Below are positions 1 through 64,000 of a stretch of DNA of 64,000 bases, one piece after another. A program made the position numbers and the translations under genes. Below the pieces are notes generated by a model. That model was not told where the DNA came from, ran no database searches, and saw only the letters and a list, made by a program, of their open reading frames with translations. How positions within the stretch are numbered: position 1 is the first letter of the stretch; each line of letters opens with the position of its first letter. The DNA is from Xanthocytophaga agilis. Lineage in GTDB: Bacteria; Bacteroidota; Bacteroidia; Cytophagales; 172606-1. The stretch spans positions 496,001 to 560,000 of the forward strand of contig NZ_JASJOU010000003.1 in the NCBI RefSeq assembly GCF_030068605.1, in the 5' to 3' direction.

Positions 1-303
1 CAAAGTTTTGTCCAAAAGATGGTTAACATTTTTCAGGATACGTCTACAGAAGCACTCGTACAGCTTAGAGAATATCAGCAATCCGAAAACTGGACAGCAA
101 TAGGGTCATTGGCACATAAGATGAAAGCCAGTATTGATAATATGGGTATTCAATCTCTCAGGGAAGAGATTCGTGAGATAGAAGCACTTGGCAAAGGAGA
201 CATCCAACAACTGGATATTGATCGGCTAAATGAGCTGATTAATTATGTAGAAGAGGTAATCAAGCAGGTGCTGCTGTCCTTAAAGGAAGAGGAATTGGTT
301 TAG
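1..303 (+). CDS. HPt domain, C-terminal end of a signalling protein (partial)
   Basis: The reading frame is open to the left edge, so this is the last 100 residues of a longer protein rather than a small gene starting at the ATG at 19. It forms a helical histidine phosphotransfer (HPt) domain: the motif AHKMKAS, with the phospho-accepting His at visible residue 39, is followed by a second amphipathic helix. HPt domains relay phosphate between receiver domains, and at the C-terminus of a protein they usually belong to a hybrid sensor kinase or a receiver-HPt protein. The acidic end (EEEL) and the stop at 301-303 are clear. The upstream domains lie outside the window, so the signal is unknown. 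Confidence 0.75.
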   Translation, partial: QSFVQKMVNIFQDTSTEALVQLREYQQSENWTAIGSLAHKMKASIDNMGIQSLREEIREIEALGKGDIQQLDIDRLNELINYVEEVIKQVLLSLKEEELV

Positions 304-319
304 AGGTTGTTATAAAAAC

Positions 320-355
320 TCTGCGACCAACCTGTTAGTACAGGCTGGTCGCAGA
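320..355 (-). terminator. Hairpin terminator of the DUF4136 gene
   Basis: Arms TCTGCGACCA and TGGTCGCAGA, with an inner CCTG/CAGG pair and a six-base loop. Read leftwards the stem is followed by a T-rich run (GTTTTTAT), so it mainly serves the minus-strand gene ending at 358. It also lies 17 bp past the HPt gene and may block read-through both ways. Confidence 0.7.
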
Positions 356-357
356 AA

Positions 358-921
358 TTACTTGGGATTGGAACGGTTCATTGCCAGTCTTTCTTTTGCC
401 GGATACTGTTCCATAATGCGATATACGGCATTTCGGATAGCTGCGTCCATATTCTTTTCTTTACGCTGAGCAGTGAACTGCCCGCTGGCCCATCCCTGCC
501 ATATCATCTGCCGGTTCTGCTTATCCCATACACCTATAATGATCCGGTTCTCTTCATAGGTACGGGACGAAATATTGTTGGGTTGCCCCCACCATCCCCA
601 CATAGGGCTTGCCATATTGGATTGTATCTGCTGGCGGTCTTTAGAATCTGTCTGAAATCGTACCATCAAGTCAGCATCCGCATCATTTCGAACATACCCA
701 CGGGCATTCATCTCGTTTTCTACAGCCTCAACAATACGACGTCGGTTCAGTTCACTTCCCATAATAGGATCATTACCAATTACCGGAGGACTTTCAATGG
801 TATAGGTAGTATAACGCCTGAAATTTGCCTGACGATCATAATCAGAACGAACAGAAAGTGAAGCACAGCTGCTTACACTAATAAGCACAACAATCCACAA
901 GCAATTTACTGCAGTTTTCAT
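358..921 (-). CDS. DUF4136 family lipoprotein
   Basis: 187 residues. The N-terminus is a lipoprotein signal: Lys-3, a hydrophobic stretch to about residue 17, then the lipobox-like SSCAS with the acceptor Cys near 19. The body has the DUF4136 pattern: SDYD...FRRYTTY near the start of the mature part, then a middle part with ADLMVRFQT, and an end with IWQGWASG followed by an amphipathic helix (AAIRNAVYRIMEQYP). Proteins of this family are small envelope lipoproteins of unknown function. The gene stands alone and converges on the HPt gene with a shared hairpin between them. Confidence 0.8.
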   Translation of the reverse strand: MKTAVNCLWIVVLISVSSCASLSVRSDYDRQANFRRYTTYTIESPPVIGNDPIMGSELNRRRIVEAVENEMNARGYVRNDADADLMVRFQTDSKDRQQIQSNMASPMWGWWGQPNNISSRTYEENRIIIGVWDKQNRQMIWQGWASGQFTAQRKEKNMDAAIRNAVYRIMEQYPAKERLAMNRSNPK

Positions 922-1198
922 CTTACGGTAGCATTTAATGTGAAACCAAATTCATTCCACACATTGGAATGTGTATACGTGCTACATCTGGATAGTTAAT
1001 GGTAAGTTATAACAGAAAGTAAAAGTAGGACTTGCTATAGGATCTGAGATTAGGGCTATTGCGTGTATGACAATAGTATGTCAGGAAACTACTATTCAAA
1101 CGCCAAAAAAATCCAATTCGTATATAAAACAGATCCACATAAAATAAAAAAACCTTGTCTATTATCTGACAAGGCTTTCATAACTATTTCTTTTTCAA
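922..1198. other. Intergenic stretch with no convincing gene
   Basis: AT-rich DNA between two minus-strand genes. It should hold the promoter of the DUF4136 gene near its left end and it holds the DUF1573 terminator at its right end. A 71-codon plus-strand frame crosses the DUF1573 terminator and runs into that gene, so I do not take it as coding. Confidence 0.5.
1141..1173 (-). terminator. Rho-independent terminator of the DUF1573 gene
   Basis: Stem CCTTGTC/GACAAGG with an eight- to nine-base loop. Read on the minus strand it is followed by a run of seven T and further Ts, a standard intrinsic terminator about 25 bp past the stop codon. Confidence 0.8.
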
Positions 1199-1966
1199 CT
1201 AGAAAGGAACAGCACGTTTCTGTTCTCGTAATAGATTTTGTTGTGCCAGACTTTCTACAACGGTTGCCTGCAGCATAATCACCCGGGTAGGGTTATTCAG
1301 ATCATTTGTAGTTATAGTTACCCGTTCGTTTTGTTGATTTAGTGTACGAGGAGCATAACGCAATTCCAGAGTTCCCTTCTCTCCAGATTTTATACCTGAA
1401 GCTGGTCCTTTAAAAGTTACACAACCACATGTGCTGGCTACATTCTTAATGTATAAATCTGTTTTGCCTGTATTAGTAAATGTAAATGACTTAACTACAG
1501 TTTGTGCTTTCTCAATCTTTCCAAAGTTATGTCCTTCTGTTTCCAGTTTCATCACTGGTGAATTGGCTAGTTCTTCAGGACTTGCTTTTGGTTTAGGAAC
1601 TACTGTTCCTTTGATAGTTAATACCAGTGAGGCATTGCTGGCATTACTGGTCACTGTGATCGTTTTGGTAAAAGCACCTGGCCGGCCATTACTATTATAG
1701 GAAGCAGATATCTTTCCTTTTTTTCCAGGCAACACAGGTTCATGTGTCCAGAATGGAGTGGTACAACCGCAGGAAGCAGTTACATTGGAAATTATAATAG
1801 GTGCATTGCCATCATTGGTGAACTCAAAATCATGGGTAGCAACTTTGCCTTCTGTTACAGTGCTGAAATCATGTACTTCTTTCACAAACTTTATAATGCC
1901 TTGAGCCTGTGTTTTTAGCAGAACAGAAACAAAGAGAATAAATAAAGTTAAAAATTTTACCTTCAT
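1199..1966 (-). CDS. DUF1573 protein with two repeats, exported
   Basis: 255 residues with a Sec signal peptide (hydrophobic residues 5-19, ending TQAQG). Two copies of the DUF1573 immunoglobulin-like fold follow: the first, about residues 27-120, carries HDFSTVTEG...FEFTNDGNAPI and TASCGCTTP; the second, about 140-240, carries HNFGKIEKA...FTFTNTGKTDL and STCGCVTF. Each repeat has the family's Cys-Gly-Cys motif. Such proteins are common exported or outer-membrane-associated proteins in Bacteroidota, with no settled biochemical role. The gene is monocistronic, with its own terminator. Confidence 0.85.
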   Translation of the reverse strand: MKVKFLTLFILFVSVLLKTQAQGIIKFVKEVHDFSTVTEGKVATHDFEFTNDGNAPIIISNVTASCGCTTPFWTHEPVLPGKKGKISASYNSNGRPGAFTKTITVTSNASNASLVLTIKGTVVPKPKASPEELANSPVMKLETEGHNFGKIEKAQTVVKSFTFTNTGKTDLYIKNVASTCGCVTFKGPASGIKSGEKGTLELRYAPRTLNQQNERVTITTNDLNNPTRVIMLQATVVESLAQQNLLREQKRAVPF

Positions 1967-2335
1967 AATCCTATACGATTAAATATTTGGATAATTCTGT
2001 TAAATCATTTACAAATATATGGCTTTTATATTAGGAAACGGATCTACGTAAGTAATGTTGTGGTTTTATGGAATTCAGTGTTTTTTGACTGGTGTTAGTT
2101 TTTGGTTATTTTTGAAGCATAAGTGCAGGTTTTATGCTTGTTCAAAATACGATTCTCTTTGGATTTATCCAGATTCTCTGTTGATAAACAAACTCTTACC
2201 TGCTGTTTTACTATAATTCTGCAATCTGCTTCATTTTAAAGCACATTGCAGAAAGAAAGGCCACAAAGTGAGAAAATCAGTCCAAGGGAGCAACATTACT
2301 ATTATTAATCAACAAAATTAAAACCGGATTGTAAA
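1967..2335. promoter_or_regulatory. Divergent intergenic region, likely promoters of DUF1573 and E1 genes
   Basis: 369 bp with no gene. For the minus strand, CAAATATA at 2012-2019 is the complement of the Bacteroidota -7 element TAnnTTTG and lies about 45 bp before the DUF1573 start; no clear -33 element is seen. For the plus strand, TTTG at 2111-2114 followed after 18 bp by TATGCTTG at 2133-2140 resembles a -33/-7 pair with one mismatch. Both calls are by eye and weak. Confidence 0.3.
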
Positions 2336-4747
2336 GTGATCACTAAAGAATTATCATCAGTGTCAGGACTAACAAAAGAAGACATTCTACGCGACTATCG
2401 TCTTGCGTGTGAAAGTCGTCAGGCCAGTTTACTTGGTAGAAAAGAAGTATTCGCAGGCAAAGCCAAGTTCGGCATCTTTGGCGATGGCAAAGAAATCGCG
2501 CAATTAACCATGGCGCGAGCTTTTCAGAAAGGAGACTGGAGGTCAGGTTATTATCGCGATCAGACTTTTATGATAGCAATTGGTGAGCTTACCTGGCATG
2601 AATACTTTGCACAGTTATACGCCCATACAGATGTTGAGGCGGAACCGTCGTCGGCTGGCAGGATGATGAATGGCCACTTTGCAACCCGATCTCTCCATGC
2701 TGACGGTAGCTGGAAAAATTTACTTGAAATACGAAACTCAAGCTCTGATATATCTCCTACAGGCGCACAAATGCCGCGCCTTCTGGGACTAGCCTATGCG
2801 TCCAAACTTTATAGGCAAAATCCGGATCTGCAACATTTGACAAATTTCTCTATTCAAGGTAATGAGGTAGCTTTTGGTACAATTGGCAATGGTGCTACAG
2901 CAGAAGGGGTATTTTGGGAAACGATGAATGCAGCAGGGGTGTTACAGGTCCCTATGCTGGTATCTGTTTGGGATGATGGATATGGTATTTCTGTGCCTAA
3001 CGCCTATCAGATTACGAAAGAAGAGATTAGCAAGCTAATGTCAGGCTTTCAACGTACAGAAACAGAGCCAGGTCTGGAAATCATACGGGTAAATGGCTGG
3101 GATTATCCTGCTTTGTTGGATGCATATCTGTCAGCTGCCGAACTTTCCCGTAAAGAACATGTACCTGTTCTGCTACACGTAGCTGAGATGACTCAACCTC
3201 AGGGTCACTCTACTTCAGGCTCACACGAAAGATATAAAACAAAAGAAAGACTTGCATGGGAAACAGAATATGACTGTATTCGTAAGATGCGGGAATGGAT
3301 TATTTCCAATGATATTGCATCTGAATATGAATTGCAGGAAATAGAAAATCAGGCAAAAGAATATTTAAAACAAGTCAGAAGTGAGACATGGGAAGCATTT
3401 GTAGCTTCTATGAAACCAGATTATGAAGAAGCACTTCGCCTGTTAGAGAAAGCAGCACATGAAAGCAGACGTGCCGCAGAAATACTGGCATTACGGGAAT
3501 CACTTGCCAAAACGCTCAATCCCATCCGCAGTGATGCAACAGCCACTATTAAGAAGGCACTACGACTACTTAAAGATGATTTTGTACCTTCCCGTACTCA
3601 ATTAATAGCCTGGCTGCAACGTACAGAACAGGAGAATGCAGAACGTTATAACTCCCATCTGTATAGCCATTCAGATGAAGCAGCAATCAAAATTGCAGAA
3701 GTAAAACCAGTATATACAGAAACCAGTCCGCTTATGGACGGATGGCAGATTATACGGGCTTGTTTTGATGCTATTCTAACACGTGATTCACGCGTATTTG
3801 CCATTGGAGAAGACGTAGGGATGATCGGAGATGTAAATCAGGGATTTTCCGGTCTGCAGAAAAAACATGGTGAACTCAGAGTAACAGATACGGGCATTCG
3901 TGAAACAACTATTATTGGACAGGGTATTGGAGCGGCACTACGAGGGCTTCGTCCAATCACTGAGATTCAATATGTTGATTATATTCCTTTTGCAATTCAG
4001 ACTCTTTCTGATGACCTGGCATCTTTGCATTACCGGACCAAGGGTGGACAAAAAGCACCTGTAATTATTCGTACCCGTGGTCACAGACTGGAAGGGGTAT
4101 TTCACTCCGGATCTCCTATGAGCCTTATTCTAAGTAGCTTGCGTGGATTGAATGTAATTGTACCACGTAATTTCACCCAAGCATCCGGATTCTACAATAC
4201 CATACTCAAATCTGATGAACCAGCATTGGTTGTAGAACCGTTGAATGCGTATCGTCTGAAAGAACGTATGCCTGAAAATATTGATGAGATCTGTGTGCCT
4301 GTTGGTGTACCGGAAATCCTTCGCAAAGGATCAGATATTACCATTGTTACCTATGGAGCTATGTGTCGGATTGTATTGGAGGCTGCCCGTCAGCTTTTTG
4401 ATACAGTAGGTATTGATGTAGAGGTCATTGATGTGCAAACTCTACTGCCATTTGACATCCACAAGATTATTCTTCAATCTGTTCAGAAAACCAACCGGGT
4501 TATATTTGCAGATGAAGATGTACCTGGGGGAGCTTCTGCCTTTATGATGGATCAGGTACTGGTAGGTCAAAATGCGTATCGTTGGCTTGACTCAGCTCCT
4601 AAGACCATAGCAGCTCAACCTCACCGTCCAGCTTACACAACTGACGGTGACTATTTCTCCAAGCCTAATATTGAAATGGTATTTGATATGGCTTATGAAA
4701 TAATGCACGATGTAGATCCTAAACGTTTTCCTGCTTTGTATCAATAA
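2336..4747 (+). CDS. Fused E1 alpha/beta 2-oxoacid dehydrogenase (TPP-dependent)
   Basis: 803 residues, with the alpha and beta subunits of the decarboxylating E1 component joined in one chain. Residues 1-400 are alpha-like, with the thiamine diphosphate region GNGATAEG (184-191) and WDDGYGIS (212-219). Residues about 455-800 are beta-like, with AIGEDVGMIGDVNQG, a transketolase pyrimidine-binding part and the C-terminal domain (VPGGASAFMMDQVL). E1 decarboxylates a branched-chain 2-oxoacid or pyruvate and loads the acyl group onto lipoyl-E2. No E2 or E3 gene is adjacent. The start is GTG: an in-frame stop lies 27 bp upstream and no ATG precedes the conserved part. The GDG motif of most TPP enzymes reads GNG here. 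The exact substrate cannot be told from the sequence. Confidence 0.88.
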   Translation: MITKELSSVSGLTKEDILRDYRLACESRQASLLGRKEVFAGKAKFGIFGDGKEIAQLTMARAFQKGDWRSGYYRDQTFMIAIGELTWHEYFAQLYAHTDVEAEPSSAGRMMNGHFATRSLHADGSWKNLLEIRNSSSDISPTGAQMPRLLGLAYASKLYRQNPDLQHLTNFSIQGNEVAFGTIGNGATAEGVFWETMNAAGVLQVPMLVSVWDDGYGISVPNAYQITKEEISKLMSGFQRTETEPGLEIIRVNGWDYPALLDAYLSAAELSRKEHVPVLLHVAEMTQPQGHSTSGSHERYKTKERLAWETEYDCIRKMREWIISNDIASEYELQEIENQAKEYLKQVRSETWEAFVASMKPDYEEALRLLEKAAHESRRAAEILALRESLAKTLNPIRSDATATIKKALRLLKDDFVPSRTQLIAWLQRTEQENAERYNSHLYSHSDEAAIKIAEVKPVYTETSPLMDGWQIIRACFDAILTRDSRVFAIGEDVGMIGDVNQGFSGLQKKHGELRVTDTGIRETTIIGQGIGAALRGLRPITEIQYVDYIPFAIQTLSDDLASLHYRTKGGQKAPVIIRTRGHRLEGVFHSGSPMSLILSSLRGLNVIVPRNFTQASGFYNTILKSDEPALVVEPLNAYRLKERMPENIDEICVPVGVPEILRKGSDITIVTYGAMCRIVLEAARQLFDTVGIDVEVIDVQTLLPFDIHKIILQSVQKTNRVIFADEDVPGGASAFMMDQVLVGQNAYRWLDSAPKTIAAQPHRPAYTTDGDYFSKPNIEMVFDMAYEIMHDVDPKRFPALYQ

Positions 4748-4758
4748 GCATGAACACC

Positions 4759-4806
4759 CTATATACACAAAAAGGTCAGTTAAAACTGACCTTTTTGTGT
4801 ATATAG
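4759..4806. terminator. Strong bidirectional terminator
   Basis: A perfect 22-bp inverted repeat (4759-4780 and 4785-4806) with the four-base loop TAAA. The core is AAAAAGGTCAGT/ACTGACCTTTTT, giving a T-run in both directions. It sits between the convergent E1 gene and the lipoprotein gene ending at 4817. Confidence 0.9.
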
Positions 4807-4816
4807 GACCTTAATA

Positions 4817-5365
4817 CTAACGTGGTTTCAAGATTTGCACCTCTCCGCTCTCTACTTCATTACTAAAATGACCAGCTTCATCCTTAATTTGAATTTTAAA
4901 CTTTACAATATCGTTAAATAAGAATTTCATTGAGTCTTCTGGAGTTAGAGGAAACTCTTCAACTTGGGTAATAGGATAAATTATCCGTGTTAGTGTACCT
5001 TCTATAGGGCCTTTACGTCCATCTTCTTTTAAAACAGGGACATATCCCCGTGTAATGTCATTCTTACTCGTTGGATCTAGTATAACTGGCACAAATTCTC
5101 CTCTAAACTTTTTATAGGGTGTTAAAAAGAAGTTCCACTTTGAAGTATCAGTAGTAGTTTCCCGACCTAGGTCACCATCTCCATCTTGAAACGTTACAGA
5201 GATTCGAAGAGTGTCACGTCTAGAGTTCGGATCTTGCCTTACATCAACCTTATCAAAGGTGATTTTTGGAGTATCGCTAAACTTTGGAATGATCTCATCA
5301 CAGGCACTAAAAAATAAAACGGCCAGAGTTAATACAAATGCTGTAGTTAAACTATTTTTACTCAT
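4817..5365 (-). CDS. Putative lipoprotein, unknown function
   Basis: 182 residues. The signal peptide (hydrophobic 8-19) ends in a lipobox-like FFSACDE with the acceptor Cys at 22. The mature part is rich in beta-strand-like segments and contains FQDGDGDLGRET, a Asp-rich turn seen in Bacteroidota surface lipoproteins that may bind calcium, and IIYPI and FKIQIKDEAGHFSNEV near the end, which look like an immunoglobulin-like fold. I recognise no named family. It is divergent from the LuxE-like gene, with only 34 bp between the two starts, so the two promoters must overlap. Confidence 0.7.
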   Translation of the reverse strand: MSKNSLTTAFVLTLAVLFFSACDEIIPKFSDTPKITFDKVDVRQDPNSRRDTLRISVTFQDGDGDLGRETTTDTSKWNFFLTPYKKFRGEFVPVILDPTSKNDITRGYVPVLKEDGRKGPIEGTLTRIIYPITQVEEFPLTPEDSMKFLFNDIVKFKIQIKDEAGHFSNEVESGEVQILKPR

Positions 5366-5399
5366 ATTTTTGTTAGGTTGAAGAAAGCCCTTTTCAGTA

Positions 5400-6395
5400 G
5401 TGAATCAACAATTTATTCTATCATTTAAAAAATCTCTTTTTGAGTCTTTTCAGTTCGAAGAGAAGGCACTGGAGTTATTTCACTTTCAGGCTTCTGCTAA
5501 TCAAATTTATCGAAAGTATTTAGAATTCCTTAAGATTGATCCGGCAAAAATTTCTTCACTGAATGAGATTCCCTTTTTGCCCATTGAATTTTTCAAATCT
5601 CATACCATTGCTTCTGTACAAGACCAACAACCAGAGGTTCTATTTGAAAGTAGTGGAACAACTGGTCAGGTTCGTAGCCGTCATTATGTATATGACACTT
5701 CTTTTTACGAAAAGGTTGCACAGCATATTTTCGAACAACTCTATGGTTCCCTGTCTGAATTTCATGTGCTGGCATTGCTTCCATCTTACCTAGAACGAAC
5801 AGGTTCTTCTTTAGTATATATGGTTGAGCATTTTATTCGGGAAAGCCATTCTTCGGAATCAGGATTCTTTCTACACAATCAATCTGACTTGGTCTCAAAA
5901 ATTGATACACTTGTTCAACAGAACAAAAAAGTACTACTCATTGGTGTCACATTTGCCTTATTAGATCTTGCTGAACACTATGGCGGGAGAGACTGGAGTC
6001 AGGTAGTTGTAATGGAAACTGGAGGTATGAAAGGACGACGGGAAGAACTTCTGCGGGAAGAAGTGCATGAAATTTTGAAACAGGCATTTCTGTTACCTAA
6101 TGTTCATTCTGAATATGGAATGACAGAACTTCTCTCCCAAGCCTATTCTTTCGGAACTGGTGTGTTTCAAATGCCTCCTACCATGCGTATCCTGATACGG
6201 GATGTGAATGATCCCTTCTCTATAAATACCAATCAACGAAGTGGCGGTATCAATATCATAGATTTAGCCAATGTAGATTCTTGTGCATTTATTGAAACAA
6301 AAGATATTGGGATTGTACATCCTGACAATACATTCCAGGTATTAGGGCGTTTTGACAACTCTGATATCCGAGGTTGCAATCTGCTTGTATTATAA
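5400..6395 (+). CDS. LuxE-like acyl-protein synthetase
   Basis: 331 residues, about the length of LuxE. The region EIPFLPIEFFKSH (57-68) and the glycine-rich FESSGTTGQ (82-90) match the LuxE/PaaK branch of adenylate-forming enzymes; SSGTTG is the nucleotide phosphate loop. In LuxE a Cys close to the C-terminus carries the acyl group, and here Cys326 lies six residues from the end (GCNLLVL). The middle holds HSEYGMTELLSQAY, an adenylate-former motif. LuxE activates a fatty acid as acyl-AMP and passes it to a partner reductase, but no luxC or luxAB gene is nearby, so the acceptor here is unknown. The start is GTG; no ATG precedes the conserved part. Confidence 0.75.
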   Translation: MNQQFILSFKKSLFESFQFEEKALELFHFQASANQIYRKYLEFLKIDPAKISSLNEIPFLPIEFFKSHTIASVQDQQPEVLFESSGTTGQVRSRHYVYDTSFYEKVAQHIFEQLYGSLSEFHVLALLPSYLERTGSSLVYMVEHFIRESHSSESGFFLHNQSDLVSKIDTLVQQNKKVLLIGVTFALLDLAEHYGGRDWSQVVVMETGGMKGRREELLREEVHEILKQAFLLPNVHSEYGMTELLSQAYSFGTGVFQMPPTMRILIRDVNDPFSINTNQRSGGINIIDLANVDSCAFIETKDIGIVHPDNTFQVLGRFDNSDIRGCNLLVL

Positions 6396-6424
6396 AGAGT
6401 AGTATCAATATATAGTACTCTTTA
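6392..6424. terminator. Hairpin between convergent genes
   Basis: Arms ATAAAGAGTAGTAT and ATAGTACTCTTTAT pair with one mismatch. It starts at the last codons of the LuxE-like gene and ends just before the CoaX stop. T-rich on both sides; a likely but not strong bidirectional terminator. Confidence 0.5.
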
Positions 6425-6429
6425 TTAAC

Positions 6430-7194
6430 TTACAGTTTACTTTCACCTATAATCCGTAACCCGTCAAGTGTCAGGTTCATATTCACTTCTGTAAAATGTA
6501 AGTGCAAGGGTTGAATAATCGATGATAATCCTCCTGTAGCCACCACTACACATTCTCCACCAAGTTCTTTTCTGATTTGATTTAACAAAGTCTCCACCAA
6601 TCCTACGTATCCTAACAAAATACCTGCCTGTATGGCATGTACTGTATTCTTTCCTAATGCAGAGGCCGGTAAAATCAATGGGATTTCAGGCAATTGAGCA
6701 GTATTCGCAGAAAGTGCTTTCATGGCGGTCTTTAAACCCGGAGCAATTGCCACACCCAACAATTCACTTTTAGCAGAAACCGTAGTAAAGGTCAATGCGG
6801 TTCCAAAATCAACAACAATACAATTTTGCTGATATTTTGTATAAACGGCTACGGCATTGGCAAATAAATCACTGCCTAGTTCGTGCGGGCGATCTATCTT
6901 TACCTGTAATGAAGGAAAGGCATCTATCGTTACTACAACAGGTTTGAATCCAAACAATGCTTGAAGTAATTCGCGAAATAAGCTTGTCAATGCTGGCACT
7001 ACACTGCTTACTATTACCCGGTCAAAGTCGCTGAACCGAAAGCCAGCTTCCAGAAAATAATTTCGCAAACGGGTTTGATAATACAATGCATTTTCTCCAG
7101 GAAGTGACCGAACTCTCCATATCTGTTTCCATTGCTGTATGTCCCAAGCACCTATTACTACATCGGAATTGCCAATATCAACAGCTAATAACAT
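6430..7194 (-). CDS. coaX: Type III pantothenate kinase
   Basis: 254 residues, the usual length. It phosphorylates pantothenate with ATP, the first step of coenzyme A synthesis, in the cytosol. The ASKHA-fold signature is complete: phosphate loop AVDIGNSDVVIG (4-15), PHELGSDLFAN (103-113) with the catalytic Asp109, VDFGTALTFTTV (128-139) and GVAIAPGLK (147-155), then VVATGGLSS near residue 220. The start ATG gives the N-terminus MLLAVDIGN typical of the family. It is a single gene convergent with the LuxE-like gene. Type III kinases are not feedback-inhibited by CoA and do not use pantothenamide analogues; this is family knowledge. Confidence 0.95.
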   Translation of the reverse strand: MLLAVDIGNSDVVIGAWDIQQWKQIWRVRSLPGENALYYQTRLRNYFLEAGFRFSDFDRVIVSSVVPALTSLFRELLQALFGFKPVVVTIDAFPSLQVKIDRPHELGSDLFANAVAVYTKYQQNCIVVDFGTALTFTTVSAKSELLGVAIAPGLKTAMKALSANTAQLPEIPLILPASALGKNTVHAIQAGILLGYVGLVETLLNQIRKELGGECVVVATGGLSSIIQPLHLHFTEVNMNLTLDGLRIIGESKL

Positions 7195-7383
7195 GAGCTA
7201 TATTTGAATTAGATTAGTATGACTAAAACATCCCTATCAAAAGATTACAAACCTAAGAATAAAAATCAAAATTTGTGATAGGGCTTATACGGGGTAATAA
7301 TTAGTCAAAATAACATCTTTTCAGATATAAACCTTCTTACTAAAAGCTAATGGAAGAATATGTATACTTTTTTACGAAAGTGT
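7195..7383. other. Intergenic region upstream of coaX
   Basis: 189 bp of AT-rich DNA between two minus-strand genes. CAAACCTA near 7248-7255 is the complement of TAGGTTTG and could be the -7 element of a coaX promoter, but no matching -33 element is seen at the usual distance. No gene. Confidence 0.3.
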
Positions 7384-8043
7384 TTAACCAAACTTATAAT
7401 ATTTTGATTCCAGGTCGTGACTAAATCTATTCTCTAAGATATTTTTAGAAGGAATTAGAGGAATAACTCGGGAATCAATATCTTCCTCCAATCTCATTAC
7501 TTCTTCTATAGGCTGTTCAACTGCATTATGCACAGATGTAAATACAGTAATACCCGCTCTATCTAACTCACGTTGAACAAATTCATAAACCAGCTTATTT
7601 TCAACCTGTTCTAATTCCTGCAATTGTAGAATCAGTCGTTTAGTATGTTGAATCCGTACTTTAATCTCAGCTTGTTTGAGTTCTTTGAGAAGCAGTTTGA
7701 CAACATTGTCCTTCCTCTTACGTTTATAGACTACACTTAGACGCCAGCGATTAGCATGCCATCGTCCCCGGGTTTTGTCTATTTCCCGCTGGAGCTGTTT
7801 CAGCGTACGCTTTTTATATTTTTCGGGCTTGTCTTCTGCTTGAAACAGTTCTTCCCGTTCTCTCAACTCAGCCAGATACGCATCCAGAAACTGTTGACGT
7901 GCCTGGTATTTGACTTCATCAACAGCAATTTTAGCTATCCGCCTCTTCATCAAATAAATTTCTTTATCCAGACGAATATCAGAATCAATCAGATTATAGT
8001 AGATATGTTGGTGCTTTTCAATGGTTTCTGAAATAGTTTTCAT
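7384..8043 (-). CDS. Coiled-coil hypothetical protein
   Basis: 219 residues, cytosolic (no signal peptide or membrane segment), and very rich in charged residues. Long helical runs with heptad-like spacing occupy about residues 20-170 (many Lys, Arg, Glu, Gln and Leu), with a strongly basic stretch VVYKRKRKDNVV near 105. The last 50 residues are more acidic. I do not recognise a family. The basic, helical make-up would suit nucleic-acid or protein scaffolding, but that is guesswork. Codon use and GC content look like the neighbours. The start ATG is the only good one before the coiled coil. Confidence 0.6.
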   Translation of the reverse strand: MKTISETIEKHQHIYYNLIDSDIRLDKEIYLMKRRIAKIAVDEVKYQARQQFLDAYLAELREREELFQAEDKPEKYKKRTLKQLQREIDKTRGRWHANRWRLSVVYKRKRKDNVVKLLLKELKQAEIKVRIQHTKRLILQLQELEQVENKLVYEFVQRELDRAGITVFTSVHNAVEQPIEEVMRLEEDIDSRVIPLIPSKNILENRFSHDLESKYYKFG

Positions 8044-8212
8044 AATAGCGTGGATAGATTTCTATATCGTAAAAATACAAAAATTGCAAGCTACCTCCAA
8101 AAATATCAAAACTACGCTCAGAACTCATTCTCAACCACTTACGTAACTTTCGCACGATATCTGCAAAAATATTCTCCGACAGGGACGGAGACTTGTTACA
8201 TATTCTGTTTTT

Positions 8213-8226
8213 TGTGTAATCTTGCA
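8213..8226 (+). promoter_or_regulatory. Promoter-like -7 element (TAATCTTGCA)
   Basis: The 14-mer TGTGTAATCTTGCA lies about 50 bp before the small gene at 8274, with a TTG at 8193-8195 in the -33 zone. The same 14-mer occurs at 52282-52295, before the TrpF-like gene. It is close to the Bacteroidota -7 consensus TAnnTTTG. Identification by eye only. Confidence 0.4.
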
Positions 8227-8273
8227 GATCTGAAATATAATTTGTTTAACAACCCAATAGCATACAGACCACT

Positions 8274-8531
8274 ATGGACGAAATTTTTGAGTTACCTGTT
8301 ACCTACAAAGGAGAGGACTTTTCTTTTCCAGCAAAACTGCTCAAAGCAGGTTATGGCCACAAATTTGAGGTAGAAATCGCAGGGTACCCTGTTATATTTG
8401 AACTAGACGAAGAAGAACGTTACAGAGCGTTGATTGATCCAGACTTGCTAAAAAATTCCAAAGAAATTGAGATTGGACTTCTAAAAGAAGTAGCAGAAGT
8501 AATAGATTATATAACAGGAAGAAAGCAGTAA
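8274..8531 (+). CDS. Small conserved-looking hypothetical protein
   Basis: 85 residues, acidic, no signal peptide or membrane segment. The sequence alternates beta-like stretches (FELPVTYKGEDFSFPAKLL, FEVEIAGYPVIFELDEEE) with a C-terminal helix (LLKEVAEVIDYITGRK). It is not a family I can name. Support for a real gene comes from protein-like composition, a promoter-like element about 50 bp upstream, and an end just 3 bp before the stop of the convergent TPR gene. It is short and cytosolic; the role is unknown. Confidence 0.65.
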   Translation: MDEIFELPVTYKGEDFSFPAKLLKAGYGHKFEVEIAGYPVIFELDEEERYRALIDPDLLKNSKEIEIGLLKEVAEVIDYITGRKQ

Positions 8532-8534
8532 TTC

Positions 8535-9581
8535 CTAACTACAATTCGCTTTTAAAACGGACTCTGCCTCTGTGTCTCCCAGATTCTTTGATAATTCCCA
8601 TTCTTTACAAGCTTCCGTTTTATTTCCGAGTCCGTTATAGGCTTGCCCTATGTAGTAATGAATAAGTTCAATACCGCTGGTCAGTTGTTGAGCTTTCTGC
8701 AGATTAGTTAAGGCATCAGCATAGTTTTTTGTCAGAATGTAATAGACACCCAGATTACGATACGCCCATCCATTCTTAGGATTTGCCAGGATTGATTGTT
8801 TTATATCGGCCAGGCCTTCTTCAATATAGCCTGTCTGCATTTTCACAAAACCTCTGTTATTTAAATAATAAGGTTGATGAGGACTTAGAGTAATAGCCTT
8901 TTCCAGCAACTCATTTGCCTGCTTATAGTCTTGTTTACGTATATATATCTGAGCCAGGTTATTATAGGCAAAATCCTGTTTATTATCCAGTTCGATTGCC
9001 TTTTTAAAATCAGCTTCTGCTTCAGGGAAATAGTGAAGATTATAGTTAACGACTCCTCTATTTACGTATGCTTCTGTTAGTTTGGGTGATAACTGGATAG
9101 CCCGATTATAATCAGGCAATGCTTTTACAAAGTCATTCTTTGCAGCTAATACACCTCCCCTGCTCAAAAAAACTTTCGCTGAATCTTTATAGACCTCACT
9201 AAGCTTATTCAGATCTGCCAGGCTATTGTCCAGTTGACCAGCTTTGTCATATGCCTGCGCACGATTAAACATGGCCTCATGGTAATCAGATGCAAAACGA
9301 AGAGCATTGGAAAAATCAGCGATAGCTTTTTGGTAATCACCATATTTAATATAGGCAATACCTCTGTTATTGTATGCATCCGGATAGGTAGGGTCCAAAC
9401 GAACAGCTTCATTGTAATATCGTATAGCCTCTACATCATTCCCCTTCTTCATCTCAATATTGCCAAGATGAAAAAAGCGCAATGTTTCATCATCCCGTTT
9501 AGAACTACAGGCAATAGTAGTTACATATAAAACCACCAATAAAAAACAGTTCACTAATTTTATATGTAGAGTATATTTCAT
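8535..9581 (-). CDS. TPR-repeat lipoprotein
   Basis: 348 residues from the ATG at 9581; a further ATG 15 bp upstream is possible but would weaken the signal peptide. The lipoprotein signal ends TTIACSS. About eight to nine tetratricopeptide repeats fill the rest, for example AIRYYNEAVRLDPTYPDAYN, with the usual Gly/Ala/Tyr/Pro positions. The last 28 residues form a cap with two Cys (KTEACKEWELSKNLGDTEAE... ending in NCS). TPR lipoproteins act as envelope scaffolds. It follows the methyltransferase gene by 45 bp on the same strand and may be co-transcribed with it. A second, shorter protein of this plan is encoded at 53024. Confidence 0.85.
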   Translation of the reverse strand: MKYTLHIKLVNCFLLVVLYVTTIACSSKRDDETLRFFHLGNIEMKKGNDVEAIRYYNEAVRLDPTYPDAYNNRGIAYIKYGDYQKAIADFSNALRFASDYHEAMFNRAQAYDKAGQLDNSLADLNKLSEVYKDSAKVFLSRGGVLAAKNDFVKALPDYNRAIQLSPKLTEAYVNRGVVNYNLHYFPEAEADFKKAIELDNKQDFAYNNLAQIYIRKQDYKQANELLEKAITLSPHQPYYLNNRGFVKMQTGYIEEGLADIKQSILANPKNGWAYRNLGVYYILTKNYADALTNLQKAQQLTSGIELIHYYIGQAYNGLGNKTEACKEWELSKNLGDTEAESVLKANCS

Positions 9582-9626
9582 TGCACAAGTATACATAAAT
9601 GGAGTTATCTGATAGCAAAAGAACTA

Positions 9627-10535
9627 TTATACAGTAGCAAACCGGTAAAAAACGCCCAGAGGCAACTTTTTATCAAAAGAGTCATTCAGATACAACTCTC
9701 CCATTTCCGGATTTTGTACTGTTCCAAAATTACTCCGAATTAGATTATCAACAATCAGAGAGGAAAATCCCAGGGAATAGACATTCAGAATCAAAAAATG
9801 TTTTTCCGGGTCCAGTAACTGCTGGCAGAGTTTAAGCATTTCATTGATTTGTTCTTCCAGTATCCACTTTTCACCATCTGCCCCACGTCCATAAGCAGGT
9901 GGGTCCAGAATAATGCCCTGATACTGATTACCCCGTCGCACTTCCCGCTTTACAAACTTCATAGCATCTTCTACTATCCAGCGAATATTGTCCAGACTAC
10001 TTGCTTCCATATTCTCTCTGGACCAGCTAATGACCTGCTTTACAGAATCTACATGCGTTACATCAGCACCAGCCTGTTTGGCAGCTAGTGACGCACCACC
10101 TGTATAAGCAAACAAATTAAGGACAGATACTTGCGAACTATTGTTCTTTAAGGATTTCACTTTTTCTGCAATATAATCCCAGTTAACAGCCTGCTCCGGA
10201 AATATGCCTACATGCTTAAAGGAAGATAAAGCCAGCTTGAATGTTAACTTGAGCTCATGGGTCTGATAATTCATCCACCAACGTTCTACCATACCCCGTT
10301 TCAATTCCCACTGTCCTTTTTCGGGATTATTCTTTTCTTTCCGAAAAAAAGCAAGAGCTCGTTTCTCCCATTCTTCGGTTGTCAGTGATTTATCCCATAC
10401 AGCCTGCGGTTCCGGACGAGACAATATATAATTGCCAAAACGCTCCAGTTTTTCAAAACCTCCGCTATCCAGCAATTCATATTCCTTCCATAATTCAGGT
10501 GTCAGTAATTGTATAGGTGATGTATGGTTTGTCAT
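9627..10535 (-). CDS. Class I SAM-dependent methyltransferase, RlmI/RlmK-like
   Basis: 302 residues, cytosolic. The Rossmann-fold core starts near residue 135: motif I LNLFAYTGGAS (139-149), acidic HVDSVKQ (161-167) and the catalytic-type motif IILDPPAYGRG (208-218). DPPxYGRG with a preceding AYTGG is the mark of the COG1092 group, which holds 23S rRNA cytosine and guanine methyltransferases. The N-terminal part (1-115) has no PUA domain, unlike RlmI, but a region rich in Trp (WEKRALAFF, ERWWMNYQTHELKLTF). The RNA target is not known. The start is the ATG at 10535; upstream DNA lacks a better one. Confidence 0.85.
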   Translation of the reverse strand: MTNHTSPIQLLTPELWKEYELLDSGGFEKLERFGNYILSRPEPQAVWDKSLTTEEWEKRALAFFRKEKNNPEKGQWELKRGMVERWWMNYQTHELKLTFKLALSSFKHVGIFPEQAVNWDYIAEKVKSLKNNSSQVSVLNLFAYTGGASLAAKQAGADVTHVDSVKQVISWSRENMEASSLDNIRWIVEDAMKFVKREVRRGNQYQGIILDPPAYGRGADGEKWILEEQINEMLKLCQQLLDPEKHFLILNVYSLGFSSLIVDNLIRSNFGTVQNPEMGELYLNDSFDKKLPLGVFYRFATV

Positions 10536-10642
10536 TCTGAGTTTTAATAGATGTCCAGATCAGGTATAATGCTTTCAGTCCGCAAAAATAGTGTTTTCTG
10601 TGGCATAACCGGATGATTCATCAACTATTCGCTGTAAATATC

Positions 10643-10682
10643 CAATAAAAAGAAAACGGGTGAACAATGTCCACCCGTTTTC
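10643..10682 (-). terminator. Terminator of the SusCD locus
   Basis: Stem GAAAACGGGTG/CACCCGTTTTC (11 bp) with a nine-base loop. On the minus strand it is followed by a T-rich run. It lies about 25 bp past the susD-like stop and closes the ECF-FecR-SusC-SusD locus. Confidence 0.85.
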
Positions 10683-10706
10683 AGCAATTCTGATTTTATG
10701 TAGATA

Positions 10707-12530
10707 CTAATATCCTGGGTTTTGCTCTACCCTTCTTTCCTCTGCTGTCAATGGAGCCCCATTCTTATACAACCGATCAATATGTTCCTGAGGAATAGGT
10801 CTTAACTTATGAAACTCCTGTATACCGGTAGCGTCTGGATTAAATTGTTTAACTCTCTCATAGAACGTTTCTGTTCTGGCCAGATCAAACCATCTATGAA
10901 ACTCACCTAGAAGCTCACGAGTCCTCTCATTAAGTATAAAATGGATAAAGCGTTGCTTCGTTGTTGTTGCAGAAGCAGGATATTGCTCAAAAGCACTGTT
11001 GGTAGAAAAAGCATCTTCTGTTACCAAAATGGCACTTTCTGTACTGTTTACATCTCCCATTGTTCCACCTTCTGCTATCCAGAAATGAGAAGGTTTAGCT
11101 TCACCCTGCTTGTATGCAGCCCGTTTACGCAACACATTGATATATTCAACTGCTTTACTGTAATTTTCTTTACGTCCATATGCCTCTGCTGCAATCAGAT
11201 AAGTTTCTCCCAACCGTGCATAAACACCATCTCTTCCTGAAGTTTCGGTAGTGATATCCAGACGGGTAGGATCCATATGTTTCACCAGAGTTAAAAACTC
11301 CTGGCGGGAAAATTTATTTCGGGGAATCCATAAATATGGCTTTTTGGCAATTGCAGCATCAGATACATTTTTATTCATTGTCACAAATATGGCAGTATCA
11401 CCCAGCTTAAATTTAGCTTTTCCAACCAAGTCCGGACTAGGAGCATTGGCCTCTGTCCATTTGGGAATACTATTGGAATTATTACTCAAATAGGCAGTAC
11501 GAAAGCTTTTGTAGAACCGGGAATCATTCTTTCTGTCATAAATATCCATTGCATAATCAGTAGGCATCAAGCGTCTGAATGGACGTCCATAATTAATATC
11601 ACGCTGCATACCCGGTTTGGTATCATATACCATCTGATAATATAAGTGTGTACGATTGCCGGAACCATTAAGCAGCAAAGCATTATTATTAAACTGAGCG
11701 GCGAAGATTACTTCTTTATTGGCTTCATTTTCAATTTTCCAAAGATCAGCATAGTTATCCTGTAACTGATAAGTTCCGGAAGTAATCACTTGTTCGGCAT
11801 AATAAATAGCACTGTCCATGTCTGTCTCCAACTGGCCTCTATTTTCGGTTACAGCACTTCCACGAGTCAGGTATACCTTAGCTAGAAAATGCCTTACAGC
11901 CCCTTTGGTAACACGTCCAACCTGTGTTTGGGAGACAGGCAATATTTCCTCCGCAGCACGCATATCATTAAGAATTACTTTATATACATCTGCTACAGAA
12001 GCTCTTGAAAACTCCAAGCGTACTTCAGTTGATCCTTGTAACGTAATAGGTATTTGTCCAAACTGCTGTACAAGCATAAAATAATAAAATGCCCGCAGGA
12101 ACTTCAATTCTGCTATTCGTTGCGCTTTACCTGCATCATCTTTCAATATACCTGTTGCACCCTGAATATCCGGAATCCATTCAATACCCAAGTTGCATTC
12201 ATTAATAGCCCGATAGTAAGCAGTCCACATGTCATGAATATGTCCTGCAGAAGAAGGATTTAACTGAGCTCCATAGTTATCCCAATGTTTAAACTGTCCA
12301 TCAGATGCCTGATGATATTCATCCACGCCATAATTAGTCATTGTAAAACTTACCTCTCCATTAAATAGGAAACGGAGTTCGCTATAGGCGGCATCTACCA
12401 AGTCTTCAATACCAGCTTCATTCTTATAATAATCGTATGACACCTGAGAAATCAGCTTTTCATTCAGATAATCCTTACAGGATACAGTACACAAGCTGAG
12501 TGTCAAAAGAGATATAATTATTTTTTTCAT
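10707..12530 (-). CDS. SusD/RagB family nutrient-binding lipoprotein
   Basis: 607 residues. The signal peptide ends in TVSCKDYLNE, with the lipid-bearing Cys at 18. The SusD-like helical scaffold follows: YYKNEAGIEDLVDAAYSELR near the start, RAINECNLGIEWI (about residue 108), AELKFLRAFYYFMLVQQFG (about 140-158), and the C-terminal RxxFIHFILNERTRELLGEFHRWFDLAR region (about 520-550). SusD proteins sit on the cell surface as the lid of the SusC channel and bind the nutrient, usually a glycan or a peptide. The gene follows the SusC gene by 59 bp, the normal order. The ligand is not predictable from sequence. Confidence 0.95.
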   Translation of the reverse strand: MKKIIISLLTLSLCTVSCKDYLNEKLISQVSYDYYKNEAGIEDLVDAAYSELRFLFNGEVSFTMTNYGVDEYHQASDGQFKHWDNYGAQLNPSSAGHIHDMWTAYYRAINECNLGIEWIPDIQGATGILKDDAGKAQRIAELKFLRAFYYFMLVQQFGQIPITLQGSTEVRLEFSRASVADVYKVILNDMRAAEEILPVSQTQVGRVTKGAVRHFLAKVYLTRGSAVTENRGQLETDMDSAIYYAEQVITSGTYQLQDNYADLWKIENEANKEVIFAAQFNNNALLLNGSGNRTHLYYQMVYDTKPGMQRDINYGRPFRRLMPTDYAMDIYDRKNDSRFYKSFRTAYLSNNSNSIPKWTEANAPSPDLVGKAKFKLGDTAIFVTMNKNVSDAAIAKKPYLWIPRNKFSRQEFLTLVKHMDPTRLDITTETSGRDGVYARLGETYLIAAEAYGRKENYSKAVEYINVLRKRAAYKQGEAKPSHFWIAEGGTMGDVNSTESAILVTEDAFSTNSAFEQYPASATTTKQRFIHFILNERTRELLGEFHRWFDLARTETFYERVKQFNPDATGIQEFHKLRPIPQEHIDRLYKNGAPLTAEERRVEQNPGY

Positions 12531-12589
12531 TTTCAGATCGGTTGTATTAACTATCTATTTAATGAGTTACAATTGGAATAGCGATCGCA

Positions 12590-15500
12590 TCAGAATCCAA
12601 GTCGAATACCAAATATTATGCTTTTTTCGCTCAGGGTATTGCCTGATAACTGATCATTGATCCCTAATCTGTTTCCATTTGAATCTGTAGCAGGAGTTGA
12701 GAATTCAGGATCACCGCCTTTGTATTTGGTAAACAGGAATGGATTATAGGCAGTCACATACACATTCAAATTTTCTATTTTAAACCGGGAAATTAAATTA
12801 GCTGGAAAATTATAAGACAAAGTAGCTTGACGAACTTTCAGGAATGATCCATCCCGATATAGATAAGACTCTGGATAATCAATTCTTTCCTGGTCCTGGT
12901 TAGGCCTTGGAAACTCATTGCTAGGGTTATTAGGTGTCCAGTAGTTAATAAAAGCTGGTTCAGGATAGCGACCAGCCAGTGCCGGACGATAGTATCCACT
13001 GGCAACCATTTGTCCATAACGAGCATATAAGAAAACAGAAAGATCAAACCCCTTGTATGAGAAGTGGTTTACTAAACTACCTGTCCATTTTGGAACAGTA
13101 TTACCAATAATTTGTCTGTCATCAGAGTTGATTTTCTTATCTCCATTGGTATCTTCAATCTTTCCTTGGCCGGGAATCCTGCCATATTCCTTAGCGGCAT
13201 CTACCTCATTAGACTGCCATACACCAATAGGTTTCCAGTCATAGAACACAGTAACAGGCTGCCCAATAAACCAACGGTTACCAATATCATCGTTTTTGCC
13301 TCCATACAATGAGACAATCTCTTCTTTATTTTTTGTAAAGATGTAATCGGTAGACCATTTAAAGCCACTTGCTGTTTGTATATTCACTGTAGATAAAGAA
13401 ACCTCTACTCCTGTATTTCGTGTTGCTCCCACATTTTCCTGAATCAGAGCAAAACCAGATGCAGTAGGAATCTGCCGATCCATGATCAAGTCAGATGTGT
13501 TCGCACGATAGAAATCAACACTACCACTTACACGACTATTCCATAAACTAAAATCAATACCAGCATCTATTTGTGCAGTACCTTCCCATTTCAAAGCAGG
13601 ATTGGCAATCAGATCGGGACGATATCCCCATGCAGCGCTATTACCCCATACATATCTGGTTTTGGCAAGAGCTCCCAATGTACTATAAGGACTTACTGCT
13701 GAGTTTCCGGTCCGTCCATACCCAATACGCAGTTTCAGTTCATCCAGAATGGTTATATTTTTCAGGAAGGATTCTTCATGAGCTTTCCATGCAAAAGCAA
13801 AAGAAGGGAACAAGTGCCATTTATTTCCAACAGCAAGTGTAGAGGCACCATCATAGCGACCTGTTACAGTCAACAGGTATTTATTCATCAACGTATAGTT
13901 TATCCGTCCCATCCATGACATTAATCGTCTTAACGTAAGGTTAGAACTGTATGCATCCGGGCTGGCAGCATTGGATGATCCTACATTGTAGAACCATTGA
14001 GCATCATAAGGCAAATCAGACACTTGGATTGCTGACGCCTCAGACCGCTCATTCTGAACACTTTGTAGTAAAGTTATACTAATAGAATGTTTATCATTAA
14101 TCTGTTTGTCATAAAACAACAGGTTTTCCAAAACATAGGTAAATCGTTGATCCTGGTCGTAAAATGCCTGAGAGGTACCTTGATTACGTTCTGTGGTAAG
14201 AGAGCCAAAATAACGACCCCGTCTGTTATGGCGGAAATCTGGTCCAAAGTTCATTCTGAATCGTAATCCTTTTGCAAGAGTAATGTCTGCGTAGAAGCTT
14301 CCAAAAAGACGGGTAATCCGGCGATTATCAATAGCATTTGGGATATCAAACAAAGGGTTAAACAACAAAGGATCTGCACCAGGTTGTCTGATTAGATTTC
14401 CATTAGCATCATAGGGTATAGCCAATGGAACCTGCCCAATGGCTCTTGTATATAAAGAACTACCTCCTCCATATTGCTGTTCAGCCAGGTTCGCCATCAT
14501 AGTACCCCCAATACGAAGAAAGTTTGTTGCTTTATAGTCCAAACCTAACCCCGCAGAATAGCGTGTGTATCCCTGGTTTTTTTGGATACCATCTTCTTTA
14601 TAATAACCGCCAGAAAATTTAACAGTTAAATTTTCAGAGCCTCCGGAGATATTGAGCGCATGATTTTGTTTAATACCTGTACGTAAAACCAGTGAAGCCC
14701 AGTCAGTATTACGTACTCTTTCCGGATGGTAAGAGGGTATTTCTGTTATAGTTGAAGGATCTACCAGCTTTCCAAGCACAGCAGCATTCCCTGCATACCG
14801 AATTAAATCCTGTTGATAATATTGTTGAAACGTAGCCCGTTCCTCCTCTGTAACAGGTCGCATTACCGGTACACGATTTTCTTCATCCACCCAGTCATAT
14901 GCCTGTGCTATAGATGACCACATATTGGGATCTTGCTGAAATAAAGTATAGTCACCAGCCGGATCGGCATACGGTGCAATATATCCCTTAGTACTATTAT
15001 TACGATATGCTTCCCGTTTCATTTCAGCATACTGAGATCCTGTCATCATATCTATTTGAGCCAAAGGTTTTGAGAAACCTATATAGCCATCGTATACAAC
15101 TTTAGCTTTTCCTTGTTTTCCTTTTTTGGTAGTCACCAGAATTACCCCATTAGCACCCCGGGAACCATAAATAGCAGTAGCAGAAGCATCTTTCAGTACT
15201 TCTACAGACTCAATATCAGATGGGTTAAAATCGTTGATACCTGAACCTTCGGCAAGAGGTATACCATCTACTACATATAGAGGATTGTTGGTAGCTTTTA
15301 AGGATCTGTTACCCCGAATACGAATAGTAGGTGCATCTCCAGGACGGAAGCTACCTGCAGCAACATCTACACCTGCAGCACGTCCCTGTAACGCCTGAGA
15401 CAGGTTCTGAACCGGTACAGCTTCCAGTTGTTTTGCAGAAACAGAAGATAAGGCACCTGTTACATCACTTTTTTTCACAGTTCCATATCCTACTACAACT

Positions 15501-16231
15501 ACTTCACTCAATGACTCAATATCTGGTATTAGCTTTACATCTACAACTGATCGCCCACCCACAGCAACTTCTTCTGTTGTATATCCAATAAATGAAAATA
15601 CCAGTATTCCATTGGCATCCGGAGCAATAAGTGAATAACGGCCTTCTGCATTTGAAGTCGTACCTACTTGTGTTCCCTTTAAGGATACACTTACTCCTGG
15701 TAGAGCTTCTCCTTCATCTGAGGTAATTCTACCCGAAATAGTAAATTCTACATTTACAGGTCGAATAGCGGAAGATAAGGATTCTCTGATATGTAGTACT
15801 TCCGTAGGAGAGTGGGTAAGTAATACCTTCCCATCCAGATTAGTTACAGATCTATTATGTCCATCACCAACAGCGTCTTTTTTCTCAAAAAGAATATAAT
15901 TGGTGTCTTTTACTTTTTCAAAATCCAGATGCAAAGGTTTCAGCAATTGGAACAATACTTTGTCTAGTTCCTGAACACTGACATCGTTAAGTTTTACACG
16001 AACCTGCCGATCTTTAACAATCTGGCTGCTGTAGTTAAATGTTACGTGATATTTCTCTTCTAATTCTTTCAGTACATTGGCAAGAGGTCTCATTTCCTCC
16101 TTCTGTTGTAGTGCAATTGGGTACTGGCTGTTACTAGCCAATAAAAGTGACTGAGCAGTGACTTCCAGAAAAGAGGCACTTGTCAGTACCAATAGGAGCC
16201 ACACACTGGATTGTCGTAACAGGTGTTGCAT
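12590..16231 (-). CDS. SusC/RagA TonB-dependent transporter with STN domain
   Basis: 1213 residues. Order: signal peptide (to about 26); STN domain (about 45-115, starting QKEEMRPLANVLKELE), which in TonB transducers contacts the FecR anti-sigma factor; carboxypeptidase-D regulatory-like beta-sandwich (about 165-240); TonB-box region and SusC signature ending VVVGYGTVKKSDVTGA (about 247-262); plug; and a 22-strand barrel ending in IIFGIRLGF with terminal Phe. It imports nutrients across the outer membrane with SusD, using TonB energy. The STN domain together with the upstream ECF sigma and FecR genes points to cell-surface signalling, with the transporter reporting ligand binding. The gene starts 84 bp after FecR. 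Confidence 0.95.
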   Translation of the reverse strand: MQHLLRQSSVWLLLVLTSASFLEVTAQSLLLASNSQYPIALQQKEEMRPLANVLKELEEKYHVTFNYSSQIVKDRQVRVKLNDVSVQELDKVLFQLLKPLHLDFEKVKDTNYILFEKKDAVGDGHNRSVTNLDGKVLLTHSPTEVLHIRESLSSAIRPVNVEFTISGRITSDEGEALPGVSVSLKGTQVGTTSNAEGRYSLIAPDANGILVFSFIGYTTEEVAVGGRSVVDVKLIPDIESLSEVVVVGYGTVKKSDVTGALSSVSAKQLEAVPVQNLSQALQGRAAGVDVAAGSFRPGDAPTIRIRGNRSLKATNNPLYVVDGIPLAEGSGINDFNPSDIESVEVLKDASATAIYGSRGANGVILVTTKKGKQGKAKVVYDGYIGFSKPLAQIDMMTGSQYAEMKREAYRNNSTKGYIAPYADPAGDYTLFQQDPNMWSSIAQAYDWVDEENRVPVMRPVTEEERATFQQYYQQDLIRYAGNAAVLGKLVDPSTITEIPSYHPERVRNTDWASLVLRTGIKQNHALNISGGSENLTVKFSGGYYKEDGIQKNQGYTRYSAGLGLDYKATNFLRIGGTMMANLAEQQYGGGSSLYTRAIGQVPLAIPYDANGNLIRQPGADPLLFNPLFDIPNAIDNRRITRLFGSFYADITLAKGLRFRMNFGPDFRHNRRGRYFGSLTTERNQGTSQAFYDQDQRFTYVLENLLFYDKQINDKHSISITLLQSVQNERSEASAIQVSDLPYDAQWFYNVGSSNAASPDAYSSNLTLRRLMSWMGRINYTLMNKYLLTVTGRYDGASTLAVGNKWHLFPSFAFAWKAHEESFLKNITILDELKLRIGYGRTGNSAVSPYSTLGALAKTRYVWGNSAAWGYRPDLIANPALKWEGTAQIDAGIDFSLWNSRVSGSVDFYRANTSDLIMDRQIPTASGFALIQENVGATRNTGVEVSLSTVNIQTASGFKWSTDYIFTKNKEEIVSLYGGKNDDIGNRWFIGQPVTVFYDWKPIGVWQSNEVDAAKEYGRIPGQGKIEDTNGDKKINSDDRQIIGNTVPKWTGSLVNHFSYKGFDLSVFLYARYGQMVASGYYRPALAGRYPEPAFINYWTPNNPSNEFPRPNQDQERIDYPESYLYRDGSFLKVRQATLSYNFPANLISRFKIENLNVYVTAYNPFLFTKYKGGDPEFSTPATDSNGNRLGINDQLSGNTLSEKSIIFGIRLGF

Positions 16232-16315
16232 AAGCGTCTGTTTTTTATTAATTAAATGAGAGACTAATTGACTATTTATCTGCAGGGTATCAAAGTCTTA
16301 CTGATATATAACTGG

Positions 16316-17326
16316 TCATTTACTGACCGTCACCTTATTTCCGTTTTGATTGATGTGAATACGAAATGTCTTTTCCAGAATGGTAAAAAGAAGAGGTACT
16401 TTATCCCGGCTCACAGAACCAGTAAATGTAAAATTGGCAATCTCCTGATCCTTAAAATAGAACTCAAATCCATAGTTATCTTCCAGTACAGTAGCTACTT
16501 CACTCAGAACCATATCTTCAAAAACTAGCTTATTCTGCTTCCAGGAAGTGTAATTATCAGGGTCAACTCGTCTGCGGATCAATGTATCAATGGCTTTATT
16601 TACTTCCACCAACTCTCCAGGAGCCATCTCTAGTGAACCATTGTGTCTCTGAATATCATTTAACTGTATTTTTCCTTCGCTTAGCACAATTCGGGCTGTA
16701 GAACGCCGGGTATTTACATCAAACTGGGTTCCTAGTACTTCTACTGTTACCTGGGGGGTATGTACCAGAAAACGCTGATGTATTGAAGTATGTCTAACAG
16801 AAAAGAAGGCTTCTCCTTCAAGCCATATTTCTCTAATCTGCGTACTATTCCACCTCTTTGTATATCGAATTGAAGAATTTGAATTTAGCTGAACAGTTGA
16901 GCCATCAGGCAGTACAACTGTCTTTATCTCACCATAATGAGTTGTATAGTGTATCTGTTCTTCCTGCAAGCCATACCAAACCAAAGCGCTGGTCAGTATA
17001 ACCCCCAGTATGACAGCAGCCCACTGAAAATAAATAGGGAATGTATTGGAAACAGGTGTATTTATATGTTGTAGTCCCTGCTCATACTCATTATTTGTTT
17101 TGGTAATTCGATCCCATACATCTATCATATCATCATCCTCTATATCTTCATCCATATTTGTCAGAATCTGTCTTGCCTGAGCAACCAGATCTGCCTTTTC
17201 CGGATATTGATACAACCACTCCTGCCAAAAATCAGACTGATCCGAATCCGGGTCTTTCACCCATTTCCGAAAAGATTGATTATCAATCAGATCTTCTAAT
17301 GTATAGTTGGAGTAAGGCTTAGCCAT
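16316..17326 (-). CDS. FecR-family anti-sigma factor
   Basis: 336 residues. Residues 1-90 form the cytosolic sigma-binding part (short helices, DFWQEWLYQYPEKADLV). One membrane helix follows at about 99-119 (FPIYFQWAAVILGVILTSAL), then the periplasmic FecR beta domain (TTHYGEIKTVVLPDGSTVQLN, VEVLGTQFDVN) and a C-terminal DUF4974 domain (FEDMVLSEVATVLEDNYG) that resembles the STN domain it meets. It holds its ECF sigma factor inactive until the SusC STN domain signals. The gene lies between the sigma factor and SusC genes with gaps of 99 and 84 bp. Residues MDEDIEDDDMIDVW near 52 are unusually acidic. Confidence 0.93.
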   Translation of the reverse strand: MAKPYSNYTLEDLIDNQSFRKWVKDPDSDQSDFWQEWLYQYPEKADLVAQARQILTNMDEDIEDDDMIDVWDRITKTNNEYEQGLQHINTPVSNTFPIYFQWAAVILGVILTSALVWYGLQEEQIHYTTHYGEIKTVVLPDGSTVQLNSNSSIRYTKRWNSTQIREIWLEGEAFFSVRHTSIHQRFLVHTPQVTVEVLGTQFDVNTRRSTARIVLSEGKIQLNDIQRHNGSLEMAPGELVEVNKAIDTLIRRRVDPDNYTSWKQNKLVFEDMVLSEVATVLEDNYGFEFYFKDQEIANFTFTGSVSRDKVPLLFTILEKTFRIHINQNGNKVTVSK

Positions 17327-17425
17327 CAGAAAGACATTTTGTTTTCAGGTATTAGCCTTACGCCTTTATATTTTACCAAAAAAAATTAAAAAAATTTTAT
17401 TTCATGTCTAATTTCATTTTACAGA

Positions 17426-18061
17426 CTATATAAACAGGGTAAGAATGGCTATATAGGCTACTTCTACTACTGAAATGTTTTTCTTTAAAACCTGAATAGC
17501 ATTATAGGTGGTATTATAAATCGTACGTATAGTTAATGACATCACTGTTGCGACTTCAGTAGGACTCATATCTTCATAGAATAACAGAAAGATGATCTCT
17601 CTTTGCCTTTTCGAAAGCTTCTTCAATGCATTATCAATGGAGTGCTTTTGTTCAAGTGCCCATTGACTCTGGATAATAGCATATTCCGGAGAAATTTCAT
17701 GCAATCTATCATCATTCTCCTCCCATTCATCTGACACAACCCACTTATCGCCCTTCAGCTTTTTGTATAGTTTCGTTCGTAAGGATTTAAGCAGATAATT
17801 TTTAACAGATTCAGGATTTCCTATTGTCTGTCTATTGCGCCACAATTCAACAAATAAATCGTGTAAACAATCTTTTACAACTTCCCGGTCATGAATGATT
17901 TTTCGTCCATAGCGTAATAGCAAGGCAGCATGTATATTATATAGCATAGCATAGGCATTCTGATCGCCCTGCTTAAATGCTGTCCAATAATATCTGGCGC
18001 GTTCCATTTCGCTCATTTCAGAAACATGTCCGCATTCTGCACTGGTAGTTTTCCACATCAT
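17426..18061 (-). CDS. ECF-type RNA polymerase sigma factor (FecI-like)
   Basis: 211 residues. Sigma region 2 spans about 25-95, with KDCLHDLFVELWRNR as the -10 binding and core-contact helix. Region 4 spans about 135-195, with LSKRQREIIFLLFYEDMSPTEVATVMSLTIRTIYN as its helix-turn-helix. It probably directs transcription of the SusC/SusD genes downstream, under control of the FecR protein next to it. The last 15 residues (VVEVAYIAILTLFI) are hydrophobic, an unusual tail. The first 16 residues before MSEMERARYYW lack conservation; a start at the internal ATG near 18016 would also fit. Typical Bacteroidota FecI group. Confidence 0.93.
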   Translation of the reverse strand: MMWKTTSAECGHVSEMSEMERARYYWTAFKQGDQNAYAMLYNIHAALLLRYGRKIIHDREVVKDCLHDLFVELWRNRQTIGNPESVKNYLLKSLRTKLYKKLKGDKWVVSDEWEENDDRLHEISPEYAIIQSQWALEQKHSIDNALKKLSKRQREIIFLLFYEDMSPTEVATVMSLTIRTIYNTTYNAIQVLKKNISVVEVAYIAILTLFI

Positions 18062-18550
18062 TTTACAGTCTTTATATAATTATTAAATCCATAAATACAT
18101 TCAAATAATCCAAAATCAAAAAAGACATATGAGTACTGACTTTATAATTGATTTTGTAACAAGCGAAACTTCAGGCTAAAGAACAGATATAGTATGTACC
18201 TATAACAAATCTTGTTTAAGGCAGTAAATCATCAATCCGCTGTATGAAAAACAGGATTCAGTATCTATTTAGGCGAAAAATAAAGGTGTATACACTACTT
18301 ACCAGTAATATAAACAAATGCCTGAATTAAAAGTAACATTTTTTATAAAGCTCACTTTCCTGTAGTCTCCTGTAAATCCTGTACAAACTACAAACATTCA
18401 TATTTCCTTCATTATACAATCAGTAGCTTTCAAATGGATTAGACCTATAGTAGAATGGTATAGAGAGACAAAAAATACACTATATTGTATATAACTTATA
18501 ACAAAGGATATACTCTCTTTTGCGTTTAAGAGAGAAAAAATATGTAAAAA
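18062..18550. other. Intergenic region, about 490 bp, no gene seen
   Basis: AT-rich DNA between two minus-strand genes, with frequent stops in all six frames. It must carry the promoter of the ECF sigma gene, but I find no clear -33/-7 pair. No hairpin terminator is evident past the gene ending at 18551, although the right end is rich in T on the minus strand. Confidence 0.5.
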
Positions 18551-18964
18551 CTACTTATCCCGCAAAAGTGTAAAAGCAACTATATCCCAGGAATCATCTT
18601 CATCAAACTCACCTCCTTTATACGCCAGTTGAACTACACACTCTCTTTGTAGAGTATCATTCTCTTTATAAAACTTAACAGGTACAACAATCCTGTATTT
18701 GTTTGGAGTTTCTTGCTGGATTAAAAGATCACTATAGACAAATGTTCCTTTTGTAGAAGGTAAATCAATGCGTTCAGGAATTTTCCGGGCAATAACCTTA
18801 GAGATGTGATCATTTATAGTTTCTTCATAACTGGCATTTACCGATGGTGAAAACCATTGAAGTTTTTCCTCAATGTAATCGTAAAAGCATAGACCACAAA
18901 GATACATCAGTCCAATAATGATAATGATCTGTAATTGCTTGGATGAAATCCTGTTTTCTGACAT
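18551..18964 (-). CDS. Small membrane-anchored hypothetical protein
   Basis: 137 residues. A single membrane helix lies at about residues 11-28 (LQIIIIIGLMYLCGLCFYDY), preceded by a short charged N-terminus, so the rest probably faces the periplasm. The remainder is mixed charged with beta-like runs (PNKYRIVVPVKFY, ECVVQLAYKGGEFDEDDSWDIV). No family recognised. The start ATG is clear, with an in-frame stop close upstream. It stands alone, more than 480 bp from the sigma factor gene, so a link to the SusCD locus is not supported. Confidence 0.6.
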   Translation of the reverse strand: MSENRISSKQLQIIIIIGLMYLCGLCFYDYIEEKLQWFSPSVNASYEETINDHISKVIARKIPERIDLPSTKGTFVYSDLLIQQETPNKYRIVVPVKFYKENDTLQRECVVQLAYKGGEFDEDDSWDIVAFTLLRDK

Positions 18965-19252
18965 AGTAACAATAAATAAGATTTCTCACTTGATCCATTT
19001 TCAGAATAGAACATCTGTGCAAAAATGTAAGACACAGATAAACAGATATTGGTGTATGAAAATACATCCTAAAAGAGGACATTACCAACTTTTTCTTTAT
19101 TCTTTTGGTTTCATATACCTTTCAAAAGATCTCTGCCAATGTGGCATGTTTATTTAGCTGTAAAAGTAAAATTCATCTCATTACTTTATTTTTTTATGCT
19201 ACATATTCTTTCACGTCCAATATTTACATCGGAAACTAACTCAAGGGACCTA

Positions 19253-19417
19253 ATGTCAACTGAACCAGAAACGCCTAAACCTATAGAGCCGCCCCAACCT
19301 CCTGTAACTACTCCGCCACAGGAAATTCCGCCACCTGTAGTCCCACCTGTTACACCGCCTATGCCTCCTCCGGTACCTCCGCCTGTCCCTCAACCCAGCA
19401 CTCGATATCTGAATTAA
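19253..19417 (+). CDS. Proline-rich small protein
   Basis: 54 residues from the ATG at 19253. A longer frame starting at 19139 is open, but its extra 38 residues are hydrophobic and less likely. Almost half of the residues are Pro, in PPV, PPQ, PPP and PPM units: a low-complexity extended (polyproline II) chain ending in PSTRYLN. The GC content jumps above the surrounding DNA because of CCN codons. Proline-rich tails of this sort occur in envelope proteins or as linkers, but no partner domain is present in frame. It could be a real microprotein or a decayed piece of a longer gene. Confidence 0.4.
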   Translation: MSTEPETPKPIEPPQPPVTTPPQEIPPPVVPPVTPPMPPPVPPPVPQPSTRYLN

Positions 19418-19634
19418 AAATATTTTTCAACACAATTTTATTCAGAAAATACTCAGACAGGCCTCTATAGTATCCAGCAGGCATAAATGGATAATTTCAA
19501 AACGCAGTATGATAATTACATGACACAAATTTGTGAAAGTCATTTGTAACTGTCATTCTCTTTTTTTATCTTCATAAAAATCGTTTACCTATTGGGCTTG
19601 ACCGGCATCAATATATAATAACAAGCTTATATTT

Positions 19635-19988
19635 ATGGATACAGAGAATGAGCAAATCTTAGAGATAAACTATTGTCTTCAGCTTATTGCCAATGCAGGT
19701 CTGGTCGCTCAGCGTGATCCGGAAGCACAGGGCTCCTGGGCGATCCGGGGGGGAAGCAGTTGTGAGAAGATAGGTTCATTAACCCTATTTCAACATCCAT
19801 TCTGGATAATTTGTACACCACAATCTGAGACAGACGAAAGTACCTGGCAACTAATTTGCCATACCGGATATTCACACAGTTCACGTTTGTATTTCAGTTC
19901 TTTTGAACAAACGTTAAACAGACTATCTACTACCTATCAGTCACTTGGCTTATTGCCATCTATACAAAGTGAGGAATTAAATCCTTAA
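19635..19988 (+). CDS. Hypothetical protein, 117 residues
   Basis: No signal peptide and no membrane segment. The sequence is mildly acidic, with protein-like composition: LEINYCLQLIANAGLVAQRDPE near the start, GGSSCEKIGSLTLFQHPFWIICTPQ in the middle, and a helical end (FEQTLNRLSTTYQSLGLLPS). I recognise no family. It may be a small alpha-beta domain. Support for a real gene is the ATG, the length and a strong terminator 4 bp past the stop. The gene stands alone between the proline-rich frame and the SDR gene. Confidence 0.6.
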   Translation: MDTENEQILEINYCLQLIANAGLVAQRDPEAQGSWAIRGGSSCEKIGSLTLFQHPFWIICTPQSETDESTWQLICHTGYSHSSRLYFSSFEQTLNRLSTTYQSLGLLPSIQSEELNP

Positions 19989-19991
19989 AAT

Positions 19992-20024
19992 AAAAAAGTG
20001 GAACGCTACAGGTTCCACTTTTTT
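19992..20024 (+). terminator. Rho-independent terminator
   Basis: Stem AAAAAAGTGGAAC/GTTCCACTTTTTT, 13 bp with a seven-base loop, ending in a run of Ts. It starts directly after the stop of the hypothetical gene at 19988. Confidence 0.88.
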
Positions 20025-20276
20025 ATTTCTGTATATAGATCTTTTTCTTTTATTTAAGTTTCCCTTCTCTGAGTACAACACACCTTTATAGCAATAAGTT
20101 AGTTGTCTATGAATTTCGCCACTAGTTTTTAGTTAGATTCAATCGTATAAAAATCCAATATATTCTTCCTTATATTAATTTTTCTTCTCTTCTTGTGTAT
20201 ACAGATGGCATATATACTATGACCATTATTACTACATAACGATATACTTCATTGATCTAACTTATTGAGAAAGCTT

Positions 20277-21101
20277 ATGTCTTTTCAAGGAAAAACCGTT
20301 TTCATTACTGGTGCCAGCAGGGGTATTGGCCACGCGATTGGAATACGTTTGGCAAAGGAAGGTGCTAATATTGTAATAGCAGCCAAAACAACAGAGCCTC
20401 ATCCCAAACTTCCAGGCACCATTTATACAGCCGCTGAAGATATGGAAAAAGCAGGTGGGAAAGCATTGCCACTTGTAGTAGACATTCGTTATGAAGATCA
20501 GGTGCGTACGGCAGTAGAAAAAGCAGTGGAAACATTTGGAGGTATTGATATACTAATTAATAATGCCAGTGCCATTAATCTGACAGGTACTCTGCAAACA
20601 GATATGAAGCGATATGACCTGATGCATCAGATTAATACGCGAGGCACATTCTTATGCTCTCAAACATGTCTGCCTCATCTTCTTAAGGCAGAAAACCCAC
20701 ATGTGCTGAATCTTTCACCTCCTCTGAGTATGGAAACCCGATGGTTTGCACCTCATGTAGCCTATACGATGGCTAAATTTGGAATGAGTATGTGCGTACT
20801 GGGTATGGCGGGCGAATTTAAAGGCAAAGTCGCCTTCAATGCATTATGGCCACGAACAGCCATTGCCACTGCAGCTGTAGCCAACATTCTGGGAGGAGAT
20901 GAGATGATTAAACATAGTCGTACGCCAGAAATACTAGCAGATGCAGCGTATTATATACTAAGGAGAGATCATAAAACAACCACAGGTAATTTCTTTATTG
21001 ATGATGAAATTCTGGCTTCTGAAGGAATTACAGATCTGTCATCCTACAATGTTACTCCAGGTTTGAAACCAGAAGAACTTACGAAGGATTTCTTTATTTA
21101 A
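20277..21101 (+). CDS. SDR-family short-chain dehydrogenase/reductase, HSDL2-like
   Basis: 274 residues from the ATG at 20277; the longer frame would need a TTG. The NAD(P) loop is TGASRGIG (11-18) and NNAS lies at 95-98. The catalytic residues are Ser147 (LNLSPP), Tyr163 and Lys167 in YTMAK. The part after the cofactor loop (IVIAAKTTEPHPKLPGTIYT) is characteristic of the hydroxysteroid-dehydrogenase-like 2 group, whose bacterial members have no settled substrate. The C-terminal segment RRDHKTTTGNFFIDDEIL is also typical of that group. The enzyme is cytosolic, and the gene appears monocistronic, with an inverted repeat just past it. Confidence 0.9.
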   Translation: MSFQGKTVFITGASRGIGHAIGIRLAKEGANIVIAAKTTEPHPKLPGTIYTAAEDMEKAGGKALPLVVDIRYEDQVRTAVEKAVETFGGIDILINNASAINLTGTLQTDMKRYDLMHQINTRGTFLCSQTCLPHLLKAENPHVLNLSPPLSMETRWFAPHVAYTMAKFGMSMCVLGMAGEFKGKVAFNALWPRTAIATAAVANILGGDEMIKHSRTPEILADAAYYILRRDHKTTTGNFFIDDEILASEGITDLSSYNVTPGLKPEELTKDFFI

Positions 21102-21115
21102 CCCTCTTTGATAAT

Positions 21116-21159
21116 TTTTTCATCTGTCTTTTGCACCAACCCAAAAGACAGATGAAAAA
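21116..21159 (+). terminator. Inverted repeat after the SDR gene, probable terminator
   Basis: Perfect 17-bp arms (TTTTTCATCTGTCTTTT and its complement) with a ten-base loop. The stem is long, but on the plus strand it is not followed by a T-run, so termination is likely rather than certain. Confidence 0.6.
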
Positions 21160-21217
21160 CTGATATATAGTTCAGCCTAAACAACGTCTATTTCCCATAT
21201 TAATTCCAGTTTTGAAT

Positions 21218-21256
21218 CTGTTCACGGTCGAACAGTATCTGTTCACAAACGGACAG
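21218..21256 (+). promoter_or_regulatory. Paired palindromic operator, probable enhancer site of a sigma-54 activator
   Basis: Two tandem dyads: CTGTTC-N6-GAACAG at 21218-21235 (perfect) and CTGTTC-N6-GGACAG at 21239-21256 (one mismatch), centre to centre 21 bp, two helical turns. A matching pair sits before the third permease gene at 26395. NtrC-type activators bind paired dyads like these. The regulator itself is not in the window. Confidence 0.6.
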
Positions 21257-21317
21257 TTTTAGAAGGACACACTCCTGAAAAACCGCAAAATTAACTCAAA
21301 AACGCTCTTCCTAAGAT

Positions 21318-21334
21318 TTGGTGCATTGTTTGTG
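21318..21334 (+). promoter_or_regulatory. Sigma-54-like promoter (-24/-12)
   Basis: TTGG at 21318-21321 and TTG at 21330-21332 keep the GG-to-TG spacing of the -24/-12 consensus TTGGCAC-N5-TTGC. The -12 reads TTGT in place of TTGC. It is 54 bp before the permease ATG and about 62 bp after the paired dyads. The agreement with the second copy at 26483 raises confidence. Confidence 0.5.
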
Positions 21335-21387
21335 TTCAGAAAACCAAACTGCTTTCTGTATACACTATCACTACCCGAATTAAAACT

Positions 21388-23769
21388 ATGATTCGAAACT
21401 ACATCAAAATTGCCTTTCGAAATCTTTTGAAGAACAAAGCGTATTCATCCATCAATATTCTGGGATTATCTGTAGGTATGGCAGTAGCCATTCTGATAGG
21501 GTTATGGATTTATGATGAACTTTCTTATGACAAGTACCATACGAACTATGATCGTTTAGCACAGGTCTATCAGAATCAAACCTTTAGTGGCACTACAGGT
21601 ACCAGCGCTGCAATTCCTGTTCCGCTAGCAGGAGAGCTACGCACTAAGTATGGGGATGATTTCAAATCACTGGCTTTAGCTTCCTGGAACTTTGAACATA
21701 TTCTAGCTTTTGAGGACAAGAAGTTCACCAAAGAAGGAATGTTCACAGAGCCCGAACTTCCAAAAATGCTTTCTCTGAAAATGATACAAGGCACATTAGA
21801 TGGATTGAAAGATCCCTCCTCTATCCTTATTACCCAATCGCTGGCTGAAACACTTTTTGGAGATACTGACCCTATCAATAAGATCATAAAACTAGATAAT
21901 AAAACGACTTTAAAAGTAACAGGTGTCTATGAAGATCTTCCTTATAACTCAACCTTACACAGTACCTCATTTTTAATTCCCTGGGAAAAATACCTTACTC
22001 TGCAAAACTGGGTAAAAGAGTCACAAACCCAATGGAACAACAATTCTTTCCAGCTATTTGTCCAGATTGCTGATAAAGCAGATTTTGGAAAGATCAATTC
22101 AAAAATTAAAAATGTTGTTCAGTCACATCGTGCCAAAGGTGAAGATGACAAGCCTGTTGCATTCCTGCATCCTATGAGTCAATGGCATTTGTATTCTGAG
22201 TTTAAAAATGGCATAAATATAGGCGGACGCATTCAGTTTGTATGGTTGTTTGGTATTATCGGAACATTTGTATTATTACTGGCCTGTATCAACTTTATGA
22301 ACTTAAGTACCGCCCGTAGTGAAAAACGAGCTAAAGAAGTAGGTATTCGAAAAGCAATTGGGTCAGTCAGACAACAATTGATTGGACAATTTCTCAGCGA
22401 ATCACTTGTTATTGCAGGAATTGCATTTCTGGTTGGGGTATTTCTGGTACTTTGTACACTACCCTGGTTTAATACACTAGCAGATAAAGAGATGAGTATC
22501 CTCTGGACAAATCCTGTTTTCTGGATAGCCTGTCTTACCTTTACAGCTTTTACAGGTCTGATCTCAGGCAGCTACCCAGCCTTTTATTTATCTTCTTTCC
22601 AACCTGTTAAAGTATTGAAAGGTACCTTCAAAGCTGGTCGATTGGCATCCTTACCACGTAAAGTATTGGTAGTGGTACAATTTACAGTGTCTGTCAGTCT
22701 CATTATTGGAACTATTATTGTCTTTCGTCAGATCCAGTATGCGAAAAACCGTCCGATTGGTTATGATCGGGAAGGGCTCATCACGGTTATGATGAATACG
22801 CCAGAGTTGTATGGACACTATGATGTTCTTCGCAGTGACTTGATTAAAACAGGTGCTGTAGAAAACATGAGTGAATCTTCCAGTCCTACAACAGGGGTAT
22901 GGTCTAACCAGATTGGTTTTGACTGGGAAGGCAAAGACCCAAACATGCTAGCCTTGTTTGGTACTATTGCGGTTACCCATGATTATGGTAAAACAGTAGG
23001 CTGGCAATTTAAAGAAGGTCGGGATTTTTCCAGGGAATACGCTACAGATAGTGTTGGTTTTGTATTCAATGAGGCAGCTGTTAAGTATGCTGGAATAAAA
23101 GATCCTGTAGGAAAGACAGTTAGATTTAATGACAAAAAATATACAATCATTGGGATCATTAAAGATATGGTAATGGAATCCCCTTTTGATCCGATTAAAC
23201 CCACCATATTCCTGTTAGATTATGGATGGGCTAACGTTATTACCGTTAAAATGAAAGCAGGTATAAACTCAAAGGATGCTCTTGCAAAAGTTGAAGCTGT
23301 TTTCAAAAAACATAATCCGGGTAGTCCTTTTGACTTCAAGTTTGTTGATAAAGAATATGAACAAAAGTTTCGTGCAGAAGAACGTATAGGCACACTAGCT
23401 AGCTTTTTTGCCTCACTGGCTATATTTATCAGCTGTTTGGGACTGTTTGGCCTAGCCTCCTTTATGGCAGAGCAACGTACCAAAGAGATTGGTATTCGGA
23501 AAGTGCTTGGGGCTTCTGTTGTTAACTTATGGCAATTGCTATCGAAAGACTTTGTTACCTTAGTTATTATTTCATTCCTTATCGCTGCGCCGATTGCCTA
23601 CTTTACGATGAGTCAATGGCTCGAAAAATACGAATATCGTTCTGAAATCAGTTGGTGGGTATTTATCTTATCAGGAGTTGGAGCCATGGTAATTACACTG
23701 TTAACCGTAAGCTTCCAGGCTATAAAAGCTGCTTTGGCCAATCCCGTAAAATCGTTACGTTCCGAATAA
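21388..23769 (+). CDS. FtsX/MacB-type ABC transporter permease, paralogue 1 of 5
   Basis: 793 residues. Plan: N-terminal membrane helix (about 20-41) after IRNYIKIAFRNLLKNKAYS; periplasmic MacB-like core domain (about 45-270); three membrane helices of the first FtsX domain (about 285-410), with AKEVGIRKAIGS as the cytosolic coupling segment; a short helix near 430; a second periplasmic domain (about 450-660); and three final helices with EQRTKEIGIRKVLGAS. It ends AIKAALANPVKSLRSE. Such duplicated permeases need an ATPase of LolD/MacB type for activity. None is encoded nearby. The gene is preceded by a two-dyad operator and a sigma-54-like promoter. Confidence 0.92.
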   Translation: MIRNYIKIAFRNLLKNKAYSSINILGLSVGMAVAILIGLWIYDELSYDKYHTNYDRLAQVYQNQTFSGTTGTSAAIPVPLAGELRTKYGDDFKSLALASWNFEHILAFEDKKFTKEGMFTEPELPKMLSLKMIQGTLDGLKDPSSILITQSLAETLFGDTDPINKIIKLDNKTTLKVTGVYEDLPYNSTLHSTSFLIPWEKYLTLQNWVKESQTQWNNNSFQLFVQIADKADFGKINSKIKNVVQSHRAKGEDDKPVAFLHPMSQWHLYSEFKNGINIGGRIQFVWLFGIIGTFVLLLACINFMNLSTARSEKRAKEVGIRKAIGSVRQQLIGQFLSESLVIAGIAFLVGVFLVLCTLPWFNTLADKEMSILWTNPVFWIACLTFTAFTGLISGSYPAFYLSSFQPVKVLKGTFKAGRLASLPRKVLVVVQFTVSVSLIIGTIIVFRQIQYAKNRPIGYDREGLITVMMNTPELYGHYDVLRSDLIKTGAVENMSESSSPTTGVWSNQIGFDWEGKDPNMLALFGTIAVTHDYGKTVGWQFKEGRDFSREYATDSVGFVFNEAAVKYAGIKDPVGKTVRFNDKKYTIIGIIKDMVMESPFDPIKPTIFLLDYGWANVITVKMKAGINSKDALAKVEAVFKKHNPGSPFDFKFVDKEYEQKFRAEERIGTLASFFASLAIFISCLGLFGLASFMAEQRTKEIGIRKVLGASVVNLWQLLSKDFVTLVIISFLIAAPIAYFTMSQWLEKYEYRSEISWWVFILSGVGAMVITLLTVSFQAIKAALANPVKSLRSE

Positions 23770-23803
23770 AGCTCAAGTATATATTGTTTCTGCAATCAGC
23801 CGG

Positions 23804-23845
23804 AACACCTATTCTTCTACCTTTTCAGGTAGAGGAATAGGTGTT
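23804..23845 (+). terminator. Terminator after permease 1
   Basis: A 19-bp stem (AACACCTATTCTTCTACCT pairing with its complement, one G-T wobble) and a short loop, followed by TTTATAAAAT. It probably ends the sigma-54-driven transcript after the first permease gene. Confidence 0.75.
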
Positions 23846-23899
23846 TATAAAATAAATAGTTATTCTGCTATATTTCCCATTCATCTAACATACACTCCT

Positions 23900-26347
23900 A
23901 TGCTTCGTAACTATATCAAAATTGCACTACGAAATTTATGGAAGAACAAAGGTTTTTCTCTGATCAATATTATTGGGTTGGCAGTAGGGATATCCATCTG
24001 TCTACTGATTGTAATCTATATCCAGAGTGAACTTGGTTATGATCGGTTCAATGAAAAAGCAGATCGTATATATCGGATGGTTCTGGAACGCCGGTATCCA
24101 GGACGTTCTACCTCCTACTCTATTATTCCTCATTCCATAGGAGAAGCTGTTCAGAAAGAATATTCAGAAGTTCAGCAATGTATGCGGATGTATGCGGATG
24201 GTGGTAATACAATTTTTATTCGGATAGGTAATCAGGTATTTGAAGAGAATCATGTCATCTTTGCTGACTCAAACTTTTTTCAAGTCTTTACAATTCCGTT
24301 AACTCAAGGTAACCCACAAACAGCACTTAACAAACCCAACGCAGTTGTTCTGACAGAGGAAACTGCCTTAAAGTATTTTGGAACCTTAAATGTTCTGAAT
24401 AAAACAATAAAACTTGATGCAGGAGGCAATGATTTGATTGTAACGGGTGTATGCTCTAAAGTACCCGAAAATTCTCATTTCACGTTTGATCTGCTGGCAG
24501 CCTCATCCGGTATAGATTTCACCAAACAAATAAACTACACAGGCTTTGACGCGTATACATATTTTCTGCTACAACCCAATGCTTCTGCCAAATCACTAGA
24601 GGCAAAGTTCCCCAAGATCATTGAAAAGTATGTAGCAGGAGAAATAGCCCGTACATTTGATATCTCCTACGAGCAGTTTCAGGCAGCTGGTAATGGATAC
24701 AATTATTCTCTACAACCATTACTGGATATCCATTTGCACTCAGACCTGGAAGCAGAACTCAAACCGAATGGTAGCATCTCTACTATTTATATATTTTCAG
24801 TCATTGCTGGATTTATTTTGTTGATTGCCTGTGTGAACTTTGTAAATCTGGCTACAGCCCGCTCTGTAGAACGAGCTAAAGAAGTAGGTATTCGAAAAAC
24901 CTTTGGCTCTGAGCGAAAAATGCTGGTCATGCAATTTCTTACTGAGGCGGTTGTGATCAGTGTCTTTAGCTTTATTACGTCCTGTCTCCTATTACTTATT
25001 CTTCTACCTTTCTTCAATAAGATCTCTGGCAAAGAGCTATCATTAGGCTTTTTATTGAATCCTGTATTCATGCCAGGATTTTTACTTTTTTCTATTCTGA
25101 TTGGTCTTGTGGCTGGCAGCTATCCGGCTCTTATATTGTCCTCATTTCAGCCACTGGCAGTGCTTCGAGGAAAGTTCAAACACAATCAGAGGGGGATTGA
25201 ATTACGCAATGGATTGGTGATCTTTCAGTTTAGTATTTCAATTATTCTTATCATCTGCACAATTGTTGTTTTTAAACAGATGCAGTTTATGCAAGGAGAT
25301 CGCTTGGGCTTTCAAAAAGATCATATCATTACCTTACAGCGAACAGATCTTTTAACTACAAAAACAAAAGCGTTCAAAACTGAGCTCAAAAAAATTGCTG
25401 GAGTTGAAGATGTCTCAGGTGCATCGTCTATGCCTGGTGGTCAAAACTTTTTTGGTATGACAATGAAAGCAGAAGGAGTAAAAGAACCACTCACAGGAAG
25501 AGGATTAGTTGTAGATAATGATTTTGCCTCTACACTCAAACTGGAAATAGTCAAAGGTCGCAGCTTTTCCGATAAATTTCCGTCTGATTCATTGGCTGTT
25601 ATGCTGAATGAAAAAGCGGTAGCAGAACTAGGACTAGCCAATCCTATTGGTGCACGGCTTACCAGTCCGGACCCTTTTCTGAATCAGCCCGGCAAGCCTG
25701 GTCAAACCTACTACACAGTTGTAGGAATTCTCAAAGATTTTCATTTTCAATCACTGCACCAAAAAATCACTCCCCTTATTCTGCTTAACACAAGCAAGTT
25801 TGGAGAAGTATCACCCTTAACCAGCCTACGCATTCAGTCTGATAAGTTTCAGCATACACTTACTACCATTGAATCTCTGTGGCATCAGTTTCTTCCACAG
25901 CAGCCGTTTCACTATTCCTTTCTGGATCAGGATCTGGCTGCATTATATCATGCCGAACAAACCTCTCAGCGCGTATTTGGTGTATTTTCTATACTAGCGA
26001 TTTTTATAGCCTGTATGGGTTTACTGGGTCTGGCAGCCTATACTACCCAGCAACGCACCAAAGAGATTGGAGTACGCAAGGTATTAGGCGCTTCAGTACA
26101 ACAGATTATCGTATTACTGTCCAGAGATTTTATAAGACTGGTAGGCATTTCTTTTGTGCTAGCCTCGCCCATAGCCTGGTGGGTAATGAGTCGATGGTTG
26201 GAGAACTTTGCTTACCGAACCGGACTAAGCTGGTGGATTTTCGTTGTAGCGGGAATTGCAGCTACAGGCATAGCTTTGCTAACCATTAGTTATCAAGCCG
26301 TTAAAGCGGCTCTTACCAATCCGGTAAAAGCTCTTCGTACAGAATAG
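23900..26347 (+). CDS. FtsX/MacB-type ABC transporter permease, paralogue 2 of 5
   Basis: 815 residues with the same double FtsX plan as its neighbours: NYIKIALRNLWKNKGFSLIN at the N-terminus, a first periplasmic domain to about 285, AKEVGIRKTFGSERK as first coupling segment, a second periplasmic domain with VTGV/VVGILKDFHFQSLH, and QQRTKEIGVRKVLGAS as second coupling segment. It ends AVKAALTNPVKALRTE. Family members export or extract lipophilic or peptide cargo with a separate ATPase; the cargo here is unknown. It lies after the terminator of permease 1 and I see no dyad operator or sigma-54 element before it, so it has its own promoter, or depends on read-through. Confidence 0.92.
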   Translation: MLRNYIKIALRNLWKNKGFSLINIIGLAVGISICLLIVIYIQSELGYDRFNEKADRIYRMVLERRYPGRSTSYSIIPHSIGEAVQKEYSEVQQCMRMYADGGNTIFIRIGNQVFEENHVIFADSNFFQVFTIPLTQGNPQTALNKPNAVVLTEETALKYFGTLNVLNKTIKLDAGGNDLIVTGVCSKVPENSHFTFDLLAASSGIDFTKQINYTGFDAYTYFLLQPNASAKSLEAKFPKIIEKYVAGEIARTFDISYEQFQAAGNGYNYSLQPLLDIHLHSDLEAELKPNGSISTIYIFSVIAGFILLIACVNFVNLATARSVERAKEVGIRKTFGSERKMLVMQFLTEAVVISVFSFITSCLLLLILLPFFNKISGKELSLGFLLNPVFMPGFLLFSILIGLVAGSYPALILSSFQPLAVLRGKFKHNQRGIELRNGLVIFQFSISIILIICTIVVFKQMQFMQGDRLGFQKDHIITLQRTDLLTTKTKAFKTELKKIAGVEDVSGASSMPGGQNFFGMTMKAEGVKEPLTGRGLVVDNDFASTLKLEIVKGRSFSDKFPSDSLAVMLNEKAVAELGLANPIGARLTSPDPFLNQPGKPGQTYYTVVGILKDFHFQSLHQKITPLILLNTSKFGEVSPLTSLRIQSDKFQHTLTTIESLWHQFLPQQPFHYSFLDQDLAALYHAEQTSQRVFGVFSILAIFIACMGLLGLAAYTTQQRTKEIGVRKVLGASVQQIIVLLSRDFIRLVGISFVLASPIAWWVMSRWLENFAYRTGLSWWIFVVAGIAATGIALLTISYQAVKAALTNPVKALRTE

Positions 26348-26394
26348 ATTATTCGCATTTTACTCTCTTGTATTGTAACTAATTATACTTTCTA

Positions 26395-26433
26395 CTGTTC
26401 GCAAACGTGCAGTATTGTCCATTATCGGACAAT
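26395..26433 (+). promoter_or_regulatory. Paired palindromic operator before permease 3
   Basis: First dyad CTGTTC-N6-GTGCAG (26395-26412, imperfect), second ATTGTCC-N6-GGACAAT (26414-26433, perfect 7-bp arms), centre to centre 20 bp. The arrangement and sequence match the site at 21218-21256 (shared pattern CTGTTC, CAGTAT, CGGACA), although the flanking DNA is unrelated, which suggests conserved function. Confidence 0.6.
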
Positions 26434-26448
26434 ATTCGCGTTATGCAT

Positions 26449-26479
26449 GCCCTTTATTTGCAGATAAAGGGCTTTTTTT
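26449..26479 (+). terminator. Rho-independent terminator between operator and promoter
   Basis: Stem GCCCTTTAT/ATAAAGGGC with a six-base loop, then seven Ts. It terminates the permease 2 transcript and sits between the dyad operator and the sigma-54-like promoter of permease 3, so it insulates that promoter from upstream transcription. Confidence 0.88.
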
Positions 26480-26482
26480 ATT

Positions 26483-26499
26483 TTGGCATATAGCTTGTT
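26483..26499 (+). promoter_or_regulatory. Sigma-54-like promoter (-24/-12) of permease 3
   Basis: TTGGCA at 26483-26488 and CTTG at 26494-26497: the -24 half matches the consensus well and the -12 half reads TTGT instead of TTGC, as in the copy before permease 1. It lies 50 bp after the second dyad and about 96 bp before the ATG. Confidence 0.55.
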
Positions 26500-26594
26500 T
26501 CTCGATAGGGACTCAGTATTTCTTGTTCCTGTAATCTGGTACCATAAAGATACTCAGGTTAGGTATACTGTAACTCTACCTACTCACTACAACT

Positions 26595-28979
26595 ATGCTT
26601 AAGAATCTACTACAAGTCGCGTTCCGGAACTTAACCAAAGACAAAGGTTTTAGTCTGTTAAATATTCTTGGACTAACCATTGGAATTACCTTTAGCTTAT
26701 TCTTATTGTTTTATATAAGGGATGAGCTAAACTTTGATCGTTACCATACAAAAGCAGACCATATTTACCGCATTATCACCCACCTGCAGGAACCAGAACG
26801 AACTGATCATGTAGCTATTACCCAATTTGTACTTGCCCCGGCATTGAAGAAAGAATATCCGGAAGTAGAGCAAGCGGTCCGCTTTGTCGGAAAAGGGCGA
26901 ACGCTGTTAAAAAACGGAGAGCAGCATCTTTTTGAAGACAAAATATTCTTTGCAGACAGTAATCTATTTGAGGTATTTACCTATCCCTTTCTTGAAGGAG
27001 ATCCGAAAACAGCCTTGTTAGCGCCTAACTCTATTCTATTAACAGAAACACTGGCGAAAAAACTTTTTTCAACAACTAAAGATCTAACTGGTAAATCCTT
27101 GCAAACATCTAATGGAACAGTATATAAAATAACAGGAATTCTACAGGATATACCACTTAATTCACATATCCGATTCAATGCACTCCTATCTGTAAGCACA
27201 CTCCCAAAAGACTTCGGCAATAACTGGGGTAATTTTGGCTTTTTCACCTATGTATTACTCAATCCTGCTGTAAACCCATCCGCATTTGAAAAAAAGCTGT
27301 TGCCTATGTATGATAAATACATGGCAAGTATTTTTGCACCTTTCAATGTCAAAATGCATTATGGCGTCCAACCTATTACTGATATCCATCTTCACTCTAC
27401 ACTAAATGGTGAACCTGAAGAACTCGGTAGTATGTCGTACATTTATACGTTTTCGATTGTAGCGGTATTCATGTTGCTCATTGCCAGTATCAACTACATG
27501 AATTTAACAACAGCACGATCTGCACGCAGAGCAAAGGAAATAGGTATTCGTAAAGTAGCAGGCTCGACACAATTTCAATTGATTCTGCAGTTTTTGACAG
27601 AATCAATTGTATTGACATTTGTCTCCTTTATAGTAAGCATAGTATTTATTTTTTTCCTGATTCCGGTATTTAATACATTATCAGGCAAGCTATTTAAATT
27701 TAGTACTCTTTTTCATCCGTTTACATTTCTTTCGCTGATTGGCATTATAGTACTGGTAGGTCTGATTGGAGGTAGTTATCCAGCGTTTTATCTGGCTAAA
27801 TTTAATCCTGTATCTGTATTAAAGGGCAGTCTGGCTAAAGGGTCCAGTAACATAGCCTTACGGAGAGTGTTGGTTGTAATGCAGTTTTCCATTTCTATGA
27901 TTATGTTGATCTGCACCTGGATAGTATATGACCAGTTGCAGTTTTTACGCACCAAAGATCTGGGGTATGACAAGGAACAGGTAATGGTTATTAATTTGAA
28001 CCAACAAGGTGATGTAAAGAGCAAATTACGTTTGCTTCAAAATGAATTACGTAAAAATTCACAGATAATTGATGTAAGTACATCCAATGCTACACCGGGG
28101 TCTGATGCCAGCAAAATCTTATTTGAGATAGAATCGAAAAATGGTTTTACCAATTACGCTTCTGATATTTATGGTATAGATCCATTCTATTTAAAAACAT
28201 TGGGTATTAAACTCGTTGAAGGAAGAAACTTTACCGAAACAGATCAGTCTGATACCTTACGAAGAGCCATTGTCAATGAAGCGATGCTGAAGCAAATGGG
28301 CTGGCAGGAAGCTTTAGGTAAAAAGATCCGCTTTGCAGGTGATACAGCCAATACTATGGAAGTAATTGGTGTGGTAAAAGACTTCCACCAAAGATCTCTT
28401 TATAACCCTATAGAGCCTCTCATTCTTGTATATCGGCAAAATAACAATACCATTCAGGTTAAAGTCAGCAATCAGAATATTCCTGCCACAGTTGGTTATG
28501 TAGAAAAACAGGTCAAATCCGTATTTCCGGATGAGCCATTTCAATACACCTTCCTGGATCAGGACTTTACCACTCAGTTTGCAGCCGACCAGCGGAGAGG
28601 CCAGATATTTACCGCTTTTTCATCTCTGACTATATTAATAGCCTGTCTGGGCCTATTGGGATTGGTAGCATTCACTACCCAGCAACGACAAAAGGAAATC
28701 AGCATCCGGAAAATACTGGGAGCTGAAACAGGAAACTTATTCCTTCTCATCAATAAGAATTTTCTGCTTCTGATAGGAGTAGCCTGTATTATATCCTTTC
28801 CTGTCTCGTATTATTTTATGCATCAATGGTTGAGTACTTTCCCATATCGTACACCTTTAAAGCCTGAAACCTTTATTATTTCAAGCCTGGTGATTCTACT
28901 TATCACGCTCTTAACAGTAAGCTACCATACAATCAGGGCAGCTTTATCAAATCCTGTTAACGCCTTACGATCTGAATAA
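26595..28979 (+). CDS. FtsX/MacB-type ABC transporter permease, paralogue 3 of 5
   Basis: 794 residues, the same plan: N-terminal LLQVAFRNLTKDKGFSLLN and membrane helix; periplasmic domain with TGILQDIPLNSHI; first FtsX helices with AKEIGIRKVAGSTQFQ; second periplasmic domain with VIGVVKDFHQRSLY; and last helices with QQRQKEISIRKILGAE. It ends TIRAALSNPVNALRSE. The second coupling segment departs from the KEIGIRKVLGAS of the others, so this copy is more diverged. It has its own two-dyad operator and sigma-54-like promoter, shared in type with paralogue 1. The ATPase partner is not in the window. Confidence 0.92.
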   Translation: MLKNLLQVAFRNLTKDKGFSLLNILGLTIGITFSLFLLFYIRDELNFDRYHTKADHIYRIITHLQEPERTDHVAITQFVLAPALKKEYPEVEQAVRFVGKGRTLLKNGEQHLFEDKIFFADSNLFEVFTYPFLEGDPKTALLAPNSILLTETLAKKLFSTTKDLTGKSLQTSNGTVYKITGILQDIPLNSHIRFNALLSVSTLPKDFGNNWGNFGFFTYVLLNPAVNPSAFEKKLLPMYDKYMASIFAPFNVKMHYGVQPITDIHLHSTLNGEPEELGSMSYIYTFSIVAVFMLLIASINYMNLTTARSARRAKEIGIRKVAGSTQFQLILQFLTESIVLTFVSFIVSIVFIFFLIPVFNTLSGKLFKFSTLFHPFTFLSLIGIIVLVGLIGGSYPAFYLAKFNPVSVLKGSLAKGSSNIALRRVLVVMQFSISMIMLICTWIVYDQLQFLRTKDLGYDKEQVMVINLNQQGDVKSKLRLLQNELRKNSQIIDVSTSNATPGSDASKILFEIESKNGFTNYASDIYGIDPFYLKTLGIKLVEGRNFTETDQSDTLRRAIVNEAMLKQMGWQEALGKKIRFAGDTANTMEVIGVVKDFHQRSLYNPIEPLILVYRQNNNTIQVKVSNQNIPATVGYVEKQVKSVFPDEPFQYTFLDQDFTTQFAADQRRGQIFTAFSSLTILIACLGLLGLVAFTTQQRQKEISIRKILGAETGNLFLLINKNFLLLIGVACIISFPVSYYFMHQWLSTFPYRTPLKPETFIISSLVILLITLLTVSYHTIRAALSNPVNALRSE

Positions 28980-28989
28980 GTCCAAACAA

Positions 28990-29020
28990 AGCCCATACCT
29001 AAACTTATGGGCTTGCTTTT
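28990..29020 (+). terminator. Short hairpin between permeases 3 and 4
   Basis: Stem AGCCCATA/TATGGGCT with an eight-base loop, followed by a T-rich stretch broken by other bases. It sits 10 bp past the stop of paralogue 3. It overlaps the first codons of the longest possible frame of permease 4, which argues for the later start at 29034. Confidence 0.6.
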
Positions 29021-29033
29021 AAACTTTTCTTGT

Positions 29034-31478
29034 ATGATACAGAATTATCTTAAAATCGCTCTTCGCAATTTAAATCGCTTCAGAAGCTTTGCGTTCATTA
29101 ACATTATTGGTTTGACAATGGGTATGACCTGTTGTTTTATGATTTTGTTGTTTGTGCGCAATGAATTAAGCTTTGATACTTTTCACGAAAAGTTTGACAG
29201 AATATATCGTATCACATACAATCCAAAATTTGCGGAGTTACCTACTGCACTGGCTGTGCTTCCACCCCCTGTAGCTCCTTTATTGCCTGGCTATTTTCCT
29301 CAGATGGAAACTGCTGCCCGTATGTATCGCCGTAATGCCAGTATGGCTGTCAATCAGGGCGATATAAAAAAGAGTTTTGAGGAAGAAAACTTCTTCTTTG
29401 CGGATTCTTCTATCCTGCAAATGTTCTCCTTCGCATTCCTGAAGGGAGATCCTAAAACGGCTCTTAATGAAACATTTACCATAATTCTGACAGAGGAGAT
29501 GGAGAAGAAATATTTTGGTAGTCAATCGGCATTAGGACAAACAATCCTGTTTGGAGGTATGCATCCAATGAAAGTAACAGGTGTTGTCAAAGAATTTCCA
29601 GACAACTCACATATTCATTTCAATTTCATCTCCAACTATCAAACCATGTTCGCGCTGGAGAATCCTGAAGCACGGGAAAACCTGCCTCGCAACTGGATTA
29701 TCAGCCATTCATTCACCTATGTATTATTAAAACCAAATCAGAATCCTGCATCAGTAAATGCCCGATTCCCTCAGTTTTTACTGGATCATGCTCCCAAACA
29801 ATTCAGCAAAGACATAGAATATCAGTTACAACCGATGCGTGATTTTCACCTCAGATCTAATCTGGGAGGAGAAGCTGAGGCTCCTGGAAATATCACTTAT
29901 TTATATGTGTTTACAGGTGTTGCTTTTATTACATTACTGATTGCTTGTATCAACTTTGTCAACCTTTCTACAGCTCGTTCACTGAAACGTGCTAAAGAAG
30001 TAGGTATGCGTAAAGTACTGGGGGCAGAGAGAAAACACCTTATTCAGCAGTTTCTAGGTGAATCCTTTTTACTGGCGTCGATTGCCTTTCTATGTTCGTT
30101 TATCCTGATTCAGTTATTCTTACCTGTAATGAATACACTAACAGGAAAACACTTGTCATTCTCTACTTTACTAAATGATCCTATTCTCATACCTTCCTTT
30201 ATTGGAATATTTCTCATAACCAGTTTGCTGGCAGGTAGCTATCCGGCATTTTTCGTATCAGCCTTCCAGCCTATTACTACATTAAAAGGAAGCTATACCA
30301 GTGAAAAAGCGAAGGGAGGAATTTTGCGGCAAGCATTGGTGGTTGTACAGTTTGCAGCATCTATAGGGCTAATCATTGCGGCAAGCATCGCCTTCAATCA
30401 GTTGCATTTTATGCGTAATCAACCTTTAGGATTTGAGAAAGACTACATTATTACGGCACCTCTGTTTAGTCAGAACCTGAACAATATATTCCTTCCATCT
30501 AACGATAGCCTGTATCAAAAGATCAAAACGTTTAGAAATGTACTAAAACAGAATCCGTCTATTGAGGAAGTAACATTATCCAGTCAGGCATTGGGTCAGG
30601 GAAGCACACGAAGAGGAATTGTACCGGAAGGCTTTACAAAAGAAGACAACAAATTTATTGCCTGTCTGGCAGTAGATTACAACTTTCTGAAAACCTATAA
30701 CATGAAATTACTGGCAGGACGGGATTTTTCGGAAGACTTTGAAACAGATAAACAGGCCGCCTTTCTTATCACTGAAACCGGAGCTAAATCGTTCGGATGG
30801 ACTACTCCGGCTAAAGCCTTGGGTAAAACTATTGACAGAGAAGGAAAACAAGGAAAGATTATTGGAGTAATACAGGATTTTCATGCAGAAACATTGTCTC
30901 AACCATTGGAAGGTGTTCTTATAGATGTTGATATTCCTCAACTGAACTTATTCTCAATAAAGATCAGTTCAAGCAATGTACCTCAGACACTCAGTTTCCT
31001 GGAGAAGAAATGGTCTGAGTATTTCCCGGAAAAGGCATTTGAATATGACTTTCTTGATACATCCATTGCCCGTCAGTACGAAAGTGATCAGCGTCTGGGA
31101 AATATCATCAGCTACTTTGCCGGGTTGGTTGTTCTTATTTCCTGCCTGGGTCTGTATGGTCTTATTTCTCTGGTAGCACAACAAAAAGTAAAGGAAATAG
31201 GTATTCGAAAAGTATTGGGAGCTTCGATCAGTCAGATAGTAATCCTTCTGTCAAAAGATTTTATCAAACTTGTCCTTATCTCATTTGTTATTGCGGTCCC
31301 TGTTGCGTGGTACTTTATGAATAAATGGCTACAAGGATTTGCCTTTCGGATTGATATTTCGTGGTGGATATTTTTACTGGCAGGTATTCTGGCAATGATT
31401 GTAGCTCAGGCCACAGTAAGCTATCAGGCCATTCGTGCAGCAAGAGCTAATCCTGTCAAATCCCTTAGATCTGAATAA
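29034..31478 (+). CDS. FtsX/MacB-type ABC transporter permease, paralogue 4 of 5
   Basis: 814 residues from the ATG at 29034. A start 27 bp earlier is open but lies inside a hairpin and adds residues absent in the paralogues. N-terminal IQNYLKIALRNLNRFRSFAF and membrane helix, periplasmic domain with VTGVVKEFPDNSHIHF, first coupling segment AKEVGMRKVLGAERKH, second periplasmic domain with IIGVIQDFHAETLS, second coupling segment QQKVKEIGIRKVLGAS. It ends AIRAARANPVKSLRSE. Only 54 bp separate it from paralogue 3, so it could be read in part from the promoter of that gene if the hairpin between them leaks. Confidence 0.9.
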   Translation: MIQNYLKIALRNLNRFRSFAFINIIGLTMGMTCCFMILLFVRNELSFDTFHEKFDRIYRITYNPKFAELPTALAVLPPPVAPLLPGYFPQMETAARMYRRNASMAVNQGDIKKSFEEENFFFADSSILQMFSFAFLKGDPKTALNETFTIILTEEMEKKYFGSQSALGQTILFGGMHPMKVTGVVKEFPDNSHIHFNFISNYQTMFALENPEARENLPRNWIISHSFTYVLLKPNQNPASVNARFPQFLLDHAPKQFSKDIEYQLQPMRDFHLRSNLGGEAEAPGNITYLYVFTGVAFITLLIACINFVNLSTARSLKRAKEVGMRKVLGAERKHLIQQFLGESFLLASIAFLCSFILIQLFLPVMNTLTGKHLSFSTLLNDPILIPSFIGIFLITSLLAGSYPAFFVSAFQPITTLKGSYTSEKAKGGILRQALVVVQFAASIGLIIAASIAFNQLHFMRNQPLGFEKDYIITAPLFSQNLNNIFLPSNDSLYQKIKTFRNVLKQNPSIEEVTLSSQALGQGSTRRGIVPEGFTKEDNKFIACLAVDYNFLKTYNMKLLAGRDFSEDFETDKQAAFLITETGAKSFGWTTPAKALGKTIDREGKQGKIIGVIQDFHAETLSQPLEGVLIDVDIPQLNLFSIKISSSNVPQTLSFLEKKWSEYFPEKAFEYDFLDTSIARQYESDQRLGNIISYFAGLVVLISCLGLYGLISLVAQQKVKEIGIRKVLGASISQIVILLSKDFIKLVLISFVIAVPVAWYFMNKWLQGFAFRIDISWWIFLLAGILAMIVAQATVSYQAIRAARANPVKSLRSE

Positions 31479-31539
31479 AGATCACCGTTCGATAAAATAA
31501 ATTTTCCAGAATCTAACTCACCTAACGAATCAAACAACT

Positions 31540-33969
31540 ATGCTAAGAAACTACTTTAAGATTGCAATGCGGAATCTGTGGCGTAACAAAGGTTTTTCAG
31601 CAACAAACATCTTTGGTTTATCTATTGGTATTGCCACCTGTCTGTTAATTATGTTATATGTTCTGGATGAGATCAGCTATGATCGTTTTTACTCCAACGC
31701 AGATCGTATATACAGACTTAATTCGGATATCAAATTTGGAGGCAATCAGATGAGTCTAGCTGTAATGCCCGCCCCAACTGGTGCTGCATTGGTGCGTGAT
31801 TACCCATTGGTAGAAGCTGCTGCACGTATACGACAAACAGGAAGTATACTGGTAAAAAAAGGAAACGAAAACATCAAAGAAGATGGACAAAATGTCGGCT
31901 ATGCAGACTCAACTATTTTCAGAGTTTTCTCTTTTCCAATGCTGTATGGCAACCCAGACAAAGCACTTACAGAGCCTCATACACTTGTTATTTCTGAACG
32001 AATAGCCCAGAAATACTTTGGGGAGTCCAATGTGGTAGGTAAAACAATGATTCTGGATGATAAACAACCCTACAAAGTAGTGGGTGTTATAGAGAATCTT
32101 CCAACCAATTCACATTTAAAAATTGATTTCTTTCTTACGATGCTTGACCATGAAGATAGTAAGATTGATAATTGGGTAAGTCACAACTACACCACCTATT
32201 TATTGTTGAAAGAGGGAGTAAAACCAGCTCAGTTAGAAGCAGTATTTGATAATCTACTTTTAAAATATGTAGGCCCCCAAATAAAACAAGCATTTGGCTC
32301 TACGCTGAATGACTTAAAAAAGTCAGGAAGCTATCTTAATTATAGCCTGATGCCTGTTTCTGATATCCATCTGTATTCAGACCGTGTGGCTGAAGTATCT
32401 CCTAATAGTAATGTTCAGTATGTTTATATTTTCTCTGCTGTAGCCTTTTTCATACTGCTTATTGCCTGTATCAACTTTATGAACCTGGCTACAGCCCGTT
32501 CAGCTAATCGAGCAAAAGAAGTAGGTGTACGAAAAGTTCTTGGATCTTACCGGAGCAGTTTAATTTATCAGTTTCTTACAGAATCTATTTTGTTAACAGG
32601 TATTGCGTTTGTCCTTGCATTGGGTATAGGAGTGATATTACTCCCTTTATTTAATGACTTATCAGGCAAACAAATGACTATGTCTGTCATTGAACATCCC
32701 CTGATTATACCTGTACTATTATTATTCACCCTATTTACAGGTTTATTGGCAGGAAGTTATCCGGCATTCTTTTTATCTGCATTTGAGCCTATTCAGGTAT
32801 TAAAGGGTAAGCTAAGTCAAGGAGCTAAAAGCAGTAGCTTACGGAGTTCATTGGTTGTATTTCAGTTTCTGGCCTCTGTCTTTTTGATTATATGTACTGT
32901 TGTTATCTATCAGCAACTCACCTTCATTCAAAACAAACAATTAGGGTTCAATAAAGAACAGGTACTTATTGTTAATGATGCCAGTGCATTAGGAAACAGC
33001 ACAGAAAGCTTCAAAAATGAAGTCTTGCGTTTGGAAGAAGTGAAAAATGGAACTATTACCGGATATCTTCCTGTACCCTCCTGGCGTAGCGACAATCTTT
33101 ATTTTCCGGAAGGAGAAATAAGACAGGATAAAGCAGTCTCTATACAAAGCTGGAATGTAGATTATGATTATATTCAAACGATGGGAATGCAGATCATTAA
33201 AGGCCGAGACTTTGATAAACAGTTACCGACAGACTCTTCTGGTATTATTATTAATGAAACTGCTGCTAAACTCTTTGGTTATTCCAATCCGATTGGAAGA
33301 CGCATCTCTGCTTTAACTGATTTTAAAACTCAGCAAACACGTGCCTACACAATCGTTGGAGTAGTCAAAAACTTTAATTTTGAGTCTCTGAGACAAAATA
33401 TTGGTGCTGTATGCTTTACACTTGGAAATGCACCTGGCAGTGTTAGTTTTCGTCTGAGTACAGAAAATATACCTGCTACTATTTCAAAAATTGAAGCCAA
33501 ATGGAAAACTATTGCTCCGGGGCAGCCATTTAACTATCAGTTTATGGATGAGGCATTTACCAACGTATATCAGAGTGAGCAAAAAGTGGGTAAGCTATTT
33601 ATCACATTTGCCCTACTTGCTATCTTTATAGCTTGTCTGGGCTTATTTGGATTATCAGCCTATTCAGCTGAACAACGTACCAAAGAAATTGGTATTAGGA
33701 AAGTTCTCGGAGCCAGTATATCCAATATTGTTGCCCTGTTATCCAAAGATTTTTTAAAACTCATATTGATTGCCAATGGTATAGCCTTTCCATTAGCCTA
33801 CTGGGCTATGAGTACCTGGTTACAGGACTTTGCTTTTAAGGTCAACATTCAGTGGTGGGTGTTTTTGATAGCAGGTATAGCAGCTTTGTTGATTGCTTTG
33901 TTAACCGTAAGCTTCCAGGCCATCAAGGCAGCCTTGATCAATCCGGTTAAATCTTTGCGATCTGAATAA
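31540..33969 (+). CDS. FtsX/MacB-type ABC transporter permease, paralogue 5 of 5
   Basis: 809 residues. N-terminal LRNYFKIAMRNLWRNKGFSA and membrane helix, periplasmic domain with VVGVIENLPTNSHLKI, first coupling segment AKEVGVRKVLGSYRSS, second periplasmic domain with IVGVVKNFNFESLR, second coupling segment EQRTKEIGIRKVLGAS. It ends AIKAALINPVKSLRSE. The last 60 codons share a 20-base exact match with paralogue 1, evidence that the genes arose by duplication. 61 bp separate it from paralogue 4, with no hairpin between, so the two may be co-transcribed. A strong terminator follows. Confidence 0.92.
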   Translation: MLRNYFKIAMRNLWRNKGFSATNIFGLSIGIATCLLIMLYVLDEISYDRFYSNADRIYRLNSDIKFGGNQMSLAVMPAPTGAALVRDYPLVEAAARIRQTGSILVKKGNENIKEDGQNVGYADSTIFRVFSFPMLYGNPDKALTEPHTLVISERIAQKYFGESNVVGKTMILDDKQPYKVVGVIENLPTNSHLKIDFFLTMLDHEDSKIDNWVSHNYTTYLLLKEGVKPAQLEAVFDNLLLKYVGPQIKQAFGSTLNDLKKSGSYLNYSLMPVSDIHLYSDRVAEVSPNSNVQYVYIFSAVAFFILLIACINFMNLATARSANRAKEVGVRKVLGSYRSSLIYQFLTESILLTGIAFVLALGIGVILLPLFNDLSGKQMTMSVIEHPLIIPVLLLFTLFTGLLAGSYPAFFLSAFEPIQVLKGKLSQGAKSSSLRSSLVVFQFLASVFLIICTVVIYQQLTFIQNKQLGFNKEQVLIVNDASALGNSTESFKNEVLRLEEVKNGTITGYLPVPSWRSDNLYFPEGEIRQDKAVSIQSWNVDYDYIQTMGMQIIKGRDFDKQLPTDSSGIIINETAAKLFGYSNPIGRRISALTDFKTQQTRAYTIVGVVKNFNFESLRQNIGAVCFTLGNAPGSVSFRLSTENIPATISKIEAKWKTIAPGQPFNYQFMDEAFTNVYQSEQKVGKLFITFALLAIFIACLGLFGLSAYSAEQRTKEIGIRKVLGASISNIVALLSKDFLKLILIANGIAFPLAYWAMSTWLQDFAFKVNIQWWVFLIAGIAALLIALLTVSFQAIKAALINPVKSLRSE

Positions 33970-33986
33970 TATAAGAATCTGATTTC

Positions 33987-34039
33987 TACAATCCTCAGAA
34001 ACTATCAACAAAGGCTAGCTTCTGGGGATTGTATTTTTT
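33987..34039 (+). terminator. Terminator closing the permease cluster
   Basis: A 14-bp stem, TACAATCCTCAGAA with its complement (one G-T wobble), a 19-base loop, and a TTTTTT run. It reaches the stop codon of the convergent minus-strand gene at 34038. Confidence 0.75.
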
Positions 34040-34652
34040 AGAATGTAAGTGCTAAACCGGTTGAAGGTCTGACAATGGTACGATCCAGATCTTTTCCATA
34101 CAACAGATTACAGTTTATTGTCCAGGCAACAGAACCCAGTTTAAGCTGAACTCCTGCTGTAGAGGAATAATAATCAAAATGATCTCTTTGTAAAGAAGTA
34201 CCGTCGCTATTTGCCAGTAACTGATTACCAAAATATTGAGTCCCCGAACCAGTACTGACTCGTAATACCTCCGCAATAAGGAACCCCACCTCCCATTGAT
34301 AATGCAGATTGTAACGATTCTGCTCGGTCTCGTTGACAATTGTAAACTTTTGATCCTGAATCATAGAGGTTATTGTAGTTCGATTCAAACTTCCTGCACT
34401 ACCATACACACCAAGATATGTTTTCTTATGATCTTTACTCTCTGCTAGCTTTATTCCTACCAGTCCATCCAGTTGCCAGTTCAGGTGATTTTCTTCGAAT
34501 TGATCAAAGCTCTGATTACCGGGTCCCAAGTAGTAATTTACAGCACCTCCCAATTGTACTTTAATCCCTCCACCCTCTTTTTGTGCCATGGTCAGCGTTG
34601 AAAATCCCAGAAATAGAATTAATGTATATAATGTAAAAACAAATGTTTTCAT
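34038..34652 (-). CDS. Outer-membrane beta-barrel-like hypothetical protein
   Basis: 204 residues with a signal peptide (hydrophobic 5-22, ending TMAQKEG). The mature part is rich in alternating polar/hydrophobic strands (GGIKVQLGGAVNYYLGP, HYQWEVGFLIAEVLRVSTG, AGVQLKLGSVAWTINCNLLYG) and ends TGLALTF with a terminal Phe, as in outer-membrane barrels. No family recognised. It is the third gene of a tight leftward operon, 12 bp after the gene at 34665, and ends at the terminator shared with permease 5. Confidence 0.7.
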   Translation of the reverse strand: MKTFVFTLYTLILFLGFSTLTMAQKEGGGIKVQLGGAVNYYLGPGNQSFDQFEENHLNWQLDGLVGIKLAESKDHKKTYLGVYGSAGSLNRTTITSMIQDQKFTIVNETEQNRYNLHYQWEVGFLIAEVLRVSTGSGTQYFGNQLLANSDGTSLQRDHFDYYSSTAGVQLKLGSVAWTINCNLLYGKDLDRTIVRPSTGLALTF

Positions 34653-34664
34653 AGTTGTAATATG

Positions 34665-35612
34665 TTATAGTTTATACCCAATCCCAAACTGCAGTATAGT
34701 CAGACCTGCACCAATATCACCAAATACCATCAAACCTGGCTGCGCTTCATAATCCACCCCTATTCGCGCCTGGATACCAAGACTAAATGCACGACTATTG
34801 GAACGTACCTGCAACATGCGATCATCATTGTTATCAACAGCTAGAACCGACTCTGACTTCAGGAATGAACCATTGATCCCAATTCCTACCAAGATATAAG
34901 GTTTTGCACGTCCTGTACCAAACCTACGTTTCGCATATGCATTCAGCAAAAGCAGCGTTTCATTTAACTTTCGGTTAATCTGCAGGCTGTCATAAGAATC
35001 ATACTCATTCTGTGTAAACCGAAATCCAGCTACCCCAAATGTAATCCCCATACGAAAGTTTTCTTTAAACTGGGCATCGTAGCTAAATCCTATTCCGGGA
35101 AACCTAAGAGCAGAAGTATACTGATCTATATTACTAACTTTCGTAAATCCTCTGATGAATCCCAGATGGAAATGAATTTCTGGTTGGGAAAAGTTTTCAC
35201 GGGCAAAAAACTTATCTACTTTCTTATCAGCAGATTCTTTCTGGTCTTCCTGAGAAACAGTATCAACTTTTGCAGTGTCAACAGCAACAGCTGCAGGGGG
35301 CTGAACCGATTGCCTAAAAAAACTACTATCACTCTTAGCCAGAATATCTTTTACCTGATTTCGATAGCTTATAGCATATACATCTGTTCTGGGCATAGTA
35401 TAAATTGGCCCATCCGGAATATCTGTCCGTTTGTATTTGACATATTGTAAATCAACTTCGGTAACCAAGCCATAAACTATATCACCATTTTTCTTGATAA
35501 TCACATCAAAAGAATTGGAAACAGGTTGACTTTGTGCATAGCTCATCATAGTGCTTATGAACATCAGACTTACCAGTACACTTTTTAGAATTGTATTTTT
35601 CATAATTCTCAT
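34665..35612 (-). CDS. Outer-membrane beta-barrel-like protein, unknown function
   Basis: 315 residues with a signal peptide ending MMSYAQSQ. Residues 30-110 form a small beta domain (FDVIIKKNGDIVYGLVTEVDLQYV) followed by an Asp/Lys-rich linker (about 110-145). The last 170 residues look like an outer-membrane barrel (EIHFHLGFIRGFTKV, ILVGIGINGSFLK, GDIGAGLTILQFGIGYKL). The start overlaps the stop of the preceding gene by 4 bp (ATGA), a sign of translational coupling; the ATG at 35603 is an alternative. The linked small domain and barrel are seen in other Bacteroidota proteins, but no function is known to me. Confidence 0.7.
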   Translation of the reverse strand: MRIMKNTILKSVLVSLMFISTMMSYAQSQPVSNSFDVIIKKNGDIVYGLVTEVDLQYVKYKRTDIPDGPIYTMPRTDVYAISYRNQVKDILAKSDSSFFRQSVQPPAAVAVDTAKVDTVSQEDQKESADKKVDKFFARENFSQPEIHFHLGFIRGFTKVSNIDQYTSALRFPGIGFSYDAQFKENFRMGITFGVAGFRFTQNEYDSYDSLQINRKLNETLLLLNAYAKRRFGTGRAKPYILVGIGINGSFLKSESVLAVDNNDDRMLQVRSNSRAFSLGIQARIGVDYEAQPGLMVFGDIGAGLTILQFGIGYKL

Positions 35613-36193
35613 AAATTACTGTTTTGCCATTTCTGGTAGGTGATATCTTTGAATATGCCATTTGTTCCCTCTAATACCTGTGTTGAGTCTTGTGTATTTA
35701 CCAAATGAAAAGCAAATGTTCCTGCAATCAGATTCTTATCTGTGCTCTGCCGATCAATTTGCAGAAAAGTAGTAGAATCAGGGTTTATTAGTTGGTAGGA
35801 AGTATACTCATCATTAGAAACCTGATCCAGCACCTCCGCCTCTGTTATTTTTCCATATTCTGAGAATTGGGTAGAGTATCGTCCTTTTAACTGATCCGGT
35901 TGTTGAACAGCAAACCGAATAGTAATCTTTCGGTTTAACCCTGCTTCATTCTGCCCATTCAAAATCATGCGATATGTATAATACAACAGGCCAGCGGTGT
36001 CGGTCTCACTTTTGTAAACTATTGCTTTTTCAAGGCCTACTACGAACGTATTTCGAGATTGCCAGGCTTTGCCATTGATATCCACAGAAATTTCAGGATC
36101 TCTCACAATCCCTATGTCATCAACAGAATGATTACAGGCTATTGTTGTTAATGCCAGGCCTAGAACTAATGCCTGTATAAGTTTTTTTTTCAT
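35609..36193 (-). CDS. Hypothetical lipoprotein, first gene of an envelope operon
   Basis: 194 residues from the ATG at 36193; a start 33 bp upstream is open but would break the signal peptide. The signal ends in TIACNHSV with the lipid-bearing Cys near residue 20. The mature part is beta-rich: EISVDINGKAWQSRN followed by YRMILNGQNEAGLNRKITIRFA and FAFHLVNTQDSTQVLEGTNGIF, the pattern of small beta-sandwich lipoproteins of this phylum (DUF6252-like, low confidence). It heads a three-gene leftward operon with two barrel-like proteins, so the set may form one envelope complex. Confidence 0.7.
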   Translation of the reverse strand: MKKKLIQALVLGLALTTIACNHSVDDIGIVRDPEISVDINGKAWQSRNTFVVGLEKAIVYKSETDTAGLLYYTYRMILNGQNEAGLNRKITIRFAVQQPDQLKGRYSTQFSEYGKITEAEVLDQVSNDEYTSYQLINPDSTTFLQIDRQSTDKNLIAGTFAFHLVNTQDSTQVLEGTNGIFKDITYQKWQNSNL

Positions 36194-36406
36194 GTAAATC
36201 GGAGAATAATTACTGCAAACAGGCAAAATTTCATGCCGTTATTCGTTTTATATCCAGATTCGAAAATGTTTCCCATACAGTGGTCTATTGAGTACAAAGT
36301 GTAGAATACACACTACAGTAAGAGGCTTTTAGCTAAAGAAATAGTTACAAGCCAGCATTTTTCGGCAATTATCTTTACTTTTAACAATTCAGTCTATTTC
36401 AAGTCT

Positions 36407-38098
36407 ATGAATCTCTCTATCGACAGTAAAAAGAAAAACACCTATGATGTGATTGTAATCGGCTCAGGAATAAGCGGTGGCTGGGCAGCAAAAGAATTCT
36501 GCGAAAAGGGGTTAAAAACCCTGGTGCTGGAACGTGGTCGCGATGTCAGGCATATTACAGACTATACAACAGCCATGAGTAATCCATGGGATTTTCCACA
36601 TAGAGGTCGTTCTACTGTTGTTTCAGAAACGACAAATCCAATTGTCAATAAGTGTTATGCATTTGAAGAAGCTACTGAACATTTTTTCGTCAAAGACAAT
36701 GAACATCCCTATATACAGGAAAAGCCGTTTGACTGGATTCGGGGCTATCAGGTAGGAGGAAAGTCTTTGATCTGGGCGCGCCAAACACAACGCTGGAGTG
36801 ACTTTGAATTTGAAGCACCTACCCGCGATGGCTTTGCAGTTGACTGGCCTATCCGATATAAAGATCTGGCTCCCTGGTACAGCTATGTAGAAAAGTTTAC
36901 AGGTATTAGTGGTAACAGAGATGGAATCGCCAATCTGCCAGATAGTGAGGTTTTACCTCCTTTTGAATTGAATTGTGTAGAAAAACACATTCAGCAAAAA
37001 GTAAAAGAACACTATCATGACCGTCAGGTAATCATTGGTCGGTGTGCACATCTTACCCAATCCAATGAAATTCATACACAACAAGGTCGGGGACAATGCC
37101 AGGCAAGGCATTTGTGTTATCGGGGATGTCCATATGGAGGTTATTTCAGCAGTAACTCTTCAACCATTCCCTGGGCGGCCAAAACTGGTAATTTAACTCT
37201 AAGGCCTCACTCAGTCGTCCATTCTATTATCTATGATGAACAGAAACAAAAAGCTACAGGCGTGCGTGTGGTAGATGCAGACAGTAAAGAAATGCTTGAG
37301 TTTTTTGCAGATGTGATCTTTGTGAATGCAGCCTGTCTGAATACCAATCTGATTTTACTAAATTCTACATCCAGTCGATTTCCCAATGGGTTAGGTAATG
37401 ACTCGGGGCTTTTGGGAAAATATGTGGCCTTCCATAATTATCGGGGTAGCCTTACAGCTACATTTGAAGGATATCAGAATCAATACTATTATGGCAGACG
37501 CCCTACTACCGCATTTATTCCATCCTTCCGAAATGTATTCAAACAGGAAACAGACTTTCTACGAGGTTATATGATTGCTTTCTCTGCCAGTCGGGCAGGA
37601 TGGCATCAAGGAGGTCAGGAAGGTTTTGGAGTCGACTTTAAAGAAAAAATCACACAACCAGGTGGCTGGGGAGTCTATATGATGATGCAGGGTGAAACTG
37701 TACCCAGAGAACATAATCATGTGCGACTGAGCAAAAATCAAAAAGATGCCTGGGGTATTCCACAACTTATTACCTCAATAGAATATGACCAGAATGATGA
37801 AAAACTTCTTCAGGACTTTTTAATACAGGGTACTGAAATGCTTGAGAAGAGTGGTTGCAAAAACATCAGCCCGTATGATTCCGGACAAGCACCTGGGCTA
37901 GATATTCATGAAATGGGAGGTGTACGTATGGGCAAAGATCCTAAGACATCTTTGCTAAATGAGTGGAACCAGTTGCATTACTGTAAAAATGTATATGTTA
38001 CAGATGGAGCTTGCATGACTTCTGTCGGCAATCAGAATCCATCCCTGACATTTATGGCACTTACAGCCAGAGCTGTAAACCATGCTATCCAAAAATAA
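36407..38098 (+). CDS. GMC-family FAD-dependent oxidoreductase
   Basis: 563 residues, no signal peptide. The FAD dinucleotide loop is GSGISGG (19-25), followed by LVLERGRD. VGGKSLIWARQTQRW and the C-terminal HEMGGVRMG (His501) with NQNPSLTF (Asn544) are the GMC active-site elements. The substrate pocket half shows DDHxxV-like spacing of strands in the middle. A Cys-rich loop, GQCQARHLCYRGCPYGG near residue 230, holds three Cys in a row of about 12 residues and is seen in the gluconate- and choline-type branch. It oxidises an alcohol or sugar; the substrate is unknown. No cytochrome or small subunit is adjacent. Confidence 0.88.
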   Translation: MNLSIDSKKKNTYDVIVIGSGISGGWAAKEFCEKGLKTLVLERGRDVRHITDYTTAMSNPWDFPHRGRSTVVSETTNPIVNKCYAFEEATEHFFVKDNEHPYIQEKPFDWIRGYQVGGKSLIWARQTQRWSDFEFEAPTRDGFAVDWPIRYKDLAPWYSYVEKFTGISGNRDGIANLPDSEVLPPFELNCVEKHIQQKVKEHYHDRQVIIGRCAHLTQSNEIHTQQGRGQCQARHLCYRGCPYGGYFSSNSSTIPWAAKTGNLTLRPHSVVHSIIYDEQKQKATGVRVVDADSKEMLEFFADVIFVNAACLNTNLILLNSTSSRFPNGLGNDSGLLGKYVAFHNYRGSLTATFEGYQNQYYYGRRPTTAFIPSFRNVFKQETDFLRGYMIAFSASRAGWHQGGQEGFGVDFKEKITQPGGWGVYMMMQGETVPREHNHVRLSKNQKDAWGIPQLITSIEYDQNDEKLLQDFLIQGTEMLEKSGCKNISPYDSGQAPGLDIHEMGGVRMGKDPKTSLLNEWNQLHYCKNVYVTDGACMTSVGNQNPSLTFMALTARAVNHAIQK

Positions 38099-38590
38099 TA
38101 TAGTAACTTCGATATAAGGGTGTTTTTTGCATTTACTTCTAGTAGATAGTTCATAATCGCTAAAATAATAAAAGCGCCCTTATTAATATATATTACACAT
38201 CTATTAGCCTACCCTTCCTAAAAAGCCTTCCTAAAAAACCATGCGCATACACTAGAGGGAAAAAAATTCTTCATACTGTGGAATAATCTCAACTTTTCTA
38301 ATCTTATAAATTACTCTGTTTTCCATAGAATTTTATACGCTGGTGCATGTATAAGAGTATCTAAACAGGCTTTTAATCTCTCCTTCAACATCACATAAAA
38401 ATCCAGATATAGTTAAACATAATAGAGCCTCAAATCATTAATACAGAGAAAAATACAATAACAATACAAAATACATAGTCTATTAACAAAACACCTCATA
38501 TATGATTTACAGCCACTTACACAACTAAACCAGTGGTATCATTTTTTCCCAAAACTGGCATAGTTCAATTTCACCAAAAAGCAATCTTAT
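38099..38590. other. Intergenic region, about 490 bp, no gene seen
   Basis: AT-rich DNA with stops in all frames between the GMC gene and the DUF4142 gene. It should hold the promoter of the latter. I find no convincing hairpin terminator for the GMC gene and no clear -33/-7 pair. Confidence 0.5.
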
Positions 38591-39166
38591 ATGACAAATC
38601 CATTTGCAACCAAAGCAGGAAGTTTTATTTGGGGACTTCTTCTAACAGCATGTGTAATGACCTTTAGTGCCTGTAATGATGATGATGATGATAACTCAGT
38701 TGTTACACCGACTACACTAAATACAACCGACAAGAATATAATAGATCAGGCAGCCTATGCCAACCGATCCGAGATAGAGATGGGTCAACTGGCACTGACT
38801 AAATCTACAGATTCTGTAATTCGCAATTTTGCACAAATGATGATAACACATCATACTTCAGCCCAAGCCTCCTTAGATTCTGTTGCAGGCAAATATTCGT
38901 ATTCATTGCCAACCGGATTGGATTCTACAAGTCAGAAAATGAAAGATAGCCTTACTGCTATTACAGTAGATTCTGTTTTTAGCAGAGAATATATCTTAGG
39001 CCAACGGGATGCACATGCACAAGTTCGCAGTAAGCTGGAAGCGTATCAGAATGGTACTGGTCAAAACAACGATGTGAAGGCCTATGTATCGAAAACTCTG
39101 CCTGTAGTGATTAATCACGAAACTGAGGCAGATACTATTATATCGCAGAGAGGATATGTTCAGTAA
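38591..39166 (+). CDS. DUF4142 family lipoprotein
   Basis: 191 residues. The signal peptide ends in TFSACNDDDDD, giving a lipid-bearing Cys near residue 28 followed by five Asp and a short linker. The DUF4142 domain fills the rest: FAQMMITHHTSAQASLDSV (about 85-103), and LPVVINHETEADTII near the end, with the conserved His residues HH and H. This four-helix, ferritin-like fold is probably metal-binding by homology, but no activity is established. The gene stands alone, with a weak AT-rich upstream region. Confidence 0.85.
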   Translation: MTNPFATKAGSFIWGLLLTACVMTFSACNDDDDDNSVVTPTTLNTTDKNIIDQAAYANRSEIEMGQLALTKSTDSVIRNFAQMMITHHTSAQASLDSVAGKYSYSLPTGLDSTSQKMKDSLTAITVDSVFSREYILGQRDAHAQVRSKLEAYQNGTGQNNDVKAYVSKTLPVVINHETEADTIISQRGYVQ

Positions 39167-39243
39167 CTTTTTAAACTGCTAGTTTTTATCAGACCTTCTA
39201 CATGCCAGAAGGTCTGATTTCTTTTAGTGTGCTATTAGTTGTA

Positions 39244-41010
39244 TTAGTAGGGACCCATAACTTTTCCAATAGTGGAAACGCCTGTTTCATTAAATGCCTC
39301 GATAGCAAAATAATATTTTACTCCTATAGATAAAGCTCTTAATTCCAATTGATTGGATCCGTCATTCCATATTTGATAAGCTTGATATAGTTTGTCAGGT
39401 GCTATCCCCCAAAGAATGTTATATCCAACTGCATTCTTTACTTTGTTCCATGAAATGAAAGCATTACGCGGATCTTTATCACGACGTATTACCAGGTGGT
39501 CGGGAGTTTTAGGCAATTTTTCTGCAGCATTGCCAAATACACGAATGTCACTGATAGCCAGATTGGGCGATCTGACATACACATGTTCGTATTTGACATA
39601 TCGTGCCTGTATGGGCTTTGGTAATTCAATATATGAGCAGGCGCGATCACGTTTGGGCTCTTTTGTTACATCATAAACTAGATTCCAATCCTTATCGTCT
39701 TTGGATGTATACAGTTTGTATTGGGTATATGTTTTAGCGGAATCGTTATCAAAAATATTTGACTTATAATCCGTGTAATTAACTTGAACAGCTCTGATCT
39801 CACTTATCTTTTGCAGATCGATTGTAATCCATTCACCAGGCTGGTTTTGTTTAGCTACCCAGAAGCTACGAGGGTTTTCATCTGTAACCTTACTGGCAAA
39901 TAATGTATCCAATGTGGAGGAAGCAACACATGGTTTCTTATACGACAAAAGCATCCAGTTAGTAAACAATTCATCTTTACTCTGCCACTTCCTCTTAGGC
40001 AGATAATGAGGAAAGTCTCCAAAACGGGTATTGACAAATAGTTGGTTATCTTTATCAAAACCAGCAGGAAACATAGCAATGCGCCGTTCAAAATTCCAGT
40101 TCACAGCAATCCATGGTGTTCCTGTATTCCAATAATTACCATAGTTATCCTGAAATGTATTGCCATGTCCTGCTCCATTCATAAATCCTCCCGGACGATA
40201 TGAAATTGGATTGTAAGGTGCATAGGAAAATGGCCCTAATGGATTATCTCCTATATATGTGCCATTTGCATATACATTAAATTCTGTTCCAGGAGCTCCG
40301 TATTGCAGGAAATATTTGCCATTATGTTTTGTCATCCAGGCTCCTTCTGTAAAAGGTCGTATTGTATCCCGATGATTACGACCAAAACGTTCCCATCCAT
40401 GAAGTTCAGGATGCAGATAAATCAACTCTTTGTAATTATTTTTCTCCTTGTAGGTCAGATTTCTTCGTTTATCTAGCTCTGCACCAAAAATGGGATACAC
40501 ATTTGAAGAACCCCAGTACATATACCATTTATCCAGTTCCTCATCATAAAACAAAGCAGGGTCCCAGGGACCAATGTATTGGGGAAGCCGAGGAAGCCAG
40601 CGATTATAAAAGATCAGCTTTCCCTTCTCTGGCTCCATACTGATGAATATAGGTCGTTGTTCAAAAGTTGACTGAAACAGATATAATGTATCCCGCACAG
40701 ATAAAGCTGCAGGAGCACACATATCTTCCATAGGCCACTTATCGGGTATTGTATACTTCCAGTTGATCAAATCCGTTGAATGCCACCATCCACCGGATAT
40801 AGTTACAAACAGATAATATTCTCCTTTATGATTAATAATAACAGGATCTGCACCTGATCTGTAGGAAATCTGCTCATTCAGTTGTTCAAAATTGTACTTG
40901 TAGTCTATATCCATGGGATTGCAGTATGTTTGCTGTCCGGGATGTTGAGCAGATAGAAGAGTCACAGACAGAAAAGTCAGGAATAGACAAAAGTAGAAAG
41001 AAAACTTCAT
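39244..41010 (-). CDS. Secreted glycoside hydrolase family 43-like protein
   Basis: 588 residues with a signal peptide (ending LLSAQHP). The five-bladed propeller of GH43 (about 45-345) carries the family triad: base Asp55 in SGADPVI, Asp150 in GPWDPALF and acid Glu222 in FTEGAWM. Next come a discoidin/F5-F8-like carbohydrate-binding domain (about 360-490) and a C-terminal fibronectin type III domain (about 495-585). GH43 enzymes attack arabinan or xylan side chains; the substrate here is not known. The protein is exported and could act outside. It is not next to the SusCD locus, so any pairing with it is unproved. Confidence 0.85.
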   Translation of the reverse strand: MKFSFYFCLFLTFLSVTLLSAQHPGQQTYCNPMDIDYKYNFEQLNEQISYRSGADPVIINHKGEYYLFVTISGGWWHSTDLINWKYTIPDKWPMEDMCAPAALSVRDTLYLFQSTFEQRPIFISMEPEKGKLIFYNRWLPRLPQYIGPWDPALFYDEELDKWYMYWGSSNVYPIFGAELDKRRNLTYKEKNNYKELIYLHPELHGWERFGRNHRDTIRPFTEGAWMTKHNGKYFLQYGAPGTEFNVYANGTYIGDNPLGPFSYAPYNPISYRPGGFMNGAGHGNTFQDNYGNYWNTGTPWIAVNWNFERRIAMFPAGFDKDNQLFVNTRFGDFPHYLPKRKWQSKDELFTNWMLLSYKKPCVASSTLDTLFASKVTDENPRSFWVAKQNQPGEWITIDLQKISEIRAVQVNYTDYKSNIFDNDSAKTYTQYKLYTSKDDKDWNLVYDVTKEPKRDRACSYIELPKPIQARYVKYEHVYVRSPNLAISDIRVFGNAAEKLPKTPDHLVIRRDKDPRNAFISWNKVKNAVGYNILWGIAPDKLYQAYQIWNDGSNQLELRALSIGVKYYFAIEAFNETGVSTIGKVMGPY

Positions 41011-41939
41011 TGCATATATTACTAAGATTATAATACATCTTTATTTTATGCAAAATATTTTCTTTTCTTAAAATTCCCAACAGTACAAGACCTTTATTAT
41101 ACTTTGGCTTTCTGCACATTGCTACTGACGAAGTATTACCTGGATTAAACCGTTGGAGAAATGTTCTATCTTGAGAAAGACAATGTTTGTATCAAATAAA
41201 CAATACCTGAGCAGAATCTCTCAAAGGAGTATTATAAATATAACATAGTTGACCTTATCAGGATAAGGAAACTGTTCCAACTTCAGACCTTCGTCATATA
41301 TCTTCTAACCACTTAGGTTTGTATCAATGGATTCGTAGAAAGCCCAGGTAGGTGTTTGTTTGTTGAGAAACTTTATTTAAGAGTTCTCAATTTGTCTTTA
41401 ATAGAAGTAATTTCCTGGCATCTCTTACACACGCTTTCTACTTCATCACCCCCTACATCCTACGAGTCTATTATTTTGTTTATAAAATATATTGCTGGGA
41501 TACCCGTTAACAGGTACAATGCAAAGGGTTTAAATAATGCGTCCATAGTTTCATACTGTCCAGATATGTTTGTTTACAGAGTCGATGTCTGAAGTCAGGA
41601 AAGTCAGCTTTGCTTATTGTCAAAAAGGCTATCACTTTCCGAAAAATTAAAAATCAATTCATGATGTAATATTGGAAGCAATTACCCATTTGTAGTATAG
41701 TCATTATCCTTGCTATGCCCTACTAATTCGACATATCAGTTTATTCGACATATCAGTTTAATGGATATGCAGGAATTTGAATAACAGTTTGCAGAAATAA
41801 AATGGTAGATATATTTGCAGAAAACAAACATACTGAAGATAGTGACTTTATGACAAAATTAGTATTTTTCAATGCGTTTATCCTTGTATTTGATTATATT
41901 CATTATATCTTTAGTATATTTTTTTGATATCTGTCTGCA
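41011..41939. other. Intergenic region, about 930 bp, no supported gene
   Basis: AT-rich DNA. A 78-codon plus-strand frame (41356-41592) has no recognisable motif, and its composition is not clearly protein-like. The only structure seen is the 17-bp tandem repeat at 41726-41759. The right end should carry the promoter of the SanA-like gene. Confidence 0.5.
41726..41759 (+). repeat. Tandem 17-bp duplication
   Basis: ATTCGACATATCAGTTT occurs twice back to back (41726-41742 and 41743-41759) with no mismatch. It is a recent slippage-type duplication in non-coding DNA, about 180 bp before the SanA-like gene. Confidence 0.9.
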
Positions 41940-42566
41940 ATGAAATACCTAAAGGCTTTTTTCATTTTATTTTCCATTGCGATAGTATTAATTATCGTTT
42001 GTAATGTCTGGGTTTCACAGGAAACAGAGCAATATATTTTCACAAACAGCCAAACTGTTGCATCCCGTCCTACAGGGCTGGTGCTAGGTACCAGCAAGCG
42101 GGTACGGGATGGAAATGAGAATCTCTTTTTCAAATACAGAATTGCAGCAGCAGCACAGTTATTTCAGGAAGGAAAAATAAAACATCTGATTTTAAGTGGA
42201 GATAATTCTTCCCGATATTACAATGAGCCATCTGATATGAAAAATGCGCTCATGTTATTAGGAATACCAGAGAATGCTATGACCTTGGATTATGCAGGAC
42301 AGAACACATTTCAATCTGTGGTACGATGCCATCAATTATACAATCGGGATAGTGTTATTGTGATTTCGCAGGCGTTTCATGGAGCTCGTGCTGTGTTTAT
42401 TGCCAGACACTACAAATTTCCATTTATAGCTTATGCGGCACAGGATGTTCCATGGCAGGCTTCTATACAAACACGTTTTCGGGAATACCTGGCACGTCCA
42501 AAAGCTATTCTGGATATATATCTTTTGCAAAAAGAAGAAACTGTATTTGACAATGAAAGTGAATAA
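41940..42566 (+). CDS. SanA/YdcF-like membrane protein (DUF218)
   Basis: 208 residues. One N-terminal membrane helix (about 7-26) anchors a periplasmic DUF218 domain. Motifs: LVLGTSKRV (49-57), the FKYRIAAAAQLF helix, IKHLILSGDNS, MLLGIPENAMTLDYAGQNTFQSVVRC with the conserved acidic residue and NT, VIVISQAFHGARAVFIAR and YLARPKAILDIYLL at the end. SanA and relatives affect envelope integrity and vancomycin entry in enteric bacteria; the enzyme activity is not established. The gene is followed 185 bp later by the DUF5686 gene on the same strand. Confidence 0.88.
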   Translation: MKYLKAFFILFSIAIVLIIVCNVWVSQETEQYIFTNSQTVASRPTGLVLGTSKRVRDGNENLFFKYRIAAAAQLFQEGKIKHLILSGDNSSRYYNEPSDMKNALMLLGIPENAMTLDYAGQNTFQSVVRCHQLYNRDSVIVISQAFHGARAVFIARHYKFPFIAYAAQDVPWQASIQTRFREYLARPKAILDIYLLQKEETVFDNESE

Positions 42567-42750
42567 CAATCTTACTACTAACAGGTATAAATATTTACTA
42601 GTAAAGAATCTATATATTACATCAGACTCAAGCAATTAAGTACTATTACAGAAGGTTGGCCTTATTCCAAACACAGGATTATTTAATATATTTGAAGAAC
42701 TGAACCATCACAATATTTTTTAGCTTATAGTAGAGCGTTTTTAATTTATA

Positions 42751-45285
42751 TTGAAATCAACCATACATAAATCTTTGTTTAAACAGGTAACAACATATCT
42801 TTTCTACATTTCCTTGTTTTTGTATATTACCTCTGTGAGTTATGCACAAACAAGTTATGTTATTACAGGAAAAGTCACCGATAGCGAAACAGGTGAAGGA
42901 ATGCCTTTTGTCGCAGTGGCTTTTAAAGGAACAACTATTGGTACTACAACTGACTTTAATGGTAATTATAAGTTGGTCACACATACCCTGCAGGATTCTC
43001 TCACAGCTACAGCCATCAGCTATACAGAAAAATCGAAACTTGTCAATCGAAAAGCCACTACACAAGCAATAGATTTTCAACTTGTTCCAGCTTCCATCAG
43101 TCTGAATGAGATAAAAATTTATGCAGGAGAAAATCCCGCCTATGCTATTCTGCGAAAGATTGTACGGAATAAAGAAAAAAATGATAAGCGTTCACTAGAG
43201 TATTTTGAATATGAAAGTTATAATAAGATTGAAGTTGATGTAGACAATATTTCAGAGAAGCTCAAGAAACGCAAAGCGATTAAGAAAATACAACAGGTTA
43301 TAGATAGTGTAGAAGTACTTGCGGGCGAAGATGGAAAACCAATTCTTCCTTTGTTTATTTCGGAATCATTTTCGAATGTTTATTATAGGAAATCGCCTGA
43401 AAAGAAACGTGAACATATTCTGAAAACACGGGTAACGGGAGTTGGTATTCAGGATGGCACACTGATTTCTCAAATGGCCGGGTCTTCATTTCAGGAATAT
43501 AACTTTTATCGTAACTGGCTCAACATCCTCAATAAAGACTTCGTTTCACCTATCGCCGATGGCTGGAAACTATACTATGAGTATTTTCTGGTAGATAGTG
43601 CAGAAGTAAACGGACATTACAGCTATCGGATTGATTTTGAACCCAAAAGGCCTCAGGACCTTGCTTTTACAGGTACAATGTGGGTTGATAAGGCAACATT
43701 TGCTCTGGTGCAGGTAGATGCCACTATGAACAAAACAGCCAACCTGAACTTTATAGAAAAGATCAAACTTCAACAGGAACTTGCTCCAACAGAAGCAGGC
43801 CCCTGGCTGCCTGTAAAAACCCGTGTGTTAATTGATATTGCAGAAATAACAAACCAGTCAGCTGGTATGCTGGCCAAGTTTTATACATCTAATGAACGAG
43901 TAGTAGTCAATCAGCCACATAGCACAAAATTCTACGATGTAGGAATAGAAATGGAACCCACTGCTCAAATCAAAGATGAAGCATTTTGGGATGAGCATCG
44001 CCATGAGCCTCTGACAGAATCTGAGAAGAATGTATATGCAATGATTGACTCAATCAAAAATATTCCACTAATTCGTTCCTATATAGAGATTGCCAATATT
44101 GTTGTAAACGGGTATAAGAAAGCTGGTCCCATAGACATAGGACCTTATATTCTGGCTTACAGTTATAATACTGTAGAGGGTAGCTATGCTCGCCTTGGAT
44201 TTAAAACCAATATTGACTTTAGTGATAAATGGGTTTTGAAAGGATATGGAGGATATGGGTTTGGCGATCATCGTTTTAAATATGGCGCTGAAATTCAACG
44301 CATTTTCTCGAAAAAACATTGGACTACATTAAGTGTAAGGCATAGTTATGACCTTGAACGTGTAGGGCTTCTTTCACAGGACGTATGGGACAATACCCTT
44401 TTTCTGGTCTCATCCCGTTTTGGTACTTTCAGACGGCCATTTATGCTACGAAATAACCAGATTGCATTCCAGACAGACTTTGTAAGAGGTTTTACTCAAA
44501 AGATCAAACTACGTCAATGGCAGTTTGATCCATTGTACAATTTTACATACTATACAAATCCAACTGATACTCAACTAGCCACTGATAACAACTTTCAGAG
44601 CACAGAGATTACATTTGAATCCCGCTTTGCACAAAATGAACAATTCCTGATTAATGATAATACGCGGATTAGTTTAGGTACCACCAAACCTGTATTTACT
44701 ATTAGTTATACACTGGGATTAAAAGGCATATTAGGTGGAGGTTTTAATTACCATAAAATAGCGTTGAATCTCTCACAAAGTATAAACGTTGGGTCGCTAG
44801 GTCGCGCCTCCTACTCGATAAGTGCAGGTTATATACCCTCTACAGTCCCTTATCCTATTTTGCAATCTCATCAGGGCAATCAGACCTTTTTTTACATCAG
44901 TAATGCATACAATCTGATGAATTTCTTTGAATTTGTCAGTGATCGGTATGCCTCTGTTCAGTTACAACATAATTTTGAGGGATTATTGTTTAATCGTATT
45001 CCATTGATTCGTAAGCTAAAATGGCGTTTGGTTGCTAATGCGAATGTATTATATGGAGGGTTAAGTGATAAAAACTATAATCTGGTTCCTCTTGAATATG
45101 ACGACCAAGGCAACGCTTCACGTCCTATAGGACGTCTGGGTGATATTCCTTATATAGAACTAGGATATGGTATTGAAAATATATTCCGGTGTATGCGCAT
45201 TGACGCTATTCATCGCCTTACCTATCTGAATAATTCTGGCACTAATCGTTTTGGAGTTAAGATTTCCTTCCAGTTTAAATTATAA
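42751..45285 (+). CDS. DUF5686 / carboxypeptidase-regulatory-like outer-membrane protein
   Basis: 844 residues. The start is TTG: an in-frame stop lies 9 bp upstream, and a later ATG would remove the signal peptide (hydrophobic 14-32, ending VSYAQTS). Residues 35-120 form the carboxypeptidase-D regulatory-like beta-sandwich (YVITGKVTDSETGEGMPFVAV). The long remainder (DUF5686) is an outer-membrane barrel with strands such as YARLGFKTNIDFSDKWVLKG and the terminal FGVKISFQFKL. Members are common in Bacteroidota next to or apart from TonB systems, with no proven function. It stands alone here. Confidence 0.88.
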   Translation: MKSTIHKSLFKQVTTYLFYISLFLYITSVSYAQTSYVITGKVTDSETGEGMPFVAVAFKGTTIGTTTDFNGNYKLVTHTLQDSLTATAISYTEKSKLVNRKATTQAIDFQLVPASISLNEIKIYAGENPAYAILRKIVRNKEKNDKRSLEYFEYESYNKIEVDVDNISEKLKKRKAIKKIQQVIDSVEVLAGEDGKPILPLFISESFSNVYYRKSPEKKREHILKTRVTGVGIQDGTLISQMAGSSFQEYNFYRNWLNILNKDFVSPIADGWKLYYEYFLVDSAEVNGHYSYRIDFEPKRPQDLAFTGTMWVDKATFALVQVDATMNKTANLNFIEKIKLQQELAPTEAGPWLPVKTRVLIDIAEITNQSAGMLAKFYTSNERVVVNQPHSTKFYDVGIEMEPTAQIKDEAFWDEHRHEPLTESEKNVYAMIDSIKNIPLIRSYIEIANIVVNGYKKAGPIDIGPYILAYSYNTVEGSYARLGFKTNIDFSDKWVLKGYGGYGFGDHRFKYGAEIQRIFSKKHWTTLSVRHSYDLERVGLLSQDVWDNTLFLVSSRFGTFRRPFMLRNNQIAFQTDFVRGFTQKIKLRQWQFDPLYNFTYYTNPTDTQLATDNNFQSTEITFESRFAQNEQFLINDNTRISLGTTKPVFTISYTLGLKGILGGGFNYHKIALNLSQSINVGSLGRASYSISAGYIPSTVPYPILQSHQGNQTFFYISNAYNLMNFFEFVSDRYASVQLQHNFEGLLFNRIPLIRKLKWRLVANANVLYGGLSDKNYNLVPLEYDDQGNASRPIGRLGDIPYIELGYGIENIFRCMRIDAIHRLTYLNNSGTNRFGVKISFQFKL

Positions 45286-45334
45286 TCTATTTACCCTGAT
45301 AAGGAAAATAATCCATACTATAAACAAAACCCTC

Positions 45335-45342
45335 TATCTTTG
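45335..45342 (+). promoter_or_regulatory. -7 promoter element of tsaC
   Basis: TATCTTTG matches TAnnTTTG exactly. A -33 element is not clear. It lies only 8 bp before the ATG at 45350, so transcription begins at about that codon and the usable start is the ATG at 45365. Confidence 0.5.
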
Positions 45343-45364
45343 TCAATAAATGCGCAATCATCTA

Positions 45365-46324
45365 ATGGCACTTATTGACAAAGATATTTATAAAGCAAAA
45401 TCACTTTTAGAAACAGGTGAAGTCATAGGCATACCCACTGAAACTGTATATGGCCTGGCAGGAAATGCATTTAATGTTCAGGCTGTAACAAAAATCTTCC
45501 AGACTAAAAACCGTCCTACATTTGATCCTCTGATCGTACATAGTAGTAGTCTGACCAAAATCGCTCAATTTGTCCAAGCCATTCCTCCCTTAGCACAAAA
45601 ACTGGCAACACATTTCTGGCCTGGCCCTTTGACTCTGTTATTGCAAAAAAAATCTAACATTCCTGATCTGGTTACGTCCGGACTTGAGACCGTAGCTGTA
45701 CGTATCCCATCGCATCCATTGATCCTGGACCTCTTGGAACTCTTGGAATTTCCGTTGGCAGCCCCTAGTGCTAATCCATTTGGCTATATATCCCCCACTC
45801 AGGCTGAACATGTACAGGCACAACTGGGTGATAAGATTCCTTATATCCTTGATGGAGGCCCCAGTCATGTAGGAATTGAATCGACTATCATTGGATTTGA
45901 AGATATAACCCCTATTGTTTACAGATTAGGAGGGCTTTCAATAGAAGCCATTGAATCGGTTATAGGTCCGGTTACATTGATGCCTCATTCTAGTTCAAAT
46001 CCACAAGCCCCCGGAATGTTAAAAAGTCACTATGCTCCACGAAAGCCATTGGTTCTAGATTCAGTTGATCAGGTTCTAAAACAATATGCACCTGAAAAAA
46101 TAGGCTATATGGGTTTCTCAGATTTTAGAAAAGACCTCCCCGAGAAAAACCAACTTGTGCTTTCTCATACCAGAAACTATGCTGAAGCAGCCCAAAAGCT
46201 GTTTGCAGTTATGCGTACACTAGATACTTATCCTCATCTGGAAGTCATTGTAGCAGAGCTTCTACCAGAAGAGGATCTAGGCAGAGCAATTAATGATCGT
46301 ATCAGAAGAGCAGCAGCTCAATAA
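45365..46324 (+). CDS. tsaC: L-threonylcarbamoyladenylate synthase (Sua5/YrdC/TsaC)
   Basis: 319 residues from the ATG at 45365; the frame opens at 45350, but a promoter -7 element ends 8 bp before that. The enzyme makes threonylcarbamoyl-AMP from threonine, bicarbonate and ATP for the t6A37 modification of ANN-reading tRNAs. The YrdC core fills residues 1-200: IGIPTETVYGLAGNAF (the nucleotide- and threonine-binding motif), KNRPTFDPLIVHS, and GPLTLLL. The C-terminal part (about 210-319) is a Sua5 domain with PGMLKSHYAPRKPL. The extra domain makes this a Sua5-type rather than a short TsaC-type protein. Confidence 0.93.
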   Translation: MALIDKDIYKAKSLLETGEVIGIPTETVYGLAGNAFNVQAVTKIFQTKNRPTFDPLIVHSSSLTKIAQFVQAIPPLAQKLATHFWPGPLTLLLQKKSNIPDLVTSGLETVAVRIPSHPLILDLLELLEFPLAAPSANPFGYISPTQAEHVQAQLGDKIPYILDGGPSHVGIESTIIGFEDITPIVYRLGGLSIEAIESVIGPVTLMPHSSSNPQAPGMLKSHYAPRKPLVLDSVDQVLKQYAPEKIGYMGFSDFRKDLPEKNQLVLSHTRNYAEAAQKLFAVMRTLDTYPHLEVIVAELLPEEDLGRAINDRIRRAAAQ

Positions 46325-46535
46325 AATCCCGGGTTACCAGGATCTGTTAATATCCTAACAACATACATTCTTCACGATTTTATTTGCGATTTTATTGGCT
46401 TTACTTTTGATTTGTAGCACTTTCATCAGCAACTGTACGGCAATCGAGAAAAACAGGAACCTCAGCCATTCAAAATTATTATTAATTGGAGGTTCTCAAT
46501 ACTTTTACAATCTACCAAATAAAACAATCTGATTT
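46325..46535. other. Intergenic region upstream of pgk
   Basis: 211 bp with no gene. Several T-rich blocks could hold a promoter, but no exact TAnnTTTG element with a good -33 partner was found. Confidence 0.3.
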
Positions 46536-47720
46536 ATGATCACCCTTGACCAGTACAATTTTGCAGGCAAGAAAGCCCTGATACGGGTTGACTTCAACGT
46601 TCCATTAAATAGCAACTACGAGGTAACTGACGATACACGCATTCAGGCCACTATTCCTACTATCAATAAGATTCGTAAAGATGGTGGATCTGTTATTCTG
46701 ATGTCACACCTGGGACGCCCTAAGGATGGTCCAACAGAGAAATACTCATTAAAACACCTGGTAAAATATCTGAACGATATTTTTCAGACCAATGTACAGT
46801 TTGCGAATGACTGTATTGGAGAAGAAGCAACTCAAAAAGCAGCAGCTCTAAAACCAGGGGATATATTGTTGCTGGAAAATCTGCGTTTTTACAAAGAAGA
46901 AGAAAAAGGAGATGTAACTTTTGCAGAAAAGCTGTCCAAACTGGGTGATGTATGGGTAAATGACGCTTTCGGAACCGCTCACCGTGCACATGCTTCTACA
47001 GCCGTAATTGGTCAGTTTTTCAAAGACAGAGTATGTGGTTATGTAATGCAGGCAGAGCTTGACAATGCCCAGAAAGTATTGGAAAATGCAGAACGTCCAT
47101 TCACTGCCATTATGGGTGGAGCTAAAATCTCTGATAAGATTTTGATTATTGAACGCCTTCTTGATAAAGTAGATAATCTGTTGATTGGTGGAGGTATGGC
47201 TTATACATTCTTTAAAGCAATGGGAGGTTCTATCGGATCATCTTTACTGGAGGCTGATAAACTAGATTTAGCATCAGAACTGATTGCCAAAGCAAAAGAA
47301 AAAGGAGTTAGTCTTATATTACCAACTGATTCCATTATTGCAGATGGCTTTAGTAATGATGCTAACTCTCAGATAGCAGATAACAAACAAATTCCTGATG
47401 GCTGGATGGGTCTTGATATTGGTCCTGATGCGAGCGAAGAATTTGCCAAAGTAATTGAAAACTCAAAAACAATCTTATGGAATGGTCCAATGGGTGTATT
47501 TGAATTCAGTAACTTCGCTAAAGGAACAATCCGTGTAGCAGAAGCAGTTGTAAAAGCAACAGAAAATGGTGGTTTCTCCTTAATTGGTGGCGGAGATTCA
47601 GCAGCAGCTGTGAATAATCTTGGATTTGGAGATCGTGTATCTTATGTATCTACAGGTGGTGGTGCACTACTTGAATATATGGAAGGTAAAGTTTTACCTG
47701 GTGTGAAAGCATTAGATTAA
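46536..47720 (+). CDS. pgk: Phosphoglycerate kinase
   Basis: 394 residues, the normal length. It interconverts 1,3-bisphosphoglycerate and 3-phosphoglycerate with ADP/ATP in glycolysis and gluconeogenesis. Motifs: RVDFNVPL (17-24) with the substrate-binding Arg/Asp/Asn, SHLGRPK (about 59-65), [14 protein letters not shown] (about 145-158), GGAKISDKI (about 193-201), and the C-terminal nucleotide loop [10 protein letters not shown] (about 350-359). Every expected block is present. It appears to be a single gene with its own terminator, convergent with the lipoprotein gene at 47795. Confidence 0.97.
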
Positions 47721-47734
47721 TCTATAAGGTATAA

Positions 47735-47778
47735 AAACAAAAAGTCCTCATTATACGCATAGTGAGGACTTTTTGTTT
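47735..47778. terminator. Bidirectional terminator after pgk
   Basis: Perfect 16-bp arms AAACAAAAAGTCCTCA/TGAGGACTTTTTGTTT around a 12-base loop. The A- and T-runs give a terminator in both directions for the convergent pgk and lipoprotein genes. Confidence 0.9.
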
Positions 47779-47794
47779 ATCAGGCAAAATATAG

Positions 47795-48490
47795 TTATCT
47801 CTCAATACCAAATTCTCGGATCTTTTGAATGTAGTAAGTTCCATGATCTATATCTCCATTGCCAACAGTTCCTCCATTCTGCAAATAAGTAAGCTGAATG
47901 CGTTCTTTATAGATTAAGCCAGTATTTCTTGCATACACATCCATCCGCCGATCTTTTAAAACAGCATTTACTTCATCACGCTGTAGTATTGTGACTGTTT
48001 TATCATAAGTACTATCCAGAACCTGATAAGGTTGGTCAAAACTGCTTGCCTCATACATTTCCTCACCATAGCTATTGTATTGATTGCCATTCCATTTCAA
48101 TCCTTCTTTCAGAGGAAAAGATAAACGCACATAATCTACATTGTTTTCTTTGCGCAATGCAACATAAGAAGTACGTTTTGTAAGCCAGGCAGAATCTAAT
48201 TCCCAAGTACTTGAAGAATTAGCTCTGGAATATCGATATAAGATAAATGCGGGTTCGTTGGTTAGATCGGTGATTGTATCATACACCAATTCTTTAACCT
48301 GATAAGTATGAGTATCGGGTTTTGTATAAATCTGGTACTTTACTTCGAAAATATCATAGACAGCATATTGACCAACTTCCAGTGGGTAAAAATCATATCC
48401 CAAACGCGTTGGACTGGGTGTCTCTTCTGATGAATTACATCCCCAGAAAATTATAAGTGCACCAATAATAAACAGTATTTTTTTACTCAT
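47795..48490 (-). CDS. Putative lipoprotein, unknown function
   Basis: 231 residues. The signal peptide (hydrophobic 4-16) ends FWGCNSSEET, with the lipid-bearing Cys at 18. The mature chain is largely beta: YDFYPLEVGQYAVYDIFEVKYQIY, ELVYDTITDLTNEPAFILYRYSRANSS, VRLSFPLKEGLKWNGNQYNS, GLIYKERIQLTYLQNGG. The pattern of VGQYAVYDV and a later KEGLKWNGN suggests a family of Bacteroidota surface lipoproteins, but I cannot name it. It is the only gene of its transcript on the evidence here, converging on pgk. Confidence 0.7.
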   Translation of the reverse strand: MSKKILFIIGALIIFWGCNSSEETPSPTRLGYDFYPLEVGQYAVYDIFEVKYQIYTKPDTHTYQVKELVYDTITDLTNEPAFILYRYSRANSSSTWELDSAWLTKRTSYVALRKENNVDYVRLSFPLKEGLKWNGNQYNSYGEEMYEASSFDQPYQVLDSTYDKTVTILQRDEVNAVLKDRRMDVYARNTGLIYKERIQLTYLQNGGTVGNGDIDHGTYYIQKIREFGIER

Positions 48491-48616
48491 GTTACTCTGT
48501 CTTTTTCAATAGATTATCATCCAGTTCTTTATATAACTCTGAATCAATCACATAGTTACACAAGAAATTATAGAAGAAAAAAGCGATTTTGACCTGAATC
48601 TTGCACTACCCGTCTT

Positions 48617-49387
48617 TTATAAACGGAAAACAACAAATATCAGGAATAAAGTGATAATCAAAATGATGGAAGAGGCAATACCAAAATTGACAATCAATTC
48701 AATATTATTCCGAATAACAACTCCCAACAGAGAAAGAATAAAAAGCAAAACCGGAAAAAAAACAAGGCTACCGTAAATGTTGTTCTCAGTTGGCGCCTCC
48801 ATCCCTTTGAGTTCTGCCTTAACTACTGATCCAAACAACGGAGTTCTATAGATCGAAACTGGTGTATATTTACTTAAATCAATTATAAAATTTCCAGTCA
48901 TAGGCATGGTCATTACCCGACGTGGTGTAGTTACAACAATCTTCCCAGTCTGATGCATGATTCTTACCCCAAGTACAGGTTCTTCACTAAACGGTTTGGG
49001 CAACAAATAATCTACAACCAGCAACAAACAAAATATCAAGCAGATCCAGGACATTCCTCGGGCAAATACTACATAAGGACGCAAATCTATATGTACACGT
49101 TGACGTGGCTTATAAGCAGGAGGCGGACGACGAGGTTGTACAGGAGGTGTATAAGATATAGGTACAGGTTCTGCAACAACATACATTCGTTTCAGATCAT
49201 ACCATTGTCGCTGTTGATTATCTCCAATAATCTGATAAGCTTCATTGATTTCCTGAAATAAATAATGTGCAGACGGATCCGGATTTTTATCCGGATGATA
49301 CAATGTAGCTAACCGACGAAATGACTTCTTAATCTCAGCAGTATCTGCATCAGGTGAGACCTGCAGGATATTGTAATAATCTTTCAT
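48617..49387 (-). CDS. J-domain membrane protein
   Basis: 256 residues. The first 65 residues are a J domain with the invariant HPD tripeptide (YHPDKNPDPSAHYLF) between helices II and III; it stimulates the ATPase of an Hsp70 (DnaK). A proline- and Arg-rich linker (about 75-100, PPVQPRRPPPAYKPRQR) leads to a first membrane helix (about 112-130), a beta-like stretch with TGKIVVTTPRRVMTMPMTGN, and two final helices (about 205-222 and 232-254). No Gly/Phe or zinc-finger domain of DnaJ is present. It probably tethers DnaK to the membrane; the client is not known. Confidence 0.88.
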   Translation of the reverse strand: MKDYYNILQVSPDADTAEIKKSFRRLATLYHPDKNPDPSAHYLFQEINEAYQIIGDNQQRQWYDLKRMYVVAEPVPISYTPPVQPRRPPPAYKPRQRVHIDLRPYVVFARGMSWICLIFCLLLVVDYLLPKPFSEEPVLGVRIMHQTGKIVVTTPRRVMTMPMTGNFIIDLSKYTPVSIYRTPLFGSVVKAELKGMEAPTENNIYGSLVFFPVLLFILSLLGVVIRNNIELIVNFGIASSIILIITLFLIFVVFRL

Positions 49388-49472
49388 GAAAGATTTTTGT
49401 TATTCAACGCATAAACTAATCAATTATTATTAAACTTCAGCCGCGCCTTTAGAAAACAGCTTTTTAGTTGAT

Positions 49473-49505
49473 ACAAAAAAACCTCTGTATTAACTACAGA
49501 GGTTT
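49473..49505 (-). terminator. Terminator of mnmA
   Basis: Stem AAACCTCTGTA/TACAGAGGTTT with a short loop; on the minus strand it is followed by a T-run. It is about 22 bp past the mnmA stop. Confidence 0.85.
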
Positions 49506-49527
49506 ATATAATCGAATGTGAATCAAA

Positions 49528-50673
49528 TCATTCTTGACCCGCTACAGAAAATACAGGATTATCCACTCCAACCTTAAAGCTTTTCAGAATCCATCCTCCA
49601 CCTATAATATCATTTCCTTCATAAAACACAGCGGCTTGTCCAGGAGCTATTGCATTGACAGGTGCATGAAATAATACTTTCATTTGTCCATTCTCTGCCT
49701 GTTCAATTGTAGCAGGAGAACCATTGTCTTTGTAACGAACTTTAGTGATAGTCTCTGTTGGCTTACCAATTAAATCAGGATATTTCATCATGTTCAGTTT
49801 TCCTACCCACATTCCATTACGAGCAAGTTCTTCATACTGGCCCAAAACTACCTGATTGGTCTCTGCCCGTATTTCTGTTACAAAAACCGGATAGCCTAAA
49901 GCAATGCCTAAACCTTTGCGTTGTCCAATTGTATAAAATGGATATCCTTCATGTTTACCAACTATTGTACCATCTTCCAGCACAAAATCTCCTCCTGCCA
50001 CTTTATCTTCCAACCCATCTACCCTACGCTTTAAGAATCCACGATAATCATTATCAGGCACAAAACAGATCTCATACGACTCTGACTTATTTACCAAAGC
50101 CATAAATCCACGCTCTGTTGCCATCTGCCGTATTTCAGTTTTTCGTAAATGTCCCAATGGGAACAAGGTACGGCTTAGACTTTGTTGGGAAACACCCCAT
50201 AATGCATACGACTGATCTTTGTTACTATCCAGCCCTTTGGAGATAATATACCGTTCATTTTCATGACGTAGATTTGCATAATGTCCTGTTGCAATAAACT
50301 CACAATCCAGTTTATCAGCACGTCGCAGCAAGGAATCCCATTTTATATGGGTGTTACATAACACACAGGGATTAGGGGTTCGCCCAGCCAGATATTCATC
50401 CGTAAAATTATCAATCACAAAGTCTCCAAATTCCTCCCTGATGTCCAGTATGTAATGTGGAAACCCTAACTGTACAGCAACTTCACGAGCATCATTGATA
50501 GATTCCAGACTACAACATCCTGTTTCCTTTTTGGAACCACCCGAAGAAGCATAATCCCACGTTTTCATAGTCATACCTATTACTTCATATCCCTGTTCAT
50601 GTAGTAATACAGCAGCCAGTGAACTATCAATACCACCACTCATGGCGACTAATACTCGTCCTTTTTTACTCAT
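49528..50673 (-). CDS. mnmA: tRNA 2-thiouridine synthase MnmA
   Basis: 381 residues, normal length. It adds sulfur to U34 of Lys, Glu and Gln tRNAs, using ATP and a persulfide relay. The PP-loop is SGGIDSS (12-18). The nucleophile is Cys103 in TPNPCVLC and the second catalytic Cys is Cys203 in YEICFVPDN; Asp and Lys positions of KWDSLLRRA also match. The last 90 residues form the beta-barrel. Cytosolic, no close neighbours. The tRNA substrate set is from family knowledge, not this sequence. Confidence 0.95.
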   Translation of the reverse strand: MSKKGRVLVAMSGGIDSSLAAVLLHEQGYEVIGMTMKTWDYASSGGSKKETGCCSLESINDAREVAVQLGFPHYILDIREEFGDFVIDNFTDEYLAGRTPNPCVLCNTHIKWDSLLRRADKLDCEFIATGHYANLRHENERYIISKGLDSNKDQSYALWGVSQQSLSRTLFPLGHLRKTEIRQMATERGFMALVNKSESYEICFVPDNDYRGFLKRRVDGLEDKVAGGDFVLEDGTIVGKHEGYPFYTIGQRKGLGIALGYPVFVTEIRAETNQVVLGQYEELARNGMWVGKLNMMKYPDLIGKPTETITKVRYKDNGSPATIEQAENGQMKVLFHAPVNAIAPGQAAVFYEGNDIIGGGWILKSFKVGVDNPVFSVAGQE

Positions 50674-51184
50674 AATTTCGTTTGTTTTACGTTTGCTTTA
50701 TACCGCTAATCCAAAAGCTTTCAGCTATCTGTAGCAGATGTATATATGCAAGACCACACTTGTGTATAAATTGCCTCAAAACCGATTATGGCTAGTTAAC
50801 GCAAATTTCGGTTAATAAATTCAATTATGAACTTCAAATATATTCTGCGTTATAACGCTTTTCATTTTCAACTGAAAGCTTTCTAACTCTATCTGTTACT
50901 TTAATTTACGCTAATCCCTTATAATACCGTCCTCTTTCAAATTTACTATAGTACACAAAAAGAATAAGTTCGCTACTATTGCATCCTCACTATTTTGGTA
51001 TTTTGGACAAAAATACCGTATACAATTGAATGTATCAATTACTCATTCCTTTGTTCTCTCATCCTGATCTGTTAGTAAACAATATGAGTATCAAGAAGAG
51101 CTTACTATATGAATGCGAGATGAGTTGACTACTATAGATGATTTACACAGAGTCTATACTAAAGATACCACACATAATCGTGGA
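50674..51184. other. Intergenic region upstream of mnmA, no gene seen
   Basis: About 510 bp of AT-rich DNA with many stops in all frames. Its left end should contain the mnmA promoter. No hairpin or repeat of note was found. Confidence 0.5.
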
Positions 51185-51658
51185 ATGAAGCAGAATATAG
51201 ATTTTGTGGTCTTTAGAGTACTACTGATTAACGGGTGAATGAAATAGTAAGATCTGCTAGGGAGATTAAAGATGACAGTTACTATTTATATGGCAGGACA
51301 AGTAAAAATAAGTCTTTTTTCCAAATGCATATAGGCTATATTCTTTATAGCTATACTAATGTTGATACTATTTTAGTAGTAGTATTATTAGTAGACGACC
51401 CTGTAAGTAATATCCATCTTACAAGGGTGATATGTATGACAACACTGCAGAAATCTCTGAAACAATTGTGAAAGACAAGGTAGAAATTCAAAAAGGCATT
51501 ACTAAGTGCTCGAATAATGTATAGGTAACTTGCTCAGATTTATACTGAATCAGATGAGACAATTGAGTTAAATCATGCTCAATCTGATTTTATACAAGAT
51601 TCTTATAGTCTATATTTTTATGCAAAGTATGGTAAGGTATTAATTCTACCAATTACTT
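51185..51658 (+). pseudogene. Possible decayed gene with frameshifts
   Basis: Protein-like sequence continues along the plus strand but changes frame. Frame 2 gives MKQNIDFVVFRVLLING to a stop at 51236-51238; frame 1 from about 51235 gives EIKDDSYYLYGRTS and hydrophobic text to about 51410; frame 3 gives YKGDMYDNTAEISETIVKD up to a stop near 51523; frame 1 resumes with YTESDETIELNHAQSDF past 51600. The composition in each piece (acidic, few rare residues) resembles a real protein. No family is recognised, and the run overlaps the gene-poor zone, so this could also be chance. Confidence 0.3.
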
Positions 51659-52024
51659 TCAGGCTATCAGACAAGCAGGGAGGATATCCATTGCTTCAAC
51701 ATTTATTTCATAATATTCAACATACTCACGTGAATTCAATTTCTTAAGCTTCTCCACATATACCTGGAAAGTATCAGGATCATACTGAAGTTCAGCCTTA
51801 CCATTCAAAAGTGTTGATTTCTCTATACGTTTTTTCAACACTTCTGCTTTATTATTAAAATCTTCTACACTTACCTTACGTGTTCTATTGATTTTTTCTC
51901 CAACAAGGCTAATTACATTACCATCAATAATAACGTCAGAACCAGCGATATTACCATTGTTAATTTCAGCCAATGTAAGTCCAAAAATTCTTTCGTAATA
52001 ATATGAATTCATATGTTCTGACAT
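51659..52024 (-). CDS. Hypothetical protein, 121 residues
   Basis: No signal peptide. The sequence is charged, with helical runs (VSVEDFNNKAEVLKKRIEKSTLL, FQVYVEKLKKLNSREYVEYY) and a beta stretch (GSDVIIDGNVISLVGEK). It starts with MSEHMNSYYYERIFG; the second ATG is a plausible alternative start. I recognise no family. Support comes from length, start and composition. It stands alone between the decayed-looking stretch and the TrpF-like gene, read in the opposite direction to the latter. Confidence 0.5.
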   Translation of the reverse strand: MSEHMNSYYYERIFGLTLAEINNGNIAGSDVIIDGNVISLVGEKINRTRKVSVEDFNNKAEVLKKRIEKSTLLNGKAELQYDPDTFQVYVEKLKKLNSREYVEYYEINVEAMDILPACLIA

Positions 52025-52360
52025 AGTACTTATATCGAGCGCTACCTGCGCTAAGTGTCATTTAACACATACTACAACCATATATACAGCATTCTTATTA
52101 CAGGTAACTCATACTCATGTAATATTTTTCACAAAAACATACTTGAAAATACCAAATCAGTTCCTGTTAAGTTATAAACAACACATATTCAGACAGAAAT
52201 AAATAGAAGAAAATATTTTGAGAGAGATAAGATAAATTCCAATCACAAAATCTTTCAGAAAAATGGAAATCCGATGTTTGCTGTGTAATCTTGCATCGTC
52301 AAAGTTAATAGCATCTTACAGAACAAGTCTGTTCTTCACTAAAGTTCTATATAACCTTGA
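52025..52360. other. Divergent intergenic region
   Basis: About 336 bp with no gene. It holds the promoter-like 14-mer at 52282-52295 for the TrpF-like gene on the plus strand. Nothing clear was found for the minus-strand gene at 52024. Confidence 0.4.
52282..52295 (+). promoter_or_regulatory. Promoter-like -7 element (TAATCTTGCA)
   Basis: The same 14-mer TGTGTAATCTTGCA as at 8213-8226, 65 to 100 bp before the two possible starts of the TrpF-like gene. No clear -33 element. Confidence 0.35.
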
Positions 52361-52393
52361 ATGAAAGTCTTACAGAAACAGAAATTTTCGACT

Positions 52394-53014
52394 ATGTCTC
52401 TTCAAACATTTGTTAAAATCAGTGCAGTTACCAATTTGAGTGATGCCCGTTATTGTGCGGGTATGGGAGTGGATATGCTGGGCTTCTCCTTAGATCCTTC
52501 TGCCGAAACATTTGTCGATCCAACCACTTTTCAGTCTATAACAGAATGGGTAGCAGGCGTTCAACTTATTGGTGAAGTAGAATCTATTGAACCAGAAACA
52601 TTACAGGAACTGGTCAAAAACTATTCAATCGACGGATTACAACTTGTAAGTTCTTCAGATTGGAAAGGTTTGCAAGCAACTGACCTTACTCTACTCTGTA
52701 AGGTATCATGGAGTGAAGATTTATCTCTACAAAACTTCCAGATCCAATATGAGCATATAAAACCGTATGTAACATATTTTCTGGTGGAATCAGAAGAAGA
52801 TAGTATTACTCCGGAAATTGGCTATCACTTAGCACAAATTGCAGAACATTATCCTATAGTATTGGGATTTGGGATTCAACAAAATAGCATTTTGCAAACT
52901 CTTTCCTCTATACCATTCAAAGGAATAGCACTAAAGGGGGGACAGGAAATACGCCCAGGCTACAAAGACTTTGATGATCTGGCAGAGATCTTGGAAACAT
53001 TAGAAACAGAATAA
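52394..53014 (+). CDS. TrpF-fold protein with lost catalytic residues
   Basis: 206 residues from the ATG at 52394; an ATG 33 bp upstream adds a Lys-rich tag without clear need. The overall pattern is that of phosphoribosylanthranilate isomerase (beta/alpha barrel): VKISAVTNLSDARYCAGMGVDMLGFSLDP (7-35) and ALKGGQEIRPGYKDFDDLAEIL (179-200). The catalytic Cys of KICG is Ser10 (KISA), the general-acid Asp position reads Glu132 in FLVESEE, the QLHG motif reads QLVS, and the phosphate-binding SPR and GGTG loops are missing. It is therefore unlikely to make tryptophan; a new ligand-binding role is possible. It heads a run with a TPR lipoprotein 9 bp later. Confidence 0.75.
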   Translation: MSLQTFVKISAVTNLSDARYCAGMGVDMLGFSLDPSAETFVDPTTFQSITEWVAGVQLIGEVESIEPETLQELVKNYSIDGLQLVSSSDWKGLQATDLTLLCKVSWSEDLSLQNFQIQYEHIKPYVTYFLVESEEDSITPEIGYHLAQIAEHYPIVLGFGIQQNSILQTLSSIPFKGIALKGGQEIRPGYKDFDDLAEILETLETE

Positions 53015-53023
53015 TAAAAATCC

Positions 53024-53788
53024 ATGAACACTTATCTTTTTAATACAAAAACCAGATTTTTCACATCTGGTTTTAAACAATTGCGATTATATACACTTTA
53101 TATAATTTGTGTTATATGCACTACCTCATGTTCCAGTTCGTCTGATGCTTTTTTGGAAAAAGGAAGGCAAATGATGCAACAAGGGGATTTCAAAGGAGCA
53201 GTGGAGTTTTTGAACAAAGCAATTGAAAAGAATCCTGAAAATGTAGACGCATTAAATGCTAGAGGAGTTGCTAATCTGGAATTGAAAAACTATAGTGCAG
53301 CACAGCTGGATTTTGATCAGGCAATCAAAATAAATTCCAACACTTATAAACCTTACTATAATAGAGGACGGAATCAGGCTGCACAACAAAAATGGCAGCC
53401 AGCATTGGAAGACTTTAGCAAGGCAGTTCAACTGGCACCAGACACAGCCGATATTTATTTCAACCGGGGTGTTATTTATTTTCAGTTAAACCAATTTACG
53501 GAAGCGCTACAGGATTTTAGTAAAGCTATTTTATTAAATCCTCAAAATCATGATTACTACTATAATCGGGGTACTACTAAATTACGAATCCAGGATGTTC
53601 AGGGAGCACTAGATGATTTTCAACATAGCATTCAGATTAATCCCAGATTTGCAAAAGGGTATTATACTCTCGGACTAGAAGAATTGCTTAGTAAGAATAA
53701 AGAGGATGGCTGTGAACATTTACATCGTTCAGATGAACTAGGTTATCCAGAGGCTAAACAAGCTATTGAAATGTACTGCAAAAATTAA
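53024..53788 (+). CDS. TPR-repeat lipoprotein
   Basis: 254 residues. The signal segment (about 20-34) ends TTSCSSSSD, giving a probable lipid-bearing Cys near residue 36 after a rather long N-region. Five to six tetratricopeptide repeats follow, such as AVEFLNKAIEKNPENVDALNARG and ALQDFSKAILLNPQNHDYYYNRG. The end is a Cys-pair cap, EDGCEHLHRSDELGYPEAKQAIEMYC, the same plan as the larger TPR lipoprotein at 8535. The gene starts 9 bp after the TrpF-like gene and is probably co-transcribed with it and the next gene. A scaffold role in the envelope is inferred from the fold. Confidence 0.82.
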   Translation: MNTYLFNTKTRFFTSGFKQLRLYTLYIICVICTTSCSSSSDAFLEKGRQMMQQGDFKGAVEFLNKAIEKNPENVDALNARGVANLELKNYSAAQLDFDQAIKINSNTYKPYYNRGRNQAAQQKWQPALEDFSKAVQLAPDTADIYFNRGVIYFQLNQFTEALQDFSKAILLNPQNHDYYYNRGTTKLRIQDVQGALDDFQHSIQINPRFAKGYYTLGLEELLSKNKEDGCEHLHRSDELGYPEAKQAIEMYCKN

Positions 53789-53845
53789 CAGTGTAATACT
53801 GCTTTTATGAAACATATATCTATAATCCCTGTTTGTGTTGTGTTG

Positions 53846-54223
53846 ATGCGATTTAGTTATATACTCCTACTGACATTCTTTTTTTTATCATGCTCTGCTG
53901 ATCAGGATCAGTTTAAAGGATTTGATTCTATAGCATGGAAAAAAGACTACAAAGCGTGTTCAGGCCAACGATTGGCAATGAAAAAAGATTTTGAACGAAT
54001 AAAATCCAAACTCAAGGGCTTAGATCAGATGGAAGTCATTAATGTACTTGGTAAACCTGACTTTCAGAGACTAGAAGATCGACACATGAAGTCTTATCTC
54101 TATTTTCTAGAACCAGGCAGTAGCTGTCCATCAGGAAAAGCAGATGCAAAAACAATTGTTATACGATTTAATTCTGTAGATCGGGTATTTGAAATTATCT
54201 ATGAACAAGGTACTTCGCTTTAA
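53846..54223 (+). CDS. Small lipoprotein, BamE/SmpA-like in outline
   Basis: 125 residues from the ATG at 53846; the frame opens 39 bp upstream, but the later start gives the compact signal peptide FSYILLLTFFFLSCSADQ. The mature part holds the segment VINVLGKPDFQRLED (helix then Gly-Lys-Pro), followed by LYFLEPGSSCPSGKADAKTIVIRFN. That helix-turn-strand order recalls the small BamE/SmpA fold, but the match is weak. It is the third gene of the run that starts with the TrpF-like gene. A conserved Cys in the mature chain could form a disulfide with another; only two are seen. Confidence 0.6.
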   Translation: MRFSYILLLTFFFLSCSADQDQFKGFDSIAWKKDYKACSGQRLAMKKDFERIKSKLKGLDQMEVINVLGKPDFQRLEDRHMKSYLYFLEPGSSCPSGKADAKTIVIRFNSVDRVFEIIYEQGTSL

Positions 54224-54371
54224 GAAATATCATAGTACAGGCATATCATTTTAACTCTCCTTATCGTTTATGTCTTGAATATTACACTATGATTATTCTT
54301 GCAATTATTTGTATTTTTTAAAACCGCAAAAATATACAACTTGCAAAAGAAGCATTAACCTTATTCTTATT

Positions 54372-54593
54372 ATGAAAACAGTTTTTTATAATCCCAGTAC
54401 CCTTGAGGTAGAATTTGCAAATGTTATCGCAAACTTAAAGGAAGAAATACAGCAACAACTTTCCGATTATACGATCACTAAGGTAGATAATAACGTCAAG
54501 CTAGATAATCCCCGGCTGATTTTTACCCTTCAGGACCCGGATGGAGATCAGCACCAGGTAATGATTCAACTGATTCAGCGTATTGATGACTGA
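54372..54593 (+). CDS. Small hypothetical protein, 73 residues
   Basis: Start at the ATG at 54372; the frame opens at 54309, but upstream residues are not protein-like. The sequence is acidic and amphipathic: FANVIANLKEEIQQQLSDY helix followed by KVDNNVKLDNPRLIFTLQDPDGDQHQVMIQL strands, a small alpha-beta fold. No signal peptide, so cytosolic. No family named. A probable terminator follows about 5 bp past the stop, which supports a short independent gene. Confidence 0.6.
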   Translation: MKTVFYNPSTLEVEFANVIANLKEEIQQQLSDYTITKVDNNVKLDNPRLIFTLQDPDGDQHQVMIQLIQRIDD

Positions 54594-54598
54594 ATACC

Positions 54599-54636
54599 AA
54601 AAGGTGGTGTATAGCCTAAAGCTTACCCCACCTTTT
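54599..54636 (+). terminator. Hairpin after the 73-residue gene
   Basis: Stem AAAAGGTGG/CCACCTTTT with a 20-base loop, followed by CTCC and Ts. A moderate terminator. Confidence 0.55.
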
Positions 54637-54703
54637 CTCCTCTATATTCAGCAATTTCTTCTTCCCATTGCCTTTTGTTTCCGCACTACTTACCTTTGCC
54701 CAT

Positions 54704-55342
54704 ATGCGGATAACTATTTATTTCTTTTTGGCCTTCAGTGTTTTACTTATACCATCAGTACAGGGCCAGATCAATGTATTTGGCGCAGACTGGGTAAAAG
54801 GGAAACTTCTTCTACAGGACAGTGAAGGTGATACTATACAATGTACACTCCGTTTTGAACTGGATAACAACCTTGTGCAGATTTATCTTGCAAACAATAC
54901 AGTCAAAACCTACACTTCCCGCCAGATCAAATGGATACAAGCCTATGATCCTGCAAGCAAAAGAGATAGAAATTTTTATGTATTCCCATATGCATTAAAT
55001 AACAGATATGTTTCGCCTACCATATTTGAGATGTTGACAGAAGGCACCGTATCATTGCTTGGCCGCGAAAAAATTGTTGTCGTTCAGAATACATGGGCTG
55101 GAGGCAGATATACACAGGCACAACTATCTTTCGATTTTTATTTTGGTTTTGCAGATGGCAAAATACGTGTCTATCGGGGCACAAGAAAAGATTTTGAATA
55201 CCTGCTCAAAGATAAATCCGGCTATATCCGAACGTTTATAGAAGACTCAGATTTACGTTACAATGACAAAGATGATTTGATCCGAATTATCAACCAATAC
55301 AATTATTCAAATTATAAGGACAAAGTCAGTAAGTATGAATAG
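54704..55342 (+). CDS. Exported hypothetical protein
   Basis: 212 residues from the ATG at 54704; the longer frame adds 12 residues that break the signal peptide (ITIYFFLAFSVLLIPSVQGQ). The mature part is beta-rich: VKGKLLLQDSEGDTIQCTLRFELDNNLVQIYL, KTYTSRQIKWIQAYDP, YFGFADGKIRVYRG, and ends in a helix-rich tail (KDDLIRIINQYNYSNYKDK). The opening DWVKGKLLLQDSEGDTI resembles a domain often seen in exported Bacteroidota proteins that start with a GxI/L-strand repeat. No family assigned. The stop overlaps the longer possible frame of surE by a few bases. Confidence 0.65.
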   Translation: MRITIYFFLAFSVLLIPSVQGQINVFGADWVKGKLLLQDSEGDTIQCTLRFELDNNLVQIYLANNTVKTYTSRQIKWIQAYDPASKRDRNFYVFPYALNNRYVSPTIFEMLTEGTVSLLGREKIVVVQNTWAGGRYTQAQLSFDFYFGFADGKIRVYRGTRKDFEYLLKDKSGYIRTFIEDSDLRYNDKDDLIRIINQYNYSNYKDKVSKYE

Positions 55343-55397
55343 TTACTATACTTATGTGTTTATATTTGGCCACTATTTTTCTATCTATCTTTTTTAT

Positions 55398-56186
55398 ATG
55401 ACTAAACGAAAACCGCTTATATTAGTATCCAATGATGATGGTATTACCTCCCGTGGTATCAGAGCTTTGGTAGAAACCATGCATCAGATTGGAGAAGTTG
55501 TAGTGGTTGCTCCGAACAGCCCTCAATCAGGCATGGGGCATGCTATCACTATAGGTAATACTTTACGACTAGATAGTTCTATTGCTTTCGAAACGGAGGG
55601 AATAGAAGCTTATGAATGTTCTGGCACACCTGCAGATTGCGTCAAACTTGCTAAACACCATGTATTAAAAAATCGTCGTCCGGATCTGGTAGTAAGTGGT
55701 ATCAATCATGGTAGTAATTCTTCTATCAGTGTATTATACTCAGGTACAATGTCTGCTGCCATAGAAGCAGCTATTGAAGGATTACCAGCTATTGGATTTT
55801 CTTTATGCGACTATTCTCTGACAGCAGACTTTTCTCATTGTCTTGAATATGTTAAACAGATTGCTTTGCAGGTATTGACGTCAGGATTACCTTCACATGT
55901 TGCACTAAATGTCAATATTCCTTCTCAGACAGAGGGTCCTATTAAAGGTGTTAAGATATGTAGGCAAGCTCAGGCTAAATATACAGAGAACTTTGAAAAA
56001 CGCACCGACCCTCATGGTAGACCTTATTTCTGGATGAATGGAGAATTTGTTGATCTGGATAAAGGTGAGGATACAGATATGTGGGCACTCAATAATGGAT
56101 ATATCTCTATTGTACCTTGTGGCTTTGATATGACAGCCTATCATACACTTCCTCATCTTAACCAATGGGAGATCTCAACCAATTAG
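55398..56186 (+). CDS. surE: 5'/3'-nucleotidase SurE
   Basis: 262 residues from the ATG at 55398. The open frame starts 63 bp earlier, but those residues are hydrophobic and atypical, and would overlap the previous gene. SurE removes phosphate from 5'- and 3'-nucleoside monophosphates. The metal site is NDDG (12-15), with Ser43 in PQSG and Asn102 in SGINHGSN. SGTPADCV (74-81) is the family signature. All of these are present. The enzyme is cytosolic, and the gene lies on the same strand as the exported protein gene, close behind it. Confidence 0.92.
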   Translation: MTKRKPLILVSNDDGITSRGIRALVETMHQIGEVVVVAPNSPQSGMGHAITIGNTLRLDSSIAFETEGIEAYECSGTPADCVKLAKHHVLKNRRPDLVVSGINHGSNSSISVLYSGTMSAAIEAAIEGLPAIGFSLCDYSLTADFSHCLEYVKQIALQVLTSGLPSHVALNVNIPSQTEGPIKGVKICRQAQAKYTENFEKRTDPHGRPYFWMNGEFVDLDKGEDTDMWALNNGYISIVPCGFDMTAYHTLPHLNQWEISTN

Positions 56187-56544
56187 GCATGAATTTTTAC
56201 AGTTTTTTTTATACTCTACCAAAATAGTATTTGGAAAGGGATCAAGTAAACTACTATAGAACGATGATTGGCTATTAAAACATTTTTATTAAAAGACTGG
56301 TATAAATTCTTGATTTAATATTTTTTAACATCTTTGTTTAAACTTTTTTCCAAAAATTTCGTATTTAGATCCAAACCGTATAAAACAACTCTGTAATAAT
56401 TTTAGTAAAGGCACAATAGTGCTCATAACCTTTGGATTCCTTTGTTTTAAGACAAGCTATCAGATATAGGTTAACAGACTCTGTAACAAAAAAAATAATA
56501 TTACGTAAAATTCTTTCGTTAACTAATTTCACTTAACAAATCTT
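56187..56544. other. Intergenic region, about 360 bp, no gene seen
   Basis: AT-rich DNA with stops in all frames. It should hold the promoter of the coiled-coil gene. No clear hairpin or -7/-33 pair was found. Confidence 0.5.
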
Positions 56545-57465
56545 ATGACTGAACAAACGCCTGAAAAATCAAACAGCAGAAAAATTTTGCTGACGGCTCT
56601 TATCGCTATTTTAGTTGCTCTTAATGGTGTCTTATTCTATTTAAATTTAAAAGAGCGTGATAAAAACAAAGCGCTTACTCAAACCAATCAAACAGTAGAA
56701 GCAGAAAAAGATGCTACACTAGCCAAACTAGATTCTCTGGAGCAGGAATATGACAAACGTATTGCAGAAGTTCAAAAGCTGGGTGGTGATGTAGAATCGC
56801 TTCAAAAAGTAAAAGAACAACTGGAAAAAGATAAAGTATACCTGAAAAACTCTTCAGTTTCAGAGCGCAAAAAATACATAGCACAAATCAAGAAATATGA
56901 AGAGATGCTGGTAGCGAAAGATGAGGAGCTTGCAGTGCTCAAACAACAGAATGAAACATTGTATGGACAGAATTCAGAATTGAAAAGCAAGCAAGTACGT
57001 TTGACAGACTCTATTAGTACAATAGAGACCCAAAAACGAGATCTGGCAGAAAAAGTGCGTGTTGGAGGAGCATTAAAAGCTGAAAACTTAGTGATAAATG
57101 TACTGAACGAAAAAGGTAAAGAACGCGATGGCGGTGAATATAAGAGCAAAAAAATTGATCGCATCAAAATCTTATTTGATATAGCTGAAAACAAAATTTC
57201 AGAAGCAGGTACCCATACTGTATATATGCGTCTGGTAGAACCTGATGGAGCAGCTGTATTCGATATGGCAACTGGTGGCGGAACTTTTACCATTGATGGA
57301 AAAGAGGCTTTTTATACTGCCAAAAAAGATATCTTATATGACAAAACCCGTCAAAAAGTAGACTTTGTATTTGCGAAAGGTAGCCCTTATAAAGCTGGAA
57401 AACATACAGTAGAATTATATGCGGATGAATTCCAGATCGGTTCTGGCTCTTTTGTAGTAAAATAA
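56545..57465 (+). CDS. Coiled-coil membrane protein, unknown function
   Basis: 306 residues. A short N-region and one membrane helix (about 13-31, ILLTALIAILVALNGVLFYL) are followed by a long coiled coil (about 35-175) rich in Lys, Glu, Gln and Leu. The last 110 residues are globular and beta-like (TVYMRLVEPDGAAVFDMATGGG, KAGKHTVELYADEFQIGSGSFVVK). The topology suggests an inner-membrane anchor with a periplasmic rod. Proteins of this sort are sometimes labelled partition proteins from the coiled coil alone, which is not warranted. Strong terminator past the stop; it is upstream of the ribosomal operon. Confidence 0.75.
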   Translation: MTEQTPEKSNSRKILLTALIAILVALNGVLFYLNLKERDKNKALTQTNQTVEAEKDATLAKLDSLEQEYDKRIAEVQKLGGDVESLQKVKEQLEKDKVYLKNSSVSERKKYIAQIKKYEEMLVAKDEELAVLKQQNETLYGQNSELKSKQVRLTDSISTIETQKRDLAEKVRVGGALKAENLVINVLNEKGKERDGGEYKSKKIDRIKILFDIAENKISEAGTHTVYMRLVEPDGAAVFDMATGGGTFTIDGKEAFYTAKKDILYDKTRQKVDFVFAKGSPYKAGKHTVELYADEFQIGSGSFVVK

Positions 57466-57494
57466 GATAAAGTAATAGTATATAACTCTCAGCG

Positions 57495-57526
57495 AAAGAC
57501 GATCAACAGACTGATCGTCTTTTTTT
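57495..57526 (+). terminator. Rho-independent terminator
   Basis: Stem AGACGATCA/TGATCGTCT with a six-base loop and seven Ts. About 32 bp past the coiled-coil gene and before the ribosomal operon promoter. Confidence 0.88.
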
Positions 57527-57586
57527 GTATTGTTTTGGTATCAATCAAATAAACACTACTTTCTGATGTAAAATAGATGGTATCTA

Positions 57587-57618
57587 TTTGGATAGAAATA
57601 ATAATATTTCTACCTTTG
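57587..57618 (+). promoter_or_regulatory. Promoter of the rpsF operon
   Basis: TTTG at 57587-57590 and TACCTTTG at 57611-57618, separated by 20 bp, match the Bacteroidota -33/-7 pair (TTTG, TAnnTTTG). It lies about 43 bp before the rpsF ATG. The best promoter found in the window. Confidence 0.8.
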
Positions 57619-57660
57619 CGCCTCGAAAAATTTATCTCATAACAAAAAGTTCATTTTATC

Positions 57661-58044
57661 ATGACGAAAAATTATGAGACCGTATTCATTTTAACTCCCG
57701 TTTTATCTGAAGTTCAGATGAAGGATGCGGTCGAAAAATTCAAAAAAGTGCTTCAGGAATCTATTGGAGCTGAGATTATCCACGAAGAAAACTGGGGACT
57801 ACGCAAGCTAGCCTATCCGATTCAGCACAAAAGCAATGGCTTCTATTATTTGATTGAGTTCAAAGCAGATCCTCTGAAAGTAAGTACTCTTGAAATCGAG
57901 TACCGCCGCGATGAAAAAATCATACGCTTCCTGACAACGGTTCTTGATAAGTATGCAATCGACTACAACGAACGTCGCCGGAAAGGTCTGGTTGGAAGAA
58001 AGAAAGAGCAAAAAGAAGTTTCAACTACAGAAAAGGAGAACTAA
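57661..58044 (+). CDS. rpsF: 30S ribosomal protein S6
   Basis: 127 residues. It binds 16S rRNA with S18 in the central domain of the small subunit. The family motifs are [14 protein letters not shown] at the start, [29 protein letters not shown] in the middle and [14 protein letters not shown] near the end. The C-terminal tail is charged ([15 protein letters not shown]). First gene of the S6-S18-L9 operon, 4 bp before rpsR. A consensus promoter precedes it. Confidence 0.97.
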
Positions 58045-58047
58045 ATC

Positions 58048-58299
58048 ATGACATTACAAAACGAGCCTTTGCATAAAACCGATACCCGCAAAAAGTATTG
58101 TCGCTTTAAGAAAAACGGTATCAAATATATCGACTATAAAGACGCAAACTTCCTGTTGAAGTTCATCAACGAACAAGGTAAAATTTTACCTCGTCGTATT
58201 ACAGGAACAAGCTTGAAGTATCAGCGTAAAGTTACATTAGCGATCAAACGTGCCAGACACCTGGCTCTGTTACCGTATGTAGCGGATGGTCTGAAATAA
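58048..58299 (+). CDS. rpsR: 30S ribosomal protein S18
   Basis: 83 residues. Motifs: [19 protein letters not shown] (14-32), [40 protein letters not shown], the whole S18 signature. It pairs with S6 on 16S rRNA. The gene starts 4 bp after rpsF and precedes rplI by 92 bp. The order S6, S18, L9 without an ssb gene between is usual for this phylum. Confidence 0.97.
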
Positions 58300-58307
58300 T
58301 ATGTTAT

Positions 58308-58371
58308 CGGTTAGTTGTTAGTAACAAGTCAATTGTTCTTTTCTACTAATGACTAACTATTTTCAACTAAC
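58308..58371 (+). repeat. Imperfect ACTAA/TTAGT repeats between rpsR and rplI
   Basis: GTTAGTTG (58310-58317) and CAACTAAC (58364-58371) form an inverted pair, and several ACTAA units lie between and after them (ACTAATGACTAACTA, ACGACTAAAG). The pattern could fold into a leader hairpin or be a simple short-repeat expansion. Confidence 0.4.
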
Positions 58372-58391
58372 GACTAAAGATTTATATTCAT

Positions 58392-58838
58392 ATGATTGAA
58401 ATTATCTTAAAAGAAGACATAGCGGGATTAGGCTATAAAAACGACCTGGTACAGGTTCGTCCCGGATATGCTCGCAATTTCCTAATTCCAAAGGGATATG
58501 CAATTGTGGCTACCGAGTCAGCTAAAAAGATTCAGGCAGAAAATGTGAAACAAGTTGCTCACAAAGCGGAGAAACTTCGTAAAGATGCAGAAGAACTAGC
58601 AGCAAATATTGGTGATATCACACTTGAAATTGCAGCCAAAGTAGGTGAAAGTGGTAAAATCTTCGGAAAAGTAACTACTACACAAATTTCTGATGCTCTG
58701 CGTTCTAAAGGATTCGAAGTTGACAGAAAGAAAATCTCTTTGGATAGTGAAGTAAAATCAGTTGGTAACTATACAGCTACTCTTGATCTTCACAAAGAAG
58801 TAAAACATAAAATTAAATTTAATGTAATAGGAGACTAA
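58392..58838 (+). CDS. rplI: 50S ribosomal protein L9
   Basis: 148 residues, normal length. The N-domain reads IEIILKEDIAGLGYKNDLVQVRPGYARNFLIPKGYA, the L9 signature, followed by a long central helix (about 42-75) and the C-domain with ESGKIFGKVTTTQI. It spans the L1 stalk base of the 50S subunit. Last gene of the operon, with a palindromic terminator after it. Confidence 0.97.
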   Translation: MIEIILKEDIAGLGYKNDLVQVRPGYARNFLIPKGYAIVATESAKKIQAENVKQVAHKAEKLRKDAEELAANIGDITLEIAAKVGESGKIFGKVTTTQISDALRSKGFEVDRKKISLDSEVKSVGNYTATLDLHKEVKHKIKFNVIGD

Positions 58839-58874
58839 TATAAAATAGAGTCTTTTAATACAAACTGTTATATG

Positions 58875-58908
58875 AAAAGCGTTTCGATATCGAAACGCTT
58901 TTTGTTTT
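58875..58908 (+). terminator. Terminator of the S6-S18-L9 operon
   Basis: A perfect palindrome AAAAGCGTTTCGAT/ATCGAAACGCTTTT with no spacer, followed by T-rich DNA. Its position shows that the GSCFA gene starts later than the longest frame would allow. Confidence 0.88.
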
Positions 58909-58940
58909 ATAGGCAATTTATCCAATCAAAACTTGTCGAT

Positions 58941-59930
58941 ATGGAGTTTCGAACCAGTATTTCGCCTCTCTCCTCACCTTTTCGTCTCTCTCTACAATCT
59001 CATGTAGTAACTTTAGGCTCCTGCTTTGCAGACGTAATGGGAACTCGCTTATACCACAATAAACTAAAAGTACTTGTCAACCCCTATGGCACTGTTTTTA
59101 ATCCCATCTCCCTAGCCCAGTTGCTAGGGATGTCATTAAACCAACAAATTATAAACCCTGACAGATTTGTGCAGGTACAGGATTATTGGTATCATTATGA
59201 CTTCCACTCCCGTTTGAGTGCATCTACACAAGAAGAATTAACAACAAAGCTTGAAAATTCCATCCGGCAGACATCCTTATTTTTTAAACAAGTAGATTTT
59301 CTGATCCTTACCTTAGGTACTTCGATTATCTATCAACTTACCAGTGATCAACAAGTGGTAAATAATTGTCATAAGGTGTCAGGACAGCATGTATTTACCA
59401 AACGAATGTTATCTGAAGTAGAAATTCTGTCTGCACTGGAAAATGTGTTCTCACAGTTAATAGTAAGCAATCCAAATCTCAAGATAATTCTGACAGTTAG
59501 TCCGGTCCGTCATATCAAGGATACACTTATACTCAATAGCGCCAGCAAATCCCTATTACGGGTTGTGTGTCATCATCTGACAGAACGATTTTCGAATATC
59601 AGCTATTTTCCTGCCTATGAAATTATGATGGACGATTTACGAGACTATCGTTTCTACAAAGCAGATATGATCCATCCTTCTGAAGTAGCAGAAGAGTATA
59701 TATGGCAGCTTTTTGTAAACACTTACATGGACAAATCTATGCTTCATTTTTTACAGGAGTGGGCAAAAATCACTCAGGCCTTATCACATCGTCCGATGCG
59801 TGAAGAATCAGAAGCTTATCGGCAGTTCTTACTCAATACACAAGAAAAAATACGCAAGTGGGAATCTGAAACAGATGTATCGGAAGAATTAAATGAGATA
59901 AGTAACCGAATTAAAAAACTTACTGTTTAA
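58941..59930 (+). CDS. GSCFA domain protein
   Basis: 329 residues from the ATG at 58941. The frame opens at 58872, but that region is the rplI terminator. The name-giving motif is LGSCFAD near residue 31, with the Ser-Cys-Phe-Ala run, followed by NPYGTVFNP and, later, LTLGTSIIY, ILTVSPVRHI and MIHPSE. The fold is like SGNH hydrolases: Ser in GSC, Asn/Gly in NPYGT, and a late Asp/His pair in DMIHPS. Hydrolase activity is inferred from the fold, not known. It is a cytosolic protein of unknown substrate, in its own transcript. Confidence 0.88.
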   Translation: MEFRTSISPLSSPFRLSLQSHVVTLGSCFADVMGTRLYHNKLKVLVNPYGTVFNPISLAQLLGMSLNQQIINPDRFVQVQDYWYHYDFHSRLSASTQEELTTKLENSIRQTSLFFKQVDFLILTLGTSIIYQLTSDQQVVNNCHKVSGQHVFTKRMLSEVEILSALENVFSQLIVSNPNLKIILTVSPVRHIKDTLILNSASKSLLRVVCHHLTERFSNISYFPAYEIMMDDLRDYRFYKADMIHPSEVAEEYIWQLFVNTYMDKSMLHFLQEWAKITQALSHRPMREESEAYRQFLLNTQEKIRKWESETDVSEELNEISNRIKKLTV

Positions 59931-60211
59931 AAACAGGCAAGTTTTTGCTATCTTTTGCCGTTATTTCTGGTTTTATTTCTATTTCTTGATTCAGGCTTAC
60001 ATGAAAAGTCTATGTTTTCAAATTAGTTATCTGACTAGAGAATTCATATACAACTACCAATCAGCAAATTAACAAATCAAAAAACTATCATTTTACAAGT
60101 AATTTCTTACATACGTTTACTATTTTATAAAAAAAGGTATTTATGCGTATAGTACCTATGTACGCTACTCATACATTTTTCGTTATCTATATGTACAATT
60201 CTTCTGTTTCA
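59931..60211. other. Intergenic region, about 280 bp
   Basis: No gene. AT-rich DNA with T-rich runs that may form the promoter of the DUF6089 gene; no exact -7/-33 pair was found and no strong hairpin. Confidence 0.4.
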
Positions 60212-61096
60212 ATGAAATATCTACTACTTTTTTCTTGCTGGTGCATAGGGATGGTAAGCCCTATCTGTCTGAACGCTCAAACCAAAAAAAGTGGCTATTT
60301 TCAGAACAAGCAATTTGGCTCAAACATAGATCGCTCCCTTAAATTCACAATAGGTGGTGGTATTACCTCCTATTCAGGAGATTTAAACGATGTGGGTGAA
60401 CGTATTAATACTATTTTCAGTGGAGGGATATTGTATAAATTTGCGCCTCACCTTAGCCTTAAAACAGAATTTAGTTTTTATCAGCTTTCAGGTACAGACG
60501 TCGGAGGAAAAAACTGGCAAAGAAATCTTTCTTTTCAATCCCGAAATTTTGAAGGATATGCCGGACTTATGTATGAATTATTTGATGTAGAAAATCCTAT
60601 GCGCGGTCAGGGCTTGATTGTCAATCCATATGTATGGGCAGGATTGGGTTTTACTACTGTGAATCCTTATACTACATTAAACAACACAACCTATTACCTG
60701 AGACGCTTTAAAACAGAAGATGTATCATATAGTGGAGCCACAGCTGTAATTCCTTTCGGTATGGGTGTGCGATTTGAAATAAGCCGTCGGATTGGATTTA
60801 GTTTGGAAGGAGCCTATCGGTTTACCTTCTCAGATTATCTGGATGATGTAAGTACTACATATGTAGGAAGTGCCAATATAACTGACAATATTCGAGCCCA
60901 GTTGGCAGATCGAGGTCCTGAAGTTAATCAACCTTTTCGGGAAGCAGGAGCTCAACGCGGAAATGCAAACCGCAAGGATGGATATGCCACATTAATGTTG
61001 AAATTTGAATACCTGATTTGGCCATTTAACAAATATGGTAAGCCAGAATGTCCAACTTCAATCAAATTTACTCGCAAACCCTTTATTAAGCGATAA
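60212..61096 (+). CDS. DUF6089 family outer-membrane beta-barrel protein
   Basis: 294 residues from the ATG at 60212; the frame opens 69 bp upstream, but the later start gives a clean signal peptide (YLLLFSCWCIGMVSPICLNAQ). The mature part starts with FGSNIDRSLKFTIGGGITSYSGDLND, the DUF6089 start, and holds the GLGFTTVNPY strand pairs and FGMGVRFEISRRIGFSLEGAYRFTFSDYLDDVS. It is a porin-like or receptor-like small barrel of unknown cargo. Ends in a Lys-rich tail (KFTRKPFIKR). The gene converges on the kinase at 61125. Confidence 0.85.
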   Translation: MKYLLLFSCWCIGMVSPICLNAQTKKSGYFQNKQFGSNIDRSLKFTIGGGITSYSGDLNDVGERINTIFSGGILYKFAPHLSLKTEFSFYQLSGTDVGGKNWQRNLSFQSRNFEGYAGLMYELFDVENPMRGQGLIVNPYVWAGLGFTTVNPYTTLNNTTYYLRRFKTEDVSYSGATAVIPFGMGVRFEISRRIGFSLEGAYRFTFSDYLDDVSTTYVGSANITDNIRAQLADRGPEVNQPFREAGAQRGNANRKDGYATLMLKFEYLIWPFNKYGKPECPTSIKFTRKPFIKR

Positions 61097-61111
61097 AACT
61101 AGTTGACTTAC

Positions 61112-61163
61112 AAGGGAACAACATTTATACCTTTGGTAAGCTTACAATAAACGTTGTTCCCTT
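61112..61163. terminator. Inverted repeat across the kinase stop codon
   Basis: AAGGGAACAAC (61112-61122) pairs with GTTGTTCCCTT (61153-61163), 30-base loop. The right arm is in the last codons of the kinase gene on the minus strand and the left arm lies past its stop. It may act as a terminator for both convergent genes. Confidence 0.45.
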
Positions 61164-62999
61164 AGTAAGTTCACTTCGTAAGCTTATTTCTCCATTCAAT
61201 GCGTTTACTTGGGTTTTAACTAGATATAACCCTAAACCTTTGCCCTCAATTTCAATATGGAAGCGCTTATGCATTCCAAATATACTATCCTGATAGGAGG
61301 CTAGATCGATTCCCAAGCCATTATCTTCAAACGAAATAAACACAGAATTTCCGTCTGTATATGACTTTATTTTCAAACATAGTTTCCTTTCTGTCGATCT
61401 GAATTTAAAAGCATTTGAGATCAGATTATAAAAGATACTATGAATATAACTTCTTACAGAAAAGATAGTAGGTACTTCATCAAAACATGTCTCCATATAG
61501 TAATCCACATCTTTTCGTACGGGGATAATAAGTCCGCAAACGTCCTGACATAGATCTTCTAATACTATGACTTCCTTGATACGGCTTACAGGCTTATGAT
61601 ATTCTAGGATTGTATTCAAATCCCTGATAACTGTATCCAGCTTTACCAATGTAGACTTGATGTGATGCACAATTTCTTTATTTACTACTTCACTTACTTC
61701 TTCATCCTGCAAAAGGTTCATCAGTCCCAACAATGTTGCTACTGGTCCACGAATATTGTGGGATGTGATATATCCAAACTGTTGTAACTGCTCGTTTTGA
61801 CGAATTAGCTCCCGATTTAAACGACGTTCCTGTTCCTGAGCGTCTACCCTTATCGTTATATCTCTGATAATTACAGTATAATATCGATTCTGAGCTACCG
61901 TTACCTGTGAGATGGATGCTTCAATAGGAAATTCTTTTCCACTGGCATGAAGACCATACAATACATCCGATTCAGATCCCATTAAACGTGTTGTCTTTTT
62001 AGACTCCCCAAATTGCCAGATAAAATCAGCATGTCTGCTACGATAACGTACAGGAATTAATATATCAATTGCCTGATCCAATAAGGTATTTGCAGTATAA
62101 CCAAACATTTTTTCCCCAGCCTCATTGATCATTACAATCTTCTGATGATTATCAATAGTGATAATAGCATCCATAGCAGAATGGATGATACCTTCCAGTC
62201 TGGACTGAAATTCTTTTGCTTCTGCTTCTGCTTTGATACGAGTTGTAATATCCAGAAGGCTCACAGCAATTCTTGTAATTCTGTCCTGTTCATCATATAC
62301 AGGAGAATAGCGTATTTGAAACCAGCGTTCTTTTTGATTGGCTAACTTCATTAATCGTTCCTCAGTAACCATCTCCCCCTGCAAACAAAGCAAGATGTTT
62401 CGCTTAAACGGAATATGTAGTTCTTCAGGTATATACTTGAGCATGGAGTCACCGATTTGAGGCTCTTTATCCAGCAGATGAAATGTGCTCGTCCGGGCCA
62501 TTGTATTCAGACGTTGAATGCAGTATGAGGAATCTAACAGATAGATTGCCTGAATACTACTATTGAAGTAGGCTTCCAGTTGTGCCTTTGCATCAATTAT
62601 TTCTTTATCAGCCTGCCGCTTTTGCCTTCTGTTTTCAGCCTCCCGAATAGCCCGCTCTATGGCAGGAGCCAATCGCGTCAGGTTGTCTTTCATCAGATAA
62701 TCATCCGCACCGGCATGCATTGCCTCTACAGCGGTCTCTTCACCTATGTTGCCTGAAACGATAATAATCGGAATATCTTTCTCTGATTGTTTTACGGTCT
62801 CTATCACATTGATTCCGGTAAAATCAGGTAAATTATAATCGGATATGATAATATCCCACTCTTCCTGTTCCAACAAAGAGGAAAGAGCAGGCATAGTATC
62901 AACTGTCACATATGAAAATGGAAGAAGAGCTTTATTCAAATGTCGGATCAGGATTCTCTCATCCAGCTCCGAATCTTCTATTAATAAGAGACGCAACAT
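61125..62999 (-). CDS. Receiver-PAS-histidine kinase hybrid
   Basis: 624 residues, cytosolic. Order: receiver domain (1-125) with Asp54 (ISDYNLPD) as acceptor and the conserved Lys in DDYLMKDN; a PAS domain (about 145-260); a second PAS domain (about 265-390, GYTANTLLDQAIDILIP); a dimerisation helix with His in TSHNIRGPVATLLGL (around residue 415); and an ATPase domain with N box NLISNAFKF, G1 DNGLGID and G2 GKGLGLYLVKTQ. With the receiver first, it could be turned on by the kinase encoded just upstream (63050). No DNA-binding output is fused to it. The signal is unknown. Confidence 0.9.
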   Translation of the reverse strand: MLRLLLIEDSELDERILIRHLNKALLPFSYVTVDTMPALSSLLEQEEWDIIISDYNLPDFTGINVIETVKQSEKDIPIIIVSGNIGEETAVEAMHAGADDYLMKDNLTRLAPAIERAIREAENRRQKRQADKEIIDAKAQLEAYFNSSIQAIYLLDSSYCIQRLNTMARTSTFHLLDKEPQIGDSMLKYIPEELHIPFKRNILLCLQGEMVTEERLMKLANQKERWFQIRYSPVYDEQDRITRIAVSLLDITTRIKAEAEAKEFQSRLEGIIHSAMDAIITIDNHQKIVMINEAGEKMFGYTANTLLDQAIDILIPVRYRSRHADFIWQFGESKKTTRLMGSESDVLYGLHASGKEFPIEASISQVTVAQNRYYTVIIRDITIRVDAQEQERRLNRELIRQNEQLQQFGYITSHNIRGPVATLLGLMNLLQDEEVSEVVNKEIVHHIKSTLVKLDTVIRDLNTILEYHKPVSRIKEVIVLEDLCQDVCGLIIPVRKDVDYYMETCFDEVPTIFSVRSYIHSIFYNLISNAFKFRSTERKLCLKIKSYTDGNSVFISFEDNGLGIDLASYQDSIFGMHKRFHIEIEGKGLGLYLVKTQVNALNGEISLRSELTKGTTFIVSLPKV

Positions 63000-63049
63000 A
63001 ACCCTATTTTTTTCAGACCCAAAACCTTTTAATTACTTCAGCTCTATAG
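63000..63049. other. 50-bp gap between the two kinase genes
   Basis: No hairpin terminator, so the upstream kinase and the receiver-kinase are probably on one leftward transcript. Confidence 0.4.
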
Positions 63050-64000
63050 TTAAAATATTTCCCACAATGTAAAAAAGAAGGTAGCTCCTTTATCGGGAGC
63101 TGCTTCAGTCCAGATATGTCCTCCATGTTTTGCGATAATACGTTGTACAGTAGCCAATCCAACTCCTGTCCCTTCAAAATCTCGTTTGGAGTGCAAACGC
63201 TGAAAAGGCTGGAATAATTTATCAGCGTACTTCATATCAAAGCCGACCCCATTATCTTTGATATAATATACAGGGGTTTCATTCTCTGTTATTTTACCCA
63301 ACTCAATAACTGTTTCTTCTCTTTTTCCTGTATATTTCCAGGCATTGTTCAGTAAATTCTGTAATGCAATACCCAGAAGCTTCTCATCTCCCATCACTAT
63401 CAGATCATCAGAAATGCGGGTAACAACTTTGCGTCCAGGACTCTCCTTCTGTAAGTCTTTCAAGATAGAATAAGCTATTGTACTTAGATTAACAGCCTCT
63501 TTATTGACTTCTGATTTAGTTACTTTGGCTAATTTCATCAGATCTTCAATCAACTGCCCCATTTTCTGGGTAGCGCTACGAATAGTATTCAAATATTCAA
63601 TGCCTTCAATGTCCAGCTTCTCAGCATAATCTTCCTGTAAGGCTCTGCTAAAACCATCAATACTCCGTAATGGAATGCGAAGATCGTGAGAAACAGAATA
63701 GGAAAATGCTTCCAATTCCTTATTGGCAGCAATCAGTTGCACGGTCCGTTCCTTAACTTTTTGTTCAAGTTCTTCGTTTAGCTGCTCTATTTTTAGCTCA
63801 TATTGTTTCTTTTGGGTAATATCCATGATGATACCTGTTGCCCGTATAGGTTTTCCACTCTCATCACGAACTATCACCTTTCCCATATCATATACCCATT
63901 TCCAGGTGCCTGATTTGGTTAAAAGTCGAAGTTCAGCCTGATAATAAGAAGTTTGGTTCTTCAAATGACCTTCCATTATTCCCGTTGTAGCCTCCAGGTC
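63050..64000 (-). CDS. PAS/PAC histidine kinase (partial, N-terminus beyond the window)
   Basis: The frame is open to the right edge; 316 residues are visible. They start within a PAC segment (TGIIMDITQKKQYELKIEQL), then a coiled-coil linker and a dimerisation helix with phospho-His in FSYSVSHDLRIPLRSIDGFS (about residue 100). The ATPase domain follows: N box NLLNNAWKYTG, G1 DNGVGFDM, F box LFQPFQRLH, G2 GTGVGLATVQRI, ending FFFTLWEIF. An internal ATG at 63976 is not the true start. With the receiver-kinase downstream it probably forms a phosphorelay; the sensing part is outside the window. Confidence 0.9.
   Translation of the reverse strand, partial: DLEATTGIMEGHLKNQTSYYQAELRLLTKSGTWKWVYDMGKVIVRDESGKPIRATGIIMDITQKKQYELKIEQLNEELEQKVKERTVQLIAANKELEAFSYSVSHDLRIPLRSIDGFSRALQEDYAEKLDIEGIEYLNTIRSATQKMGQLIEDLMKLAKVTKSEVNKEAVNLSTIAYSILKDLQKESPGRKVVTRISDDLIVMGDEKLLGIALQNLLNNAWKYTGKREETVIELGKITENETPVYYIKDNGVGFDMKYADKLFQPFQRLHSKRDFEGTGVGLATVQRIIAKHGGHIWTEAAPDKGATFFFTLWEIF

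Follow-up and report, generated by a model that had tools for sequence, protein, structure and literature searches.

The upstream activator sequence of NifA has the form TGT-N10-ACA. In the BceRS-BceAB-type systems of Firmicutes, a histidine kinase without a periplasmic domain is found beside an FtsX-family ABC transporter. Another described site is that of GlrR/QseF, TGTC-N10-GACA (PMC8745638). A 2025 study reported an enrichment of predicted sigma-54 promoters at FtsX-like permeases (COG0577) of Bacteroidia and claimed this as the first such link (PMC12316311). Sigma-54 promoters have been mapped experimentally in Flavobacterium psychrophilum, with activators left unassigned in the available part of that report (PMC9723704), and many copies of ADOP permeases occur in Dyadobacter (PMC11573002).

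Here we describe a candidate enhancer-promoter module found in a window of Xanthocytophaga agilis DNA, that is, the whole stretch of 64,000 nucleotides that was analyzed. Its dyads fit the NifA pattern in being 16-bp palindromes (TGT-N10-ACA) upstream of a sigma-54 promoter, but they have longer arms (TGTYC...GRACA), are proposed always to act in pairs, serve permease targets and have a receiver-bearing candidate activator; this protein scored 319 bits against the NifA equivalog, below the cutoff of 528.85. With GlrR/QseF the system shares a response-regulator enhancer-binding protein and TGTC/GACA half-sites, whereas the half-sites are arranged here as TGTC-N8-GACA and the candidate regulator reached 290 bits against a GlrR/QseF equivalog cutoff of 763. 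A kinase that lacks a predicted periplasmic domain and lies next to an FtsX-family ABC transporter recalls BceRS-BceAB, although the response regulator is here of the sigma-54 NtrC type and signaling by the transporter is putative. Like the promoters in PMC12316311, ours are sigma-54 boxes before Bacteroidota FtsX-like permeases predicted by scoring matrices; our addition is the two-site enhancer, together with its phasing and its likely regulator, and none of these is described for such promoters in the available text of that study. In the literature searched, in which subscription journals were mostly outside coverage, we found no published account of the enhancer, the activator or a regulator/PadR-FtsX/ADOP circuit. 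The kind of element is known, while the regulon is new as far as we found, and the enhancer and its candidate activator appear to be undescribed in that literature.

Results and discussion

The window carries five tandem permease genes on the forward strand, all with FtsX matches: permease 1 (21388-23769), for which a full-length scan placed both MacB_PCD and FtsX Pfam domains over cutoff, permease 2 (23900-26347), permease 3 (26595-28979; 794 aa), permease 4 (29007-31478) and permease 5 (31540-33969). Permease 3 matched ADOP (TIGR03434) over its full length (6-794) with 311 bits against a cutoff of 622, so that we refer to it only as an ADOP-like duplicated FtsX permease. An upstream scan confirmed the claim of the initial annotation that only genes 1 and 3 carry the module. 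Since permeases 2, 4 and 5 trail the preceding gene by 130, 27 and 61 nt, they probably lie inside two transcription units, 1-2 and 3-4-5, with permeases 1 and 3 as the probable first genes. No ATPase was found among the ORFs classified around the permeases (a subset of the window genes), and no Sigma54_activat protein in the window.

In the module, two 16-bp dyads lie about 21 bp from each other, both of the form TGTYC-N6-GRACA, and a spacer leads from them to a sigma-54 -24/-12 box. Before permease 3, direct reading of the letters agreed to the base with the dyad and box positions first proposed, all on the forward strand. The putative activator-site dyad A, CTGTTC-GCAAAC-GTGCAG (26395-26412), has the core TGTTCGCAAACGTGCA at 26396-26411, which matches the consensus in 8 of 10 positions. 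Dyad B, likewise putative, reads ATTGTCC-ATTATC-GGACAAT at 26414-26433; its perfect arms reach TATTGTCC-N6-GGACAATA (26413-26434) and its core (26416-26431) matches in 10 of 10. The predicted sigma-54 promoter TTGGCATATAGCTTGTT at 26483-26499 (TTGGCA-N5-CTTG, 26483-26497) shows GG-N10-G spacing and would direct a transcription start near 26509. In the first copy, also on the forward strand, the putative activator sites TGTTCACGGTCGAACA (21219-21234) and TGTTCACAAACGGACA (21240-21255) are followed by the predicted box TTGGTGCATTGTTTGTG (21318-21334), 78 bp past the start of dyad B. A terminator-like hairpin with a T run on the same strand (26449-26482; 10-pair stem, 7 T, folding z -2.96) probably ends the permease 1-2 unit. 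Because terminator-like sites overall occurred at chance frequency (10 versus 9.2), only this hairpin is reported, on its own folding z-score. This strong hairpin sits within the loop separating enhancer from promoter, and a comparable one was seen by eye in the module L052:5151-5277.

The view that chance is an unlikely source of the shared positions held up well: a Markov null predicted 0.1 dyad pairs per 64 kb, and no dyad pair with a box occurred in shuffled sequence. Three single-strand shuffles of all fetched loci gave 20 dyad pairs, none with a sigma-54 box (score >= 17) behind it, compared with 28 modules in the real loci. The sequence between the conserved parts was indeed unrelated among copies, as had been noted for the two in the window. 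The T-GG and T..G elements and the GG-N10-G spacing, the fixed spacing of GG- and GC-type elements typical of sigma-54 promoters, were invariant in the 28 modules, partly by choice as the box score was used for selection. A sigma-70-type promoter scan yielded 29 matches, fewer than the 40.7 in shuffled sequence. The strict pattern CTGTTC-N6-GRACAG was discarded as too narrow after five matches only, its outer C and G being unconserved, and two automatic module calls (L048:7622 and L055:6847) were judged false and excluded from the model.

Spacing was equally regular. Dyads were mostly 20-22 bp apart, and the box started 66-69 or 77-81 bp past the second dyad, two ranges that differ by one turn of the helix. 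One module scan limited the box to these two distance classes, so that the spacing counts from that scan are not independent; re-measured without preset classes (20-140 bp), distances in this genome peaked at 67-69 and 77-79 bp, and those at regulator loci across the phylum at 67-68, 77-78 and 88-90 bp. Unselected best sigma-54 boxes also landed at phased distances from the dyads: when the best box was taken anywhere in 350 bp, the top-scoring FtsX genes proved to have a dyad pair, with the box mostly 66-68 or 78-79 bp past the second dyad. An enhancer would be expected to show paired dyads some 60-110 bp before the box, facing the same side of the helix, and the observed distances agree with this. 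A T-rich run 6-10 bp upstream of the box, and A-rich runs farther out at about 16-18 and 36-40 bp, also recurred among the modules of this genome, perhaps reflecting intrinsic bending or a site for a bending protein.

The annotation had called for an alignment of regions upstream of permeases in this genome and in relatives, and had named the lack of copies at orthologous permease genes as grounds for giving up the idea. The shared module emerged from this comparison, with 26 of 39 relatives matching the model, and in the congener (G001), whose region aligns at 95.7%, both window copies recur at the orthologous places; the copies whose absence would have counted against the idea are therefore present. 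Before permease 3, dyad A is unchanged there and dyad B differs only in N6. Within the dyads, substitutions are confined to N6 and the arms are intact. The -24/-12 elements are likewise unchanged; the box before permease 3 differs in the last of its 17 bases, which lies outside the -12 element. Recurrence across the genome and in relatives, together with arms and box conserved in the congener, supports the shared function that had been considered likely.

A sequence model built from 27 modules of this genome found about 40 distinct sites at E <= 1e-4, the 27 training sites and about 13 new ones. A module stands immediately before at least 20 of the 56 long FtsX genes, and 4 more have one ahead of the gene that precedes them; one gene at least (L044), with its first ATG placed too far upstream, escaped these counts. 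Most other long FtsX genes closely trail a preceding gene and are probably internal. The targets comprise FtsX/MacB-type permease operons (some reached directly, others through a PadR gene at their head, a name taken from N-terminal sequence without a family scan), a HlyD-ATPase-FtsX operon and, as a non-FtsX target, a TolC-HlyD pair at C6:139.7 kb. Further new or non-FtsX targets are some unassigned genes and two genes (L167 and L162; G000:C1:666 kb and C9:369 kb) for similar secreted-protein-like products of 166-177 aa. These products are not transporters, and one has weak DUF3244/Por_Secre_tail matches. At least 56 long permeases in the genome compare with 15 MacB-type ATPase matches (E <= 1e-30). 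Two RpoN (Sigma54_DBD) genes are present, as expected for sigma-54 promoters. They lie at G000:C5:189144 and C1:947183, the second adjoining an enhancer-binding protein gene.

Among 15 strong Sigma54_activat proteins of the genome, the likely activator of the modules is an NtrC-type response regulator of 460 aa with receiver, Sigma54_activat and HTH_8 domains, encoded at G000:C12:151851-153230 (L076:14852-16234) and followed by a histidine kinase gene; we refer to it as the C12 regulator. In a first panel of 39 relatives, at least two modules occurred in 19 of 20 genomes with an orthologue and in 0 of 19 without (Fisher p 3e-10, ignoring shared ancestry; a contig-end fragment in G033 was counted as present, the sister type in G035 as absent). 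A second panel of 198 genomes of the class, under stricter filters, gave a module at E < 1e-4 in 18 of 24 genomes with the regulator versus 3 of 174 without (Fisher p 1e-17, again ignoring shared ancestry). Two of these three exceptions, G109 and G206, carry a sister clade of the regulator; G051 had a module-like match, with neither a close regulator nor a sister-clade member seen. In G175, G181 and G208 the regulator is present and the module absent at threshold. Other bacterial enhancer-binding proteins are encoded by most regulator-less genomes of the first panel, and FtsX domains, 3-13 of them, by all; their lack of modules is therefore not simply a lack of sigma-54 activators or FtsX, although FtsX-rich genomes in this panel were concentrated among the regulator-bearing ones. 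The C12 gene itself adjoins no module and has no dyad scoring >= 9 in the 450 bp before it; its link to the modules therefore rests on comparison. In this genome it has lost, or never had, a HlyD-ATPase-FtsX neighbor. Orthologues share the Walker A motif GENGTGK. The sigma-54 contact loop of the C12 regulator is GSFTDA rather than GAFTGA, and GAFTDA or GSFTDA occurs in 72 of 80 orthologous loci; proteins with GAFTDA are expected to stay active according to one source (PMC4641369), while another leaves their activity open (PMC10714721).

The orthologous loci provided a test independent of the module model. An unbiased scan of the DNA before 77 regulator orthologues in named genomes, listing every exact palindromic dyad with 5-letter arms, put the module dyad on top: the commonest dyads (GTCCG-N4, GTTCA-N4, TGTTC-N6 and TGTCC-N6) are registers of a single one, each found at 8-9 loci versus 0-1 of 200 background windows. 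TGTYC-N6-GRACA occurred in 21 of the 77 upstream regions, other spacings in 0-1, and model matches clustered just upstream of the regulator gene. Chitinophaga arvensicola and Algoriphagus formosus are among the species with an orthologue. The usual locus has FtsX, ATPase and HlyD genes on one side, divergent from the regulator and then the kinase; in 80 loci we recognized a kinase 75 times, FtsX 43, ATPase 39 and HlyD 33 times. Among 72 orthologous kinases, 40 have exactly two hydrophobic segments (<= 12 residues between), one has three and 31 have a single stretch, and a simple hydropathy test detected a periplasmic domain in none of them. For this reason we speculate that the kinase may take its signal from the membrane or the transporter. 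In the proteobacterium Kordiimonas aquimaris (L275), the regulator, HlyD-ATPase-FtsX neighbors and a strong module are all present, which suggests transfer of the whole circuit.

A sigma-54 enhancer-promoter of the same kind might instead be served mainly by another enhancer-binding protein, most plausibly the paralogue at G000:C10:298599-299942. The two regulators fall into a single clade (0.998) and have recognition helices that are almost the same (SRSALYRRLEKY versus TRSSLYRRLEKY), the C10 gene belongs to a HlyD-TolC-like-ATPase-FtsX-FtsX-regulator-kinase operon (L072:1311-10240) with a weaker module of its own, and G035, G109 and G206 combine modules and sister-clade members in the absence of a C12 orthologue. 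However, both the genome-wide co-occurrence and the loci found across the phylum go with the C12 type, and the module of the C10 operon is weak and oddly spaced (93 bp), so we consider a leading role of the paralogue unlikely; both regulators may nevertheless act on modules. Several module-bearing operons are led by PadR-like genes, named from N-terminal sequence, and the dyads could in principle be the operator of such a repressor on an ordinary Bacteroidota sigma-A promoter with an incidental TTGGCA/TTG box, but this is very improbable given that the GG-N10-G box is invariant in the modules and helically phased, that throughout the phylum the sites occur in company with an enhancer-binding protein and that most modules have no PadR-like gene beside them. 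Finally, recent functionless duplication of upstream DNA, which tandem paralogy of the permeases might bring to mind, is scarcely tenable, as the spacers are unrelated among copies, unlinked loci carry modules too, as do other families within the order and the class, and substitutions in the congener avoid dyad arms and box.

Very probably, then, what we see is a promoter dependent on sigma-54 and equipped with an upstream enhancer of two sites, predicted to be driven by the C12 regulator across about 40 units. In the mechanism that we infer from sequence, phosphorylated dimers of this NtrC-family protein (REC-AAA+-HTH_8) would bind the two TGTYC-N6-GRACA dyads, two helical turns apart. An AAA+ assembly would form on the dyads, the intervening DNA would loop, and the looped regulator would activate sigma-54 polymerase waiting at the -24/-12 box, leading to transcription of the permease unit. 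The same enhancer would serve about 40 units, mostly FtsX/ADOP-like permeases that outnumber the MacB-type ATPases, together with HlyD-ATPase-FtsX and TolC-HlyD units. As permease, HlyD-ATPase-FtsX and TolC-HlyD units share this enhancer, the regulator would raise parts of tripartite MacAB-like pumps together, if transport of this kind is their function.

Conclusions

Co-occurrence across the class suggests that the circuit is old, that the regulator usually sits beside a HlyD-ATPase-FtsX operon and that the regulon was enlarged in some lineages. Tentatively, and with rather low confidence, one may imagine a response regulator that co-induces dozens of dispersed ATPase-less permeases along with a handful of HlyD, ATPase and TolC units used in common, yielding interchangeable MacAB-like pumps from common parts while a membrane-embedded kinase reads the state of pump or membrane. 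Large Bacteroidota genomes have expanded sets of FtsX/ADOP-type permeases (here at least 56 long ones, as compared with 15 related ATPases), whose roles are for the most part obscure. The shared enhancer and its likely regulator offer a handle on them: a single deletion could reveal the whole set, the inducing signal and the pump parts that cooperate.
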